NCBI RefSeq assembly: GCF_028768465.1
Contig: NZ_CP118225.1
Coordinates: 558,001-622,000 of the forward strand
Direction of reading: 5' to 3'
Source: Rhodopirellula sp. P2
Lineage (GTDB): Bacteria > Planctomycetota > Planctomycetia > Pirellulales > Pirellulaceae
Length of the DNA: 64,000 bases
How positions within the stretch are numbered: the stretch's first letter is position 1; the number at the start of each line of letters is the position of its first letter. The translations under genes and the position numbers were made by a program. The notes beneath the pieces are model-generated. The model searched no databases, was not told the origin of the DNA, and saw nothing but the letters and a program-made list of their open reading frames with translations. Below, piece by piece: positions 1-64,000 of the stretch.

Positions 1-41
1 GGTCACAATCAACCCTCAGGATGAGTCCGACTCATCCCCAC

Positions 42-115
42 GCACCCGTGGCACAATTGGATAGCGCGTCGGCCTCCGAAGCCGAAGGTTGTGGGTTCGA
101 ACCCCGCCGGGTGTA
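42..115 (+). tRNA. tRNA-Arg (anticodon CCG), integration target of the island
   Basis: A full cloverleaf can be drawn. The acceptor stem pairs 42-48 with 108-114 and begins with a G-U wobble. The anticodon stem is TCGGC/GCCGA around the loop CTCCGAA, giving anticodon CCG. The T arm is GTGGG-TTCGAAC-CCCGC at 91-107, and the discriminator base is A115. CCA is not encoded. The 3' half (72-115) is part of the 47-bp repeat that recurs at 24738-24784, so this gene is the attachment site and stays intact on the integrase side. Confidence 0.93.
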
Positions 116-118
116 TTG
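72..118 (+). repeat. attL: left 47-bp direct repeat of the island
   Basis: The 47 bases are identical to 24738-24784. They cover the anticodon arm, T arm and acceptor 3' strand of tRNA-Arg plus three bases beyond it. Tyrosine recombinases of islands typically use this part of a tRNA gene as the crossover core, and an integrase gene follows within about 110 bases. Confidence 0.9.
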
Positions 119-195
119 GCAGAAAACACCGTGATTCGTTGACAAAACGATTACCTGCCGCTGTTGGCAGAGCACACTTTTGCAAGTCTTCTTGT

Positions 196-207
196 GGGTA
201 AATACCC
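196..207. promoter_or_regulatory. Left arm-type candidate site GGGTAAATACCC
   Basis: This near-palindrome (GGGTA, AA, TACCC) lies about 80 bases inside attL and upstream of the likely int start. Its reverse complement occurs at 24590-24601, about 135 bases inside attR. Paired, oppositely oriented short sites just inside both ends would fit binding sites for integrase arms or an excisionase. The role is inferred from position only. Confidence 0.4.
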
Positions 208-224
208 GCAAGGCATTGAAAGTG

Positions 225-1469
225 ATGCTCATGCTTCATTCAAAAGGTGCGGTCCCGAAGTACCGCAAACACTCCAGTGGACAAGCCCGAGTCACCATCA
301 ACGGGCGTGACTACTATCTCGGCCCTTGGAAAAGTCAGACGTCCATTCGGGCCTACGATCGGATCATTTTCGAGTACCTCGCGAGTGGGCGAAGTCCGAA
401 CTTTGGGCTGGAGTCCCAAGAGCTGACCGTCGCGATGATCATGCTGGATTACGTGAACTACGCTCGCAGCTACTACGGAGACGGCAAGTCATCCGAACTT
501 CATCGGATCAGGGCTGCGTTGAAGCCGGTGAAGCAGTTGTACGCGAATTCGTCGGCAGCGGACTTTGGCCCTCAACAGTTCAAAGCGGTTCGCCAAGCAA
601 TGATCGACAATGGCCTTTCCAGGCCAGGCATCAATCACCACATGCAGCGCATCGTCCGGATGTTCAAATGGGCAGCCTCCGAAGGAAAGATTCCTGCATC
701 AGTGTTCGAAACCCTGCGTCTGATCCCCGGATTGAAAAGCGGTCGCACTGAGGCTCCGGATACGGAGCCAGTTCTTCCTGTCGAGGAATCTGTCGTCGAA
801 GCCACTCTTCCAATGCTCACGCCAGTCGTCAGGGACATGGTTCGCGTCCAATTGCTGATCGGTTGTCGGCCTGGCGAAATCTGCAAGCTCACGCCTGGAT
901 GCATTGATCGTTCCGAAGACGTTTGGGTGGCAACCGTCACGGAACACAAAACGAAGTGGCACGGGCACAGCCGACTTCTTTTCATCGGCCCTCAAGCACA
1001 ATCGATCCTTGAACCCTACTTGGATCGTGGCGACGACGATTGCCTGTTCCGTCCCGTTGATGCAGTGGAACAGCAAAGGGCAGAACGTGCTGCGAAGCGG
1101 AAGACCCCCAACTCATGCGGGAATCGGCGTGGCCGGAAGTACGACCGAGGTGGGCTGCGAGGCCAATCCTCCAAGAAGTCTCCCGGCATTGAATACACGA
1201 CTGACAGCTACCGACGTGCGATTCACAATGCGTGCGACAAAGCCTTCCCTGCCCCCGAAGGCCTGACTACTGCTGAAATCAAGGCGTGGCGGTCGGAACA
1301 TCGCTGGAGCCCCAACCGATTGCGACACACTCGCGGAACGGTGATTCGCCAACAATTCGGACTGGAGGGAGCTCAAGTGGTGCTCGGTCACAAGAACGCA
1401 GATGTCACTCAGATCTACGCTGAGCGCGATATTGCTAAGGGAATCGAGATTGCTCGAAAGGTTGGCTAG
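225..1469 (+). CDS. int: Tyrosine recombinase (island integrase)
   Basis: Site-specific recombinase expected to integrate and excise the island at tRNA-Arg. The C-terminal half shows the family residues: the first Arg in LLIGCRPGEICKL, the H-x-x-R box in RLRHTRGT, the His in VLGHKNADVT and the Tyr nucleophile in IYAERD near the C-terminus. The N-terminal part carries a basic arm-binding-like segment (GQARVTINGRDYYLG) and a SAM-like core-binding region. The frame is open back to TTG 180. ATG 225 is preferred because relatives start a few residues before the K-Y-R-K-H segment and because it leaves the 196-207 palindrome outside the gene. ATG 231 is also possible. A 69-bp piece of a near-identical int lies at 25012-25080. 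Confidence 0.9.
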   Translation: MLMLHSKGAVPKYRKHSSGQARVTINGRDYYLGPWKSQTSIRAYDRIIFEYLASGRSPNFGLESQELTVAMIMLDYVNYARSYYGDGKSSELHRIRAALKPVKQLYANSSAADFGPQQFKAVRQAMIDNGLSRPGINHHMQRIVRMFKWAASEGKIPASVFETLRLIPGLKSGRTEAPDTEPVLPVEESVVEATLPMLTPVVRDMVRVQLLIGCRPGEICKLTPGCIDRSEDVWVATVTEHKTKWHGHSRLLFIGPQAQSILEPYLDRGDDDCLFRPVDAVEQQRAERAAKRKTPNSCGNRRGRKYDRGGLRGQSSKKSPGIEYTTDSYRRAIHNACDKAFPAPEGLTTAEIKAWRSEHRWSPNRLRHTRGTVIRQQFGLEGAQVVLGHKNADVTQIYAERDIAKGIEIARKVG

Positions 1470-1503
1470 CAACCTCCGATTCGAAGATCAGCTGAACGCA
1501 AAC

Positions 1504-1523
1504 GCCGCTCCAAAAAGAGCGGC
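1504..1523. terminator. Hairpin after int
   Basis: GCCGCTC at 1504-1510 pairs perfectly with GAGCGGC at 1517-1523 around a six-base A-rich loop, 35 bases after the int stop. No U-run follows, so it is a terminator candidate rather than a canonical intrinsic terminator. Confidence 0.5.
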
Positions 1524-1768
1524 TGATTTGGTAAAACGACAGCAAAGACCAGCAGACATTGCAACTGGCTATTGACGCCGCAGACGCTGCAACGCCGCAC
1601 TTTCCCAGACAGTGTTGGCGAAGTCCAAATCTCGCGACAAGTCACTCCCCGACGAGTTCGCCGAGAAAAATTCTTGCCCCGGGACCGGGGCATGCCACCG
1701 AGCAAGATCCAGTGGTCTCGTGTTCCGATGTGGATCTCTACGACAAGCCTTTTTCCAAGTAACCTGCC
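1524..1768. other. Intergenic stretch between int and the 416-aa gene
   Basis: About 245 bases. Only short unconvincing frames are present. A GC-rich CCCCGGGACCGGGG palindrome lies near 1678. An eroded excisionase-like helix-turn-helix gene could once have been here, since such genes often follow int in planctomycete islands, but nothing is clear enough to call. Confidence 0.3.
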
Positions 1769-3019
1769 GTGAATTCCCCCTTCTTTTCAAGAGAGCTTTT
1801 CGCACGTGCGATGGAGACACGTGTTCTCCGCCAAGTTGTTTCAGAGCTCTGCGAGCGAGAACTGCTCTGCAAAGGCAGGTTAAGTCATGCCCCAATCAAA
1901 GAACGCGTTGAAACGGGCTTGTCCGATGACGAAAACTTAATCGCTCTAGCAATTCATCTTTCGCCACGGGAGTTTGCCACAGACTTTGAAAGCGACTACT
2001 TAGCGCGCGACATTGTGCCCGATTTGCAGGCCATTCCTGCAGAGTGTGTCTCGCCTGTAGTTCCGCTCCACTTCACGTTCCCGGATGAAGTGATACGTGA
2101 AAAAGCGGAATTCAAGCTTCTCCAGCGTGAACTCGAGGAACTCCGAGAGAGCCTCATTGCGGAGCATCTCAAAAAGCACCCGAAGGACAGTCGCCCCCAC
2201 GCGGAATCGCAAACGCGACGCGATTTCGATCATGCCGAAAGGAAAAAGACGCGTGCTTTCCTTGATGACGAACAACTACCACCGATTTCGAAGCAAGCGA
2301 TGTTCACTTGGATGGACTGGGTGTACGCATTGGACGGGAAAATCACACCGCGAATGTTAGAGAAAGCTCGAAATCACCTGCGAGAGTTGGTCGAAAAGGA
2401 AGTCTCACGGATTGAGGCAGCGATCAACGACAAAACATCAAACCTTCGAATCGGAACTTCAAGATCTAGTTCATTGACTTCTTCTCTAACTCTCGCTGAA
2501 CCAGAGGGTGGGATTCATAAGCAAGCCGGGCAAAGCTTAACTGCCGATACGAATGCTATCGGCATGAAGGAAACGCGTGTTACAACCTTCCCCAGTCCGC
2601 AAGAAGAGGAACAACCAACGACAGAGAGCCCCAGGAAGCAATCGTATGCTGAACGACGAAAAGTCGCTGAGGAAATACTCCTGACCAGACAGATGCCAGA
2701 AGGATCAGAACCTCCTGGCATGTCACGAAAACTGATCGATGCTTTGCTCTTCGCGGAACCGGAATCGATCGAGGAAAGCGAGCGTAGCCTTCTTGTCTCA
2801 CAGCTTGCCAAACGTGTTTGGGGTGGCACTAAAGAAGAACCGAATGATTCCGCAGTGAACAGTTTACGAAACAGAACTAACAAACACTTCAGGAAGGAGC
2901 TCATCCCCCTCTACATCGAGAAAAGATGGATAAAATCTGAAGGATGCTCGCGTCTTTCGCTCATAATTCAAAAAAAATCTGACTGGGAGAGCGCGGTAGA
3001 GCGTGAGAGAACACGCTAG
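1769..3019 (+). CDS. Hypothetical protein, 416 aa, coiled-coil middle
   Basis: Function not recognised. The frame starts at GTG 1769; ATG 1811 is an alternative and neither has a strong Shine-Dalgarno. The product is soluble and highly charged, with a Lys/Glu/Arg-rich likely coiled coil at about residues 110-165. A conserved-looking W-M-D-W-V-Y-A-L segment follows near residue 185, then a Ser/Pro/Gln-rich linker at about 225-300 and a C-terminal 100-residue folded-looking region with many Arg and Lys. Its place between int and the replication-like genes suggests an element-specific DNA-binding or regulatory role, but this is inference. Confidence 0.6.
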   Translation: MNSPFFSRELFARAMETRVLRQVVSELCERELLCKGRLSHAPIKERVETGLSDDENLIALAIHLSPREFATDFESDYLARDIVPDLQAIPAECVSPVVPLHFTFPDEVIREKAEFKLLQRELEELRESLIAEHLKKHPKDSRPHAESQTRRDFDHAERKKTRAFLDDEQLPPISKQAMFTWMDWVYALDGKITPRMLEKARNHLRELVEKEVSRIEAAINDKTSNLRIGTSRSSSLTSSLTLAEPEGGIHKQAGQSLTADTNAIGMKETRVTTFPSPQEEEQPTTESPRKQSYAERRKVAEEILLTRQMPEGSEPPGMSRKLIDALLFAEPESIEESERSLLVSQLAKRVWGGTKEEPNDSAVNSLRNRTNKHFRKELIPLYIEKRWIKSEGCSRLSLIIQKKSDWESAVERERTR

Positions 3020-3308
3020 AGCGCGGAGCTTTGATCCGATTTGCTCTGATCCTAGTGAAAGTCCGTATTCACTAGGAGTTGCACAACATGCAATCAAAAA
3101 AGCTTCTTCCCTTGCTTGATGCAATTGAGCAAGAGACCGGTCACCGGCCCCATCCCAGCACCGCCATGCGTTGGTGCTTGAAACCCAACAAGCACGGCAA
3201 CGTGCTGGAATCCTGGATGATTGGCGGTCGGCGAATGACTTCCATCGAAGCTGTTCGCCGCTACAACGTAACCGTTCACCGGGACCATTCGACCTGGTGG
3301 GTTGACGG

Positions 3309-5084
3309 CTATTTTTTGAGGCGTCGGCGGCGGGCGCGTCGGACTCGCTTGCGGTCGGCTGCTTGTCGACGTTCGTCTTGCCGGTAGTCGCAGATGGATT
3401 CCGGGTGCGAGTCTCTCCAGGCAGGTGGGCTCAGCGCTGACCAGTCGGTTTCGCCAGCCAGGGCTCGGCGTAGCACATCATCCAGATAGGCGTGAACGTC
3501 CAATTCATTGCGAATCGCTGTCCCGATAATCGTCATCAAGTTCGCCGCTCGCTCACCTGCCGACAGCGAGCCTTTGAACAACCAGTTCTTGCGGCCTGTC
3601 GCCACTCGCTTCATCAACTGTTCGCAGTCGTTGTTGTCGATCGGAACGCGAGCGTCTTCGGTGAACCGATTCAGTGCCGCCCAGTGTCGACGCACGTACG
3701 CTGCCGCTTGGCCAAGATTGCTTTTGGGAAGCACCTTGGGCGAACTCATTGTTTCGCTTTGCAGGTATTCGTCGATCAAGCCCAGTACGTGACGCGAGAG
3801 GCTTTGCCTTCGCGACAGTCGCTCCGCGTCATCGAGAGTCTTGATTTGATCCTCGATGTCGTAAAGCATCCGGATCAGTGATTCCAGCTTCGCCACTTGG
3901 ATCGGGAACGCACTGCGGCACTCGTCAATCTTGCGACGCGCATGCGCCCAGCACGCTGCGAACTTGATTCGCGAGTCGCTGCGCACATCGATCTTTTGAA
4001 AGCCTGACCAGCAGTCGCCGATCAGCGTTCCTTCGTAATCCGCCAGCACATCATCGGGGCCGTCACGGTGACGACTGACCGTGAAGTCGAACCCGACCAC
4101 CGGAAGACGCGATGCGTAGTAGCCCCAGAAGTTCGCTTGGATGCTTGGCTTGCCAGAGGCGATGGCCTTTTCAAGCACTTCGACAACTCGGTCTGCGCGT
4201 GGATGATTCGATAAGTCGGGCATCACTTTGGGCGTGATCAGCACCACGCCTGTGTCATCACAGCCCACGCAAGCATCTGTCTTGAGAAACGACCGCAAGT
4301 GTTCGGCCAGTGGGCGTAGCGCGAACTCGACGGAGGTTTCAATATTCGCCAGCGTGCTACGACTGGGCGTCCAGCCGCTGCCGGCGAACAGGTCTTGCTG
4401 ACGGTAGAACGGCAGGTGATAGAAGTACTTCCAAGCGATGACTTCGACACCGATCGAAGCGTCGAAGCGATCCCCTGCGACCAGTCCGGTAGGGCGCTCG
4501 GGGCTGATAATGGCCGGCCCTTCTTCGACACGATTCTTTTCAATTGGCTGAACGTACTTGGCGTACTTGTTGACGCGAACACGAAGTTTCGGCCGAATCC
4601 ACTCGAGCGTTTCGACCTCGTCATAGCCGATCAGCTTCAATCCCTCACGTCGAGCTTCGGGAAGGTCAACGATCCGCTCAATTCGCGGCAGGTGCTCGGG
4701 GAACTTGCGATCATTCTTAGCGGGCGGCTTGCGGCGTCGTTTCTGTTTTTCTTCCTCAGCGTCTTGGGTGACCTGTTCCGCTTCCCGAATGGCTTCTTCC
4801 AGTGCACTGACCACTTCAGGAGTCGCTTCATCGCCGAGGTCCAGAAACAGCTGCCCGTCGCCGTCGACACGGCGTTCACTCCGCCTGCCAAAGAGTTGCT
4901 GAAGCAGTTTTTCGACCTTCAGCTGGAGGTCGATGTTCTTTTCCTCGAGCTTGTCATTGTGGCTCTTCAGCTCGAGTACCGAGTGGGCTTGCTCTTCGAC
5001 TTGTGATTTTAGGCTTGCGATTATGCGGTGACACGACTCGATGTCATTGGGCGGTTGAACGTTCGTTGATCGCTTCGCATCCAT
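3309..5084 (-). CDS. tnpC: IS66 transposase (TnpC, DDE)
   Basis: The large DDE transposase of the IS66 family, about 590 residues, which is the normal length. The N-terminus has a leucine-rich coiled coil (residues about 15-65) followed by LLQQLFGRRSERR, the usual IS66 N-terminal signature. Catalytic acidic residues are visible in ACVGCDDTGVV, LIGDCWSGFQK and the late IDNNDCEQLMKR segment with GRKNWLF after it. The C-terminus is an Arg-rich tail. ATG 5084 was chosen, with ATG 5093 just upstream also open. tnpB lies 37-45 bases upstream. Confidence 0.93.
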   Translation of the reverse strand: MDAKRSTNVQPPNDIESCHRIIASLKSQVEEQAHSVLELKSHNDKLEEKNIDLQLKVEKLLQQLFGRRSERRVDGDGQLFLDLGDEATPEVVSALEEAIREAEQVTQDAEEEKQKRRRKPPAKNDRKFPEHLPRIERIVDLPEARREGLKLIGYDEVETLEWIRPKLRVRVNKYAKYVQPIEKNRVEEGPAIISPERPTGLVAGDRFDASIGVEVIAWKYFYHLPFYRQQDLFAGSGWTPSRSTLANIETSVEFALRPLAEHLRSFLKTDACVGCDDTGVVLITPKVMPDLSNHPRADRVVEVLEKAIASGKPSIQANFWGYYASRLPVVGFDFTVSRHRDGPDDVLADYEGTLIGDCWSGFQKIDVRSDSRIKFAACWAHARRKIDECRSAFPIQVAKLESLIRMLYDIEDQIKTLDDAERLSRRQSLSRHVLGLIDEYLQSETMSSPKVLPKSNLGQAAAYVRRHWAALNRFTEDARVPIDNNDCEQLMKRVATGRKNWLFKGSLSAGERAANLMTIIGTAIRNELDVHAYLDDVLRRALAGETDWSALSPPAWRDSHPESICDYRQDERRQAADRKRVRRARRRRLKK

Positions 5085-5129
5085 GGTGCGCAATTATACG
5101 AAACGCACCCTGGATGCAAAGTGTTCCCA

Positions 5130-5498
5130 TCAAGCAACTTTCATTCGCTTGCGTCTTGTCTTGGCCGATTTCAGTGACACGCCAGCGATCCACATCGCGA
5201 GCTCGACCGAATCGATTGTGAGATGCGATTGATCAATTGGAGGCTTTGGCAGCTCGACGGTTCCCTGCTCGAGCCGTCTGTACCACAAGGTCAATCCACC
5301 TGTCTCCCACCAGAGGGCTTTGATACGGTCTCGCTTTCGATTGACAAACAGAAACAGCGAACCATCGGTGACGTTCTTGCCCAACGAGGTGGTGACGATT
5401 CCGGTCAGGCCATCAAAGCCTTTTCGAAAGTCGACCGGGTCGGTGCACAGATAGATCGGCGTGCCCCCTGGAACTTTGTAATCGGGCAATCCGATCAT
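5130..5498 (-). CDS. tnpB: IS66 accessory protein TnpB
   Basis: A 122-residue protein with the IS66 Orf2 pattern: IYLCTDPVDFRKGFDGL near the N-terminus, then LFLFVNRKRDRIKALWWE, and a basic tail. TnpB is required for IS66 transposition together with TnpA and TnpC, though its biochemical role is unclear. The start overlaps the tnpA stop in an ATGA, which implies translational coupling. Confidence 0.93.
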   Translation of the reverse strand: MIGLPDYKVPGGTPIYLCTDPVDFRKGFDGLTGIVTTSLGKNVTDGSLFLFVNRKRDRIKALWWETGGLTLWYRRLEQGTVELPKPPIDQSHLTIDSVELAMWIAGVSLKSAKTRRKRMKVA

Positions 5499-5821
5499 GG
5501 CTGATTCGTCCGCGATGGGTTCGGCTGAGAATCAGTCGGCACTTCGACGCGAATACGGATACCACCGGGAAGTTCAATTGTCGCGCTCGCTTGATTCGCC
5601 ATGGCAGAGGTGCGATCCGGTGTGGCTTGAAACGAGACGGGCACGAACTTGGTAACGGCGGGGACTTCCGGATCCCGTGGCGAACGTAGCTTGCGTTTCC
5701 AGTTGTAGAAAGAAGGCTGCGAAACACCTTCGGCGGCACAGAATTGAGCGACCGTCATCTGAGCTTGCTCAAATCGTTGCAAACGCTCCGTCCAAAGATT
5801 CGCGGTTTCGGATCGAGTCAT
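5495..5821 (-). CDS. tnpA: IS66 accessory protein TnpA (helix-turn-helix)
   Basis: A 108-residue protein. Its first 50 residues form the usual IS66/IS3-like helix-turn-helix with TVAQFCAAEGVSQPSFYNWKR, followed by a less conserved region. It is the first gene of the IS operon, reads inward from the right end, and overlaps tnpB by 4 bases. Confidence 0.92.
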   Translation of the reverse strand: MTRSETANLWTERLQRFEQAQMTVAQFCAAEGVSQPSFYNWKRKLRSPRDPEVPAVTKFVPVSFQATPDRTSAMANQASATIELPGGIRIRVEVPTDSQPNPSRTNQP

Positions 5822-6016
5822 GGGGTTTCTCCATTGGGAAGCAAAATAAACCCAATACCCTAAAACCCGCGTCTACAACGGTTCTGGTGAACGGTTACGC
5901 TACAACGAAGCAAATACCCGCCAATCGTCGCATCAGCAGAGCGTTCGTCCCGCCCCGATCACTTTGTCGAAGGCTCACCAAGACGCGATGCAGGCCCTCA
6001 GCCAGGAGGGACTGTG

Positions 6017-7621
6017 ATGTCGGCGAACACCCCAGAACTCCCCTTGGTTCGAACTGGCGAATCCGAAAACACGAACCGCAACCAACGTGACAGCAGCGAC
6101 GCAACGCTGCTCGTCAAACTCGCCGAAAAAGACTGCCAGCTTTGGAACAGCGGTTCCGACGGAAACACCTTCGCGACCATTCAAGTCGATCGTCACCAGG
6201 AAACTCACCCGTTGAAATCGAAGCGGTTTCAAAGGCTGATCGAACGCCGGTTTTACGACACGTATGGACGAGTTGCGAACCCCAATAGCGTGAGCAACGC
6301 TGTCTCCACACTTGAAGGGAAAGCACTGTTTGCTAGCGAGGAGCGAACGCCTGCACTTCGTGTCGCTGGTGACGATACGAAAATCTGGATCGATCTTTGC
6401 AACGATCGCTGGAGTGCGGTCCAAATCTCGGCAAATGACATTCGATTTGTTCCGTCAGCCTCCGCAAATTTTGTTCGCCCTGCGGCGATGCAACCGCTGC
6501 CGACTCCCGATGGAGCTAACCTCAGCCTCCTCCGGAAATACATCAATGTCCGAGACGATGATTTCTATCTGCTGGTTTCATGGATGCTCATGGCGTTGCG
6601 ACCGACGGGACCTTATCCCGTTCTTGTTCTGTCCGGAGAACAAGGATCAGCAAAGTCGACGACCGCACGAATGCTGCGGGCGTTGGTGGACCCCAACCGC
6701 TCTCCAATCCGAGCTGCTCCGAAAGGACTTCAGGACCTTGCAATTGCCGCCAACAACGGAAGGGTCGTGGCGTTCGACAATCTCAGCTCCGTGCCAACGT
6801 GGTTGTCGGATGGCCTTTGCCGCCTTTCCACTGGAGGAGGATTTGCGACGCGAGCACTCTACGAGAACGACGAAGAAATCATCTTCGAAGCGCAACGCCC
6901 CATTATCCTGACGGGAATCGAAGATGTCGCGTCTCGGGCTGACCTTGCTGACCGCGCGATCTCGGTCACGCTGCCGATGATCCCAAACGCTAGCCGTCGC
7001 ACCGAAAAGGAGATCTGGTTTGATTTCGAACAGGACGCTCCCACAATCTTTGGAGGATTGCTGGAGTTGCTTTCGGCAGCCATTCGTAACCTGCCGACGG
7101 TTGGCGTTCCCAACCTTCCCCGTATGGCTGATTTTGCTTTGTTTGCAACCGCAGCCGAGGATGCGATGGGATTGATGCCCGGTGACTGGATGAAGTACTA
7201 CAGCCAGAACTTGGAGGCGACGAACCAAGCACTGATCGACGACACCCCGCTCATTGGCCTGATTCGCGAATGCTTGACGCGCAATCCTGAGCCAATGCAG
7301 TGTGGTCAGTGGCTGGAACTGTTGCGAATGCAGGCAAAGCATGATCCAACGTTGCAGAAAGTCATTCCATCAACGGCGCGAGGGCTGCGGGGTGAGCTCA
7401 AGCGTTTGGCACCCGTCATGCGTCGAGCGGGAATCGAGATTGACTTTGATACGTACTCGAACAATCACCGATCGATCATTGCGATCGGTACCGTTGAAGA
7501 CGCAGTTGACCAACAGAGTCCGCAGCATTGCGGCGTTGGCAGGGAGGACTCCGGTACTTCACCTCCTGACATCAACGACCTTTTTGATGCTGCAGAACTG
7601 GAGGACTCGAACAATGCGTAG
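6017..7621 (+). CDS. Helicase/primase-like ATPase of the island
   Basis: A 534-residue P-loop ATPase. Walker A is LSGEQGSAKST at about residue 210, an acidic Walker B lies in VVAFDNLS about 55 residues later, and a sensor-like Asn/Thr-Gly lies in PIILTGIED. The N-terminal ~150 residues read like the accessory region of phage or plasmid primase-helicases. The arrangement fits SF3/DnaB-like replication ATPases of satellites and integrative elements, so autonomous replication or excision support is likely. ATG 6017 overlaps the TGA of the DUF1580 gene by one base, and GTG 6014 is also in frame. Polar effects of the upstream IS66 may reduce its expression. Confidence 0.75.
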   Translation: MSANTPELPLVRTGESENTNRNQRDSSDATLLVKLAEKDCQLWNSGSDGNTFATIQVDRHQETHPLKSKRFQRLIERRFYDTYGRVANPNSVSNAVSTLEGKALFASEERTPALRVAGDDTKIWIDLCNDRWSAVQISANDIRFVPSASANFVRPAAMQPLPTPDGANLSLLRKYINVRDDDFYLLVSWMLMALRPTGPYPVLVLSGEQGSAKSTTARMLRALVDPNRSPIRAAPKGLQDLAIAANNGRVVAFDNLSSVPTWLSDGLCRLSTGGGFATRALYENDEEIIFEAQRPIILTGIEDVASRADLADRAISVTLPMIPNASRRTEKEIWFDFEQDAPTIFGGLLELLSAAIRNLPTVGVPNLPRMADFALFATAAEDAMGLMPGDWMKYYSQNLEATNQALIDDTPLIGLIRECLTRNPEPMQCGQWLELLRMQAKHDPTLQKVIPSTARGLRGELKRLAPVMRRAGIEIDFDTYSNNHRSIIAIGTVEDAVDQQSPQHCGVGREDSGTSPPDINDLFDAAELEDSNNA

Positions 7622-7949
7622 CGTTTCAAAGCGAAATCTGCAGCGAAAGCTACTTGCCCTGGCAGTCGGTTCGGTCAAAATCGATGATCAGATGATTGAC
7701 ATTTGGTCAATCAAGACCGTGCCGATCAACTTGCTCCTCGAGGCGCAACAGTTCTTGTTGGACGATCACGGAATGGTCTCCCTGATTTCTACCGCCGACC
7801 AAGAATGTCGCTGCCCTCGATGCGGTCGAGAATGTGACGTCCTGTACGTCACCGGCAAATGGGAATGCTCCGCGTGCGAGCCTGTCGTTGATCGGCGCAA
7901 ACAGGTCATCCTGGAGTTGCTTGATCAACTGAAAAACATGGATCGCTAG
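7614..7949 (+). CDS. Small zinc-ribbon protein, 111 aa
   Basis: It starts at ATG 7614, 8 bases inside the end of the ATPase gene, with GGAGG 9 bases upstream. It has two Cys pairs, C-R-C-P-R-C-G-R-E-C and C-S-A-C, about 15 residues apart, which is a classic zinc-ribbon arrangement. The N-terminus is basic (SKRNLQRKLLALAVG). It probably binds nucleic acid and works with the overlapping ATPase in replication or regulation of the island. No family name can be given. Confidence 0.72.
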   Translation: MRSVSKRNLQRKLLALAVGSVKIDDQMIDIWSIKTVPINLLLEAQQFLLDDHGMVSLISTADQECRCPRCGRECDVLYVTGKWECSACEPVVDRRKQVILELLDQLKNMDR

Positions 7950-7982
7950 TTCGACACAAAACTTGCAATACCAAGAAGTACA

Positions 7983-8025
7983 CCGCTACAGCTCCAGAAA
8001 TTCCGAAAGAACGGAGCTGTAGCGG
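7983..8025. terminator. 13-bp inverted repeat between convergent genes
   Basis: CCGCTACAGCTCC (7983-7995) and GGAGCTGTAGCGG (8013-8025) are perfect reverse complements around a 17-base loop. The repeat lies between the end of the zinc-ribbon gene (7949) and the end of the convergent membrane-protein gene (8061), the expected place of a bidirectional terminator. There is no U-tract. Confidence 0.55.
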
Positions 8026-8060
8026 GCAAGGCAGCGGCAACAAACCAATTGCCCAGCGAT

Positions 8061-8831
8061 CTATCTGTTACGCAAGTACCACTCTCCTTCCTCAATCTCT
8101 TCCCCGTACCAGTAGAACTGTGTTTTGATGCGGAGATCTGGTTTCCGGATCGTCACTTCCCATGCACCATGTGGTCGGCCGGTCCCGGCCATTGGTCCCT
8201 CCTCGGAAACGACTGGCAGCCCCTGTCTCGCATCATTCTCGAAGATGTCGAGGTCCCGGTACACAAGATTGCCTCCCCACCTTGAATAGGTGTCCCTGAA
8301 GCGGACATTATCATTGTGCCATGTACGTTCGTAGGTGTCGAAATACCCCCAAGCAACCACTGCAGCCAGTGTGAGCAAGACGCCGATCCATTTGGCTTTT
8401 CGAATGCCAGAACGACGTGCAAAGATGACAGTGCCCCCAGCGCCAGCAAGTGCGATAGACGGATAGCAATAGAGCGGCAAATCTTGCGAATCAGCAATCG
8501 AAAAGAACAACCACCCAAAAAACCCGACGCCGACTGCGAAACCTGGCCAGACCGTCGCCAGGAACACGTTGAATTCATTGTTCGCCGCGGGATCCTCGAT
8601 GGGTTCCGCATCCCAATCCGCTGGCCCGTTCGTTTGCAAACCTTGATTCACACCAGGTTGAGGTTCAACGTCTGGTTCAGGTGCAATTAGCGGCGACGCA
8701 TCCGGTTTGCGAAGACGCAGCAAATCCGAACACCTCGGACACTTGACTACCGATCCGGCTTTGGCAACTGGATACCGTAACGTTCTGCCGCACGTTGAAC
8801 ATTGCATTCTGGCCGTGGCGGAACTCGTCAT
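8061..8831 (-). CDS. Zinc-ribbon membrane protein, 256 aa
   Basis: The N-terminus carries CSTCG and CPRCS pairs 17 residues apart, a zinc ribbon of the kind often placed before membrane segments in planctomycete proteins. A Pro/Glu-rich linker follows. About three hydrophobic segments come next (FNVFLATVWPGFAVGVGFFG, LYCYPSIALAGAGGTVIFA and WIGVLLTLAAVVAWG). A polar C-terminal domain of about 90 residues with many aromatics completes it. Function unknown. It is the only minus-strand gene in the left half of the island apart from the IS, and is probably a separately expressed cargo gene. Confidence 0.65.
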   Translation of the reverse strand: MTSSATARMQCSTCGRTLRYPVAKAGSVVKCPRCSDLLRLRKPDASPLIAPEPDVEPQPGVNQGLQTNGPADWDAEPIEDPAANNEFNVFLATVWPGFAVGVGFFGWLFFSIADSQDLPLYCYPSIALAGAGGTVIFARRSGIRKAKWIGVLLTLAAVVAWGYFDTYERTWHNDNVRFRDTYSRWGGNLVYRDLDIFENDARQGLPVVSEEGPMAGTGRPHGAWEVTIRKPDLRIKTQFYWYGEEIEEGEWYLRNR

Positions 8832-9151
8832 TTAGTGGATACTCCTCGTTGTTCAAACTCAGCTGACGCCGATCCGCGAATGAACAGATTTCTAGCCGTA
8901 GCTTGGGATAGACAAACCGACCACTCGACTGAGATCGCTAGCACGAGATCCCCCAAAACCAGGTCAGAACTGCCAGCCCCTCTCTCGTCTTGCATGTCGA
9001 CGCCATCCTGATCAAAATGAACCCCCCGTTCAATAACAGGCACCACATTTTCGCTGCACGATGCGTCGAAGCTGGGTGTCTGCAAGTTCAGTAGAGTCCT
9101 CGTCCAGAGCATCCGGGCGCACAAATCACCGCGGACGATTGAGACGCATTC
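8832..9151. other. Intergenic region upstream of hsdR
   Basis: About 320 bases between two divergent genes, so promoters for both should lie here. No clear -35/-10 pair, repeat or RNA was recognised. Confidence 0.4.
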
Positions 9152-12100
9152 TTGGGACAAGGCGACACACCAAAAGATCATCCAGGAAACTTCTGGTTCC
9201 TCGAAGGCTACCAGCCTGTGTTGCTCGCGCACGCACTGCGAGCCGAACGGTACGTCTTCGATGACCCGAACACCGCCTTGGTCAAGCTGCGGCAGCTTGC
9301 TGAATTCTTCGCTCGCGAAGTCGCTGCTGAACTTGGCATCGCCTCCGGATCGCAAGAAGACTTTGTCAACGTTGAACGTCGACTGCGTGACAGTGGAATC
9401 CTGAACCAACAGCTTCGCGATGTGATGCGCACGGTTCGACAAAAGGGCAACTCCGCCGCTCATTCGCTGGCAGGAGAAAGGCGAGACGCGCTGCATTGCC
9501 TGAAACTCGTTCGGCAACTTGCGATCTGGTTCCATAAAACAGTTCGCGGTGCAAACAACTTCCACGCGGGCCCATTCGTCCCTCCAGCTGATCCCGGCCA
9601 GGGAGATAAACAACTCTCCGAAGAACTGGCGAGACTTCGAGAGACAGTCGAAAAGCAGCAGGCCGAATTGGATGCCGCCAAGGCGGAGTCAGAGAAACTC
9701 GGCGACGTCGTTCGTGATCGCCAATCTGCTTACGAACTAGCCAAAGGCAACGAACAGGCAGCCATGGAGCTTGCCGCCGAAACCGAAGAGACGCTGCAAA
9801 AAAGGATCGAAGAATACGAAAGATTGCTCAGCGAGACCGCTGCCAAGAACGCGGATCAGTCAGCCGAAGCTCGCGAAGACATCATCGAAGCCTCGCAGAA
9901 AGCGGCCCAAGAGATCGACCTAGACGAATTCGACACACGCAAGCTGATTGATCAGCAATTGCGTGATGCCGGATGGGAAGCCGACACCTCAGAACTTCGA
10001 CATTCCAACGGAACACGTCCACAAAAAGGGCGAAACATGGCCATCGCGGAAGTCCCAACCGACGATGGAATTGCTGACTATGTTTTATTCACCGGCCTCA
10101 CGCCAATCGCGACAGTCGAAGCCAAACGAAAACGACGCAATGCCCGGTCGGCAATCGATCAGGCACAACGGTACTCCAAGTCATTCCGGATGGCCTCGGA
10201 CTACGTTGAGAACGGGGGTCCGTGGGGCAAGTACAGCGTTCCGTTTGTCTTCTCTACCAACGGCACCCCGTTTCATCGACAACTCATCGATCAAAGTGGA
10301 ATTTGGTTTCGGGACGTACGAGTCGACACCAATCATCCACGTGCGTTGACCGGATGGTACACACCGGAAGGCTTGTTGGATCTGCTCAAGCTCGACATTC
10401 CCGCGGCCAATGCAACGCTGAAGACCCAACCACGAGACTACCTGCCGCTCCGTTACTACCAGCGAGATGCCATTGAGGCGGTTGAAAAAGCCATCGCCAA
10501 AGACCAAACCGAGATTTTGCTCGCGATGGCCACGGGAACCGGCAAGACACGCACGGCAATTTGCTTGCTGTATCGCCTGATCAAAGCCAGCCGGTTCAAT
10601 CGCATTCTGTTTGTCGTGGATCGTCGATCCCTCGGCGAGCAAGCATTCGATGCGTTCAAAGACGTCAAACTCGAACAGAACCAGTCGTTCCCTGAGATCT
10701 ACGACGTCAAGGAACTCGGCGACGTGAAGCCAGACCGGGAAACGAAGCTTCACCTGTGCACGATTCAGTCGATGGTCAAACGAGTGGTTGACCAGGACAG
10801 CAATACCGAACCGTACCCCGTCGACCAATACGATTGCATCGTCATCGACGAATGTCACCGCGGCTACACGCTCGACCGAGACATGAGTGAAGAGGAACTC
10901 GGCTATCGAGATCAACTCGATTACGTCTCCAAATACCGCCGAGTGCTGGATCATTTCGATGCCGTCCGGATCGGATTGACCGCCACCCCCGCTCTTCACA
11001 CGACTGAGATCTTCGGCAGCCCAGTCTATCAGTACAGCTATCGGCAAGCAGTGATCGACAACAACTTGGTCGACCACGAACCACCGTTCATCATTCGCAC
11101 GGAACTTTCCGAGAGCGGAATGCACTGGGATGCAGGTGAGACGGTGAAATACTTCGACACCGTCACGAAGAGCATCGCTGACGAGACGACACCGGATGAG
11201 ATCGACATCGAAATCGATGGGTTCAACCGTCTCGCGATCACCGAGAGCTTCAATCAGGTCGTATGCGACGTCCTCGCCCAGCAAATCGATCACGCACAAC
11301 CTGGCAAGACGTTGATTTTCTGCGTTCGCGACACTCATGCGGACATGGTCGTGCGTTTACTGACGGCAGCGATTGAGCAACGACACGGACCACAACCACA
11401 CGACACCGTCAAAAAGATCACCGGCGACATCGAACGCACTTCGGAAGCCATCCGCCGATTCAAAAATGAATCCATTCCCAAATACGTCGTCACAGTCGAT
11501 CTGCTGACGACGGGAATCGATGTCCCTGAAATCACCAACGTCGTGTTCCTGCGACGGACGAAAAGCCGCATCCTGTTCGATCAAATGATCGGTCGTGCGA
11601 CTCGACTCTGCAAAGACTTGTTTTTCGATGGCGAAGACAAGGAGTACTTCCACATCTACGACGCGGTCGGCGTCTACGAAGCCCTGCAAGAGCACACCGA
11701 CATGAAACCGGTGGTGGCCAAGCCATTCACGAAGTTCAAAAAGCTCGTCGAACTCTTCCAAAACAACTCAGATCCGGACGCACGTGCGGACATCCGGCAA
11801 CAACTCGTCGCCAAACTGCGACGCAAAACACCTTCCATCCATAAAAACTGGCTCGACACCTTTGAAATTCTCGCGGGCGACACGCCCGAGGCGATCTCCG
11901 ATTTATGGGCACGTTCCTCCGATGATGAACTCCAACAATGGTTCACGGATCACGCGGCTCTGATCACTGAATTGGATCAACGGAAGTCAGACGGCTCGAT
12001 CATCATTTCGGAACATGCTGATGCGCTGGTAGGCATCGAGCGTGGATACGGTGGCAACCAGAAACCAGAGGATTACCTCGAATCGTTCCGCCGATTCCTT

Positions 12101-12568
12101 GTTGAGCACAAAACCGACATCCCAGCTCTAGTCCTCGTGACCACACGCCCACGCGATCTCACCCGAAAAGATCTCAAAGAACTGCAACTGCAACTTGAGC
12201 AACACGGATTCAACGAAACCGCCATCAAGTCCGCCGTCAAAGACACAACCAACCAAGATATCGCAGCGAGCATTCTCGGGTTCGTTCGCCATGCCATGCT
12301 CAACGAACCGTTGCTTCCCTACGAAGAACGGGTCGACGAAGCGATGCGATCCATCCTGACCAGCCAAAAGTGGCAACCGCAGCAAAGAAAGTGGCTAGAA
12401 CGAATCGGCAAGCAAATCAAGGAAAACGTGGTCATCGATCGTGACCTCTTCGAAGTCGGCGCCTTCCAGGACCACGGTGGTTTTGTGAAGATCGACAAAG
12501 TTTTCGATGGTCGCCTAAACGAAGTCATGCAGTCGATCATCACCAGCATCTGGCAAACGGCCACTTAA
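9152..12568 (+). CDS. hsdR: Type I restriction enzyme, R subunit
   Basis: The ATP-driven translocase and nuclease subunit, 1138 aa. The N-terminal part resembles the DUF4145-type region of EcoEI-like R subunits and is followed by a long coiled coil (about residues 155-255). A PD-(D/E)XK nuclease follows (DYVLFTGLTPIATVEAK). Helicase motifs come next: Walker A ATGTGKTRT near 465, DEAH-type box VIDECHRGY near 570, LTATP near 610, and motif VI QMIGRATRLC near 815. An EcoEI-type C-terminal domain ends it. The frame has a stop just upstream, so TTG 9152 is the only start that keeps the full N-terminus. It is 21 bases upstream of hsdM and forms an operon with hsdM, hsdS and the ATPase/HNH pair. Confidence 0.94.
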   Translation: MGQGDTPKDHPGNFWFLEGYQPVLLAHALRAERYVFDDPNTALVKLRQLAEFFAREVAAELGIASGSQEDFVNVERRLRDSGILNQQLRDVMRTVRQKGNSAAHSLAGERRDALHCLKLVRQLAIWFHKTVRGANNFHAGPFVPPADPGQGDKQLSEELARLRETVEKQQAELDAAKAESEKLGDVVRDRQSAYELAKGNEQAAMELAAETEETLQKRIEEYERLLSETAAKNADQSAEAREDIIEASQKAAQEIDLDEFDTRKLIDQQLRDAGWEADTSELRHSNGTRPQKGRNMAIAEVPTDDGIADYVLFTGLTPIATVEAKRKRRNARSAIDQAQRYSKSFRMASDYVENGGPWGKYSVPFVFSTNGTPFHRQLIDQSGIWFRDVRVDTNHPRALTGWYTPEGLLDLLKLDIPAANATLKTQPRDYLPLRYYQRDAIEAVEKAIAKDQTEILLAMATGTGKTRTAICLLYRLIKASRFNRILFVVDRRSLGEQAFDAFKDVKLEQNQSFPEIYDVKELGDVKPDRETKLHLCTIQSMVKRVVDQDSNTEPYPVDQYDCIVIDECHRGYTLDRDMSEEELGYRDQLDYVSKYRRVLDHFDAVRIGLTATPALHTTEIFGSPVYQYSYRQAVIDNNLVDHEPPFIIRTELSESGMHWDAGETVKYFDTVTKSIADETTPDEIDIEIDGFNRLAITESFNQVVCDVLAQQIDHAQPGKTLIFCVRDTHADMVVRLLTAAIEQRHGPQPHDTVKKITGDIERTSEAIRRFKNESIPKYVVTVDLLTTGIDVPEITNVVFLRRTKSRILFDQMIGRATRLCKDLFFDGEDKEYFHIYDAVGVYEALQEHTDMKPVVAKPFTKFKKLVELFQNNSDPDARADIRQQLVAKLRRKTPSIHKNWLDTFEILAGDTPEAISDLWARSSDDELQQWFTDHAALITELDQRKSDGSIIISEHADALVGIERGYGGNQKPEDYLESFRRFLVEHKTDIPALVLVTTRPRDLTRKDLKELQLQLEQHGFNETAIKSAVKDTTNQDIAASILGFVRHAMLNEPLLPYEERVDEAMRSILTSQKWQPQQRKWLERIGKQIKENVVIDRDLFEVGAFQDHGGFVKIDKVFDGRLNEVMQSIITSIWQTAT

Positions 12569-12589
12569 TCGTTCAGGACGAACCAATTC

Positions 12590-14113
12590 ATGAATACCAA
12601 CGACATCGTTGCCAAACTCTGGTCTCTCTGTCACGTCCTGCGTGATGACGGTATCACCTACCAAGACTACGTCAACGAACTCAGTTTCCTGCTCTTCCTG
12701 AAGATGATGCAGGAAACCGGCCAAGAATCCGAGCTCCCCGACGGGTATCGCTGGAGCGATCTCGAAAGCAAGGACGGTGTCGACCAACTCGCCTTCTACC
12801 GGGCGATGTTGGTTCACCTCGGCACCGAAGGCAGCCCGCGAGTGCAGAGTGTTTTCGCTGACGCAAACACCTCGCTTCGTCAACCCAAGAACCTTTCCAA
12901 ACTCGTCCAGGATCTCGACGAACTGGATTGGTACGTCGCTCGAGAAGAAGGGCTCGGCGACATGTACGAAGGTTTGCTCGAGCGGAACGCCAGCGAAAAG
13001 AAGTCCGGCGCCGGTCAGTACTTCACGCCACGTCCGTTGATCGAATGCATGGTCAATTGCATCCGTCCTCAACCAGGCGAGGTCATCCAGGATCCTGCGG
13101 CTGGCACCGGTGGCTTCTTGATCGCCGCTCACCAATACATCAGCAACCAAACCGACGACCTGTTCGACCTCGATGCCGACGAACAAGTCTTTCAAAAGCA
13201 GCAAGCGTATCATGCCGTTGAACTCGTGCCTGATACGCATCGACTGTTGGTGATGAACTGCATGTTGCACGGCGTCGGTGGGCATTTGGCCAGCGGAGAT
13301 TCCATGGGCAGCATCGGCCAGAACCTGCCCAACGCCGATGTGATCCTGACCAACCCTCCGTTTGGCACCAAACGCGGCGGAGGCAAACCCACCCGAGACG
13401 ATTTCACATTCGTCACCGGCAACAAACAGCTCGCGTTCCTGCAGCACATCTATCGCGGTCTGAAACCCGGCGGTCGAGCAGCCGTCGTCTTGCCCGACAA
13501 CGTGCTGTTCGAAGAAGGCGTCGGCACGCGCATCCGCGCTGACCTGATGGACAAGTGCAACTTGCACACGATCCTCAGGCTGCCCACGGGCATCTTCTAC
13601 GCACAGGGCGTGAAGACCAACGTGCTGTTCTTCACACGTGGCAAAACAGACACTGGCAATACCAAACAAACGTGGGTCTATGACCTGCGGACGAACATGC
13701 CCTCCTTCGGAGTCCGCACGCCGCTGACGCACGGTCACTTCGCCGAGTTCGAGAAGTGCTACGGTAAGAAAGCCGACGGCACCAGCAAGCGGACCGAGAA
13801 GACCGGCGGCAAGAAAACCTGTCCCGCCCTCTATGAAGACGCTACCGTTTACGAAGGTGAGGAGAGCCGCTTTCGGATCTTTTCGCGAGACTTCGTGCGT
13901 GAGCGAGGCGACAACCTCGACATCAGTTGGCTGAAGGACGATAGCGCCGGTGGCAGCGGCAGTGAGCTTGCGGAGCCGGACGAGATCGCGGCGATGATCC
14001 GCGAGCGTCTGGGCGAGGCGCTTGCCGAGATGGACGCGCTTGCCGAGCTGCTGGAACCGGCAATCCTCGTCACGAGTGACGTTGAAGGCGTCGGAGCTGA
14101 GGTGCGAGAATGA
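12590..14113 (+). CDS. hsdM: Type I DNA methyltransferase, M subunit
   Basis: An N6-adenine methyltransferase subunit of 507 aa. The N-terminal HsdM helical domain is clear (IVAKLWSLCHVLRDDGITY). Motif I is DPAAGTGGF at about residue 170 and motif IV NPPFG is at about residue 255. The C-terminus ends in an acidic helical region that contacts HsdS in this family. It overlaps hsdS by 4 bases (ATGA). A diverged, frameshifted copy of its C-terminal third lies at 25079-25400. Confidence 0.95.
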   Translation: MNTNDIVAKLWSLCHVLRDDGITYQDYVNELSFLLFLKMMQETGQESELPDGYRWSDLESKDGVDQLAFYRAMLVHLGTEGSPRVQSVFADANTSLRQPKNLSKLVQDLDELDWYVAREEGLGDMYEGLLERNASEKKSGAGQYFTPRPLIECMVNCIRPQPGEVIQDPAAGTGGFLIAAHQYISNQTDDLFDLDADEQVFQKQQAYHAVELVPDTHRLLVMNCMLHGVGGHLASGDSMGSIGQNLPNADVILTNPPFGTKRGGGKPTRDDFTFVTGNKQLAFLQHIYRGLKPGGRAAVVLPDNVLFEEGVGTRIRADLMDKCNLHTILRLPTGIFYAQGVKTNVLFFTRGKTDTGNTKQTWVYDLRTNMPSFGVRTPLTHGHFAEFEKCYGKKADGTSKRTEKTGGKKTCPALYEDATVYEGEESRFRIFSRDFVRERGDNLDISWLKDDSAGGSGSELAEPDEIAAMIRERLGEALAEMDALAELLEPAILVTSDVEGVGAEVRE

Positions 14114-15942
14114 GCCGCCCACAAGATGCCATCGTCAAGTTGTCGCGGGGCGAGTCGGTGGAAGTCGCACAAAAAGACGGCGAGAGTGCCAGTGGAGAAG
14201 CGTTGCCGGAGGGCTGGGCGGACGTTCCGATTGGTGACCTCTGCGACCTCATCAACGGTCGCGCGTTCAAGCCAAAGGAATGGAGTGAGTCAGGGCTTCC
14301 AATCATTCGGATTCAAAACCTCAACAAAGCTGAAGCCAAATACAATCACTTCGACGGCGAGTACGCAGACAAGCACCTTGTACGGCCCGGCGAGCTTCTT
14401 TTCGCTTGGTCAGGCACACCGGGCACTTCGTTCGGCGCGCACATCTGGAATGGCCCCAAGGCGTTGCTCAATCAGCACATTTTCCGCGTGCTTATTAACG
14501 AAGACGACTTGAACATGACGTTCTTCCGATTTGCGATCAATCACAAGCTCGAAGAGTTGATAGAAAAGGCGCACGGAGGAGTCGGGCTCCGACATGTCAC
14601 GAAGGGCAAGTTTGAAGCAACGGAAGTTCCCCTTCCCCCCAAAGCCGAGCAGTCCCGTATCGTGTCGGCGATCGAGTCGCTTCAGGAGCGTAGTTCGCGT
14701 GCGCGGGTTTTGCTTTCGGAAGTCGGGCCGCTGATCGGTCAGCTTCGTCAGAGTGTGCTGCGCGATGCTTTCAGTGGGAAGCTGACGGCAGACTGGCGTG
14801 AAGCCAACCCGGATGTCGAACCTGCCTCCGAACTGCTGTCACGCATCCGCACCGAGCGAAGAGAACGCTGGCAGTCCGAGCAGCTCGCGAAGTACGAAGC
14901 CAAAGGCAAACAGCCCCCCAAAAACTGGCAGGACAAGTACAAGGAACCGGAGCCGGTTGATGAGTCGGAGTTGCCCGAACTGCCAGACGGCTGGTGCTGG
15001 TGTCAAGTCGGAGACCTCATTGAGTCCTTCGATGCGGGTCGAAGTCCAACGGCATTGTCGCACCCTGCACGAGATGGCGAATCTGGTGTCTTGAAGGTCA
15101 GCGCCGTGACTTGGCGAGAATTCGATCCCAACGCAAACAAAGCGTTGAAGGACGGTGACGAAATCGGAGATACGCCGACGCCACGGAAAGGCGATCTACT
15201 GATTTCCCGTGCGAACACGGTCGAGCTCATCGGTGCGGTGGTGCTCGTCAAGGCAGACTACCCGAACTTAATGCTGTCGGACAAAACACTTCGCATGAAT
15301 CCTGCCTCAAAGGAACTGGTGCCGGAGTATTTGCTCTACGGCTTACGGTCTGAGTCGGTGCGTAAGTTTTTTGAAGACAACGCCACTGGCACAAGCAACT
15401 CGATGCGTAATCTCTCGCAGGGCAAAATCCTGGATGCGCCGATCGCTCTCGCCCCACTTGCCGAACAGCAAGCCGTCGCTGACTTACTTGTCACGAATGA
15501 CGAAGCCTGCACGTCGGTGGCGATCGGTTTAGCCTCAATGGAATCGTCGCTGACGCAACTGGACCAATCCATCCTCTCGAAAGCGTTCCGAGGCGAGTTG
15601 GTCCCGCAGGACCCGCGCGACGAACCGGCCTCCGAACTCCTCGCCCGCATCCGCCATCAGCGGGAAAACGCGGCTGAAACAAGAAAAACGAACAGAAAAA
15701 CAAAGACCACTAGAACCAGAACCACCAAGAGGAAGGCGGCAATGCCGAAAAGCCGATTTGACGACGATGTAAAAAACCAACCATACCTCGCGACTTTCCT
15801 GAAGGAATCAACAAAGAAGTTGACACCGGAAGAGCTCTTCGACGCGGCAGATCTACCTATCACGGACTTCTACAAACAACTCGCTTGGGAAATTGAAAAC
15901 GGCCACATTTCCGATGATGCCAAAAAGCTGGAGGCGTTGTAA
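14110..15942 (+). CDS. hsdS: Type I specificity subunit with C-terminal extension
   Basis: The DNA recognition subunit, 610 aa. Two target recognition domains begin at GWADVPIGDLCDLINGR and GWCWCQVGDLIESFDAG, each followed by a conserved helical spacer (LRQSVLRDAFSGKL and LDQSILSKAFRGEL). The ~95-residue tail is unusual: a Lys/Thr/Arg-rich linker, then a predicted helical module with LTPEELFDAADLPITDFYKQ. This may be an added protein- or DNA-contact domain. Its stop overlaps the ATPase start by one base. A degraded copy of the spacer-plus-tail region follows ptuB at 18418. Confidence 0.93.
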   Translation: MSRPQDAIVKLSRGESVEVAQKDGESASGEALPEGWADVPIGDLCDLINGRAFKPKEWSESGLPIIRIQNLNKAEAKYNHFDGEYADKHLVRPGELLFAWSGTPGTSFGAHIWNGPKALLNQHIFRVLINEDDLNMTFFRFAINHKLEELIEKAHGGVGLRHVTKGKFEATEVPLPPKAEQSRIVSAIESLQERSSRARVLLSEVGPLIGQLRQSVLRDAFSGKLTADWREANPDVEPASELLSRIRTERRERWQSEQLAKYEAKGKQPPKNWQDKYKEPEPVDESELPELPDGWCWCQVGDLIESFDAGRSPTALSHPARDGESGVLKVSAVTWREFDPNANKALKDGDEIGDTPTPRKGDLLISRANTVELIGAVVLVKADYPNLMLSDKTLRMNPASKELVPEYLLYGLRSESVRKFFEDNATGTSNSMRNLSQGKILDAPIALAPLAEQQAVADLLVTNDEACTSVAIGLASMESSLTQLDQSILSKAFRGELVPQDPRDEPASELLARIRHQRENAAETRKTNRKTKTTRTRTTKRKAAMPKSRFDDDVKNQPYLATFLKESTKKLTPEELFDAADLPITDFYKQLAWEIENGHISDDAKKLEAL

Positions 15943-17549
15943 TGCGATTGGATCGCGTCTACATCGACGGTTTCAAGAACCTGAAGGAGGTAAACGTCGA
16001 TTTCGACAAGAATCAGCTCACGACGGTGGTGATAGGCCAAAACGGTGCCGGTAAATCAAATCTGATTGAGGCGATCGTCGAGGTGTTTCGGTCCGTCGAT
16101 CTCAAGGAAAAGACGTACGTTCCTAAGTTCGTCTATGACATTGACTACCGCATCAACGGACAAAGCATCCGCCTATCTAACAAAGGCGGCAAGCAGACGA
16201 TCTTTGCTGGCAAGAGCGTCGAATCGCTGAAGCCGCTGTCACGAAAAGCGTTCGACAACGACAAAGCCAACTATTTTCCTGATCTCGTTTTCGGTTACTA
16301 CTCCGGTGGCAGTCGTCGGCTGGAAAGTCTCTTTGATCGACACCAACGAAAGTACTACGACGCGATCAAGTTGAATGATGACTTGGATGAATGCCGCGAA
16401 GCGCTCGTCAACCGGCGCCTGTTTTATTGTCGTCCGATTCACGGCGTCTTCGCATTGCTCGCTTTCTACGCCTACCCCGCTCCGGCAGTGGCGAACCTGC
16501 TCACGAAGAAGCTGGGAATCACGCAATTTGATTCCGTACTGGCGGTCTTTCGAAAGCCATGGTTTGCCAAAGGGGCAAAGAACGATGCGTTGAACGACGC
16601 TCCGAATTTGTGGGGAGCGAAGGGGCCTGCCGGTTGGTGCGGACGCAGGTTCCGCGACTTGGCCCTTCACCCGCTCGCCTTGATGGATCGTCCCATCGAC
16701 GACTATCGAGATAAGGGCACAGATGAACCACAGTTCGCAGCCTTTTTTCGCGATGCCGGACCACTCAAGGAACTGGCCAACCAGTACGAAGACGATCGCG
16801 ACTTCTTTGCTGCGATCGAAGCGATGGACATCTCCGATCTTATTCGCGATGTGCATTTGTGGGTAGATCGCACGAACAACGACACGGGCGATGTAAGTTT
16901 CAATGACCTCTCCGATGGTGAACGTCAATTGCTAATGGTGCTGGGATTGATTCGCGTATCCCGCGGGCGAAACGCCCTGTTCTTGCTCGATGAACCAGAC
17001 ACTCATCTCAATCCGCATTGGCAATTGACCTACCTCGACTTAATTCAGGAATGGACGGAAGTTGCTTCCGACGAATCCGATTGCCATATCATCCTGACGT
17101 CACACAATCCGCTGACAATTGCAGCCCTCAATCGCGAGGAAGTTCGAGTAATGACCCAGCGAGAAAACGGCACAACAACGGCACAAGCTCCATATACGCA
17201 CCCTCGCGGCTTAGGCTTCACCGCAACACTGACAGAAATTTTTGGCTTGGAATCAACGCTCGACCCAGCCACTCAAGAAGACATCGACACGCGAAACAGC
17301 CTGGCTGCGATTGACAAGCGGACGAAGGGGCAGGAAGAGAGACTCATCGAGATCAATGACGAGCTCAACCGACGAGGTTTCATGTTTGAGGACCGCGAGC
17401 CGCTCTACAACGATTTCCTTAAGTCTTGGCACGACGTTCAGTACGCCAATCGACCTCCAATGACGCCGGACCAACTCAAGACGCGCCGCGAAGCAATGAA
17501 TGACCTCATCAAGAAGCTAATCGCAGAGAAAGCCGAGGACGAGTCATGA
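15942..17549 (+). CDS. ptuA: Septu-like AAA/ABC-type ATPase (PtuA-like)
   Basis: A 535-aa SMC/ABC-like ATPase. Walker A is GQNGAGKSN at about residue 33, the signature motif is LSDGERQLLMVLG near 325, Walker B is ALFLLDEPDTHLNP near 347, and an H-loop-like ILTSHNPLTI follows. Such ATPases pair with HNH nucleases in the Septu defence family and sense or gate nuclease action. Here it overlaps both neighbours (1 base with hsdS, 4 with the nuclease), so the pair is translated with the type I system. Other restriction-linked ATPases with this fold are possible alternatives. Confidence 0.78.
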   Translation: MRLDRVYIDGFKNLKEVNVDFDKNQLTTVVIGQNGAGKSNLIEAIVEVFRSVDLKEKTYVPKFVYDIDYRINGQSIRLSNKGGKQTIFAGKSVESLKPLSRKAFDNDKANYFPDLVFGYYSGGSRRLESLFDRHQRKYYDAIKLNDDLDECREALVNRRLFYCRPIHGVFALLAFYAYPAPAVANLLTKKLGITQFDSVLAVFRKPWFAKGAKNDALNDAPNLWGAKGPAGWCGRRFRDLALHPLALMDRPIDDYRDKGTDEPQFAAFFRDAGPLKELANQYEDDRDFFAAIEAMDISDLIRDVHLWVDRTNNDTGDVSFNDLSDGERQLLMVLGLIRVSRGRNALFLLDEPDTHLNPHWQLTYLDLIQEWTEVASDESDCHIILTSHNPLTIAALNREEVRVMTQRENGTTTAQAPYTHPRGLGFTATLTEIFGLESTLDPATQEDIDTRNSLAAIDKRTKGQEERLIEINDELNRRGFMFEDREPLYNDFLKSWHDVQYANRPPMTPDQLKTRREAMNDLIKKLIAEKAEDES

Positions 17550-18424
17550 TTTATGTTCGTCGCGACAGTTCGATTATTCCCGCCGAAGTCTTGAACAAGG
17601 CAGAAAAGGCTCAGGAAGAACTCGAGAAGATTTGCGATCCAGCAAAGCGTAAAGCGTTCATCAAGAAAAAGTCGGCAATTTGGGGAGCATTCAAAGCATG
17701 TCTCGCCAAGATGTCGCATGGCAAATGCTGGTACTCCGAGAGCGACGATCCTCAGTCGTTCTTCGATGTCGACCATTTTCGCCCAAAAGGAGAAGCGAAA
17801 CGCAGCGACAAACACGTCGACGACTTTGGGTACGACTGGCTGGCGTTCTCTTGGGAGAACTTCCGTTATTCCGCCACAATGTCGAATCGACTGTTAACCA
17901 ACGATGAGACAGGAGTTGTTGACGGAAAAGGAAGTTGGTTTCCTCTGGTCGACGGTAGCCGAAAAGCTCACTGGGGTGATCGTTGTGAAAAGAACGAAAA
18001 ACCCGTTCTGATAGACCCATGCGAAAAAGATGACGTCAAACTATTGGACGTAGATGCAAATGGACGCATTGTCCCAAGCGTATTCGCCGTAGGTACGGCC
18101 GTGCACCGTGCAAAGCGTTCCGCTGAAATATATGGGCTCAACCATCCGAGCATCGTCCGCAAAAGAAAACAACTAATGCGTGAGCTCTCACAATTGCTCG
18201 AAACTCTTGCCGACACACTAGTTGCCGCCAAGGCCAGCAGCACCCCTGACTCAGTCGCCGACACACTCCCAGTAGACAAACAATTAAAGTTCATTGAGTC
18301 GAAGACGAAGCGATCAAGCCCCTACGCTCTTACAGCTCGTTCGTACTTGACAGACAACGGGTACGGACGGCTTTGCGTTTCGCCTGAGGAAGATTGCGAA
18401 TCAATCAAATGCCCCCACCGCTGA
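17546..18424 (+). CDS. ptuB: Septu-like HNH nuclease (PtuB-like)
   Basis: 292 aa. The HNH core is visible as KCWYSES followed by FDVDHFRPKG around residues 60-85, with an Asn/Asp-containing later part (PVLIDPCEKDD). The KCWYSE form replaces the CxYCE form of classical PtuB, so zinc binding may differ. A basic N-terminal helix precedes it. It starts 4 bases inside the ATPase gene. The stop codon falls inside the degraded hsdS tail that follows, so the gene pair was placed exactly between two hsdS 3' ends. Expected role: DNA cleavage during phage attack, controlled by the ATPase. Confidence 0.75.
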   Translation: MIYVRRDSSIIPAEVLNKAEKAQEELEKICDPAKRKAFIKKKSAIWGAFKACLAKMSHGKCWYSESDDPQSFFDVDHFRPKGEAKRSDKHVDDFGYDWLAFSWENFRYSATMSNRLLTNDETGVVDGKGSWFPLVDGSRKAHWGDRCEKNEKPVLIDPCEKDDVKLLDVDANGRIVPSVFAVGTAVHRAKRSAEIYGLNHPSIVRKRKQLMRELSQLLETLADTLVAAKASSTPDSVADTLPVDKQLKFIESKTKRSSPYALTARSYLTDNGYGRLCVSPEEDCESIKCPHR

Positions 18425-18603
18425 TGCAACTAGACCACGCCATCCTCGCGAAAGCGTTCCGTGGCGAGTTGGTCCCGCAGGAACCGAGCGACGAGCCCGC
18501 TTCCGCACCACGCGAGATGCCTAAGCAGCAACGAAAAGGCCACCACGCAAGCAGAAGGCGAACGCGTAGGTACCGAACGACGAATCGACCTCTCATCACC
18601 TAG
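18418..18603 (+). pseudogene. Remnant of an hsdS 3' end
   Basis: Bases 18418-18511 align with hsdS 15547-15640 (LMQLDHAILAKAFRGELVPQ against LTQLDQSILSKAFRGELVPQ). They are followed by a decayed Lys/Arg-rich tail to a TAG at 18601. There is no upstream portion: the sequence joins the last codons of ptuB. It is either the tail of a second specificity gene or of the original hsdS before the ATPase/HNH pair arrived. Confidence 0.8.
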
Positions 18604-18675
18604 ACCGCATCGCCGGCAACGGGAACTCGCCGAGCCACCGACCAACGTCAGAGTTTTAACAGGCAATAGAATGAC

Positions 18676-19506
18676 ATGACCAATTGGACGCCGACTACGA
18701 TAAAACGCAGGATTCCGACGGACATCTCATCGAGCACACGGCCAACACACGTGGTGACGGATCAGGGCAACGCGTACATCAAGTGGCCAAGCCAACGTCG
18801 AAACTCTCAGGGGGCGACCGCACTTGCAAGCGAGCTAATTGGCACCGGTCTCGCGGAGTGGTTCGGACTTCCGACGTTTGAGTATGCGGTTATGCAGGCG
18901 TGCGAGGCTGACGCGTTTCCCGATTCGGACGACGAAAATCTGGTTCCTGTATTTCTGACAAAAGAGGTAGAGGGAGACACTTGGAAAGGCACCACGAAAG
19001 AGCTCAACCAGGTTGAAAACAAGGCGGATATCAGCCGTTTGGTCGTCTTCGACACATTTGCATGCAATTCTGATCGGCACCTGATTTTTGACAATCGCGG
19101 TCGAAAGCGGGAACATCGCAACGACGGAAATGTCTTCCTTAGCCAGGACGCTGCCCCGAAAATGCTGCGTTTGCGGGTGTACGATCACACCCATTGCCAT
19201 TACGCCGTAATCGACGCAAGCGGTATACCCGCAAATCAGAGTAAGATTGAAGATCCAGCCATTTACGGCTTGTTTCCCGAATTCAAAAACTTCCTGGACC
19301 GTGAAGTCGTAAAAGAGGCAGCAGCTAAGCTGCTGAAGCTCGATCTTCCCACGATCACAAATGTCGTCGACGCGGTTCCGGATGAATGGATTCGCCACCC
19401 AGAGTCAAAAGACCGGTGGATGTCGTTCATCCAAGATCGCGCCAGATTTGTCAGCAACCACATCGAAAGCAAAATTTTTCCCCAGGGAGAATTCAGCTAT
19501 GAATAA
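18676..19506 (+). CDS. HipA-like kinase (HipA_2 family)
   Basis: 276 aa. The catalytic loop is recognisable as FDTFACNSDRHLIFDN, the N-x-D-R-H-x-x-N pattern of HipA-type Ser/Thr kinases, and a YDHTHCHY stretch follows as the likely metal-binding segment. It is shorter than classical HipA and lacks its N-terminal subdomain, as in the HipA_2 family. Its stop overlaps the start of the DUF3037 gene by 8 bases (19499-19506), so the two are made together. Homologous pairs are common but poorly understood; a toxin-antitoxin or defence role is an inference. Confidence 0.78.
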   Translation: MTNWTPTTIKRRIPTDISSSTRPTHVVTDQGNAYIKWPSQRRNSQGATALASELIGTGLAEWFGLPTFEYAVMQACEADAFPDSDDENLVPVFLTKEVEGDTWKGTTKELNQVENKADISRLVVFDTFACNSDRHLIFDNRGRKREHRNDGNVFLSQDAAPKMLRLRVYDHTHCHYAVIDASGIPANQSKIEDPAIYGLFPEFKNFLDREVVKEAAAKLLKLDLPTITNVVDAVPDEWIRHPESKDRWMSFIQDRARFVSNHIESKIFPQGEFSYE

Positions 19507-20338
19507 CCCCATCCCCGCCCCACCTACACGTGGCTACTACAGTCTCGTCCAATATTGCCCCGACACTAGCCGGCTGGAAGTCGCCAATATCGGTGTGGTC
19601 CTGTTCTGCGCGGATCACGACTTCCTGCAAGCCCGAATGACATCCAACCACAGTCGCATCAATAAGATGTTTGGGCGAGGCAAGCGGGACCTTGCGCGTT
19701 TGAAGGTGATCAAGGATGGCCTGGAAAGCAAGCTTGAAAGCGGTCGCCGGGATTTACAAGGCCTGGAGCAACTTGAGCGTTTCGCTTCGTTGCAAGTCAA
19801 CAACCTGCAGATGACGAAGTTTATGCCATGCCGGATCACCACTACACCTGCACGTGAACTGCAAGACCTCTTTGACCAGTTGGTGCAACCGGAGTCAGAG
19901 TTGCAGGCAAACTCGCCGTCGGATGACCTGAAATGCCGTATGGACACGATGTTCAATCAACCTGATCTGAGGGGCTTGGTGCGCCGTAACATAACGGTAA
20001 GCGTTCCGATACTGCAACGTGAGCAGGAAGTACCATATGCCTATCAAAATGGTCGCCTTAACCTGATCGCCCCACTGCAATTCCCTAAACGCACCAATTC
20101 AGTTGAAGACAAGGCCGCTCGTTTTGCAGTGGAAGGAAAGTCGCTTTTTGACAATCCACACCCTAAATACGGCGAACTTCAGATGCTGATCGTCGGTGCG
20201 TTTCCGGAGACCAAGAAGTCTGACATCGAGACTGCGCGACGCATCCTTGATTCCCATCAAGTACGTTTAATCACGAGCGATAATCTTGTTGAGCTTGGAG
20301 ACGAGATCCGCAAGCACGGACATCCGTTAGAGGCATAG
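19499..20338 (+). CDS. DUF3037 domain protein
   Basis: 279 aa from ATG 19499. The N-terminal ~130 residues match the DUF3037 pattern, with YYSLVQYCPDTSRLEVANIG at residues 12-31. A long charged helical segment follows, then a C-terminal mixed alpha/beta region with FPETKKSDIETARRILDSH. DUF3037 proteins are typically encoded beside HipA-like kinases, as here. The product could be the kinase substrate, antitoxin or targeting partner; none is established from the sequence. Confidence 0.78.
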   Translation: MNNPIPAPPTRGYYSLVQYCPDTSRLEVANIGVVLFCADHDFLQARMTSNHSRINKMFGRGKRDLARLKVIKDGLESKLESGRRDLQGLEQLERFASLQVNNLQMTKFMPCRITTTPARELQDLFDQLVQPESELQANSPSDDLKCRMDTMFNQPDLRGLVRRNITVSVPILQREQEVPYAYQNGRLNLIAPLQFPKRTNSVEDKAARFAVEGKSLFDNPHPKYGELQMLIVGAFPETKKSDIETARRILDSHQVRLITSDNLVELGDEIRKHGHPLEA

Positions 20339-20524
20339 CTCCCATTTTCCGACAACTTGCTCGCAAACGCGGGATCTCATTTCAGCGTTGGTTCTGACGG
20401 CTTCAATAGCCGGCGGGATTCGTTTAATAAATGCCAACGCAAGCATCCTTGCGAGAGTAATCTCGGGGAGGAACTTGCTTTTTATTCCCCCAATGCAAAC
20501 CCAATACCTCATTCACCCACACCG

Positions 20525-21400
20525 ATGTCGACAGCGACCGCGAAAACTATTCAGATCTATTTGCCGACGGGTGAGCCACGTGGCATCCGGATTGCCGAGA
20601 TCACGACTCGGATCGTGCAGGCGGTACTGATCCCACGTAGTGACCTCACGCTCGGCAAGCTTCGCCCAGAACTCGATCTCCCGGGCGTCTACCTCCTGTT
20701 CGGTGAAGGGGAGGATGAAGCAAAGCCAATCGTCTACATCGGCCAGACCGAGGACGCGAGAAAACGGCTTGATAGCCACAACAAAACAAAGACCTTCTGG
20801 AAGACCGCAATCTTTTGTGTGTCTAAGACCCAGAATTTCACCCAAGCTCACATTCGGTATCTGGAATGGCACGGTATGCAGCAGGCGAAAAAGATTGCCC
20901 GCTACACTCTCGACAACGGGCAGATCCCAGACAATTCGAATTATGTTCCTGAACCAATGGAGGCCGAACTACTCGACGTCTTCGAAACGATCAGCACGCT
21001 TGTCTCGACGCTTGGCTACCCAGTCTTCGAACCGCTGGCCCGCAACATCAACACGGTGCCACGCTTCTTTTGTCGGTCACGAGGATGCGATGCAAGTGGT
21101 GAGCTCGCCGAGGACGGCTTTGTCGTGCGGCAAGGGAGCAAGTCTCGGATTGAACCGACTGCGTCCATGCCCGAATCGATCGGCAATCAACGCAAACGTT
21201 TGCTCGAAGCTGGCATCGTCGCTGAACTAGACGGTGTGTACGTCTACCAACAAGACTATCTGTTCCCATCACCCAGCAATGCGGCCGCGACAGTACTCGG
21301 TGCATCTGCGAATGGCTGGAACGAATGGAAAGATGCTAGCGGACGCACCCTTAGCGAAGTCCATCGTGAAACGGATTCTGAAGAAGCGATTGACGATTGA
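20525..21400 (+). CDS. GIY-YIG nuclease with DUF4357 domain
   Basis: 291 aa from ATG 20525; the frame is open further upstream but homologous sequence begins about here. The GIY-YIG core shows GVYLLFGEGED then IVYIGQTEDARKRL, and a Glu in the later AHIRYLEWHGMQQAKK helix. The C-terminal ~70 residues have the DUF4357 pattern with a late ANGWNEWKDASGRTL motif. GIY-YIG/DUF4357 proteins are common in defence-rich islands. Upstream, 20339-20524 is a 186-base gap that may hold its own promoter. Confidence 0.82.
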   Translation: MSTATAKTIQIYLPTGEPRGIRIAEITTRIVQAVLIPRSDLTLGKLRPELDLPGVYLLFGEGEDEAKPIVYIGQTEDARKRLDSHNKTKTFWKTAIFCVSKTQNFTQAHIRYLEWHGMQQAKKIARYTLDNGQIPDNSNYVPEPMEAELLDVFETISTLVSTLGYPVFEPLARNINTVPRFFCRSRGCDASGELAEDGFVVRQGSKSRIEPTASMPESIGNQRKRLLEAGIVAELDGVYVYQQDYLFPSPSNAAATVLGASANGWNEWKDASGRTLSEVHRETDSEEAIDD

Positions 21401-21469
21401 GACCTGTCTTTCCCAAGCCTCACGAGCATCGCCCACGTTCCGATATCATGGCTCTACCAGCGATCCTTC

Positions 21470-21742
21470 GTGGACGTAGAGTGGTGGTCGTTGGTGACGA
21501 TTGACAAGTCAATCGTTCACAGAAAGCCCAGTTCTCGATGCGAACCAAATCGCCTCTACCGGTTGATGCTTGTCGAAGGAGAATCAGGCCTGCCAAATGG
21601 AGAGGTATCGATCCACGACGAAACCGGGAAGCAACTTTTGAGTTCCCAAGCCGACGATGAATTCGATCTGATTTGGAACGGTAAGAAACGCTTGTGTGTC
21701 GTCCGCTCAATCGAGAAAGCCGAGTCAAATATCATACAATAG
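21470..21742 (+). CDS. Hypothetical protein, 90 aa
   Basis: Open from GTG 21470. The composition is plausible for a small beta-rich soluble protein (RLYRLMLVEGESGLPNGEVS). No family recognised, no strong ribosome site, and it is separated by about 70 bases from the GIY-YIG gene. It could be real or a chance frame. Confidence 0.35.
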   Translation: MDVEWWSLVTIDKSIVHRKPSSRCEPNRLYRLMLVEGESGLPNGEVSIHDETGKQLLSSQADDEFDLIWNGKKRLCVVRSIEKAESNIIQ

Positions 21743-21850
21743 GTGAACCAACTCCGCAAGAAAACACCGACCACGAAACGCTCCGAGAATAAATTCACAT
21801 CGCAACATTGCAGCTTCTGCGGCGTTGATCCAGATCTTCTTAACAGAAAG

Positions 21851-22390
21851 CTAAAGTCCTCCGCCGGACGATGAAACCGAAGTAGCATTCATCACAACGA
21901 TTGAAGTGGACTTAATCTTATCGGAGAAATGATAGTGCATTCTGCCTACCAACCACTCAACCATATTCGCAGTACGTTTCCTCCATTGTTCGTCAGATGG
22001 TGACACAGCCGTGAACACACGAGCGATCGTTTTGTCTTCACTCTCAAAATCATAATGCAAATACAATTCTCCTTTGAACTTCTTTCGGTACACTCGGAGG
22101 TAGTAATCATCGACCACTGCGTATCCAGAATTCTTGATCTCGGGCGAAGTTGAGCACCTCCTGTCACGATGACGATCGAATGGGTTCCCACGGTCGCGAA
22201 ACTGCTGGTTCTCCTCGTAAACCCATCTCTCATGATCGTGATGAACCAATTTTCCTGCGGATGCATCAATGGCATCGCAAAAACGGGCGATCAACCAAAA
22301 CTTCGGGTCATGACTAAACCCGATTCTTGCCGTTTCCTGGCGTTTTTCATCGACAAACTTCATCTCGCATGAACTGAATTTGGGAGGCAT
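21851..22390 (-). CDS. Hypothetical protein, 179 aa
   Basis: No family recognised. The protein is charged and aromatic, with a segment YYLRVYRKKFKGELYLHYDF that looks like a beta hairpin and a helical WRKRTANMVEWLVGR near the end. It lies opposite in strand to its neighbours. The intergenic region upstream of it (22391-23131) is repeat-bearing. Likely an expressed cargo gene of unknown role. Confidence 0.55.
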   Translation of the reverse strand: MPPKFSSCEMKFVDEKRQETARIGFSHDPKFWLIARFCDAIDASAGKLVHHDHERWVYEENQQFRDRGNPFDRHRDRRCSTSPEIKNSGYAVVDDYYLRVYRKKFKGELYLHYDFESEDKTIARVFTAVSPSDEQWRKRTANMVEWLVGRMHYHFSDKIKSTSIVVMNATSVSSSGGGL

Positions 22391-22476
22391 TTAACAAACC
22401 AGTCAGGTTCCAGGGAGCACGACAAGCGGTCGAACTTGAACTGCCGCTTTGAGCCAGTTCACGTCGAACATCCGTT

Positions 22477-22497
22477 ACCGAACGCTCAAACTGAACA
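22477..22497 (+). repeat. Dispersed repeat, copy 1
   Basis: ACCGAACGCTCAAACTGAAC plus A is identical to 33388-33408 on the same strand. Looser similarity continues for about 40 bases to a shared GACCACTCCA motif. It lies in non-coding sequence in both places. A short interspersed element or shared regulatory segment is possible. Confidence 0.6.
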
Positions 22498-22924
22498 GAA
22501 TACAACTACAGGTGGGAGACGACCACTCCACGCGTCTAAATTCGTTCTCCCACAATGGTCAGTCACTTGCTCTGCTCCATCGATACCGTGGACCAAGCGG
22601 TTCGCAAAATCACGCCACCCCTGCTACTCCGACACGCCAATCCTAGGTCGCGTCGCAACCGAGACTGCCTTTTTCCCATTAGACAGGACGCGCTGAGCTT
22701 CTCGTAAGAAGCTTGTGATTCCTGAAGCCTCGCAGAACCTCTAGCTGGCTTCTTCAGACCAAACTGGCGAGGATCGCAGTGAAGGTGGTTCGAGTTCGTC
22801 GTCTCATAGAGGTGGCTCCACAGGAGCAAGGAACGTTTCGGTGACTTTCCTACCGAGCTCTGAAGCGGCACCACTCGCCCGCCCCGAAAATTCAGCCACT
22901 GCAGCTTGAACGATCAGAATACTG

Positions 22925-22942
22925 GGTGGGGAATTCCCCACC
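22925..22942. repeat. 18-bp perfect palindrome, copy 1
   Basis: GGTGGGGAATTCCCCACC is self-complementary. Its inner 16 bases recur at 24399-24414. The two copies flank the tandem-domain secreted protein gene. Function unknown; a protein-binding site or a mark of an acquired cassette are options. Confidence 0.6.
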
Positions 22943-23131
22943 TAGCTCGGTACAACGACTGTTGCATCCAGATCTTTCGATCGATTCGATCGCTCCAACC
23001 CGCAAGCCCGACACGTCAGCACTGCAAAACGAAGCCACGAACCCCCATTCGGTACAGCACGATCTCCCCAGACATCTTCGCGTTCTAAGCTTTGTTGAAC
23101 CAGATCCACATTGCGACTCGAAGGGCACACG

Positions 23132-23959
23132 ATGAAATCAACCGTCTTCACTGTTTTGGCTTGCACCGGCTCCATCGGACTCGGTGTATGCGGAACGCAC
23201 TTCTTGACCAGCGGCAAAGAAGCAGACTCTGATCCAATTGCGCCGTTAGCGTTCGTCAGCAACAAACAAACTCCTGAAGCCGCTCCAAACGTAATCATTG
23301 ATGCTGTATCTGCCATCGACCCCACCCCAGATGCAATCACCGAAGCGTCTACAGCGACAACGCATGCACACGTCGCACCGGCAGAGGCAATCCTAGACGT
23401 GGTTTCTTTCAACCAGAAGATTGCGAAACGCACTTCAAACTACATTTACCGGTCCTGGCGTGTCGACATCGAAAATCATCTTGACGCGAATGTGCAGGCC
23501 TATATCGAGGTCGAGTGGCTGGACGCGGATGGGTTTCGTGTCAAATACGCGAATGAAGCCAGGACGTTGGCGCCAGGTGTCAACGCAATATCAGACATCG
23601 AAATTTTCGACCGTGAAGAAAACGACCGCGTGCATTCCTTTCGCGTCACAGAAGTCAATGGCCGAAAAGCGAGCGACATGGTGCTCGGCATCGCTGAATG
23701 CAGAGACAAGATCGGAAAAAGAACGAGAAGATACGTTCATCGAAGCTGGCGAGTCGATGTCGTCAACAACTCAAACAAGAGTGTCGACTGTTATGTGGAA
23801 GTCGAATGGCTTGATGCCGATGGCCATCGCATCGACTATTCCAACGAGAGACGTGCTGTCGCGCCGGGCACTAACGTAATTACAGACACAGAGATGTTTG
23901 ACCGAGAGGAAAACGCGAGAGTCAGAGCCTTTCGAGTTGTCAAGCTAAACGAGCGGTAA
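23132..23959 (+). CDS. Secreted protein with two tandem FxLYD-like domains
   Basis: 275 aa from ATG 23132 (TTG 23111 also open). The N-terminus is signal-peptide- or anchor-like (KSTVFTVLACTGSIGLGVCG). After a Thr/Ala/Pro-rich linker come two closely similar ~80-residue repeats, roughly residues 95-175 and 190-270. Each contains YRSWRVD or HRSWRVD, then an identical VEWLDADG core, LAPG or VAPG, and FDREEN. The pattern resembles FxLYD-type beta-sandwich domains, in which W-x-V begins and a D-A-D-G turn follows. It probably works outside the cytoplasm in binding. The high similarity of the repeats suggests a recent internal duplication. Confidence 0.72.
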   Translation: MKSTVFTVLACTGSIGLGVCGTHFLTSGKEADSDPIAPLAFVSNKQTPEAAPNVIIDAVSAIDPTPDAITEASTATTHAHVAPAEAILDVVSFNQKIAKRTSNYIYRSWRVDIENHLDANVQAYIEVEWLDADGFRVKYANEARTLAPGVNAISDIEIFDREENDRVHSFRVTEVNGRKASDMVLGIAECRDKIGKRTRRYVHRSWRVDVVNNSNKSVDCYVEVEWLDADGHRIDYSNERRAVAPGTNVITDTEMFDREENARVRAFRVVKLNER

Positions 23960-24398
23960 CACGCCCGTCGAACTCGGGTTACGCCACTCCAATCGCCGAC
24001 GGAACAACACCAGTCGACGTTCTTGCCACCGAAACCCATGCAGCGTTGCGAGGTTGGCGGCGTCGTTCGAGAAACTTCGAATTGCATTGCCGCCGAAGCC
24101 CTTCGCACTCATTAACAGTCTTCACGAAAACGTTGCACAACCTGACCATCTGCCGACCGGCCACACTCCCGTGTGGATGAAGAGAGCCTTCACCTTGGAA
24201 GCCTCTCTGAATTCTGGACAGAACGAACTGTCCACTTGCCAGAAACCCAGTGTTTTACGGGCTCCCATGGCATCAAAAAGATTCCTTTGCGCCGTCCCAA
24301 CGTGGACGAGCAGGCGAAGTTCACCTCGCGTGTTTGCATCAACACCTTGGGGGTAGCGAGATGTTTTCGATGACGATCGTAAACCCCGGAGTTTGTAG

Positions 24399-24414
24399 GT
24401 GGGGAATTCCCCAC
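24399..24414. repeat. 16-bp perfect palindrome, copy 2
   Basis: GTGGGGAATTCCCCAC repeats the core of the palindrome at 22925-22942, 1.47 kb away, downstream of the tandem-domain gene. Confidence 0.6.
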
Positions 24415-24589
24415 TTTCTGAAAGAGGAACAGCGTCGCACCAATGTTTCAGGCTTTCTGGGATCCCAAAAGCTCGTTGCATTCTTCCGCGAGATTCGCGA
24501 ATTCGCTCCCCATCAATGAGCATCCCGATTTCGGAGTCGCCGGGCAGCCACTCCTGGATTCGGGCGTCATTGAAACCAAAACACCCATC

Positions 24590-24601
24590 GGGTATTTACC
24601 C
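24590..24601. promoter_or_regulatory. Right arm-type candidate site GGGTATTTACCC
   Basis: The exact reverse complement of 196-207. It lies about 135 bases inside attR and in inverted orientation relative to the left copy. A recombination-protein binding site is inferred from position. Confidence 0.4.
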
Positions 24602-24737
24602 GCTAGCGAAATCGAGATACCCGAAACGTCCGCTATTTACTGCATCAAACTGCTCTTACTTGCACCCGGTGAATTTTGGCATAGAATCCCCTCAAGCCTT
24701 ATAAGCAAAAGTGTGATTCGAGGCTACTTCGCGGGCT

Positions 24738-24784
24738 GCCTCCGAAGCCGAAGGTTGTGGGTTCGAACCCCGCCGGGTGTATTG
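24738..24784 (+). repeat. attR: right 47-bp direct repeat of the island
   Basis: Identical to 72-118. The 5' half of the tRNA is absent here, so it is not a functional tRNA. The sequence just after it (24800-24836) matches 133-169 at 36 of 37 bases, meaning that island left-end sequence continues to the right of attR. Confidence 0.9.
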
Positions 24785-24841
24785 ATGAGATACCTTCTTG
24801 ATTCGTTGACAAAACGATTCCCTGCCGCTGTTGGCAACCGC

Positions 24842-24946
24842 CTCGGGGCTTCCGCCCCGAGCTATCAACGCGGGCTCCTCCGGAGCCATTCACGCACTTC
24901 GCCCCGGACGGGGCCGACTTCGCTAGCTCGGGGCGGAAGCCCCGAG
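24842..24946. repeat. Palindromic element with 23-bp perfect inverted repeat
   Basis: The arm at 24842-24864 (CTCGGGGCTTCCGCCCCGAG plus CTA) is the exact reverse complement of 24924-24946. Each arm is itself a near-hairpin. Inside lies GCCCCGGACGGGGC (24901-24914), repeated at 24971-24984. It looks like a REP-type element common in planctomycete intergenic DNA, here between attR and the int fragment. Confidence 0.7.
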
Positions 24947-25011
24947 AACGTTGGCAGACATCATCATGCCGCCCCGGACGGGGCCGTCGTCGATCACGCG
25001 GCGAGAAGCAA

Positions 25012-25080
25012 CGAAGCCACTCTTCCGATGCTCACACCAGTCGTCAGGGACATGGTTCGCGTCCAATTGCTGATCGGTTG
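25012..25080 (+). pseudogene. Fragment of a second integrase gene
   Basis: These 69 bases match int 797-865 at 67 positions. They cover the codons leading into the first catalytic Arg box (VRDMVRVQLLIGC). The match breaks off exactly where an hsdM-like sequence begins, so an internal deletion fused int to hsdM. Confidence 0.82.
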
Positions 25081-25400
25081 CCCGCCTTCGGCAAGCGGAC
25101 ACCGCTGACGCACGGGCACTTCGCCGAGTTCGAGAAGTGTTTTGGTAAGAAGTCCGACGGCACCAGCAAGCGAACCGATCAGGGAAACGAAGGCCGCTTC
25201 CGAAAGTTCACACGCGAGTACTCACCGAGCGAGGCGACAACCTGGACATCAGTTGGCTCAAAGACAAAGACGCATCCAGCGGAGCCGACCTGCCGGAACC
25301 CGACGTGATCGCCACACAAGTCCGTGAGCGACTGAGCGAAGCACTCGAAGAAATCGACGCCCTGTCCGCCTTACTCGATCCGACGCCCAACGAAGCCTTT
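25079..25400 (+). pseudogene. Fragment of an hsdM 3' end, frameshifted
   Basis: It encodes FGKRTPLTHGHFAEFEKCFG, aligned with hsdM around 13705-13765. After a one-base deletion near 25221 it continues in another frame as NLDISWLKDKDA and QVRERLSEALEEIDALSALL, matching the HsdM tail. It is diverged from the intact hsdM, so it comes from a related but separate type I system. Confidence 0.82.
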
Positions 25401-25675
25401 TTGGCGCAACCGGGAGGTTGGCACTTGCGTTCGGAATCCACCCTCCCCCCTGGGAGGACTGCACGCCGGATCCCACACCCAACCTCCCCGCCCCAAACGC
25501 CAAAACAATTCATTCCCCCGGTTTTTCGCCGCCAATCCAATCGGGCCGCCACTCACCACGCCCCCTGCCGACACCCACTCGGCTAGGAAAGCCCACTTGC
25601 CTACACCGAGTCACTAGTAAAGACATTCGCAATTCACTTTACTAGCGACCGTTCTTAGTAAACGAGTCTTACCCA
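25401..25675. other. Non-coding decay region
   Basis: Pro-rich chance frames only. Near 25610-25650 CTAGTAAAG and CTTTACTAG form a 9-bp inverted repeat just upstream of the fic remnant, and a third related copy (TTAGTAAAC) follows. This could be an operator of the former fic gene. Confidence 0.4.
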
Positions 25676-26147
25676 GTGCAAAAATACAATTTCACGACTG
25701 AATCGCCGGGAAAGCTCGTCCCAACTGAATTCCAGGAGTACCCCGACGGCCCACTAGGCCAGCCCATTCGCACGAAAGCACTCGCCTTTCTGCCTGACCC
25801 GTTGGATCGGATTCATCTTGAACGCGATCCGGACACAAGCACTCGACGCGATCTGGCGCAGCGAGACCCTGATTTCCCTGCGTGATGAATTCCACGAGCG
25901 ATTGAAGCAAGACAAATCGCCGGCGAGGTTCTTCGAGATTGTCGACGATCTATTTTCGATGCCGGCCGTGAACGTTGCCGACATTGTGGCAGCGCGCGGC
26001 GTCAGCAAGCCAACCGCGATGAAAGATCTGGAACGACTGGAGCATTTGAAGATTGTCGAAGAGTACACAGGCAAGGAACGCGACCGCGAGTGGGTAGCCA
26101 GAGACATCATCCACGTGATCGAGCAGGAGGCCCCCGCCAATGAATAA
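25676..26147 (+). pseudogene. fic-family gene with catalytic core deleted
   Basis: The first ~45 codons (25676-25810) read like a Fic N-terminus: SPGKLVPTEF then ALAFLPDPL. From about 25818, in another frame, ~109 codons encode the C-terminal helices and winged helix (VNVADIVAARGVSKPTAMKD then LERLEHLKIVEEYTGKERD). The roughly 200 residues between, including the HPFxxGNGR active site, are missing. Fic proteins AMPylate target proteins; this one cannot. The C-terminal part might still be translated from TTG 25818 as a small DNA-binding protein. Confidence 0.72.
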
Positions 26148-26257
26148 GCAACCCAAGACCGCCCCGCAAAGCCGAGTGAACGCTTGCCCCGGTTGTACGC
26201 GGGAGTAACAACGCTACCCGATGCAGTTCAAATGCCGAAAGACTCCTGCCAACGTGC

Positions 26258-26866
26258 TCAGCGCTGCAGCAACGTGGAAAGTTCCGCAAGCGAAGTCCAC
26301 CAAGTCCGCATCGATTCATACACATCCCAATCGACAGGACGATTGGTGGGCGGGTCACAGTCCAATCGAAGCACCACCAAGTTTTGGAATCGCTTCCAAG
26401 GAATCAGTGACGCCGAAACACCTCGACGCACTCGAATCGGGCCGGCCTGAACCTTGATGCCAGCGGCAATTCGCGAACCGATGTAGCGACGACCGATGGA
26501 TTCGTTCGCCGCCACAACGGTCAGCCGTTCGCCTGACAAGCTTCCGTTTTCAAAGATGAATCGATCCCAAACCGGAGCACGCTCCAACGACCATTGTTCT
26601 CCGCCAGCAGGAGTCAGCGTGACAGAGGATTCAGCATCATCCAACGCAGAAGAAATCCCGATCAGCCCACGCATTTGCATCCGGAGAAGCGTCGCGTGAA
26701 GCTGTGAGTCGGTGAGCCCATGCGAATAACCGACGTTCATGTGCAGCGGATACACCTCGCTGGCAAGGCACCGAGTCATCACAGTGTGCTGCCAAAGGAA
26801 ATCACAAAGCAGCAACTCAGCATCCGAGAGACTCGAGTGTCCAGTTCGTCGCGGAGGAGCATCCAT
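26258..26866 (-). CDS. Hypothetical 202-aa protein with winged-helix-like N-terminus
   Basis: It lies 63 bases downstream of the giant helicase gene on the same strand, probably co-transcribed. The N-terminal ~85 residues look like a winged helix (LTDSQLHATLLRMQMRGLIG, then a beta wing). The C-terminal ~110 residues are a mixed domain with two paired-strand patterns and many Trp and Arg. No known family is recognised. A partner or regulator of the helicase-nuclease is a reasonable guess from context. Confidence 0.6.
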   Translation of the reverse strand: MDAPPRRTGHSSLSDAELLLCDFLWQHTVMTRCLASEVYPLHMNVGYSHGLTDSQLHATLLRMQMRGLIGISSALDDAESSVTLTPAGGEQWSLERAPVWDRFIFENGSLSGERLTVVAANESIGRRYIGSRIAAGIKVQAGPIRVRRGVSASLIPWKRFQNLVVLRLDCDPPTNRPVDWDVYESMRTWWTSLAELSTLLQR

Positions 26867-26929
26867 TTATTCAGCGGGAAAATCGAACAAAGTAGTTACG
26901 TCAAAGACGCGTGAAGGACGTCGGCAAAA

Positions 26930-29900
26930 TCAGTTGTTTCCAAGTACTCGACGAACCGCCTGTTCCAGCTTGTCTTCCTCCGCTTTCTGATTGAGGAACC
27001 AGTCGGTTGACCAGATCCGGTGGATTTCCCAACCACGTGACCGGATGATCTCTTCTCGAAGTCGATCGCGGTCGCGAGCACTGCGAGCAGAGTGGTAGGT
27101 CGCACCATCACATTCGATTCCCAGTAAGAATGAGCGATCACCTTCACGTCGACGAACACCAATGTCAACGTAAAAGCCAGCCACGCCGACTTGAGGTACC
27201 GCTTCCAGTCCCATCTGCTCGATCTTCCGACACACTGCAATTTCGAATGGCGAATCGGGCTCTCTCCCCGTGATTGTGCCGCCATCCTCAATGCTTCCCG
27301 TCATCGCGTAATTCAGGAAGTCCTTGTAGGCATTGACGCCCCGACTCTTCTCCGGGCCGCCCTGGATATCGCTTGGATGAAACGATGAGAACACCACCAT
27401 TCGATGACGCGAACGCGTGATTAAAACGTTCAGTCGCCGCCAACCTTGCTCGGAGTTGATCGGTCCAAAACGCTGCATCAGTCGATTGCTCGCTGGATCT
27501 TTTCCGTAGGTGTAGCAAACAAAAATCACATCCCGTTCATCACCCTGCAAGTTCTCCAAGTTCTTAACGAACAACTCCTCTTCCATCTGCCGAAGGCGTT
27601 CGATGGCGATGGCTGCGGCGGGGTCAGCTTTACAACGTTTCTCGAGCAATTCGGAAACCAGGTCAGATTGTTTTTTATTGAAAGTCCCGACACCCAGTGA
27701 CTCATTGGGTCGGGTCATCGCATGATGGACAATCTGCTCGACCACTGCAGCAGCTTCTTGTTGATTCTGCCCAGCCTTGCACGTTGCATTTTCCACGAAG
27801 ATGTGACGGATCCCAAACGACTCTGTGTCACCGCTTGGCGATGGAAAGACAACCAAGTCGTCGTCGTAGAAACGACAATTCGAGAAACGGATCAAGCTCT
27901 CGTGCTTGCTCCGATAGTGCCAGCGAAGCCGTCGAAACGGTTGGTAAACTTTCATCGCCGCTTCCAGAACAGACTCGGTGTTGTCTAACTGAGTTGATTC
28001 ATCATCTTCCATTTCCTCTCCAGCGCGATCGAAAAACGATGTTGGCGGCAACTGTTTTGGATCGCCGACCACCACCATCTGCTTGGCTCGAAGCATCGTT
28101 CCAAGCGCATCTTCGGGCTTGATCTGGGACGCTTCATCCATGATGACCATGTCAAACTCAACCAATTTTTCAGGAATGAACCTCGACACAGACAACGGGC
28201 TCATCATCAAGCATGGCTTCAACGCCTGGACAGCCGTCCCCGCCCGTTTCATCAAGTCACGAATCCGACAATGCCGCCGCTGCTTCTGCGATTCATGCCG
28301 AATCAAAGCCAATTCGGTGAGCTCCCCAACGCGTCCCCTCGAATTGCCTGCAGGCACCGGTCGATTTGCCGCACGTGATGCGATCTCTTCCTTGCCAAGG
28401 TCTCGCAGCTCCCGATCGAATCGCTGAAACTCTTCTCTCAAACCATCCAGTTTGGCCCCCGACACGCTGCGAAGCGATGGCGACTGTTCAAAAACCGACT
28501 CAGCGGCCAATTCCAAGACGGACAACTCATAAGAAGAAGGCAGATCGGCAGGTGAAATCACCCCATCGATCGCCAGACGACAAAAGTCATCCAAATCAAG
28601 CCGAACACAAGATTCCAACGAACGACAGAAAGTTGCCCAAGCCGGTAAGCGTCCTCGATCGTCAATCAAGTTGTTCGCAAACGCAGTGGTTTGCCTTGTG
28701 AGCACAGAATCGACGTCGACAGGCAGCCAGCCGTTCTCCGCCCTTCCCATGCTGACCAACTGCTCGCGTGCCTCCTTCATGCATTCCATGCTTTCCCGAT
28801 GCTGATCCGCACGATTACACAACCCTGCAATCGCAGGCGTATCTGCATTCCGAAGTAGGCTCGTCACCGTTTGAACTGGAATTCGATCAAGTAGCGCTCG
28901 CCCGGTTGAGATCCAGTCGATTGTCGCCTCCACTTCTTCCGAATTCGAAAGTGCCTGTTGATACAGCCCGTTCTCATGAATCAAGTTCCAATTCGTGTGT
29001 TCTTCGACCTCTTCATGACTCTCCGAAATTTGTTGTGACAAGATGAATTGTTTCCTGAGATCAGACATCAGTGTCTCTGCGGTGTTGCCCGCACTGAGTG
29101 CTTGCTCGATCCCTATCTCAAACGTTTCCACGCTGGTGTCCAGAGTTTGCACCAATGTCCGGAAGTCCATTGGCCGAAGTTTTTGTGCCGCCGGTTCAGA
29201 AGCCAACTCCCCATCGAACAATTCAGTGATCTGTTTTGCAGATGCCACGAGACCATTTAGGTCGAGTTCCCCGAGAGCATCTTGGCGTATATCGAAAAGT
29301 TGACAAACAAATTCATGATCTGCCCCGGCTTGCCGAGCGGTCTTGACCCAACGCAACACCATCTGCAGTTGTTCCCAATCCGTTTGAAGACCGGCGAAGG
29401 TTGTGCCCAAATTCGATCGATGCAATTCGCATTCACCAAATGCCTTGCTACGAGCTTCAACAGCAAGTTGCTCCTGCAAAACCTCCATGAACTGAACGAC
29501 ATGGGCAACCGTCCAATGTGAGGGCAAGTTCAATGCCGTTGCCAGCGCCGACAAATCCCGCGAGATTCGATCCCAATTGCTGAGATTGTTTCTCAACTTT
29601 CGAAAATCGATTTGATCTGGACTGCCGTCAGCGACACGTTGCGAGAACGAACCCATTTGGTTCCACGCGGAAACGAAACTGGAGCGAATTTGGGTCAGTT
29701 CCGAATCTGAAACATCGGGCAACAACTGAGTTCTTTTTGAAAGCAAATCCTGAGCTGATTCGTAGTCGAGACCCTGCTGTTCTGCGCGTAGTGCCCATTT
29801 GAATTGCTCTTTCAATTCATCCCAATCAGTCCGCACGCCTTGAAACGCTACTCCCAATAGTGCCTGAAGCTCTTCCTGTGATTGGAACCTGGCTTCTTCA

Positions 29901-32803
29901 TCCGCCAGAACATCCAGGTCTTCCAGAACGCGAATCCAATCATTGAGTTGCTGCTTCACTCCAACTGCAGCAAACTCATCCAAATCCGCTCGCGCAGTTC
30001 GATAGTCGCGATTCAAAAATTTCAACCACGACCGCCGATGGCGTCGCAGAGTCTTTGCAAGCTGCTTGACCTTTTCAGGCTCGGGCACTGAGGGCATGTG
30101 AAAAGATTCTTCGAGCAACTGGCGCCGATCTGCCAAGCCTTTGAAGACGTCAACGGCCTTTTCGAACGCTCGTCGCCCATCTCGCTGGAACATGGCCCGC
30201 GTGATTTTGGTTGAGTCCACAACTGTGCGCTCGCGAGCCAACAACACCAAATCAACACATCGATTGAAAGACTCGAAACAGGCGGGGGCGGAGCATCGTG
30301 GCACGTTCATTGCCCCACTGACCACCGTCACTTGTTCTGTCGCACGGACCGCCTCACTGGCCCAACGTCCCAGTTGCTCAATCTCCGCCAACGTATCACC
30401 ATTGTCGGCAATGGTTCGATATGCCGACACCGCGGCACGTAATTCATCGATCCGACCAAGAGAGTTTGGCACATCACAGGCCGTCCCCGAGACGATGGAA
30501 TCCAGTCGTTCACTGGCCTTCCGTTTGGCGGAATCCAGTTCAGTGAATTCCTTGTACGCCGACTGCAAATTTGCTTTCGCGGCGTCTCCGAACATCGGTT
30601 CCGTGATCGATGTAGGTTCGGATACAAGTGGATGACGAATGAGCTTTATTAACTTGATGCAGCGATCGAAATCCTCCAGCAGATTTCGCGGGGTGATTCC
30701 AACGGAGTTGAGCACCAACATGGATGGACGCATGCGTTCCAAGACTTGCCGCAAGGCCTTCATCCAACCGCAATGTCTCTTGGCGTCATCAAGCGAATGA
30801 TCCTCTGAAAGCATGTTCCTTTCAAGCAGAGAACCAATCGCCGGCGCGTGGTCTCGAAATTCTTCAAAAGCAATTCCAAATTCTCGCTGCAGATCGTTGC
30901 AGGAAGCTTCCTTGCATCGCAACTTCGCCAGGAGCGACCGACAGACTTCCGCAATGGAATTGTCCACAAGGAATTGCGTCCACTGGGAACCGGCCCTTGG
31001 AATGCTCTCACTCCACCGTCGGATCTGATCGACCTGAAGCAAACTGAGTTCTCTGAACGCCACTTCACGAGACATCCCCAGTTGCGTTGCCAACTCGGTC
31101 GCGCTATCTGCAACGGAAGTCGATTCTCTTTCAATCACCGACAACAAAATTCGAATCTCGTTCGACTGGCGATAAGCATACGCCTCCGGAAAGAAGCCCC
31201 ACCAAATCCATTCCTTTGGATTCTCCGTTTCCTGCAACACGCGAGCGAAAGAATCGAGTTCAGCGAGAATCGATTGCATCTCGTTTCGATTCTTTGGCAT
31301 CCGCTGCACCGCCGAACGATGCACTGTCGCGTCATCTCCACGAAGCGCCACGATCTGCCACAACAGCTTGTAGAGCGGATCCTCGCGAGGTCCGGTCGGC
31401 GTTGCCATCTCGTCGACATAGCGATTCAGCTTCGCACGCAGGGTACAAAGCGAACGACGTGTTTCCTCAAGCTCACTAGGAGACGGGTACTCCGACATCA
31501 GGCGACGCTGCAGCGATTCAAACACCTGCCTAGGTGATGCGGCGTCACTGTGCAGTTCGAGACAAAAATCATCCAACCCCAACGCTGTCATACGGTCATG
31601 CACCACCTGCAATGCCGCCAACTTTTCTGCCACAAAGAGTACCGTTTTTCCCGCGCCGATCGCATCCGCGATGGCGTTGGTGATGGTCTGCGATTTCCCG
31701 GTACCAGGCGGCCCTTCGATGACCAAATTTTTCCCGCGACGAATGTCCACCAAAGCGGACTGCTGCGAACTGTCCGCGTCCAACGCGAGCACCAAGTCCG
31801 CTGCCGTGGAATGATTGTCCACGTCGTAGTCCGGCGCATAGAGAGTCGCCTGATCAAATCCTTCCTCCCCATCGTCATCACCACCGCCGCAGATCAACTG
31901 TTCGACAATCGATGGCGACTCCGGATCACTCTCGAGATCCCAGTTCGCTGGATCAATATCCGCGTACATCGAAAGCTTGTGAAAAGAAAAGAACCCAAGC
32001 AACGCTTCACGGCGGATGCTCCATGAAGGTTTTGACTCGATCGCTTTCGCCAGCTCACGGAAGTAATCTTCCGGCTTCGTTTCCAGAGGCAACTCCGGCA
32101 ACTTCAAATCGAAATCGCGAAGCAGCTTCTTCTGCAGACTCAGATTGAACTGAATGTCGTCTTCGTCCCATTCGATTTTGAACCGAGGCTCTCCACCTGA
32201 TCGCGTGATTTTCTCGATGCGAACAGGAATCAAGAGCAACGGAGCCAAGCGTTCTTTGTCGGATGAATCCGATTCTTTCCATGACAAAAAACCAATCGCG
32301 AGGAACAGATAGTTGATCCCGGTTTCTTGGATTGCTGTTCTCGCTTCACGCTGCATGTAACGCAGAGTTGCGTTCAGTTTGTCCTGAGTAAGATTGGTCT
32401 GCAGCTTGTCATCAAAGAGCGTTTTATGCTTTCCTATTTTCTCCTCGGGCGCATCCGGCAACAAGATCGGATATTTCTTTGGCTCCACGGCTTGAACCGC
32501 GACCGCACCTTCACTCGTCGATTTATCAGACAAAGCAAACAGGGTTTCGGATTCTGTTCTTTCGACTTCACCAGTGTCCGGTTTCTCTTGGCGGCGTCCC
32601 TTCGGCGGATCGGGAACAAAGTCAAAGATGAACGCTTTTCCCTCATCCACCAAACGTTCATACATCACGTCCGGCAATTCGTTGACAACTTGCAACGTCC
32701 GTCGTTTGCTTTTTCGATAGCTCAGCAGTGGATTCCGGAGGCTTAAATCCAGCAAGCGTTCGCGAAATCGTTCCAATTCGTCGTAAAGGTTAACTGTGCT
32801 CAT
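26930..32803 (-). CDS. Giant DUF4011-type SF1 helicase with C-terminal nuclease
   Basis: 1957 aa. The N-terminus (LLDLSLRNPLLSYRKSKRRT) is typical of DUF4011 proteins. Walker A is IEGPPGTGKSQTITN near residue 363. A long helical insertion of about 1100 residues separates it from the second part of the motor: MIMDEASQIKPEDALG near 1553, GDPKQLPPTSFF, and late helicase motifs VLITRSRHRM. The last ~110 residues form a PD-(D/E)XK nuclease of the MTES_1575/DUF559 kind (GIECDGATYHSARSARDRDR then IHRIWSTDWF). The gene is intact although pseudogenes surround it. Proteins of this build occur in defence contexts; a self-contained anti-phage helicase-nuclease is the likeliest role. Confidence 0.85.
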   Translation of the reverse strand: MSTVNLYDELERFRERLLDLSLRNPLLSYRKSKRRTLQVVNELPDVMYERLVDEGKAFIFDFVPDPPKGRRQEKPDTGEVERTESETLFALSDKSTSEGAVAVQAVEPKKYPILLPDAPEEKIGKHKTLFDDKLQTNLTQDKLNATLRYMQREARTAIQETGINYLFLAIGFLSWKESDSSDKERLAPLLLIPVRIEKITRSGGEPRFKIEWDEDDIQFNLSLQKKLLRDFDLKLPELPLETKPEDYFRELAKAIESKPSWSIRREALLGFFSFHKLSMYADIDPANWDLESDPESPSIVEQLICGGGDDDGEEGFDQATLYAPDYDVDNHSTAADLVLALDADSSQQSALVDIRRGKNLVIEGPPGTGKSQTITNAIADAIGAGKTVLFVAEKLAALQVVHDRMTALGLDDFCLELHSDAASPRQVFESLQRRLMSEYPSPSELEETRRSLCTLRAKLNRYVDEMATPTGPREDPLYKLLWQIVALRGDDATVHRSAVQRMPKNRNEMQSILAELDSFARVLQETENPKEWIWWGFFPEAYAYRQSNEIRILLSVIERESTSVADSATELATQLGMSREVAFRELSLLQVDQIRRWSESIPRAGSQWTQFLVDNSIAEVCRSLLAKLRCKEASCNDLQREFGIAFEEFRDHAPAIGSLLERNMLSEDHSLDDAKRHCGWMKALRQVLERMRPSMLVLNSVGITPRNLLEDFDRCIKLIKLIRHPLVSEPTSITEPMFGDAAKANLQSAYKEFTELDSAKRKASERLDSIVSGTACDVPNSLGRIDELRAAVSAYRTIADNGDTLAEIEQLGRWASEAVRATEQVTVVSGAMNVPRCSAPACFESFNRCVDLVLLARERTVVDSTKITRAMFQRDGRRAFEKAVDVFKGLADRRQLLEESFHMPSVPEPEKVKQLAKTLRRHRRSWLKFLNRDYRTARADLDEFAAVGVKQQLNDWIRVLEDLDVLADEEARFQSQEELQALLGVAFQGVRTDWDELKEQFKWALRAEQQGLDYESAQDLLSKRTQLLPDVSDSELTQIRSSFVSAWNQMGSFSQRVADGSPDQIDFRKLRNNLSNWDRISRDLSALATALNLPSHWTVAHVVQFMEVLQEQLAVEARSKAFGECELHRSNLGTTFAGLQTDWEQLQMVLRWVKTARQAGADHEFVCQLFDIRQDALGELDLNGLVASAKQITELFDGELASEPAAQKLRPMDFRTLVQTLDTSVETFEIGIEQALSAGNTAETLMSDLRKQFILSQQISESHEEVEEHTNWNLIHENGLYQQALSNSEEVEATIDWISTGRALLDRIPVQTVTSLLRNADTPAIAGLCNRADQHRESMECMKEAREQLVSMGRAENGWLPVDVDSVLTRQTTAFANNLIDDRGRLPAWATFCRSLESCVRLDLDDFCRLAIDGVISPADLPSSYELSVLELAAESVFEQSPSLRSVSGAKLDGLREEFQRFDRELRDLGKEEIASRAANRPVPAGNSRGRVGELTELALIRHESQKQRRHCRIRDLMKRAGTAVQALKPCLMMSPLSVSRFIPEKLVEFDMVIMDEASQIKPEDALGTMLRAKQMVVVGDPKQLPPTSFFDRAGEEMEDDESTQLDNTESVLEAAMKVYQPFRRLRWHYRSKHESLIRFSNCRFYDDDLVVFPSPSGDTESFGIRHIFVENATCKAGQNQQEAAAVVEQIVHHAMTRPNESLGVGTFNKKQSDLVSELLEKRCKADPAAAIAIERLRQMEEELFVKNLENLQGDERDVIFVCYTYGKDPASNRLMQRFGPINSEQGWRRLNVLITRSRHRMVVFSSFHPSDIQGGPEKSRGVNAYKDFLNYAMTGSIEDGGTITGREPDSPFEIAVCRKIEQMGLEAVPQVGVAGFYVDIGVRRREGDRSFLLGIECDGATYHSARSARDRDRLREEIIRSRGWEIHRIWSTDWFLNQKAEEDKLEQAVRRVLGNN

Positions 32804-32869
32804 TCAAACTCGTTGTGTGATCAATGGAGGAAAGTCGAGGACGCCTTGAGCTTTGCCTTCGGGCAACTG

Positions 32870-33303
32870 AGTTCCGCCCCCAAAAAATAATCGGGAGACG
32901 GGAACGCGTTCAGCGGAACCTCGAATTCCTTTTAGGGGAACGTTCCAGTTCGATCATGGATAACAAAGCCATCGCCGTTGCTGCTGATCGCAAATGGCAC
33001 GTCCAAACAATCCTCGTGTACGTACGACAGTGCTTGCTGCATCCCAGCGCTGCACGACTGTCGATTGTCCTTGGCTTCCACCACCGCCAGCGGCAAGCCA
33101 GGCTTGAAGTAGAGGACGTAATCCGCTCGTTTCTTCGGACCTCGTGAGATCGACTTCCCCTTCACGATCAGACGCGCATCTGTGAACGTGACCTCCTCTC
33201 GTACTTGCGTGAGCACGTCCCACCCCGATTGTTCCAGTGCAGGCGTGATGAACTTGGTGCAGATATCACGTTCGCTGAGAGATCGCTTCTCGGACGCATC
33301 CAT
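32870..33303 (-). pseudogene. 5' remnant of a second hsdR
   Basis: From ATG 33303 (MDASEKRSLSERDICTKFI) it encodes the N-terminal nuclease domain of an EcoEI-type R subunit, with RADYVLYFKPGLPLAVVEAK. After IHDRTGTFP comes an in-frame TAA at about 32932, and then the same frame continues KEFEVPLNAFPSPDYF, the usual next segment of R subunits, before similarity ends. A nonsense mutation plus loss of about 85 percent of the gene. An isolated N-terminal fragment (about 120 aa) could still be made. Confidence 0.8.
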
Positions 33304-33387
33304 GGGCTTGAATTGGGGCACTTCGTCGCTGGAGGTGCAGCGTTTGTCGTAACCAACCACTTTCCAGCAGCTTGTTTCGGCACCGGG

Positions 33388-33408
33388 ACCGAACGCTCAA
33401 ACTGAACA
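33388..33408 (+). repeat. Dispersed repeat, copy 2
   Basis: The 21 bases are identical to 22477-22497, followed by a weaker match to a shared GACCACTCCA. It lies just upstream of the hsdR remnant, in the outer boundary zone of the old island. Confidence 0.6.
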
Positions 33409-33802
33409 TGATAGTCGCACAGGGGGGACGTGACCACTCCAGACAATTCGATTGGACGTTCCGCGACCATCCCACCTCGTTGAAGACGCTGCACCGAAGC
33501 GTGCGAAAAGCCTGATTACTTTGACCACACGAGCACGCCGATCTCAGATCAGCAAAGCAAGCTCTCGATCTCCCAGCGGAATTCGCCGCTCGACGACGTC
33601 TTCCTCGCAAATGCACGGTCAGTTCTGCGGTCGAGAAAGGATTTCACCTGGCTTCCGCCGCCCCAAATTTCTCAAGGCTCGTCGTGACACGCGGTTCAAG
33701 TGCGTCATCCAACCAAGATGCATTTCACGATCGACACATCCTCGCTGGAAGTCTTTCCACAGAACCTCCTCCACACTGACGCTTCACAACGTTGAATCAA
33801 CC
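33409..33802. other. Gene-poor boundary zone
   Basis: No supportable gene. A minus-strand stretch of about 50 codons near 33630-33770 (VEEVLWKDFQRGCVDREMHL) has protein-like composition and ends in a stop; it may be a remnant. This appears to be the transition from the island graveyard to the core chromosome. Confidence 0.4.
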
Positions 33803-34734
33803 TCATCGCAAATTCAGGAGTGATTGTCGGTTGAGCTTGATTTTCCCCCCGACAATTTCGTCGGCGATGACCTCCACGAGCGGGGCGATGACCGAGAAGT
33901 GGTCGTGGCCGGGGACCCTGAAAAATTCAATCTTTGGATTCCCATTCGCATCGGCCATGAGCTCGATCGCTCCGTCCCAGTTCCCGGAGGCACCTTCCAA
34001 GACATACATCGGACTCTCGACGCAGTGCAGCCAATGCATCGGCGATCGAAGACGCATCTCTGATTCATCGTTCGGGTCGCAGTAAACGAACTGGCCACCG
34101 TATTGCTCCGCTGCGGCAACAGGGCCCAAGGAAATGATCCCGCGATAACGGTCGGTGGTCTCTCCAACCAGCATGACCAACGTGCCGCCTGTGCTATGCC
34201 CGCCCAAATAGATCTGTTTCGGATCAACATAGGGCAAGGCAGCCAAATGCTCCGTCGCGGCGAGGATGTCGTCCACTTCGCCATAGAACCCTTCACGCTG
34301 CCAGGGTGCTCATTGCCACCCCGCAACGAAGGAAACATCGTGACGATCCCGGCGTCGCGAAAACCGCTTACTGATTGGTCGTTGTCTCGTGGTTGCCGCG
34401 TCCAGACATCACCGATTGAATTGCAGTCTCCGCCAGTGATCCACACAATCGCCGGGTGACGTTTGCCGTCCCCTGGATCCTTTGTCACGTACGCAGCCAG
34501 CGGTCCAACGGCAGACTTATAACGCACCAACTCAAAGTCACTCTCGATCGGCACCTCGGGAAGAACGGATCCTTCCTCCTGCCGCACGATCTTTGTGTTG
34601 AAGCCCCGCCGCGCATCGACGAGCGTTTCCGGGTCCTTCGCCTTCGCAAAAGACTCCTCTTGTGCCTCGGACGAACACGCCGGGACGGTGCAGAGAGGCA
34701 GCAACAGAATGAAGACGACAATCAAGTGACGCAT
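33803..34734 (-). pseudogene. Alpha/beta hydrolase lipoprotein, single frameshift
   Basis: ATG 34734 starts a lipoprotein signal (LLPLCTVPAC). The hydrolase region follows in one frame to FPSLRGGNEHPG and then resumes in another frame as REGFYGEVDDILAATEHLAA, with the nucleophile elbow in YLGGHSTGG and a late GHDHFSV His. The break is near 34302 and is explained by one missing base in a GGN codon. Prolyl-oligopeptidase-like or dienelactone-hydrolase-like esterase or peptidase. Either a true inactivating mutation or a sequence error; both halves are otherwise well preserved. Confidence 0.8.
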
Positions 34735-34895
34735 CTGGACCTCAGTGGATTGGACTCGGAATTGAGCAATCGAGCTTGATCGCCCGCCGACATCATACCT
34801 GAGCCAATCGTAGGGCACGCGAAATACCGTCGAGCGTCGATCAATGTTCGCTCAAAATTTCATGAATGCACTTCGAACCAAGTCCCAGTCCACCG

Positions 34896-36065
34896 CTATG
34901 GCTTCAAGACGACCTTGATGCAACCGTCTTCTTTGTCTCGGAACTTCTTGTACGCTTCCGGGGCATTGTCCAAGGGTTCGACGTGGGTGATCACGAACGA
35001 CGGATCGATCTCATCGTTGGTGATCTTTTCCATCAACGGTGTGAGGTAGCGCTGCATGTGAGTCTGGCCCAATCGGATTTGCAACGCCTTGTTCATGGCG
35101 GTTCCCCACTGCAAGTTCACGCTGCTGAAGTAAACACCGGGCACGGACACTCGGCCGCCTTTGCGACAGCATTTAAAGATCTCGTTCAGCACGTGCGGCC
35201 GATCCGATCCGAGATGCAGCGCTGTCTTGGCATCGTCCAATGCGGACTGCAAATTGCCTGCTGCGTGATTTTCCGCACCGACCGCATCGATGCAGCAATC
35301 GGGTCCTCGGCCCTTCGTCCATTCCTGCAGAGTCTCGTACACATCCGATTTTTCGTAGTCAATGACTTCTGCCTTGGACACCGACCGAGCCATTTCCAAT
35401 CGCTCGGGCACGTTGTCGATCGCGATGACTCGTTTGGCACCGAGCATCCATGCACTTTGAATGGCGAATTGCCCAACGGGACCACAGCCCCAAATCGCGA
35501 CCGTGTCGCTGGGTGTGATTTCGCAGTTCTCGGCAGCCATGTAACCAGTCGGGAAGATATCCGACAAAAACACGACCTGTTCATCCGGCAATCCATCGGG
35601 CACTTTGATCGGTCCGACATCCGCATAAGGCACTCGCAAGTACTCCGCCTGGCCACCCGCGTATCCACCAAGCATGTGCGTGTATCCAAACAAGCCGGCA
35701 GGCGAATGCCCCATGATCTTTTCAGCTTGTTCCGCATTGCGATTGGACTGATCGCACAACGAATACAACGTGCTTTGACAGAAGAAGCATTCGCCGCAGG
35801 AAATCGTGAACGGCACCACCACTCGGTCACCGACGCTTAAGTTGCTCACGGCATTGCCGACCTCGACCACTTCACCCATCGGTTCATGGCCGATGATGTC
35901 GCCGGCTTCCATCGCAGGAGCCGCCCCTGCCATCAGATGCAAATCGGACCCGCAAATCCCGGAGGCCGTGACGCGAATGATCGCGTCGCGAGGGTCCAAG
36001 ATTTTTGGGTCGTCAACGTTGTCCACGCGAATGTCATTTCGACCGTGCCAGCAAACCGCTTTCAT
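34896..36065 (-). CDS. Zinc-dependent alcohol dehydrogenase (formaldehyde dehydrogenase-like)
   Basis: 389 aa from ATG 36065. Medium-chain dehydrogenase: catalytic zinc ligands in [12 protein letters not shown] and [12 protein letters not shown], structural-zinc Cys cluster [15 protein letters not shown], and Rossmann motif [14 protein letters not shown]. The long insertion with [24 protein letters not shown] is typical of the glutathione-independent formaldehyde dehydrogenase-like branch, so oxidation of small aldehydes or alcohols with NAD is likely. The frame is open upstream but that part lacks dehydrogenase similarity. Confidence 0.9.
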
Positions 36066-36431
36066 CGATCCAGTTCCTTGTTCATTTTGGTTGTCCCCGC
36101 CATCGAAATCCGATGCCACAGGGAATCTGAGATGGGTCCACACAGCTTCCACGAAGCAACTACCAAGGGACGGCACATTGATCGCTCGAAGCGAGATGCA
36201 CTGCATTAGCAAGTTCCGCGCCGAGAATTGCCGGATAACCACCTGGTCCGATGCCTTTGCATCTCAGTGTGTGACCGCGCAGCAAAGCGGATCGCCATTT
36301 CGGCAACAGGCGGCCATCACGAACAACGGATGCCGATCAAAGAAGATCGTGCGCCGCTCCCCTTCATCGCCGACTCATCTCGGACGCCCACCTTCATCTG
36401 CGTGCGAGAGTCCCGACGCTGCAAGCACTCA
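36066..36431. other. Gap between mscS-like gene and dehydrogenase
   Basis: About 366 bases. No gene, repeat or RNA recognised. It should hold the dehydrogenase promoter. Confidence 0.4.
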
Positions 36432-39400
36432 TCACGCCCGCCGTTTTCGCTTGCGGATCGCGTCCGAGATGCGGGGCTGGCCAAAGTCGTCGTCGAAGAA
36501 ATCGTCCGAATCGTCTTGCTTGGTCAACACATCACGCATCTCCGGTTGAGATGGTTGGTTTTGGGCCAGTAAGTTTCGTTCGAGCAAATGGCGTCGAACG
36601 AGCTTCAACAACTGGTCTCGATAGCGTTCAGCGTTCTGCCCCTGTTCGATCCAAGCACGCACTTCAATCCGTTGGGATCTTTGGCCGACACATACCAACG
36701 TTGCTTGGGGTGCCGGTGTCAGCAGCACATCGGGCTGCTCGATCATTAGTTCCTGCAACGTCCGGCACAGGTCCGCTGGCCGCTCGTCTCGCGTGACGGC
36801 GACTTCCATGGGGATCACACACAGACGTCCCGCACCCATCCAGTTGACCACGTCGTCGCTGACAAAGTTCTTGTTGGGAATGATCACTTCTCGACCATCA
36901 TCGTCGGACAACACCGTCGTTCGCAGGCGCTGCGCCGCAACGCGTCCGGTGAAGTTACCGACGGTGATCAGATCGCCTAGACGAGCGGGCTTTTCAAACA
37001 ACACAATGAACCCGCCGAACAGGTTGCGGACCATGTCTTGCAAACCAAAGCCCAAGCCGATCATCAAGCCAACCGCCAACCACTGGATCGTGTGCCAGCG
37101 AACTCCGATCCATTTGCAGGCGATGAAACAGCCGACACTGAAGAGCAGGAATCTTCCCAGCACCAACGTGAAGTGTTCCATGCCCTCGTCAAACGACACT
37201 CGCTGCAGCACGAGTGCATCGAACAGGGCAGGCAACAGTTTTGCCAACTGAAAGGCGACGAACAACGTGCCTGCGGCCAGCAACAAATGCACCGCAGTGA
37301 CGGGCGTCGTTTCAACGACGGACTGCATGACGGTTTGCCCCATCGCGTTGACGCTGGCTTGTTGGACGGTGTCATCCACTGTCCACAGCACCGGGTTGCC
37401 CATTCGAGCGTTCGGGAACACGTCGATCCAAAGCCAGCCAAAACACACCACCGCGCCCAGCACCAAAGCACACTGGCACAGGAATGCGAGGTGATGTTTG
37501 AGTTCCAAGAAATGTTCGCCCAGAGCTCCGGCGACACGCCCAGCCTCAGGCTCGTCGTATTCGTCCCGTTCTTGTTTGGACGACCGCGTGCCGGCCAGCA
37601 AGTCCCACGCTTCTGCGGACAGGTACTTCACACCGGCCCAAAGGATCGCCGCCGACATCAAGGTCACCGCCGTGAAAATGATCCGCTGGATGATCTCGTG
37701 CGTGGTGACGCTGTACCCAAGTGCAGACAAACCAATCAAAAACAACGGCAATCCGATGCCGGCCAGATACATCAAGAACCGGCCGCGATGGATCACACTG
37801 CCGCAGAACTTTTCAATCAATGGTTCCAAAAATCCGCCAACCGGACGCAGCGTTAAATGCATGGTCCAACCCACCAGCAGCATTGCCAGGATGAATCCCA
37901 CTCGAGCGACCGAACCACGCCACATCCCGTGATCCACTTCGCTCATCAATGTGATCGTGTAAGCAGCGATGACCAATCCCATGCCGATGATGGTCAGGTA
38001 CTTCATCGCGCGTGGACGACGCGGCAATTCGATGTCCACGTGTTGGTCCAAGTAGCCATCCGCCCGCAACCACTGTCGCGGGACCTCGATCAACCAAGCC
38101 ACCAAACTGGCCGCACAGAAGGCACCCGAGGCATGCAAGGTTGCTTCCGAGACCACGCCAGTTCCCAACCAACGTCCAACCCAAAACAGAACCGCGGGAA
38201 TCCCTGAGGCAACCAAGACCGTCAGCACACCAGCGAATAACTTTCGCTTTTGCGGCGAGGCCTTTCGCATGCGTTTCCGGCTTCCAACCGCAATCAGCGC
38301 GGACTTGGCAAGCCAACGAAGCACCAGAATCAACACAATGCCGACCAACAGACCGATCGCACCGACCGGGTTGGTCGAAATTTTCCGTTCAAAAGTCGGA
38401 CCAAAATCGCCGCTGCGGTTGGAATCGAACAAGGCCGCCATCCCGCCCTTCAAATTCCGAGCGTCACGCAGTCCGAGAGGCTCATCGCTGCGGATCCACA
38501 TGACATGCCGGTCGATCAACGTGCGATAGTCGACGGCGAGTGACAGCGATGCGGTGGCAATCGAATCGAGTTCGCTGATCTTTTGCTGGTGATCTTGATA
38601 CCCGACTTGCAACGAGTGAATCCAGGCACTGCGTTGCCGCAGCAACTCTTCGACTTGCAATCGCAACGGGTCGCCATAGCGATTGACGTCGTAACCGGCC
38701 GCCGCAAGAACTTCCGTGGCCTGTTGCTCAGGTTCCGATCCATCCAATCGGATCAGGTCCAATTCCAATTGCTGCTGGCGAGACTTCCCCAGAGCTTCGC
38801 TCGCCAAATCCGTTTGACTGTTTTCGATTTTCCATTGATCGAGCTGATCCTTCTTGTGACGCAGCAACAAACCAACAGTCGGTGTCAGACCATGTTGCGT
38901 CAGCTTTTGATTGACGTCTTCGTAGTCGGTCCGTGTGGCCTCGAGTTGTTCCTTCGCTGCGTAGACTCGACTGGCGAGTTGGTTGTAGTCCGCCGCCAGA
39001 GCGATCCATTGCTGGACCAGTTCCGCATTCTTCTCAGCGATGTCAGCCGCGATGGGATCCGAGGTTTGGGCGAGCGAGCGAAACCGGTTTTCCGACTGCT
39101 GGGCCGCGCGCACGTGCATCTCTGCGTACGGCGATTGTCGCCAATCTTCCACTGCGGTTCGTTGACGAGGCAGCAACGGATAACTCGCCGTGGTTGCTTC
39201 GGTTGAGTCGGCTGCGCCCCAATCCAAACGATTGCTCGACTCGCCCTGCGCTGCCAACGGCGATGTCTGAGTCGCCCCGGGAAAGGGTCGTTGGGCAGGG
39301 CGTCGATTCAGTGACGAATTCGTCGCTGACGAGCTTGTGGACGACAAGGGTCGTGACCGAGAGCCAGAAGTTGAACGGGATGGCGTGTTCGATGTGAACG

Positions 39401-39761
39401 CTGGCGGCGACAATCGACCTTGCGTGGAGGTTTCTGTGTGGCTGGGCCAGCTTTCAACAGGTTCCGATTGAGTTGACCAAGATGAACTCGACGATGTGAC
39501 TGGCAACGACGTTTCAACGGGGTACGTCGTGACCGACGAAGTCGTGAACGGGGGCGGTTGAGGCGTCGTCCAGACAATCTCTTGTGCGGACGCCACTCCC
39601 ATGCTCAGCCAAACCAGGAAACAGCACGCCAGCCACAACAGCATCACGCTGCTGGCATGCTGCGAACGATCGGCACTCACCGCCTGCGGCACTGCGTGAC
39701 GCGGCTCGAATCGCGATTGCGAAACAGAGTGAAAAGACTTCGATCTCAATGGGTGGCTCAT
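36432..39761 (-). CDS. Large mechanosensitive channel, MscS/MscK family
   Basis: 1109 aa from ATG 39761. A signal peptide (LLWLACCFLVWLSMGVASAQ) leads into a Ser/Thr/Pro-rich low-complexity stretch (~60-170) and a periplasmic coiled-coil region (~220-420), as in MscK. Around ten membrane helices follow. The MscS core is clear: GLGFGLQDMVRNLFGGFIVL, KPARLGDLITVGNF and VIIPNKNFVSDDVVNW. Expected role: release of solutes during osmotic downshock in the inner membrane. The C-terminus is short and basic. Confidence 0.9.
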   Translation of the reverse strand: MSHPLRSKSFHSVSQSRFEPRHAVPQAVSADRSQHASSVMLLWLACCFLVWLSMGVASAQEIVWTTPQPPPFTTSSVTTYPVETSLPVTSSSSSWSTQSEPVESWPSHTETSTQGRLSPPAFTSNTPSRSTSGSRSRPLSSTSSSATNSSLNRRPAQRPFPGATQTSPLAAQGESSNRLDWGAADSTEATTASYPLLPRQRTAVEDWRQSPYAEMHVRAAQQSENRFRSLAQTSDPIAADIAEKNAELVQQWIALAADYNQLASRVYAAKEQLEATRTDYEDVNQKLTQHGLTPTVGLLLRHKKDQLDQWKIENSQTDLASEALGKSRQQQLELDLIRLDGSEPEQQATEVLAAAGYDVNRYGDPLRLQVEELLRQRSAWIHSLQVGYQDHQQKISELDSIATASLSLAVDYRTLIDRHVMWIRSDEPLGLRDARNLKGGMAALFDSNRSGDFGPTFERKISTNPVGAIGLLVGIVLILVLRWLAKSALIAVGSRKRMRKASPQKRKLFAGVLTVLVASGIPAVLFWVGRWLGTGVVSEATLHASGAFCAASLVAWLIEVPRQWLRADGYLDQHVDIELPRRPRAMKYLTIIGMGLVIAAYTITLMSEVDHGMWRGSVARVGFILAMLLVGWTMHLTLRPVGGFLEPLIEKFCGSVIHRGRFLMYLAGIGLPLFLIGLSALGYSVTTHEIIQRIIFTAVTLMSAAILWAGVKYLSAEAWDLLAGTRSSKQERDEYDEPEAGRVAGALGEHFLELKHHLAFLCQCALVLGAVVCFGWLWIDVFPNARMGNPVLWTVDDTVQQASVNAMGQTVMQSVVETTPVTAVHLLLAAGTLFVAFQLAKLLPALFDALVLQRVSFDEGMEHFTLVLGRFLLFSVGCFIACKWIGVRWHTIQWLAVGLMIGLGFGLQDMVRNLFGGFIVLFEKPARLGDLITVGNFTGRVAAQRLRTTVLSDDDGREVIIPNKNFVSDDVVNWMGAGRLCVIPMEVAVTRDERPADLCRTLQELMIEQPDVLLTPAPQATLVCVGQRSQRIEVRAWIEQGQNAERYRDQLLKLVRRHLLERNLLAQNQPSQPEMRDVLTKQDDSDDFFDDDFGQPRISDAIRKRKRRA

Positions 39762-39963
39762 CGGGACCACAGCATGCAAACAAAATGGCGGCGAGACCGC
39801 CGGGAAGAATTGGCCGCCGGCGGAGAACGGACACCGAATCAATACGGAAGTTTGGCGTTCATCGCCACCTCGATTGTGTTTCACGCTGTTCGAAACGCTC
39901 GCACCACCCCCTCGAAAGCACTAGACTTCCACGTCCCGTTCGTTTCTCCGATCAGAAATCTCC

Positions 39964-41334
39964 ATGATCAACCGACTTTCGACGCGAAATTCCCGTTCCA
40001 TGTCACGGTTTTGTCGTCAGACAGCGACCTGGATGCTGCTGCTCGGGGGTTTGGCCGTTAGCGGCAGCAACGCGACCGCGGATGATTGGCCTCAATGGCG
40101 AGGCAACGATCGCGATGGAAGCTGGACGGAAACCGGGATCGTGACAGAGCTTCCCCAAGGCCAACTGCCATTGAAATGGTCGGTGCCAATCGGGTCGGGC
40201 TACAGCGGGCCAACCGTGGCGGAGGGACGCGTGTATGTCACTGATCGACAAACGGAACCCGATGAAATCGAGCGTGTGCTGTGCTTTGCCGAACAGGACG
40301 GAAGTCTGATCTGGGAACAATCCTACGCAGCGGCTTACGAGATCGGTTACCGAGCCGGTCCGCGTGCCAGCGTCACGGTCCATGCTGGAAAAGCCTTGGC
40401 CGTGGGCTCGATGGGACACTTTCATTGTTTGGATGCCGCCACCGGAGAGATCCTTTGGAAGCATGACCTCCACCAGGAATACAAAATCGACATGCCGGTG
40501 TGGGGCATCACCGGGGCACCATTGGTGGTCGCCAGCCCCACTCACCCACCCATTGTGATTCAAATCGTTGGCGGTTCGGACGGAGCCTGCGTGGTTGGCT
40601 TTGACTTGGCAACCGGCAACGAAGTGTGGCGTTCGCTGGATGAACGGGCCTGCTATTCCGCCCCCATTCTGATCCAACAAGGCGGCCAAGATGTCGCTGT
40701 GTGCTGGACCGGAGACAGCATCAGTGGGTTGTCGCCGTCGACTGGCAAAACGTTTTGGCGAATCCCTTTTCCTCCTTCTCGCATGCCCATCGGAGTCGCC
40801 ACGCCTGTTGTCGACAACAACCATTTGTTTGTCACCTCGTTCTACGACGGCTCCCTGATGGTTGAGTTGTCTGACACCGAACCGAACGCACGAAAGAAAT
40901 GGCACCGCGTGGGGGTCGATGAAAAGAACACGCGGGCACTGCAATCAATCATCAGCACGCCCGTCATGCGAGACGGCTACGTTTACGGCGTCGACAGCTA
41001 TGGCGAACTGCGTTGCCTTGAGATGGAAACCGGCGAACGAGTTTGGGAAGACACCACGGCGGTGCCACGAAATCGCTGGGGCACCATTCACACCGTGGTG
41101 CATCAACACGCGGGCTCGCAAACCGATTGGATGTTCAACGACCAAGGCCAATTGACGATCGCACATTTGACCCCGGAGGGTTACCGCCCACTCAGTCAAA
41201 CTCATTTGCTCGACACGACGACGGTGCAATTGCCACGTCGCAACGGCGTCACATGGTCTCATCCCGCCTATGCCAACCGCTGCATTTTTGCTCGCAATGA
41301 CAATCAACTGGTGTGTGCATCGCTGGCAGAATGA
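39964..41334 (+). CDS. Secreted PQQ-like beta-propeller protein
   Basis: 456 aa. A signal peptide (WMLLLGGLAVSGSNATA) is followed by DDWPQWRGNDRDG, the standard start of planctomycete PQQ-repeat proteins. Repeats with the pattern G-x-x-x-W are visible (AEQDGSLIWEQ, ATGEILWKH, ATGNEVWRS, ETGERVWED). No dehydrogenase active site is evident, so it probably serves binding or scaffolding in the periplasm. It is divergent from the mscS-like gene across a 200-base gap. Confidence 0.87.
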   Translation: MINRLSTRNSRSMSRFCRQTATWMLLLGGLAVSGSNATADDWPQWRGNDRDGSWTETGIVTELPQGQLPLKWSVPIGSGYSGPTVAEGRVYVTDRQTEPDEIERVLCFAEQDGSLIWEQSYAAAYEIGYRAGPRASVTVHAGKALAVGSMGHFHCLDAATGEILWKHDLHQEYKIDMPVWGITGAPLVVASPTHPPIVIQIVGGSDGACVVGFDLATGNEVWRSLDERACYSAPILIQQGGQDVAVCWTGDSISGLSPSTGKTFWRIPFPPSRMPIGVATPVVDNNHLFVTSFYDGSLMVELSDTEPNARKKWHRVGVDEKNTRALQSIISTPVMRDGYVYGVDSYGELRCLEMETGERVWEDTTAVPRNRWGTIHTVVHQHAGSQTDWMFNDQGQLTIAHLTPEGYRPLSQTHLLDTTTVQLPRRNGVTWSHPAYANRCIFARNDNQLVCASLAE

Positions 41335-41462
41335 ACGTCGAAGGGAGGCCAGGGGGTTTCGGGCCACTTGTGTTCAGTTGCGATTCCGATAGGGTTGGAA
41401 TTGAAGGGCGAGTCATCCAAATTGTCGGGATTCGCTCAGTCCAATTTCTCAGGATGAATTTG

Positions 41463-41720
41463 ATGTTCACGAAGCTCACTCAAACGTTGCTTGCCCTTTC
41501 TTTGGTCGCTGTTTTGGCTGGATGCGAAAAAGGCTCGGACTCCGCCGCTGGAATCGCTGATCAAGCCAAAGCGGGTGTCGATTCCGCCGCTGTTACCGCC
41601 AAAGACGCGAGCGCTGACATGGTCCCAGAAGCTGCCAAAGAAACCGTTGACGGTGCGATCGATCAAGGTGGCGACAAGGCCAAAGAAACGATCGACGCAG
41701 CCGCTGGCACTGCTGAGTGA
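41463..41720 (+). CDS. Small lipoprotein, 85 aa
   Basis: ATG 41463 follows AGGA by 8 bases. The signal and lipobox are clear (LLALSLVAVLAGC). The mature part is Ala/Asp/Lys-rich with amphipathic helical repeats (AKAGVDSAAVTAKDASADM, AAKETVDGAIDQGGDKAKE), like small envelope lipoproteins. ATG 41454 also open. No family or function recognised. Confidence 0.75.
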   Translation: MFTKLTQTLLALSLVAVLAGCEKGSDSAAGIADQAKAGVDSAAVTAKDASADMVPEAAKETVDGAIDQGGDKAKETIDAAAGTAE

Positions 41721-42024
41721 TCAAATGGACTCAGCTTGAGTCCCATTGATTCACGATCCATCACGGAGTCAAACTGGCCGGCGAGTTCAAATCGCCGGAA
41801 GTTGGCTCCGTTTTTTTGCGCGCGTGCCTCTCCGCCTCTGCATCGAAATTGGCTCGCGTTCGCGTTGAACGTTTCGATGAGTCTGTACCAGCACGGAAAC
41901 AGTTTCGGACAACTGTTCGACTCAGGTTTCGCCGAATCCTGCCTGCCTGTTCATTTCGTATTCAGAGCTCGTGCAGTTTTCTGATGCCGCGTCTCGGCGG
42001 ATTTCCACTTTCCCTTATCCCTTG

Positions 42025-42133
42025 TTCCCAGGCTCTGCCTGGGAACACACTGTCTTGGAGGCTCCGCCTCCCGATTCTGTCTCAGCAGGCGGAGCCTGCA
42101 GTGCATTGCGTTCCCAGGCAGAGCCTGGGAACG
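42025..42133. repeat. Compound palindromic repeat
   Basis: The outer arms, GTTCCCAGGCTCTGCCTGGG (to 42047) and GTTCCCAGGCAGAGCCTGGG (42111-42133), are each hairpins and mutually inverted. Between them lie GGAGGCTCCGCCTCC (42058-42072) and GCAGGCGGAGCCTGC (42086-42100). Such GTTCCCAGGC elements are widespread in some bacterial intergenic regions. Confidence 0.75.
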
Positions 42134-42207
42134 AGCAGAATTTTTTTGTAGGTTGGCCACTCTTGGCCGACATCCACCACTCTGACGGGCAAGAGTGCCC
42201 ATCCTAG

Positions 42208-44592
<2,385 letters not shown>

Positions 44593-44733
44593 AGAGTAGA
44601 ACAGTTGTCCCCTACTGTTCCGTCGAGCATTTCTCCAACGTCAAGCCACGTCGCCCCCACCCCATGGGTAACCATTCGCGTCTCGCTGCTCGAAGACAGA
44701 AACCGGTCACGCAAACATTTGAGGACAAATGTT

Positions 44734-46623
44734 CTACTCTGCTGCAGCTTCCTCGTCCGACTTCGCTGGCAACTTGCCGCCGTTTTCTTTGGACTCGATC
44801 ACAGCCTCTTCCAAGTCACGCACCAGCTTCGGACTGATGTGCTTGGTCAGCAACTCCCGCGTCACGCTGAACATCTCATCGACCTTGCGCTGCTGATTGG
44901 CGTTTTTTCCGATTGCTTTGATGAACTCGGTCTGACGCTTGCCCATGTCATTGGCTAGCCGCTCGTTGGTCGGCTGGTTTCGCAACACTTCCAACAACTC
45001 TTCAGCGGATTCGAGATCACCTCGTTCCAGCCGCATCATGATCCGAGCTTTGAACAACTCACGAATTGCCAGCAGGTCAATGATCGAGTTTTGAACGCCA
45101 CGAATGTAGGACTCCGCCTGCAACCGCATGTCGTCGCCTGCAAGATCCGCGACGGCATTTGCATGGTGCCCGGGGACCATCGGCAATCGAGCCAACACCG
45201 CTCCACCATTTTTGACGTACAACAAACGCAGAGGCTGGTCCTTGGCAAACTCAACATCCAAGCGACCGTTCCAATCGGTCCGTCCGATGAACGTCATGCT
45301 TTTGCCTTCGAGTTCTTTTTCGTAGATCTCGTATCCGATCAGCGGCTGATTGGGGTCGCCCTTGGCATGCAAACGCAGCAAGGTCTGATCCTTCCGCGGC
45401 CGAATCCGCAGTCCCATCCGGTGCGTTCTGGCATTCTTGCGACCTTGCAAACCGCCCGCGCGACCCGCATGAAAATCCATTTTGACGCGTCTTCCGTCCA
45501 ACTCTTTCGCCAGCAAGTAGGCCCAGTCGAGCGGTCCAATCGAAATCGGATTGCCGTTGCGATCGTCCTTGCGAACCATCGGCACCAACACGTCACCGAC
45601 TTGGACGAGAGCAGGCGAATCTTTGTCGGTCACCAAACCAGACGCTCGCACCAATCCCACCGCATTGCTCTTTCCCGCATCGTCGATCCGAGCCACAGGA
45701 GCAAAGACATCTCGCAAGGTTGCGCCGACCACTTCGGGCAAGAGATTGAAACTGGAAACGGTGGCGTTGGAGGTGTCACCGAAGTACCGCATCAACGTAT
45801 CAAACTCGACGCTCTCGACTTTCATCGGTGTGGTTGCCGTTCGAACGCGAACGATAAAGATTTTGTCATAAGCTTCGGCGGCATCGATGACTTGGCCGGT
45901 GATCGGCGGCACGATGATCTTGGCTTCGGGTTCGGTCAGCGTTTCCGCCATCCCGCGAGAGACCAAGATGGCCTCGGTGTCTTCTTTCGCCCAAGCTTCC
46001 TTCAACGCGACTGCATCGCCATCGATCGCGTGCAAGATTCCTAACCAAGCATTCTTGGGGGAACCTGGATCGCCGACCAATCGCGAGCGCACCTCTTCCA
46101 TGCGTCCCGACGTGGTCAGAACGCTGGAGGCGTAACGTCCCACGTCACCCGCAAAACGGATTCGAACGGCGTCATTGTGTGATTTTTTGAGCGCGATCAC
46201 CGGGTCGGTGGCGGCCAACGTGTCGAAGTCGACTTCGGATAGAACTCGCATTGCCATCGAAGCAACGGACGTGGGTGCATCGGCAATCGTCGTTCGCCAC
46301 ACCGCATGAAAATCGCGGTCCAACACCTTCTGCAAATCGTCTCGCAACGTGTCGGCAGAAACACGCGGTGAATCGGAGGCCACCCAAATCAAGGTTCGGT
46401 AGGGGGCAAAGTCGAACGGGGGTGGCTCATCGGGCTCGGCCTCTCCCTCGAGGTCAGCCTCCGCGTTGGCATCCGCTTCGACAGCGGTGTCGGCACCGGT
46501 GCCAGCACCAGGTTCCTGAGCCGGCGCAGACGCCAGTGATCCCAGCGCCACCAACACGGCGATCCACGCAAACACACATCGTGGCAGACAACGGGAATCA
46601 GAAAACAGTGTTGTGATACTCAT
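44734..46623 (-). CDS. Secreted hypothetical protein, last gene of the ExbB/ExbD cluster
   Basis: 629 aa from ATG 46623, overlapping the preceding stop (ATGA). Signal peptide FAWIAVLVALGSLASAPAQE, then an acidic Ala/Glu-rich linker and a large domain with no recognised family. A helical C-terminus has RELFKARIMMRLERGDLESA. Its tail contains KRQTEFIKAIGKNANQQRK, resembling a coiled helix. Translation coupled to the solute-binding-like gene points to a joint function in the envelope. Confidence 0.75.
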   Translation of the reverse strand: MSITTLFSDSRCLPRCVFAWIAVLVALGSLASAPAQEPGAGTGADTAVEADANAEADLEGEAEPDEPPPFDFAPYRTLIWVASDSPRVSADTLRDDLQKVLDRDFHAVWRTTIADAPTSVASMAMRVLSEVDFDTLAATDPVIALKKSHNDAVRIRFAGDVGRYASSVLTTSGRMEEVRSRLVGDPGSPKNAWLGILHAIDGDAVALKEAWAKEDTEAILVSRGMAETLTEPEAKIIVPPITGQVIDAAEAYDKIFIVRVRTATTPMKVESVEFDTLMRYFGDTSNATVSSFNLLPEVVGATLRDVFAPVARIDDAGKSNAVGLVRASGLVTDKDSPALVQVGDVLVPMVRKDDRNGNPISIGPLDWAYLLAKELDGRRVKMDFHAGRAGGLQGRKNARTHRMGLRIRPRKDQTLLRLHAKGDPNQPLIGYEIYEKELEGKSMTFIGRTDWNGRLDVEFAKDQPLRLLYVKNGGAVLARLPMVPGHHANAVADLAGDDMRLQAESYIRGVQNSIIDLLAIRELFKARIMMRLERGDLESAEELLEVLRNQPTNERLANDMGKRQTEFIKAIGKNANQQRKVDEMFSVTRELLTKHISPKLVRDLEEAVIESKENGGKLPAKSDEEAAAE

Positions 46624-48983
46624 TGACTCAACCGCCATTTTTCAGCGTTCTGATACAGCGACACGATGTCGGATCCCACACCCAGCAGCTCTCGGCTGTA
46701 GGCATACGAATCGACCAATTGCCACAACGGCAACACCGGCAATTCGTGGTGAGCGATCGCGTGCAAATCCAACAAACGATCTCGAGCGTCTCGCCAGTTC
46801 TTGGACTCTTCCAATCGACGCAGTCCCAGACCAACCAATTGATCGGTGCTGCCGGCCATGCCCTCGGGACCCAGCACTCGACGAGCGTCGATGATCGGTT
46901 CCCAAACGGCCGCGGAAACATACGCGATGTCAGCGGTCCCAGGATCCGGGAACGCACGACCGACGGGCAGTTCGACAAGCTCGATTTCGAGCCCCAACAA
47001 CTGCCACTGGCTGCGAATGGCCTCGCAAGCGATCCGAGAAAGGTTCTCCGGGGGAAACGCCAATCGAATCGGCTTCAGCTCCGGTGGTTTTTCCTTCTTG
47101 CGTGACGCCTCGGATTCCATCTGCTTGGTTGTCATCGTCATCAACAACTTCGCCAAGCGAGGCTCGTAGTTGCGAGGTGCGATGGATTGGTCGTAGGCGT
47201 AACCAAGCGGGTCATTGTCTTCCAGCCCGGCCGGGAAAGGACCGGATAGCACGCGGCAACCAGGCACTTCCAAGCTTTCCAACAACTCACCGTTCAGAAT
47301 GTCTTCGCGGTTCGTGCCGTACACCAACGCACGTCGGAATGTTTTGTCGGCCAGGTACTCGTGGTCGCTGCAAGGAACCAACATGTGCACGCTGGGAAGT
47401 GGATAGTTGACCACACGCACCTTTCGGTTGCTGGACAACCGCACGGCATCGGCGGGGAACAGCTGGTCCAACACATCGACTTCGCCCTGCAGCAGTTTGC
47501 TGACACCTTCGGCGGCGGATTCCGTTCGAATCTCAACAATCTCGCGAGGCTGCAATTCGGTGCGAGGTTCGCCTTTGAGAACGTAGCGGACCACGTCGCC
47601 TTCGACGACATCTCGGCGATAGTCACCGGTGGGCGAACCTGGCTCGCCGCCGAACCAGGATCCATCGACGGTGACCTGAATCAACGCCGACGGAAGCACA
47701 TTGGGGCGACGCAAAATGCAGTCGATCCGTTTGGGGCCGTCCAGACCAATGGCCTGAACCGCGGCTGCCCATGGTGAGAAGTAGGTGGGTGATTCTGATT
47801 GGACGCGTTCCGCCAAAACGTCGGCGAGGTAAAAGCCATCGACCTTGTTGAGCGGTTCCGGCAAACGCTCGGGCTCAATGAACATCGAGAACCGCTGACG
47901 GTCGGGGCTCTGTTCCGTGTCTCCAAAAATGAACTCGTACTCGCCCCCCTCGGGACCGGCCCCCTGCATCTCAAACAGAACACGGTACAGCAACCGCCCA
48001 GCGCGACGCGCCGCCCAGTTGTCCAAGCGAGTCGGGTCCAGCACGGTGGCCGTCTGGAGCACGCCAACATTCACCAGCGGGTAGATCTGGTCGACCTTGC
48101 GAACCAGTTCCGTGCCGCCGTCGATGTCCGGTTTCAGGAAAATGCTTTCGCGAGAATACTTCCGTGCGTCGCGGTAGTTCTTGGCTTCCAAAGCCGCCAA
48201 GGCGAGGTCGCGTTTGTCTTCCGCCATCGACAGGAATTGAGCATTCCACTTTTTGATCGAAGACAGATTCTGGCCGCGGTATTCCTTTTCCAGTCGAGCC
48301 AGAAGCTGCTGGCCCAATTCCAACTTGCCATCGCTGACGAGCTGTTCCATCAGTTGATCGGTCAACGCGCCGATGGCGGTCAGCACCGTTTGTGTTTTGT
48401 ATTCGGGAGCGTAACGACGCAGCTCTTCCAGCATGGCCAATGACGCACCGAACTCTCGATTCTTGGCACGTCGCCCTGCATCTCGCCACAGGAACTCGGT
48501 CCGCAATTGACGCATGCCGGGCCGAGACGGGTAGTCACGAATCAGCACAGACAGGAACGGATAAGCACCGACGAAATCACCAGCCTTGATCCGTTCTGCC
48601 GTCTCGCGTTCGAGACGCGTTTCCCAAAAGTCAATGTTCTCAATGTCCGTCCATTTGGCAACAAACTCCTGTTGCTCCACACCGACAATGCTGAACTTCA
48701 ACGAGCCGCTGGGGGAGGCAGGCATTTCTCGCCTTGGCAACTCCAGCAATCGAGTTTTCACCCAACCGCCACCGGCCTTTTCCGTGAAGTAGATCAGGTC
48801 ATGAGGCTCTTCTTGCAGCAGCTCCAAACCGGGAGCTTCCGGCCGGCCGGAGTCCGCGTAGTTGAGCAACTGAGCTTGCGCACTGGATGCCCCCACGAAG
48901 CAGAGCACCAGGAACAGCACGCTGTTCCGAGCGATGCGTTGAGAACAGCGTGGTCGTCGAAAATGCAACACGTTGGAATTCAT
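46620..48983 (-). CDS. Solute-binding-like secreted protein (SBP_bac_5-like)
   Basis: 787 aa from ATG 48983 (ATG 49001 also open). Signal peptide SVLFLVLCFVGASSAQAQ. The first ~300 residues contain helical repeats (LARLEKEYRGQNLSSIKKW). The rest reads like an extracellular family 5 solute-binding domain: ALVYGTNREDILNGELLE, LGYAYDQSIAPRNYEPRLAK and a late IAHHELPVLPLWQLVDSYAY. Such proteins normally feed ABC importers, but no permease or ATPase gene is nearby; the neighbours are ExbB/ExbD and propeller proteins, suggesting a changed role. Confidence 0.75.
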   Translation of the reverse strand: MNSNVLHFRRPRCSQRIARNSVLFLVLCFVGASSAQAQLLNYADSGRPEAPGLELLQEEPHDLIYFTEKAGGGWVKTRLLELPRREMPASPSGSLKFSIVGVEQQEFVAKWTDIENIDFWETRLERETAERIKAGDFVGAYPFLSVLIRDYPSRPGMRQLRTEFLWRDAGRRAKNREFGASLAMLEELRRYAPEYKTQTVLTAIGALTDQLMEQLVSDGKLELGQQLLARLEKEYRGQNLSSIKKWNAQFLSMAEDKRDLALAALEAKNYRDARKYSRESIFLKPDIDGGTELVRKVDQIYPLVNVGVLQTATVLDPTRLDNWAARRAGRLLYRVLFEMQGAGPEGGEYEFIFGDTEQSPDRQRFSMFIEPERLPEPLNKVDGFYLADVLAERVQSESPTYFSPWAAAVQAIGLDGPKRIDCILRRPNVLPSALIQVTVDGSWFGGEPGSPTGDYRRDVVEGDVVRYVLKGEPRTELQPREIVEIRTESAAEGVSKLLQGEVDVLDQLFPADAVRLSSNRKVRVVNYPLPSVHMLVPCSDHEYLADKTFRRALVYGTNREDILNGELLESLEVPGCRVLSGPFPAGLEDNDPLGYAYDQSIAPRNYEPRLAKLLMTMTTKQMESEASRKKEKPPELKPIRLAFPPENLSRIACEAIRSQWQLLGLEIELVELPVGRAFPDPGTADIAYVSAAVWEPIIDARRVLGPEGMAGSTDQLVGLGLRRLEESKNWRDARDRLLDLHAIAHHELPVLPLWQLVDSYAYSRELLGVGSDIVSLYQNAEKWRLSQ

Positions 48984-49006
48984 CAAGGACTGGAATTGCA
49001 TGGATA

Positions 49007-52000
49007 TCAGGCGTCACCGGGAATGTTCGTGATGTAAACGACACCTTCGGTGCCCGGGACCAGCAGCTTATCGCCCACCGGCAAAGGACCGGCCGACAAA
49101 GGCTGGCCAAGTTTCGTCGTCCCCACCACGTTGCCCGAAGCGGGATCGATCGAGGTCAACCAACCATCTTTGCCGGTAAGAACCCAACGTCCACCGGTCG
49201 AAACGACTTGGTCGACCAACAAACCGGCTTCTGGCATTTGCGTTTGAAACAGAGGTTCGCCCGAGGCACTGAAGCCTCGCAACATTTGATCATCCGTGAT
49301 CACCAAGGCGATCTCGCCGGTGGAATCCGACTGCGCCGCCACGGGTCCCCAAACGACACGTCCATCCAAGACCTTCTTGAAGGTTTGCTCGAGCCCCGTC
49401 TGGTCATGGCCCACCAAGTAATCCGAGGCCGGACCGCTGACACTGCCGAGCAAGCTCGATTCGATGCCGGCCACGGTGCCCAAGAAAGGCGATTCCAAAT
49501 CAACACTCGACAGTTCTCGAATTTGGTCGCCGACGCGCAGTCGATACAGCTTCTTACGACTGTCTGCGATCAAGACTTGATCAGGGTCCGCAGCGCTGTT
49601 GATCGGGTTGGTCCACTCGACCGTCGCGGTGGGATCGCTGGCCGGTTGGAATGGCGCCCCTTTGACACGTCCGGTTTGCCAATCCATCAACACAGCGCGT
49701 CCGGTATCGAGCGGCAAGAACAAACCACCGCCACTGAACGTTGCCACGCCGGTTGGCTTGGGCCCCGTCAACTGGAACGTGACCTTGCGAAGTTTCTCAC
49801 TCCGACGAGTCGGGTCATAGATCAACGCTTCGCCCTTCTGGGCTTGGTTCAACAGAATGCGACGAACGTCATCCACCGCAATTGGGTTTTGGAAACTCAT
49901 TGAGATCCCATTGGCACCGGGGTTCTCAATCGGGCCCTGCGTCGATCCCGTCGCCAGTGAGTCCGAGGTCAACTCGAACAAGGCACCTTGGCTGGTCACC
50001 GCGTGAAAACCACTTTCCGGTGCAGGTGTGATCATGGCGATCGGCGTTCCCACATCGGTCCGCCACAATTCGCGGCCGGTCTTGGGCTCCGCCGCCGTCA
50101 CGCGAATCGCGGAGGTGCCTTTCAAGACGCGAGCGTGCACGAGCACATCTTCGAGCGACAACGGTTGGCCGATGAAGGTGTCGCCTTCGTTTTTGCCCCA
50201 ATCGTAGACCACACGGCCCGTGTTGATTTGCAACTCGTAGCGACCGATTCGCGTGCCCGTGATCCACATTTGGCTGCGTCCGACTGCCATCCGAGTCAGC
50301 GTGGGTTTGTCATACGCGGCAACCTGCTGAGCGATCAACGAGACCTGATCTTTTTCCGAGGTCGGCTCAATGTCATACACCGCGACTTGACCACGGTCGG
50401 TCAACACGATCAGACGACGATTTTGAACAATCGGTGGAACCACCACGTTGCCGTCCAACCGGAACGGACTCTGAGCGACCCGGATGTTCTCGCCGTTTTC
50501 ATCGACTTTCAAAACGTGAACTTGAGCGTAATCGCTGCCCGCGTTTTCGATCACAAACACGTGGCCGAGCAATGACACCGGAGCGACCGCGATCGTGCCT
50601 TCATCGTGTTCGAGATACAGACTTTCGATGCATTTTCCGTCGCGTGCGTTGAGCACGTACAGGTTGCTGTGACCGCCGGGAATGTAAATCCGATTCAAAG
50701 TGTCATCGAGTCCGGCGGGGGTCGACAATTCCTGCGACAGATCCGTCGACCATTTGACATCACCGGAATCCGAATCCATCGCGACCAACGTCCCGGACTT
50801 CATCGTCACCAGAATGGAATCACGTCCTGCGACCGGTTCAACAAAGGGTTCTCCAATTTTGGCTCGCCAGACGACTTCGCCGTCTTCCCCACGGCAGCGA
50901 CGAATCTCGTCGTTGGCCATGTCCGACAACAAAACCGCCGTGCCATCGTCCAATCGCAACGGCGTGTAGTCCTCGCCTTGACCGGTGTAATCACGCCACA
51001 ACAAACGACCGTCGTCGACTGCAAACGCCAACACCGATCCGCCTGCTCGAAGGAAGAAGACCTCGTCTTCAATGCCAGGGATGGAATTGCCTTGGCGTGT
51101 GGTCAACACGATCGATCGCAGCGCCGCATCGTCGGCTGGATCCGTGCTGATCTTGGGTGTCTTCGCCGATGGCTTGACCAATGTTTGCTGAATCTCGCTG
51201 GCCTCTTCGACCAACGTCACCAAGCGTGAGTCCTTGGCCAGTTCAGGGAAATCACGCAGCAACGAATCGCGTTGGTCGTAGGCTTCCTTGGTTTTCTTTT
51301 CCGCGAGGGCTGCTTGCATCGCCGCCTCTGTCTCGTCCAGTCGAACGTTGCGATCGATTTCGCGTTTGACGCGGTTGCGAGCCTCTGAGAGTTGCAACAA
51401 CCGTCCCGACAAAGTCGTCTTCATCGATGACAACATGTAGTTCGGGTTGTCAATCAACGTTTGTTGCTCGTCGAGTCGCTCAAGCAGACGTCGTTTCTCT
51501 TCCGTTTCCTTTGCGAACTCAGCCTCTTTCGCGATGTTCTCGGCGACGTCAACCAGGAACCCTGCCAGGTTGCCTCGCTCATCGTTCATTGCCTCCTCGT
51601 TGATGACCGTTGGCAACTTCTCTTTGGCCATTTCCAACCCAGCCACTGGATCGGTCATTTGCTCGGCACGAAACAACTCGCACATCGTGATTCGGGTTCG
51701 AGCCAACGACGAGTACTGACTGCTTTCGCCAAATTGATCGAGGTAAGCGATGTAGGCGTCTTGAGCCGGTTGATAGCTTTGGCTGTCGTATTGTTTGTTG
51801 GCGAGCGCGATGAACTCGTCCGCGTTGCCTTTCGAAAGCACGAACCAAAGCACGCCGCCGGCGATGATCAAGAATCCGATGATTCCCAAGTAACCGTAGA
51901 TTTTGAACGAGTCCCAAGTGGACTTGGTCTCGGGTTTCTTGATCCGAGAGGAAGGGCGACCACGCGATGGAGCGTCCCCCATCGAATCGCCCGACACATC

Positions 52001-52369
52001 CGCTTCCGCGACCACTTCGACGGGTTCCGCCACAACGGCTTCCACTTCGACCGGATTGTCGCCGAACGGGTCGTCGTCTTCGATGACGGCTTCGGGAACG
52101 TCGTCGTCATCGATCAGCTGTGCTGTCAGATCCTCTTCGCCATCGACCACTTCCACAGCTTCGGAATCGTACGACTCACTGCGCAGTTCGCCGATCAGCT
52201 TGGTCGCTTGGAATCGCGTCAGCTGGCCATTGTCGACCAACAGCTTGGCCACCGCTTCGGGGGTCACGCGTGAGCCACCTTGTGACATTTGTTCTCGCAA
52301 CGCCTCAATGATCTCTTGGTCCAAGAGACCTCGCCGTTCCAGTTGGTCAATCAGTTCGTTTGCAAGCAT
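49007..52369 (-). CDS. Membrane-anchored PQQ-propeller protein, 1120 aa
   Basis: ATG 52369 begins a cytoplasmic helical domain (LIDQLERRGLLDQEIIEALR), which resembles the short helical domain found at the start of several planctomycete signalling proteins. An acidic linker follows, then one membrane helix (IYGYLGIIGFLIIAGGVLWF) near residue 165. A periplasmic TPR-like and coiled region (~190-390) leads to PQQ-type beta-propeller repeats from about 420 to the end (RLLWRDYTGQ, GEVVWRAKIG, GDVKWSTDL, GRELWRTDVG). It ends 6-24 bases before the solute-binding-like gene. Confidence 0.83.
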   Translation of the reverse strand: MLANELIDQLERRGLLDQEIIEALREQMSQGGSRVTPEAVAKLLVDNGQLTRFQATKLIGELRSESYDSEAVEVVDGEEDLTAQLIDDDDVPEAVIEDDDPFGDNPVEVEAVVAEPVEVVAEADVSGDSMGDAPSRGRPSSRIKKPETKSTWDSFKIYGYLGIIGFLIIAGGVLWFVLSKGNADEFIALANKQYDSQSYQPAQDAYIAYLDQFGESSQYSSLARTRITMCELFRAEQMTDPVAGLEMAKEKLPTVINEEAMNDERGNLAGFLVDVAENIAKEAEFAKETEEKRRLLERLDEQQTLIDNPNYMLSSMKTTLSGRLLQLSEARNRVKREIDRNVRLDETEAAMQAALAEKKTKEAYDQRDSLLRDFPELAKDSRLVTLVEEASEIQQTLVKPSAKTPKISTDPADDAALRSIVLTTRQGNSIPGIEDEVFFLRAGGSVLAFAVDDGRLLWRDYTGQGEDYTPLRLDDGTAVLLSDMANDEIRRCRGEDGEVVWRAKIGEPFVEPVAGRDSILVTMKSGTLVAMDSDSGDVKWSTDLSQELSTPAGLDDTLNRIYIPGGHSNLYVLNARDGKCIESLYLEHDEGTIAVAPVSLLGHVFVIENAGSDYAQVHVLKVDENGENIRVAQSPFRLDGNVVVPPIVQNRRLIVLTDRGQVAVYDIEPTSEKDQVSLIAQQVAAYDKPTLTRMAVGRSQMWITGTRIGRYELQINTGRVVYDWGKNEGDTFIGQPLSLEDVLVHARVLKGTSAIRVTAAEPKTGRELWRTDVGTPIAMITPAPESGFHAVTSQGALFELTSDSLATGSTQGPIENPGANGISMSFQNPIAVDDVRRILLNQAQKGEALIYDPTRRSEKLRKVTFQLTGPKPTGVATFSGGGLFLPLDTGRAVLMDWQTGRVKGAPFQPASDPTATVEWTNPINSAADPDQVLIADSRKKLYRLRVGDQIRELSSVDLESPFLGTVAGIESSLLGSVSGPASDYLVGHDQTGLEQTFKKVLDGRVVWGPVAAQSDSTGEIALVITDDQMLRGFSASGEPLFQTQMPEAGLLVDQVVSTGGRWVLTGKDGWLTSIDPASGNVVGTTKLGQPLSAGPLPVGDKLLVPGTEGVVYITNIPGDA

Positions 52370-52507
52370 GTTGTTGATTGTGAAACCGCCGACCATCGAG
52401 CCGGTGGGTTCTGTTGGTGGATAGAAAAGACAAGAGGCAAAGAATCACAAACGCCGACGCGGGGAACATGTCAGCGTGCGATGGTGGGGACGAGCGTCAG
52501 AAAAGCG

Positions 52508-53293
52508 TCAATCAAAACCGTCAACTTCGGTGACCTGCAAGGCCGCAAAGCCGGCGATCGTGCCAGCGTCCATGCCATCGACCAGAAACTGCAGCTTGGC
52601 ATTTTCGTGAACCTTGATGTTCAACTGCATGCCGTCGCGATTGTCGCCCACCGCCTCTTTGAGGGCGCTGATCAGATTCTGCTTCCCGGGTGTTTCTTTT
52701 TCCCATTCAGGAGCAAGAACGAGGAAGCCGCCGTTCTCGTCGATTTCCAATTCGACCGGATCCTTCTCGTCGGTTTCTTCCGGATCGTTGTTCGTACTGG
52801 GCAGCTCGGATTGCTGGCGAGGCATTTGGATCGATTTCTGCAACGAAAAACTCGCTGTGACCATGAAGAAGATCAGCAGCAAGAACGTCACATCGACCAT
52901 CGGTGTCATGTCGAGTTCGCCGTCGTCACGCTTTTTGCGTGGCGGCAGGGCATCGTCATCATCGTCGTCCAGGTTGAATGCGGCGGGTTCCACGCCTTCG
53001 GACACGGCGGCCAGTTCGTCACGCATCGCGGCGTGAGCGGGGCTGCCGATCCTCATGTCTTCATCTTCCACGCTCATCGCGGCTTCGGCGACGGATTCTG
53101 CTTCGACCGCCGCGACCTCTACCGGTTCCGCTTCCACGGGCTCCACCTCCACCGGTTCGGCTTCCACCGCAACGGGAGCTTCCGGGATCGTGATCGGTGA
53201 ATCGCAACCGGGGCATCGAATTTTTCGTCCGCCCAAGCGTTCGTTCACTCGGCGTGACTCACCGCAGGAAGGGCACTCAAATTGGATTGACAT
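52508..53293 (-). CDS. exbD: ExbD-like protein with N-terminal zinc ribbon
   Basis: 261 aa. The N-terminus has FECPSCGESRRVNERLGG then IRCPGCDSP, a zinc-ribbon-like pair fused to an acidic Val/Glu/Pro-rich linker of about 90 residues. The ExbD part follows: LDMTPMVDVTFLLLIFFMVT with the membrane Asp used for proton coupling. A periplasmic domain completes it. The cytosolic zinc-ribbon extension is not present in standard ExbD and is a planctomycete-style fusion. Confidence 0.88.
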   Translation of the reverse strand: MSIQFECPSCGESRRVNERLGGRKIRCPGCDSPITIPEAPVAVEAEPVEVEPVEAEPVEVAAVEAESVAEAAMSVEDEDMRIGSPAHAAMRDELAAVSEGVEPAAFNLDDDDDDALPPRKKRDDGELDMTPMVDVTFLLLIFFMVTASFSLQKSIQMPRQQSELPSTNNDPEETDEKDPVELEIDENGGFLVLAPEWEKETPGKQNLISALKEAVGDNRDGMQLNIKVHENAKLQFLVDGMDAGTIAGFAALQVTEVDGFD

Positions 53294-53318
53294 GTTTGTC
53301 ACTCAAAACGGATGCGGG

Positions 53319-53807
53319 TTACTGTTCTTTGACAGCGATGTAGGTGAATTCCAAATCTTGAAACGCATCACCGACGATCTTCTGGACCCTGGTGACCTCG
53401 GACACCTTCACCTCTGCGTCCCCGAGCAACATCACTTGGTTCTTGTTCGTCCCGATGGATTTCTCCAATTCGCCGGTCACGTACTCAACAATCTCGCTGG
53501 TCGCGGTCTCTTCGTCTTTGCTGAATTCGCTGCCGTCATAGCGACGCAAAATCGCGGGTGAGTCACCGCCAGCGGGCTCAATGAAAATGACCGCTGAATC
53601 CTTGGCTGAGATCGCCAACCCATTGGTGGCCTCGGGGATTTTCCCGGTTTGCGTCGGATCCATTTTGGAAGCGACCACAAAGAAGATCAGCAACAGGAAC
53701 GTGATGTCGATCATCGGTGTGATGTCCATCTCCTCCTCAGGACGCTTCTTCCGAGGCAGGGCTGGTTCGTCGTCCTCATCGTCGTCAATGAATCCCTGAC
53801 TCATCAT
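53319..53807 (-). CDS. exbD: ExbD/TolR-like proton channel subunit
   Basis: 162 aa. A short acidic cytosolic N-terminus, then DITPMIDITFLLLIFFVVAS with the coupling Asp, then a ~120-residue periplasmic domain. ATG 53807 or 53804 overlaps the exbB stop. Together with ExbB it should use the proton gradient to move a partner protein. Two ExbD paralogs in one operon suggest a heteromeric motor. Confidence 0.92.
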   Translation of the reverse strand: MMSQGFIDDDEDDEPALPRKKRPEEEMDITPMIDITFLLLIFFVVASKMDPTQTGKIPEATNGLAISAKDSAVIFIEPAGGDSPAILRRYDGSEFSKDEETATSEIVEYVTGELEKSIGTNKNQVMLLGDAEVKVSEVTRVQKIVGDAFQDLEFTYIAVKEQ

Positions 53808-54508
53808 CGAACTCCAGCAGTGACTTCAGCATTGGCGGAGGCACCGTTTTTGGCCGCGGCACCTTGTGACTTCGCCAAACCAACTTTGAACGCTTCGAAG
53901 AATCGCTGCAAACCGGATCCCAGCAGATCTTCCATCTTCGCGATCCGAATCATCACGGTGGCAACCAGCAACATCAGCGGAATCGCGATGGCCAATCCAC
54001 TGGCGGTCGTCACCAGTGCAACTTGAATATCGCCGGCGAGCGCCGAAGGTTCGACTTGCTCGGCGGTGGCCAGCGTTTTAAACGCTCCCATCATCCCGAA
54101 CACCGTCCCGAACAACCCGATCATGGGAGCACTTTTGATGACGGTGCTGACCCAACTGAGTCGGTATTCGAGGTCACTCATCACGTCGCGTTGAAAGCGG
54201 TCCATCATGATTTGCTTGGCGCGTTTGAACCCTTCTTCGCGATTGACGACGGCCATGTCGATCATTTGCGGGATCGCACGAACGTCTCCATCGCAGTATT
54301 CGTGAACACCTTCGTAGTCGCCCGCTCGCAGCATCTGCTCGACGTCGTCCATGAACGCGTCCTGTTGTTCTTCCGTCTTGAATCGTTTTTGACCGACGCG
54401 GGTCCACACGATCACGATCTGATACAGCCCCCAAAGTGCAACGGCAGCCAGCGCCAAGTACGTTGAGTTGGAGATGATTTCGTACAGCGAAGTTTCAGCG
54501 AGCAACAA
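53804..54508 (-). CDS. exbB: ExbB/TolQ/MotA family proton channel
   Basis: 234 aa with a first helix LALAAVALWGLYQIVIVW, a cytoplasmic loop (~35-125) and two late helices with the family pattern SAPMIGLFGTVFGMMGAF and LVTTASGLAIAIPLMLL (the Thr/Ser line the pore). The C-terminus is Ala-rich. The start is at 54508, and the stop overlaps the next exbD. Confidence 0.93.
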   Translation of the reverse strand: MLLAETSLYEIISNSTYLALAAVALWGLYQIVIVWTRVGQKRFKTEEQQDAFMDDVEQMLRAGDYEGVHEYCDGDVRAIPQMIDMAVVNREEGFKRAKQIMMDRFQRDVMSDLEYRLSWVSTVIKSAPMIGLFGTVFGMMGAFKTLATAEQVEPSALAGDIQVALVTTASGLAIAIPLMLLVATVMIRIAKMEDLLGSGLQRFFEAFKVGLAKSQGAAAKNGASANAEVTAGVR

Positions 54509-54680
54509 CGTTTTGTCCTATGTACTTTCAGAGTGATGCGATTGTTTGGTTGGATGTCAGCCCGCCTTGGTTCCCGCGATGGGAGTCACACGGTCAGGTG
54601 CGAGTGGGGCATGGTAACGAGGAGCGGTGACGGCGGAGGTTGCCACCTTCCATTGTGGTTACCCAATTCGAAATTTCACG

Positions 54681-55679
54681 TCATTTGCCTTTGCGATAGC
54701 GTTGTTCGACCACTTCAAATTGGTATCCACTTCCGCTGGCGGTGCTTTGAAACACCGTCTTGGCAATGGAAACGACGCTCGGATGCCCTTTTTCTCTGGC
54801 GTATTCCAGTTCGATGTGGGCCAGTTCGTTCTCGAGTTGTTCCGGGATGAATTTCAGCATCTGCCGGCCGTTGACGTTGATTCCAGCCTGAGTCAGCAAC
54901 GTCCGATCGAATTGCATCAGTGGGCTGGGGGTGGTCCACATGAAGTACAGCCGCTTTTCAGCCTCACTGTCGTCGACATGCCGCGACTTCGGCTTGCCAG
55001 CCAAGTCGCTGGCGTAATCGACCCCTTGGACTGATCCACCGATGGAACCGAGCTCGATTTTGTAGTAATCCAATTGGCTGGCGTATGGTTTCAGCCCTTT
55101 GGCCGAGAAATTCAATTGCCAACGCTCGAATCGAGGGATGATGTCTTCGCCTTCGCCCTCGGGGCCTGGTGGACGGCTGTCCCCTTTGCCGGTTCCGGCG
55201 GTGCTGGCCGTGGCGCTGGTGTTCATCGTGTCCAAGGCACCGGCGACACTGCTGACCGCGTCGGTCACCGCTTCGATGGTGTCCTGCAAGGTGGGCTCCA
55301 TCAGCTCCTCGACTTCTTCCGCCCCTGGCGGCTCAAAGTCACGCTCGAAACCTTCGGCATTGTCGGCACGACCGGCCGCATTTTCTTCAATGGGCGGGAA
55401 AGACTTCACTCTCTCTGGCATTCGCATCGTCAGCCAGACGATGAACAACATCACGACAAAAGCCCCGATGAACAGAATCAGCGACATGAACAGCGAAGTC
55501 ACCACGTCGAACTTGCTGGTCCGCAAACGCTCGCGTTCTTCCAATCGTTGCTTCTGAATCGCAGTCATCCCCCCCGAACCGGCGGAATTCGACCCTTGCG
55601 ACGCATCGTGATCGCTTACGGAAGTCGTGGTTTCGTCGATCTGCGGTTCGTCGATCACATTCTGATCGGGAGAAGCCAT
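54681..55679 (-). CDS. Single-pass membrane protein, TonB-like topology
   Basis: 332 aa from ATG 55679. A cytosolic ~55 residues precede one membrane helix (VVTSLFMSLILFIGAFVVML). A Glu/Pro/Ala-rich periplasmic linker (~90-170) then leads to a C-terminal domain of ~130 residues with FMWTTPSPLMQFDRTLLT and a YQFEVVEQRYRKGK end. No TonB motif is visible, but it is first in the cluster upstream of exbB and has the right topology to be the moved partner. Function is inferred only from context. Confidence 0.7.
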   Translation of the reverse strand: MASPDQNVIDEPQIDETTTSVSDHDASQGSNSAGSGGMTAIQKQRLEERERLRTSKFDVVTSLFMSLILFIGAFVVMLFIVWLTMRMPERVKSFPPIEENAAGRADNAEGFERDFEPPGAEEVEELMEPTLQDTIEAVTDAVSSVAGALDTMNTSATASTAGTGKGDSRPPGPEGEGEDIIPRFERWQLNFSAKGLKPYASQLDYYKIELGSIGGSVQGVDYASDLAGKPKSRHVDDSEAEKRLYFMWTTPSPLMQFDRTLLTQAGINVNGRQMLKFIPEQLENELAHIELEYAREKGHPSVVSIAKTVFQSTASGSGYQFEVVEQRYRKGK

Positions 55680-55850
55680 ATTCAGTCCTTGAGCAAGGAA
55701 CGACCAAATCGTTGGCCAGGAAAAGTGTTTTGAAGAGGCCGATTGACGACGACACCCATCATAGCGTACTTTCCTTACTTGTCGCCGAGGAACTTGTTCT
55801 TTGGCGCAAGCAAACGGTAACATTTGTGAGGCAATTCGCCTCCAAATCAC

Positions 55851-55923
55851 GGTTAGATAGCTCAGTTGGTAGAGCACGGCCCTGAAAAGGCCGGTGTCGG
55901 CGGTTCGAGCCCGCCTCTAACCA
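55851..55923 (+). tRNA. tRNA-Phe (anticodon GAA)
   Basis: The acceptor stem GGTTAGA/TCTAACC pairs perfectly. The anticodon stem CGGCC/GGCCG encloses CTGAAAA, giving anticodon GAA. The T arm GGCGG-TTCGAGC-CCGCC is intact. The discriminator is A and CCA is not encoded. It lies in the gap between the ExbB/ExbD cluster and the symporter. Confidence 0.95.
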
Positions 55924-56348
55924 CTTTCGCCTTTCACACTGCACCACGCAGACGTTGAAAGAGCTTCTGAATCGCGGCGATCCGCCGCTTGAGATCAACT
56001 CCGGCCTGCCCCCCTCGGAACTCAGAGGTCGTGCCGTTCTTAAGTGCCGTGCCAGTAACGCCTCAAGAACCCCGCCCGACGAAGTTGGGAGGGATCGGAA
56101 AGCGTGCGTTCAGCGAGCTTTCCGGGGGAGCGGCAATCCACGCCGCCTCCCGTGCTCGGCCCCCTCCCTCACGTACGCTTGAACGGCGTCGCTCGACTTC
56201 CCGCCAAACTTCGTTTCGGGAGAGGTGCATCATCAAAAGCCCGCCAAAACGCGGGCTCGATCAACTGCACGACCTCCTCAACCCGGAGTGACTCGGCCGC
56301 CGCCGAGATGCCCCGGCGGCCTGTTTCACTTGGCACGCGGCCAACCGG
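55924..56348. other. Repeat-bearing gap after tRNA-Phe
   Basis: About 425 bases without a gene. It holds dispersed repeat copy 2 at 56132-56197, and a GCCGCCGCC-type GC-rich stretch before the symporter stop. Confidence 0.5.
56132..56197 (+). repeat. Dispersed 66-bp repeat, copy 2
   Basis: Matches 42290-42355 at 58 of 66 bases with no gaps. A weaker match extends upstream (AGCGAG(A/C)TTTCCG-like). It lies downstream of tRNA-Phe and next to the 3' end of the symporter gene. Confidence 0.75.
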
Positions 56349-58046
56349 CTATTTTCTACCGATGGCTTCCAAGTAGGCACTCAGTTCCTCGCGAACCTTC
56401 GGGAACAGCAGGAACAGCCCAATCATGTTGGGAAAGACCATTGCGAAAATCATCGCATCGGAGAATTCGATGACTGAACCGAGCGAAACGGCTGCTCCGA
56501 TCACAACGACCAAGCAAAACAGCAATTTGTAGGACAAGTCAGCCGCTGTGCTGCGTCCGAACAGATACTTCCACGATTGCAGACCGTAGTACGACCACGA
56601 AATCATGGTTGAAAACGCGAACAGGATGATCGCGATCGTCAGCAAGTAACGGAATCCCGGCAACACGCTGTCAAACGCGGCGGAGGTCAAATCCACCCCA
56701 CCCATTCGAGCACCATCGATCAACACGGTGCTGGTTGCCGAGTCGACTTGCCCCCATGCAAACGAATTGTCCGCGTTGAAGAGAACAATCACGATCGCGG
56801 TCATCGTGCAGATCACGACCGTGTCAATGAATGGCTCCAGCAACGCAACGATGCCTTCCGAAGCGGGAAAACGCGTCTTCACGGCCGAGTGAGCAATCGC
56901 GGCAGAACCCGCTCCGGCTTCGTTTGAAAATGCGGCTCGACGGAAACCTTGCACCATCACGCCCAACAAACCACCAAAGCCAGCCTCCAGCGAAAACGCA
57001 CCGGAGATGACCTGGCCGATCGCCCAGGGCACGTCCTGAATGTGCATCAAAATGATCCCGAGTGCGGCGATCACGTACATCAATGCCATCAGCGGCACGA
57101 CCTTCTCGGTGACCTTCGCGATTCGCTTGATGCCGCCGATGATCACGATCGCAACCAAAACCGCCATCACCAAACCAATGATCGTCCCCGAGGAGCCTGT
57201 GTCGGGCAAATTCAGCAAGGATTTGATCTGCTGAGCGGCTTGGTTGGACTGGAACGCGTTGCCACCACCAAACGATCCGCCCACGCAGAACACGGCAAAA
57301 AGCACGCCCAAGACCTTTCCAACGGGCGCCATCCCACGCTCCGCCAGGCCTTTCTTGAGGTAATACATGGGTCCGCCATGGACCACACCATTGGCATCCA
57401 CGTCGCGGTACTTCACACCCAAGGTGCATTCGACAAACTTGGTCGACATGCCCAACAAACCGCAAACAACCATCCAAAACGTCGCGCCAGGACCACCCGC
57501 AGCAACCGCAACGGCGACCCCCGCGATGTTCCCCAAACCAACCGTTCCCGAAACCGCGGTCGCCAGAGCTTGGAAGTGCGAAACCTCGCCTTCGCCCTCG
57601 TCGCGAATGGTGTCGACCAAGTCACCGTCGACCTCCATGACCTCGACCCCCGTGGGGATCGTCTGGCCTTGTTTCTCAATCTCGTCAAACTTCCCGCTGA
57701 CCACCTCGATCGCCAACGGAAACAATCGCAGGTTGATGAACCCAAACACGATCGTGAAGAACAACGCTCCGCCAACGAGCAAGATCAAAACCAACGGCAG
57801 GGGGCCAACACCCGGTAGCTCCACACTGTAAAAAACAATGCTTCCCCAGGCATCAGCGATTGGCTTGAAAAACTGATCGACCTGCTGGTCCAGCCCCAAC
57901 GCCGGTTCAGCGACCGACTCCTCCGCCACCTCCTCTGAGGTCACTTCTTCTTGCGCGAATGCAGCCACTCCCCCCACCCCCAAAAGGGCAACAATCAAAG
58001 GTGCGATTCTTAGCAAGCTGAAACGAGCGAGCTTTGACAACAACAT
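56349..58046 (-). CDS. Sodium:alanine symporter family protein (AGCS)
   Basis: 565 aa from ATG 58046. A signal-peptide-like start (LLRIAPLIVALLGVGGVAAF) and an acidic linker come before about eleven membrane helices. AGCS signatures are present: ALATAVSGTVGLGNIAGVAV, GGPGATFWMVVCGLLGMSTK, and YYLKKGLAERG and RRAAFSNEAGAGSAAIAHSA. Na+-coupled uptake of alanine, glycine or a similar amino acid is expected. The N-terminal extension of about 60 residues is longer than in typical members. Confidence 0.9.
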   Translation of the reverse strand: MLLSKLARFSLLRIAPLIVALLGVGGVAAFAQEEVTSEEVAEESVAEPALGLDQQVDQFFKPIADAWGSIVFYSVELPGVGPLPLVLILLVGGALFFTIVFGFINLRLFPLAIEVVSGKFDEIEKQGQTIPTGVEVMEVDGDLVDTIRDEGEGEVSHFQALATAVSGTVGLGNIAGVAVAVAAGGPGATFWMVVCGLLGMSTKFVECTLGVKYRDVDANGVVHGGPMYYLKKGLAERGMAPVGKVLGVLFAVFCVGGSFGGGNAFQSNQAAQQIKSLLNLPDTGSSGTIIGLVMAVLVAIVIIGGIKRIAKVTEKVVPLMALMYVIAALGIILMHIQDVPWAIGQVISGAFSLEAGFGGLLGVMVQGFRRAAFSNEAGAGSAAIAHSAVKTRFPASEGIVALLEPFIDTVVICTMTAIVIVLFNADNSFAWGQVDSATSTVLIDGARMGGVDLTSAAFDSVLPGFRYLLTIAIILFAFSTMISWSYYGLQSWKYLFGRSTAADLSYKLLFCLVVVIGAAVSLGSVIEFSDAMIFAMVFPNMIGLFLLFPKVREELSAYLEAIGRK

Positions 58047-58199
58047 GAAGACTCCTGTACGAAGGACTGATTCGAACCAAACTGATGGGGAGATGGGCCA
58101 TAGGATAGTGAATCCTTCGCAAACGCGTCGGGGGTTTGTCACCAGGGATGTGCCAAGAAACACTCGAAAGCGGCTGAACTCGCAAAAAAGTAGCCTTAC

Positions 58200-59534
58200 G
58201 TGACAAAACTCTGCATTCTGAACGTCGTTGGACTGACCCCCAAACTGCTTCGCCACGCTCCCAATCTCGCCGCGATGGGAAATCACCGGGCTTGGACCAG
58301 CCCGGTTCCGGCCGTGACCTGCACCAGCCAAGCGACCATGCTGACCGGACTCGCCCCGCGAGATCACGGCATCGTCGGCAACGGTTGGCTGTACCGCGAC
58401 ACCCAGGAAATCCGTTTCTGGCAACAAGCTCGAACGCTGGTCCAAGGCGACGTGTTCTACGATCGCTACGAAACGGCCAAGATGTTTTGGTGGTTCAACC
58501 AATCCACCACCGCCCAGTACGGGGCCACTCCCAAACCTCACTATGGATGCGACGGCAGCAAAGTCTTTGACATCCTGGATTGGTCAGGCTGCAACCTGAC
58601 CGAGAAACTCGGCCCGTTCCCGTTCTTCGGTTTCTGGGGCCCCGCTGCAGGCATCGCCTCGAGCGATTGGATCGCCAAAGCCACCGCACTGGTCATGCGG
58701 GAGAAACAACCGCAACTGACACTGTGTTACCTGCCGCACCTGGATTACGACTTTCAACGCTTGCCGGATCACGATCCAGCCCGAGTGGCGGAGGTCGACG
58801 CCGCCGCAGCCAAGGTCATCGAGGCCGCCGGCGAAATCGGTGCCCAAGTGATTGTCGTCAGCGAATACGGCTTGGTTCCCGTCGACACGCCGGTCGGCAT
58901 CAACCAAGTCCTCCGCCGCAACGATTGGCTGAAAGTCCGTCGCGGTCCCTTCGGCGAAATCATGTTGCCTGGCGAAAGCGACGCCTTCGCGGTCGCCGAT
59001 CATCAACTGGCCCACGTCTACGTCCGTCGCCCCGAACTGATCCCCATCGTTCGCAAAACGCTGGAGGAAACACCCGGCATCGCATCGGTCGTCTCGCCCG
59101 GCGACCTGCAACTGGACCATCCCCGAAGCGGCGAATTGATCGCTCTGGCCGAACCCAACGCCTGGTTCACGTACTACTACTGGCTCGACGATGCCAACGC
59201 ACCGGACTTCGCGAGAACCGTCGACATCCATCGCAAGCCGGGCTACGACCCGTGCGAATTGTTCATGACCAGCAAGCTTCGCGCCGCAGCACGACTGGCT
59301 CAAAAGAAAGCCGGTCTCCGCTACAAAATGGATGTGATCCCACTGGACCCAACGCTGGTTCGCGGCAGCCACGGCGTCCTCCCAGCAAACCACAGCGATG
59401 GCCCACTGGTCATCGGCCCCGGCGAGCTCCCGGAAACCATGCAAGGGTTTCCTCGCTACGTCGAGCAGCTCCTAGCTCCTCGTAGCGGAAGTCGTCAAGA
59501 CTTTCGGCTTTCCCGCAACGAACGAAACTCTTGA
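58200..59534 (+). CDS. Alkaline phosphatase/phosphodiesterase superfamily protein
   Basis: 444 aa from GTG 58200. A type I phosphodiesterase/nucleotide pyrophosphatase fold: N-terminal VVGLTPKLLRHAPNLAAMG, likely Thr nucleophile in PAVTCTSQATMLTGLAPRDH, metal-site YLPHLDYDFQRLPDHD and a late GSHGVLPANHSDGPLVIG. The usual SDHGM metal motif reads VSEYGLVP, so metal binding may be altered. The last ~20 codons lie in a palindromic repeat (59482-59547), implying that the C-terminus was replaced or extended by it. Confidence 0.82.
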   Translation: MTKLCILNVVGLTPKLLRHAPNLAAMGNHRAWTSPVPAVTCTSQATMLTGLAPRDHGIVGNGWLYRDTQEIRFWQQARTLVQGDVFYDRYETAKMFWWFNQSTTAQYGATPKPHYGCDGSKVFDILDWSGCNLTEKLGPFPFFGFWGPAAGIASSDWIAKATALVMREKQPQLTLCYLPHLDYDFQRLPDHDPARVAEVDAAAAKVIEAAGEIGAQVIVVSEYGLVPVDTPVGINQVLRRNDWLKVRRGPFGEIMLPGESDAFAVADHQLAHVYVRRPELIPIVRKTLEETPGIASVVSPGDLQLDHPRSGELIALAEPNAWFTYYYWLDDANAPDFARTVDIHRKPGYDPCELFMTSKLRAAARLAQKKAGLRYKMDVIPLDPTLVRGSHGVLPANHSDGPLVIGPGELPETMQGFPRYVEQLLAPRSGSRQDFRLSRNERNS

Positions 59535-59547
59535 CGAGTTTCGCTAC
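59482..59547. repeat. Imperfect inverted repeat across a stop codon
   Basis: GTAGCGGAAGTCGTCAAGA (59482-59500) pairs with TCTTGACGAGTTTCGCTAC (59529-59547), 17 of 19 positions. It covers the end of the phosphodiesterase gene and touches the stop of dusB. It could act as a bidirectional terminator for the two convergent genes, or be a REP-type element. Confidence 0.65.
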
Positions 59548-60647
59548 CCTAAAATCGAGTTAGCGTCGCTTGAAACACTCTCGGCGTCCTGCGTCGCCTT
59601 GGGATCATGCAGCGGGAAATACTCTTCGACGACCGAGTGAAATTCTTCCGCCGAAGAAACCTTGGCGACGTGAGTCCGGAAGTAACGGGCTCCGTGCTTG
59701 CCTTGGGCATAACAACACGCGTATTTGCGCATCAGCACGGTTCCCTTCTCTTCGCCAAAGCGATCCACCACCAACTGGTAGTGCTTCAGCATCACGTCGC
59801 GCTGCTCCGGCAGAGTCGGCTCGGGCGGAATCGGTTCGCCCCGCAGTGCCGCGGCCGCTTGCGAAAACAACCACGGCCGCCCCAGGCAGGCGCGAGCGAT
59901 CATGACCGCATCGACATCGTACAGCTCAAACGCCGCAACGACTTTTTCGGCGCTGTCCAAATCGCCGTTCCCGATCAACGGGATGTTGCGGAGATGCGAT
60001 TTGATTTCGCTGATTCGTTCCCAATCCGCATTGCCACGAAACATGTCCGCCGCGGTCCGGCCATGAACGGTGAGCGCCGCCGCACCAGCCTCTTCGACCA
60101 CCCGCGCGATCTCATTGCAGTTGATATTTTCGCGACTGCACCCCAAACGGATTTTCGCCGTCACGGGCGTCGGCGCACACACCTCCACCAATCGCGAAAT
60201 GATCGCATGCATCCGGCTCGGTTCCCGCAGCAAGTAGCTTCCGCTGTGAGCTTTCTCGGTCACCTGACGAACTGGGCATCCGAAGTTGATGTCGACGACG
60301 CTGACGCGGTACTCCTCTGACAATCGGCGGCCGACCTTGGCCATGGTCTCGGGATCGTTGTCCCAAATCTGGACTGCCAGCGGCCGAGGCTCGTCGGCCA
60401 CCCCCCACAAACGATCCGGGTGTTCGGCTTCGTTTTCGTCCAGCCACACGAACCCACGGGCGTTGACCATTTCGGTCGCCAACAGCCCGGCACCGCCGAA
60501 TTGACGTACAATGTGACGAAACGCAGCGTTGGTGAACCCAGCCATGGGCGCCTGCAAAATCGGCGGGTCGATGACCAAGTCACCAATCCGAAGCGGCGGC
60601 ACGGTTCGCGTGGGAGCGGATACTGGCGTGGCGTCTTTTTCAATCAT
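59544..60647 (-). CDS. dusB: tRNA-dihydrouridine synthase B
   Basis: 367 aa. A flavin-dependent reductase that reduces uridines in the tRNA D loop. TIM barrel start LQAPMAGFTNAAFRHIVRQF, catalytic Cys in DINFGCPVRQVTEKAHSGSY, FMN phosphate region GNGDLDSAEK and MIARACLGRPWLF. The C-terminal helical domain is of normal length. It is convergent with the phosphodiesterase gene and divergent from the glycosyltransferase gene across a 50-base gap. Confidence 0.93.
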   Translation of the reverse strand: MIEKDATPVSAPTRTVPPLRIGDLVIDPPILQAPMAGFTNAAFRHIVRQFGGAGLLATEMVNARGFVWLDENEAEHPDRLWGVADEPRPLAVQIWDNDPETMAKVGRRLSEEYRVSVVDINFGCPVRQVTEKAHSGSYLLREPSRMHAIISRLVEVCAPTPVTAKIRLGCSRENINCNEIARVVEEAGAAALTVHGRTAADMFRGNADWERISEIKSHLRNIPLIGNGDLDSAEKVVAAFELYDVDAVMIARACLGRPWLFSQAAAALRGEPIPPEPTLPEQRDVMLKHYQLVVDRFGEEKGTVLMRKYACCYAQGKHGARYFRTHVAKVSSAEEFHSVVEEYFPLHDPKATQDAESVSSDANSILG

Positions 60648-60697
60648 TCGACGGTCGATTTTTGCGGCGGTTTGTTTTCACCTCAGTTTATCGTCGC

Positions 60698-62080
60698 ATG
60701 GCAACATTGGCGAATCGCCCGTTCATGAATCCCAAGCCTTTTCGCGTTGGACTGGTCGCTTGGCACGCCCTGCCAGCCATTGTCCCCGCTGGAACGCCCC
60801 AACAAGACGCCGGTGATTCCCCCGCTGCCTGCGGCTCAACGCAAACCGCACCCACGAGATTTGGCGAGACATTTGGCGGACTGGAAACCGCGATGTGGAC
60901 CCTGGCGCGGCACCTCGCTCGCGAAACAGACATGGAACCGATCTGCTTTCTGGAAACCGACCGCCCTCAAAACGGTTCGACTCCCTGGCCCCTGGAAGTC
61001 GAAGGTGTGACGCTTGATATCAGCGTCAATCGTTTTCGAGCGATTCGCCACGCGGTGGGAGAATGCATCGACACGGAATCCCAACGCATCCAGCGTTTCT
61101 CACCTCACTTGCTCTGGCAACTGCCGCTTCTCGCCGTGACGCGTCCTTTTCGATCCCGCGATCCCATCGACAGCCACCCAGACCCTCGCTTGGTCGGCAA
61201 ATCAATCGATGCCTGGATCTCATTTGGAGTCAGCTCTTCCAGTTCGCGAGTGGTAGCAACCGCAACCATGGAACATACGCCGAGCTTCGTTTGCGTCCGC
61301 TCCAACGCAGGCTTGGAAGACGGGCTGGCAACTGACACGGAATACCGCAATGAATGCGGCGAATCCTCTTCCGCACGTCGATTTGCCTTGCTGCGGTCAG
61401 ACCATGTGGTCTGCCAAAGCCAATGGCAGGTGGATCGGTTGAAGCAACTGTTCGATCGAGACGGATTGCTCTCTCGCAATCCAATCCAACGCGAAGAATG
61501 GCAGCCCCCGTTTCCGATGCCCGCCCCGGAACCGTTCACTCAACCCTTCGATGTGCTTTGGATCGGCCGCTACGACGACTTCCACAAACGCCCCTTGCTG
61601 ATGCTGGAAGCTGCCAAAAAGCTTCCGCAGCTGTCGTTCAAGATGATCACCAATCCGTTCGACCCCGACATCGAATCTCGTGTCCGCCGAGAAGCTCCCG
61701 AAAACGTCGAGCTGATCGACCGGATTCCGTTTGCCCAGATGCCGGCCGTGTTCGCGGCAGCCAAGCTGTTCGTGTCGACTGGTAGTCGAGAGCACGAGGG
61801 ATTTCCAAACGTCTTACTGCAAGCGGCCGCCTCTCACACGCCGATTGTGTCACTCTCCGACCACGACGATTTCCTGGCTCGCTCGGGCGCCGGGGTGGGC
61901 TGCAACGAATCCATGGAAACGTTGACGCAAAGCATCGAAGAGCAACTTCGATGCGATTCAGTCCAATGGACTCAGGTGGACGAATACCTCGATCGCTTCC
62001 ACGACGCCGGGGGTCGAGCCGCCGAATTCGCGAATTGGATCCGTCGCTCGATTTCCTCCACCCCGGTTCGTTCTCACTGA
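60698..62080 (+). CDS. Glycosyltransferase, GT4 type
   Basis: 460 aa from ATG 60698 (ATG 60725 and 60662 alternatives). The N-terminal acceptor domain has GETFGGLETAMWTLARHLAR. The C-terminal donor domain has FDVLWIGRYDDFHKRPLLML and the GT4 EX7E-like region STGSREHEGFPNVLLQAA. Transfer of a sugar from a nucleotide sugar to envelope glycan or lipid is expected; substrate unknown. Its stop overlaps the convergent next gene's stop by 7 bases. Confidence 0.85.
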   Translation: MATLANRPFMNPKPFRVGLVAWHALPAIVPAGTPQQDAGDSPAACGSTQTAPTRFGETFGGLETAMWTLARHLARETDMEPICFLETDRPQNGSTPWPLEVEGVTLDISVNRFRAIRHAVGECIDTESQRIQRFSPHLLWQLPLLAVTRPFRSRDPIDSHPDPRLVGKSIDAWISFGVSSSSSRVVATATMEHTPSFVCVRSNAGLEDGLATDTEYRNECGESSSARRFALLRSDHVVCQSQWQVDRLKQLFDRDGLLSRNPIQREEWQPPFPMPAPEPFTQPFDVLWIGRYDDFHKRPLLMLEAAKKLPQLSFKMITNPFDPDIESRVRREAPENVELIDRIPFAQMPAVFAAAKLFVSTGSREHEGFPNVLLQAAASHTPIVSLSDHDDFLARSGAGVGCNESMETLTQSIEEQLRCDSVQWTQVDEYLDRFHDAGGRAAEFANWIRRSISSTPVRSH

Positions 62081-63813
62081 GCCACGAAAACGTGCTTGGG
62101 ATTCACCGTCAGGTACCATTCCATCCAGGCTCGCTCCGCTTTGCGAAGCTCAACCTCGGTCGGTTTGTCGGGCATTTCAAAGCCCTCAAATTTACGGCTG
62201 ATGAATCGCAATCCATCTCTCGCATAACGACGCACCGAAAGATCGGGATCGCTGAGTGCATAGATGAGCGCCGGGACCACCCGCATGTCATCGCTCTTGC
62301 CTAGCAAACGAGCTGCGACGCGGCGGGCTTGGTAGGACTGACTGCCTCGAACGAGCCGTTCCAGTCGATCCAGTTGCGCACGCAATTCTTTCGGATCCGT
62401 CGCCAACTGCATGTCCTCAGGCAAGGACTTTCCCTCCAGTGCTTCGTTGCCATCATCTTCGAGTGCCGACAACAAATCCAACACCGACGCACCGACAGGC
62501 TCCCCTTTGATCTGCGAGCCTTCCCGCCGAATCTTCGTTGAGTCTTTCGGTAGCCCTTGTCCACCGGCCAGCGTGCCGGAACTCGCTTTGACGATGGCCC
62601 GCTTGGTGCTTCGGATCAAGAACAAGACCGAGAACGCGGTGCTCACAGAACTGGTTGTGTAGGAACCGCCGGGCCAACTCGGCCCTTTGCGAACTTCCTT
62701 CAGGTACTCAACGCCGCTGTTGTACCAAGCTGGACTCGGATTGATCTCCGAATCAAATGCCATCTCTCGAAAGCTTTCGTATCGCTCCAGCGTGTACAAC
62801 TGGTAGTAGGGCCAGATGCTTTTCTTCACGCCCGGGTCAGCGGAATTTTTGCCCAGGTAACCTTCGCAAGCTTGAATCGCCGCCACGACTGGTTCTTTCG
62901 GCATCTTGGGCCGTTCCACCTTTTTCAGGCTTTGTCCTTCATTGAATTCTTTGACGGCTTTGGGCAAGCCAACCAACGCGGAAGCTTCCCCGCCCAAACT
63001 CTCACCCCACATCCGGAGAATGTCGGTCCCAATCAGCAGAGCGCTTCCTCCGGCCACAGCCATCGAGGGAGTGACACCACCTTGCTTGACCCGATTGTTC
63101 CCTCCCGGGTCAATTCCCTGGTAGGGCCAACCACCACCTGGGTCTTGGACGCGAAGCAGCCAACCAACCGTTCGGCCGACGCCTTTGTAATCGATCTGGA
63201 TTCCCGCTCGATCCAGGGTCCAAAGCGCCAGCATGGCATACTGCGTTTGGGAAACGTCTCCCGTTTTCTCGCCCACATAGCCGTAGGCGCCGTTGCGATA
63301 TTGCGCATTTCGAAAATACCGATCGATCTGCTTCAATTCCGACTTGTACTTCTCAGCGTCCACTTCCGCGAGCAAGAGAGCCGCCGCCGAAACGGCGTAA
63401 ACGGTCTTGCTGCTGTGTCCGCCTGGATCGGGTGCGCCAAGCTTTGAAACCAGGGTTCGGGCGGAAGAAATGCCTTGCTGGACCACGGGGTCCGTCGCAT
63501 CGTGATTGACCTTCATCGCCGCATACCCAGTCAACGCATGTTCGCCGAATCCACCCGTGAAAGCGGTCGTCAACGCATAAAACGTCTTCTGGCGGGCGTT
63601 CGCTCGCAGGGATTGGACACCACCATCGACCAGGGCCTGGATTTCAGGATCCTCAGGCGTGTACCCATGCGCCGAGCGACAGAATGAGCTCAAACCACCA
63701 AGCGACACCAACCATGCAGCACACAGCGTCGCGATGCGGAGGCAGGAATGCGATCGCACCGTTGCCCCCCGACGGGTCTCTCGTTTTCGCATTTGGTCTT
63801 CGGTGGGTACCAT
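62074..63813 (-). CDS. Secreted prenyltransferase/squalene-oxidase-repeat protein
   Basis: 579 aa from ATG 63813 with AGGA 8 bases upstream. Signal peptide LRIATLCAAWLVSLGGL. The main part is an alpha/alpha toroid with repeats such as YRNGAYGYVGEKTGDVSQTQ and VQDPGGGWPYQGIDPGG, typical of prenyltransferase/squalene oxidase repeat proteins common in planctomycetes. The C-terminus holds a HEAT-like pair (VVPALIYALSDPDLSVRRYA). No cyclase DxDD motif is evident, so a scaffold role is likelier than catalysis. The remaining sequence to 64000 holds no gene. Confidence 0.82.
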   Translation of the reverse strand: MVPTEDQMRKRETRRGATVRSHSCLRIATLCAAWLVSLGGLSSFCRSAHGYTPEDPEIQALVDGGVQSLRANARQKTFYALTTAFTGGFGEHALTGYAAMKVNHDATDPVVQQGISSARTLVSKLGAPDPGGHSSKTVYAVSAAALLLAEVDAEKYKSELKQIDRYFRNAQYRNGAYGYVGEKTGDVSQTQYAMLALWTLDRAGIQIDYKGVGRTVGWLLRVQDPGGGWPYQGIDPGGNNRVKQGGVTPSMAVAGGSALLIGTDILRMWGESLGGEASALVGLPKAVKEFNEGQSLKKVERPKMPKEPVVAAIQACEGYLGKNSADPGVKKSIWPYYQLYTLERYESFREMAFDSEINPSPAWYNSGVEYLKEVRKGPSWPGGSYTTSSVSTAFSVLFLIRSTKRAIVKASSGTLAGGQGLPKDSTKIRREGSQIKGEPVGASVLDLLSALEDDGNEALEGKSLPEDMQLATDPKELRAQLDRLERLVRGSQSYQARRVAARLLGKSDDMRVVPALIYALSDPDLSVRRYARDGLRFISRKFEGFEMPDKPTEVELRKAERAWMEWYLTVNPKHVFVAQ

Positions 63814-64000
63814 GAGGTTCCTTCGGACAGAAAAGTCTCTTCGACAAGGCCAAAACGCGACTCGTTTTGACGGCCGCACTATCCTAGCACGACAGCGGAT
63901 CGATTGAAAAGAAAAGTGCCCCCTCGACCAGGCAAGGAATCAAGCGGATTCGCACGCCTTCTACCAGGCAAAATCTGGCGTTTGCTGGGTCGATGCTTGG

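Follow-up and report, generated by a model that had tools for sequence, protein, structure and literature searches.

The locus considered here lies in a window of 64,000 nucleotides (the whole stretch of DNA that was analyzed) from Rhodopirellula sp. P2, and raises the question of why a Septu-like gene pair stands directly behind the specificity gene of a type I restriction-modification operon: whether as an insertion, as the initial annotation had concluded from a second copy of the hsdS tail behind the pair, or as a part of the restriction system itself. The genes concerned were the following.

9152–12568, forward strand: hsdR, type I restriction subunit of 1138 amino acids (NF008521, E value 0, 1547 bits above the cut-off; EcoEI_R_C, ResIII and HSDR_N domains)
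12590–14113, forward strand: hsdM, type I N6-adenine methyltransferase of 507 amino acids (N6_Mtase, E value 2.1e-71; PADLOC MTase_I, 704 bits)
14110–15942, forward strand: hsdS, specificity subunit of 610 amino acids that carries a C-terminal add-on (Methylase_S; PADLOC Specificity_I, 264 bits)
15942–17549, forward strand: ptuA, ABC-type ATPase of 535 amino acids (PADLOC PDLC00293, 608 bits over residues 1–532)
17546–18424, forward strand: ptuB, HNH nuclease of 292 amino acids (PADLOC PDLC00343, 317 bits)
18676–19506, forward strand: HipA-like kinase gene downstream of the operon (HipA_2, E value 2.5e-8)
19499–20338, forward strand: DUF3037 gene, paired with the HipA-like gene (DUF3037, E value 4.3e-15; PADLOC PDC-M66B)

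The presence of hsdR, hsdM and hsdS together in one operon identifies a type I restriction-modification system (Pfam, NCBIfam). The start of ptuA overlaps the stop of hsdS by 1 nt (TAATG at 15942) and ptuB overlaps ptuA by 4 nt (ATGA at 17546), both as initially annotated. The full translational coupling that had been proposed holds for hsdM and hsdS, which overlap by 4 nt, but not for hsdR, which ends at 12568 and is separated by 21 nt from the start of hsdM at 12590.

The assignment of the pair to Septu was borne out, with a PtuA-family ATPase and an adjoining PtuB-family HNH nuclease which both match the Septu models of PADLOC along almost their entire length, in the same gene order and with the same overlap as in type I Septu; what differs is the position behind hsdS and the fused HsdS domain described below. 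The Walker A, signature and Walker B residues of PtuA and residues D76-H77, N105 and N114 of PtuB were invariant in seven of seven aligned sequences, and PtuA of the window showed 58% identity to a Mesorhizobium PtuA and 32–36% to the five others aligned. The retron PtuA and PtuB equivalogs (NF041760 and NF041761) were far under their cut-offs, at 63.6 of 500 and 37.5 of 150 bits respectively, and no reverse transcriptase family was detected among the operon products (Pfam, NCBIfam), the gene before ptuA being hsdS. The PrrC anticodon nuclease domain was absent from the Pfam matches (eight families for PtuA and none for PtuB) and from the 25 PtuA matches listed in each of PADLOC and NCBIfam. 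The operon resembles MADS in bringing together a methyltransferase, an HsdS-like protein and a PtuA-like ATPase, with weak matches to MAD2, MAD3 and MAD5. However, all three lie far below the MADS cut-offs (102.8 of 720, 29.1 of 420 and 61 of 400 bits) and the proteins score far better against the type I and PtuA models.

Close PtuA relatives were catalogued at 20 loci, ranging from the phylum of the window to Vibrio. When 294 genomes from the phylum of the window were queried with a single sequence, PtuA was found in one; a profile found it in 4 of 398 genomes of the phylum of Mesorhizobium, one of these being the remote locus L017. In the class of the window, 23 of 387 genomes gave matches; seven genomes hold eight strong ones, a gap separates these from weak ATPases, and HsdS homology was found in only 1 of the 13 weak-match loci examined (L143), at the locus edge. 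PtuA was not detected in phage records, and in Viral_contigs the single protein returned no relatives and the profile 20 loci. A scan of E. coli matched 119 of 5,426 genomes; among the 30 matches listed none covers 80% of the query, and coverage of the hsdS part was limited to 264 bases. Left out of the catalogue were L020 (the same as L019), G1104/L156 (hsdS side lost at a contig end), the remote ATPases in hsd loci L017, L024, L025 and L026 (HsdS of L017 and L024 lacks the domain), 11 short or weak profile matches (L027–L037), and L074 and L110, for which the tail was not assessable. In all 20 catalogued loci hsdS lies directly upstream of ptuA, and at the 17 loci where the gap was measured it ranges from −14 to +22 nt.

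The repeat on which the insertion had been argued was present as described, with 15548–15637 and 18419–18508 aligning without gaps at 87% over 90 nt, and no other repeat in the region is as long or as clear.

15548–15654, forward strand: hsdS tail copy A, which forms the junction segment and has nearly identical DNA in several other genomes
18419–18508, forward strand: hsdS tail copy B, an orphan relic about 86–87% identical to copy A and degraded beyond 18508
18424–18603, forward strand: small open frame of 59 codons over copy B, read from the sequence, with no evidence for a gene

The ptuB stop (18422–18424, in TGATG) does lie inside copy B, which encodes a recognizable HsdS tail, MQLDHAILAKAFRGELVPQEPSDEPAS. 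Searched at the DNA level, the 7.29-Mb genome contained the tail sequence at these two places only (second match, E value 2.3e-24), and at the protein level the sole further place was the repeat in the center of hsdS (E value 6e-4). Behind ptuB, in the downstream sequence examined, no tail copy was found at any of the 19 other catalogued loci, so the idea that such a copy generally marks PtuAB insertion was rejected; copy B is a local scar. At one of these genomes (G952) a single opposite-strand tail match was seen (E value 0.004) and was taken as chance. The pair stands directly behind hsdS at all 19 loci nonetheless, the very pattern that the initial annotation had named as evidence against its tail-copy claim, and this indicates a conserved composite rather than a random insert. 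The base differences do not clearly mark copy B as a recent duplicate of copy A: its identity to copy A is 86%, the tails of G694, G868 and, over 79 bases, G1048 are just as distant from it, and 7 of its 12 differences from copy A fall at third codon positions which, small as the numbers are, would fit a diverged allele. The comparable tail copy in G868, with only 2 of 8 differences at third positions, would fit the decay of a recent duplicate, again on small numbers.

The adjacency of the pair to hsdS was thus correctly described, but the module does not begin behind hsdS; its start lies inside the gene, as a fused C-terminal domain.

15742–15939, forward strand: fused HsdS C-terminal domain of 66 amino acids, predicted to form a winged helix (AF2), 64% identical in Mesorhizobium soli

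These last 66 codons of hsdS are part of the add-on and not of an ordinary HsdS. The domain was found at the HsdS end in 20 of 20 catalogued loci by alignment and a model, and the fusion is in frame in every one. The model was trained on 13 loci, where it finds the domain by construction and the evidence is the alignment (weakest for L009); the HsdS ends of all seven loci kept out of training were recognized with E values of 7.5e-6 or better. The AF2 prediction, of middling confidence (pLDDT 72, pTM 0.53), contains three helices and two strands. Structure matches reached Z scores of 8.0–8.8 (rmsd 1.5–3.7, 58–66 residues aligned), where best Z scores of 7–8 are typical without a clear match, and the best Foldseek E value was 0.011. 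Most of these matches appear to be winged helices, which are a common fold. In profile searches of Pfam and PDB no family was convincing; the best sequence matches in PDB were to designed proteins made of repeats, in which no stretch passed on its own. Some PADLOC HsdS models match this HsdS end, and one member of the family matches WH_III-A (E value 0.001).

The first codon of the domain (15742) is an in-frame ATG behind gaggaaggcggca. Such an ATG, 65–84 codons before the hsdS end, was present at 16 of the 20 loci (27% expected, p 1e-6, with the codon range picked after inspection of the data and the loci related), and a ribosome-binding match of at least 5 nt precedes 5 of these 16 as compared with 14 of 282 internal ATGs (p 0.0017). 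The domain might accordingly be a third Septu subunit or an antitoxin that is also made from the internal start, with the fusion serving mainly co-expression. The enriched ribosome-binding matches speak for such a product; the in-frame fusion at every locus, the four loci without the ATG and the post hoc choice of range speak against it, and we consider it quite unlikely as the main role of the domain.

The domain was found to go with PtuAB and not with HsdMS. In a search for HsdS tails made without using PtuA, with the window excluded, 3 of 3 matches with the domain had ptuA and none of the 28 without it had this PtuA in the downstream bases examined (p 2.2e-4); the search listed 52 places, of which 30 loci were given and assessed, and some of the 32 assessed matches are short frames and not whole hsdS genes. 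Pairwise distances were correlated across 16 loci; three loci were found only later, and G613 was omitted because its ptuA is broken. The domain correlated with PtuA (0.43) and PtuB (0.41; both p 0.001) and not significantly with HsdM (0.12) or the HsdS core (−0.05), with values of 0.006 for PtuA and HsdM and 0.60 for HsdM and the HsdS core. By these distances, divergence of the domain tracks PtuA and PtuB rather than HsdM or the HsdS core. The module is composed of the domain, PtuA and PtuB; it is conserved, its domain co-evolves with PtuAB, and it is mobile relative to HsdMS. A simple linkage, in which an independent Septu occupies a favored slot of a defense island and the HsdS end is a neutral tag, would agree with the other genes that also fill this slot and with the description of such slots in the available part of PMC12255303. 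It fits poorly with a domain that follows PtuAB and not HsdMS, and with the lack of this PtuA in the downstream bases examined behind all 28 tails without the domain, and appears very unlikely.

Comparison with relatives supported the view of the hsdS 3′ end as a landing point inasmuch as different modules attach there; the tail copy as a signature of ptuAB insertion did not stand. In the same-genus strain G694, hsdR-M-S is 92% identical but homology ends exactly at 15653 and other genes follow; its hsdS homologue has 550 amino acids, lacks this end, and is accompanied by neither the domain nor ptuAB. G868 and G1048 carry hsdS tail DNA nearly identical to that of the window (97% and 96 of 96 bases to copy A, respectively) with other cargo behind. 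At 4-fold sites shared with G868, 17 of 19 were identical in the tail and 90 of 188 in hsdM, the Fisher tests on such counts treating sites as independent. No clear excess in the tail was found with G743 (5 of 16, hsdM 80 of 175) or G787 (10 of 17, hsdM 83 of 187), and none with G694 (16 of 20, hsdM 198 of 239). The order in G868 is hsdS, another gene, an hsdS tail and then the same HipA/DUF3037 pair, the single parallel to the tail copy of the window. It should also be noted that G1092 has a HipA-like gene directly behind ptuB. An hsdS tail with HipA as a general unit was rejected, as none of six other HipA loci from the relatives scan had a tail match better than E 0.1. The slot between hsdS and hsdR has been proposed as a potential recombination hotspot for defense genes, and DarTG2 and an ATPase pair occupy the same kind of slot, with no fused HsdS domain reported in the available part of that work (PMC12255303).

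A precedent for the operon is PrrC of EcoprrI, a nuclease with an ABC-type ATPase that is likewise encoded within an hsd operon, next to hsdS (in one cloned case HsdR, HsdS, PrrC, HsdM; PMC11555353, in part) and silenced by its linked restriction enzyme (PMC2610378 and PMC3874165, in part), as silencing by the type I complex is proposed here. PrrC differs in being one protein with anticodon nuclease activity, where two proteins with an HNH nuclease are found here, and the portions available of these sources mention no HsdS domain for it. HsdR, moreover, was often not found: its gene is carried at 11 of the 20 loci, and two models detected none in the whole record for eight, namely four plasmids, two fragments from virus collections and two draft genomes (G345 and G613), where hosts or sequence gaps may supply it. 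Where hsdR is present, as in this operon, a pure guard role is possible, in which the complete enzyme including HsdR would bind and silence PtuAB until a phage anti-restriction protein released it. With the eight loci weighed against the PrrC precedent, this seems rather unlikely as the general explanation. If HsdR is optional, PtuAB would be a second effector of the methyltransferase and not only a guard of restriction.

The reading that we favor, with moderate confidence, is of a three-part Septu module (the fused HsdS domain, PtuA and PtuB) docked on HsdM2S as a second effector, with HsdR optional. That ptuAB travels with a domain fused to HsdS suggests a pair held and triggered by the restriction system through this plug, and from this we infer docking, silencing, a trigger and a target. 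The predicted winged-helix domain would most likely dock PtuAB on the HsdM2S methyltransferase, much as PrrC docks on EcoprrI, and PtuAB would stay quiet there while the complex is intact and the DNA methylated. Unmodified phage DNA, or a complex blocked or dismantled by the phage, may be the trigger, upon which PtuA would let PtuB cleave either tRNA or DNA, aborting the infection. E. coli strain DH10B lacks hsdRMS. According to the available part of PMC13096335, an E. coli Septu cleaves tRNA-Tyr upon infection and protects DH10B with just its own two genes cloned, and PtuAB therefore need not depend on HsdMS. In the retron type I-A (Septu type II) system a partner module similarly holds PtuAB and sets the trigger, PtuAB of retron-Eco7 being a toxin kept in check by its reverse transcriptase and msDNA (PMC11555353, in part). 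The operon differs from it in having no reverse transcriptase among its products, the proposed partner being HsdMS.

A broader version of the docked module, tentative and on balance doubtful, is that type I methyltransferases are swappable sensors with the HsdS end as a socket for cargo plugs, a tail seam of about 100 bp, and a Septu plug that is also translated separately. Each cargo would bring its own C-terminal plug domain and would be swapped by recombination at the conserved hsdS tail, and for Septu the separate plug from the internal start would determine the balance between effector that is docked and effector that is free.

The arrangement was described in no title or abstract found, in a literature search that was thin in subscription journals and preprints. 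In this clade PtuAB is genetically tied to a methyltransferase that recognizes a defined site, which offers a testable switch, either methylation state or inhibition of the complex. If true, the PrrC principle would extend to another nuclease pair and HsdS would gain a second job as a docking platform, and the tail seam would explain how the added weapon is swapped while the core of the restriction operon stays.

The operon of the window comprises the following genes.

hsdR, 9152–12568, same strand as hsdM, hsdS, ptuA and ptuB; product matches the HsdR family
hsdM, 12590–14113, same strand as the rest of the operon; product matches the HsdM family
hsdS, 14110–15942, same strand as the rest of the operon; product matches the HsdS family
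ptuA, 15942–17549, same strand as hsdS; PADLOC Septu model PDLC00293, 608 bits, approximately full length
ptuB, 17546–18424, same strand as hsdS; PADLOC Septu model PDLC00343, 317 bits, approximately full length

The initial annotation had described gene overlap along the whole operon, which applies to the other junctions and not to hsdR and hsdM, lying 21 nt apart. Across the seven loci first aligned, no variation was found in the residues of the Walker A, Walker B and signature motifs of PtuA, or in the D-H and N residues of PtuB. A connection between related ATPases and restriction systems is not new, as is evident from database names such as TIGR04435 ('restriction system-associated AAA family ATPase'), for which the match here is under the cut-off.

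The last 66 residues of HsdS (15742–15939, here called the domain) are 64% identical to those of HsdS of Mesorhizobium soli, where ptuA is the next gene. A tblastn search of 72,556 plasmid records with PtuA (E limit 1e-20) gave five records, all with hsdS immediately before ptuA and an HsdS ending in a similar domain. With loci from profile searches of other genomes and viral contigs, from tail scans of the class of the window and from a PtuA profile scan of this class, a catalogue of 20 was obtained (the window, L003, L005–L009, L015, L016, L018, L019, L021–L023, L118, L123, L124, L153, L154 and L155), genes in fetched loci being called by a simple open-frame script. At each of the 20, the gene immediately upstream of ptuA is hsdS, and alignment or model shows the domain. 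A domain model trained on the 13 loci obtained other than by scanning the relatives or the class of the window recognised the remaining seven PtuA-linked HsdS proteins (7/7) with E values of 7.5e-6 or better. The class scan of 387 genomes gave eight strong PtuA matches in seven genomes, separate from weak ATPases, and all seven that could be assessed had an upstream hsdS bearing the domain.

The association was also examined in hsdS tails located independently of PtuA, by tail peptide or tail DNA; here as in the other scans, the genomes were drawn as samples that overlap one another. The domain was found in 4 of the 32 tails assessed (the window and genomes G952, G847 and G1048), each with ptuA; the remaining 28 had neither domain nor ptuA within the 525–1485 downstream bases covered. 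Excluding the window, this amounts to 3/3 versus 0/28 (p 2.2e-4), the domain having been scored before the downstream genes were inspected in G952 and G847, and ptuA being already known in G1048. Remote PtuA-like ATPases also occur within hsd loci, one gene behind hsdS at L017 and L024, directly behind it at L025 and behind an unidentified frame at L026; the domain was absent from HsdS of L017 and L024. The same slot may be used by other ATPase families.

The same locus in G694, a genome of the same genus, aligns with the window at 92% over 8032–15653, covering hsdR, hsdM and hsdS, breaks where the hsdS tail ends and picks up again at 22448. Its HsdS has 550 residues and terminates shortly past the tail. 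Where the window has ptuAB, G694 encodes a protein of 195 residues, its start overlapping the stop of hsdS; next come a 620-residue protein that weakly matches STAND NTPase and another long frame. G694 lacks both the last part of HsdS and ptuAB; therefore, the two are missing together. Among 16 loci, pairwise divergence of the domain correlated with that of PtuA (0.43) and PtuB (0.41; p 0.001 for each, permutation), whereas no correlation was seen with HsdM (0.12, p 0.18) or with the core of HsdS (−0.05, p 0.66). The latter two correlated with each other at 0.60, and PtuA and HsdM showed no correlation (0.006). These sequence comparisons indicate that the domain is part of the PtuAB module, and that this module shifts among different HsdMS backgrounds.

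AlphaFold2, with 12 aligned ends, predicted a helix-helix-helix-strand-strand arrangement (mean pLDDT 72, pTM 0.53). The top structural matches, including cullin WHB and Rpa2 domains, reached Z scores up to 8.8 with rmsd of 1.6–1.9 over 61–63 residues, a best Z of 7–8 being typical even without a clear match; the best Foldseek E value was 0.011. Most of these matches are winged helices, and the predicted domain is likely of this fold. The window sequence at its first codon is gaggaaggcggcaATG. An in-frame ATG lies 65–84 codons ahead of the hsdS end in 16 of the 20 loci versus 27% expected, and a ribosome-binding match of at least 5 nt precedes 5/16 of these versus 14/282 of the other ATGs inside hsdS and hsdM (p 0.0017); the score for the window's own candidate is 4. 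Since the interval was chosen after inspection of the data, this candidate internal start is a lead only.

The hsdS tail (15548–15654) forms a direct repeat, 15548–15637 against 18419–18508, with 87% identity and no gaps, and a DNA search of the whole 7.29-Mb genome gave no third place. The second copy begins at the end of ptuB and is decayed beyond 18508, in agreement with the earlier proposal that ptuB ends within a degraded hsdS tail; the G694 tail also gives a short match to it. In some genome pairs the tail DNA is much more similar than the flanking sequence. Four-fold sites alike between the window and G868, from another family of the class, number 17/19 in the tail versus 90/188 in hsdM (p 3.6e-4), and for G696 17/20 versus 87/186 (p 9e-4); other pairs showed no excess similarity in the tail. 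G1048, of another genus, has the same base at 96/96 tail positions and an HsdM with 77.5% protein identity; the domain that follows this tail is its own, and the PtuA behind it shares only 31% identity with that of the window. G868 has the order hsdM, hsdS, a 256-residue gene with no Pfam or PADLOC match, an orphan hsdS tail (93% identity across 118 bp), HipA-like and DUF3037, the last two following the orphan tail in the window also. In G1092 (L154 5016–6754) this pair lies directly behind ptuB, with the tail absent, and could be an additional module that is often acquired. These patterns would be accounted for by cargo exchange through recombination within the hsdS tail, of which the tail copy in the window would then be a scar, either an old allele or a duplicate.

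Several other observations concern these loci. An orphan tail fragment in G950 (L103 2423–2503, a 61-codon frame) lies on a 3.8-kb contig on which no hsdS was found. HsdS proteins with long, dissimilar C-terminal ends precede other cargo at L061 (HNH gene), L075, L078, L091 and L098 (LmuB-like gene), the ends at L078 and L091 being alike by eye. A GIY-YIG/DUF4357-type gene lies behind the operon (20357–21400), and one resembling it by eye lies between hsdM and hsdS in M. soli (L003 3426–4349). A tRNA-Arg gene (42–115) is immediately followed by a phage-integrase-family gene (180–1469), and a 99-bp, 91% copy of 72–169 (the 3' part of the tRNA and adjoining bases) is located 24.7 kb onward, at 24738–24836. 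The arrangement suggests a tRNA-Arg integrative island with the restriction-Septu operon as its cargo. An integrase-like protein near the G868 locus (L094, reverse complement 12590–13780) is 41.5% identical to that of the window over 419 aligned positions.

Searches with two models anywhere in the record found no HsdR in four of the five plasmids, the draft genomes G345 and G613, or L021 and L022 from the viral collection. It was found in Mesorhizobium (by the second model, the first having missed it), one plasmid, L018, L019 and L023, and at the locus itself in the window, G1048, G952, G847, G1092 (C108) and G999; a second G1092 contig, cut off upstream, was left out. HsdR appears optional to the arrangement, the absences coming from drafts and single records.

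PrrC is described as a latent nuclease kept by a type I enzyme and freed when a phage protein blocks the enzyme (PMC2610378, PMC3874165), PtuAB of retron-Eco7 as a toxin restrained by RT and msDNA (PMC11555353), and a Septu of E. coli as impairing infected cells, with tRNA-Tyr cut (PMC13096335); for another Septu, action on DNA has been reported (work cited in PMC11555353). As the domain is fused to HsdS and accompanies and co-varies with PtuAB, the simplest reading is that it would dock PtuAB onto HsdMS. PtuAB might be a pure guard of restriction or an effector of the methyltransferase complex; because HsdR was often not found, we favour the role of effector.
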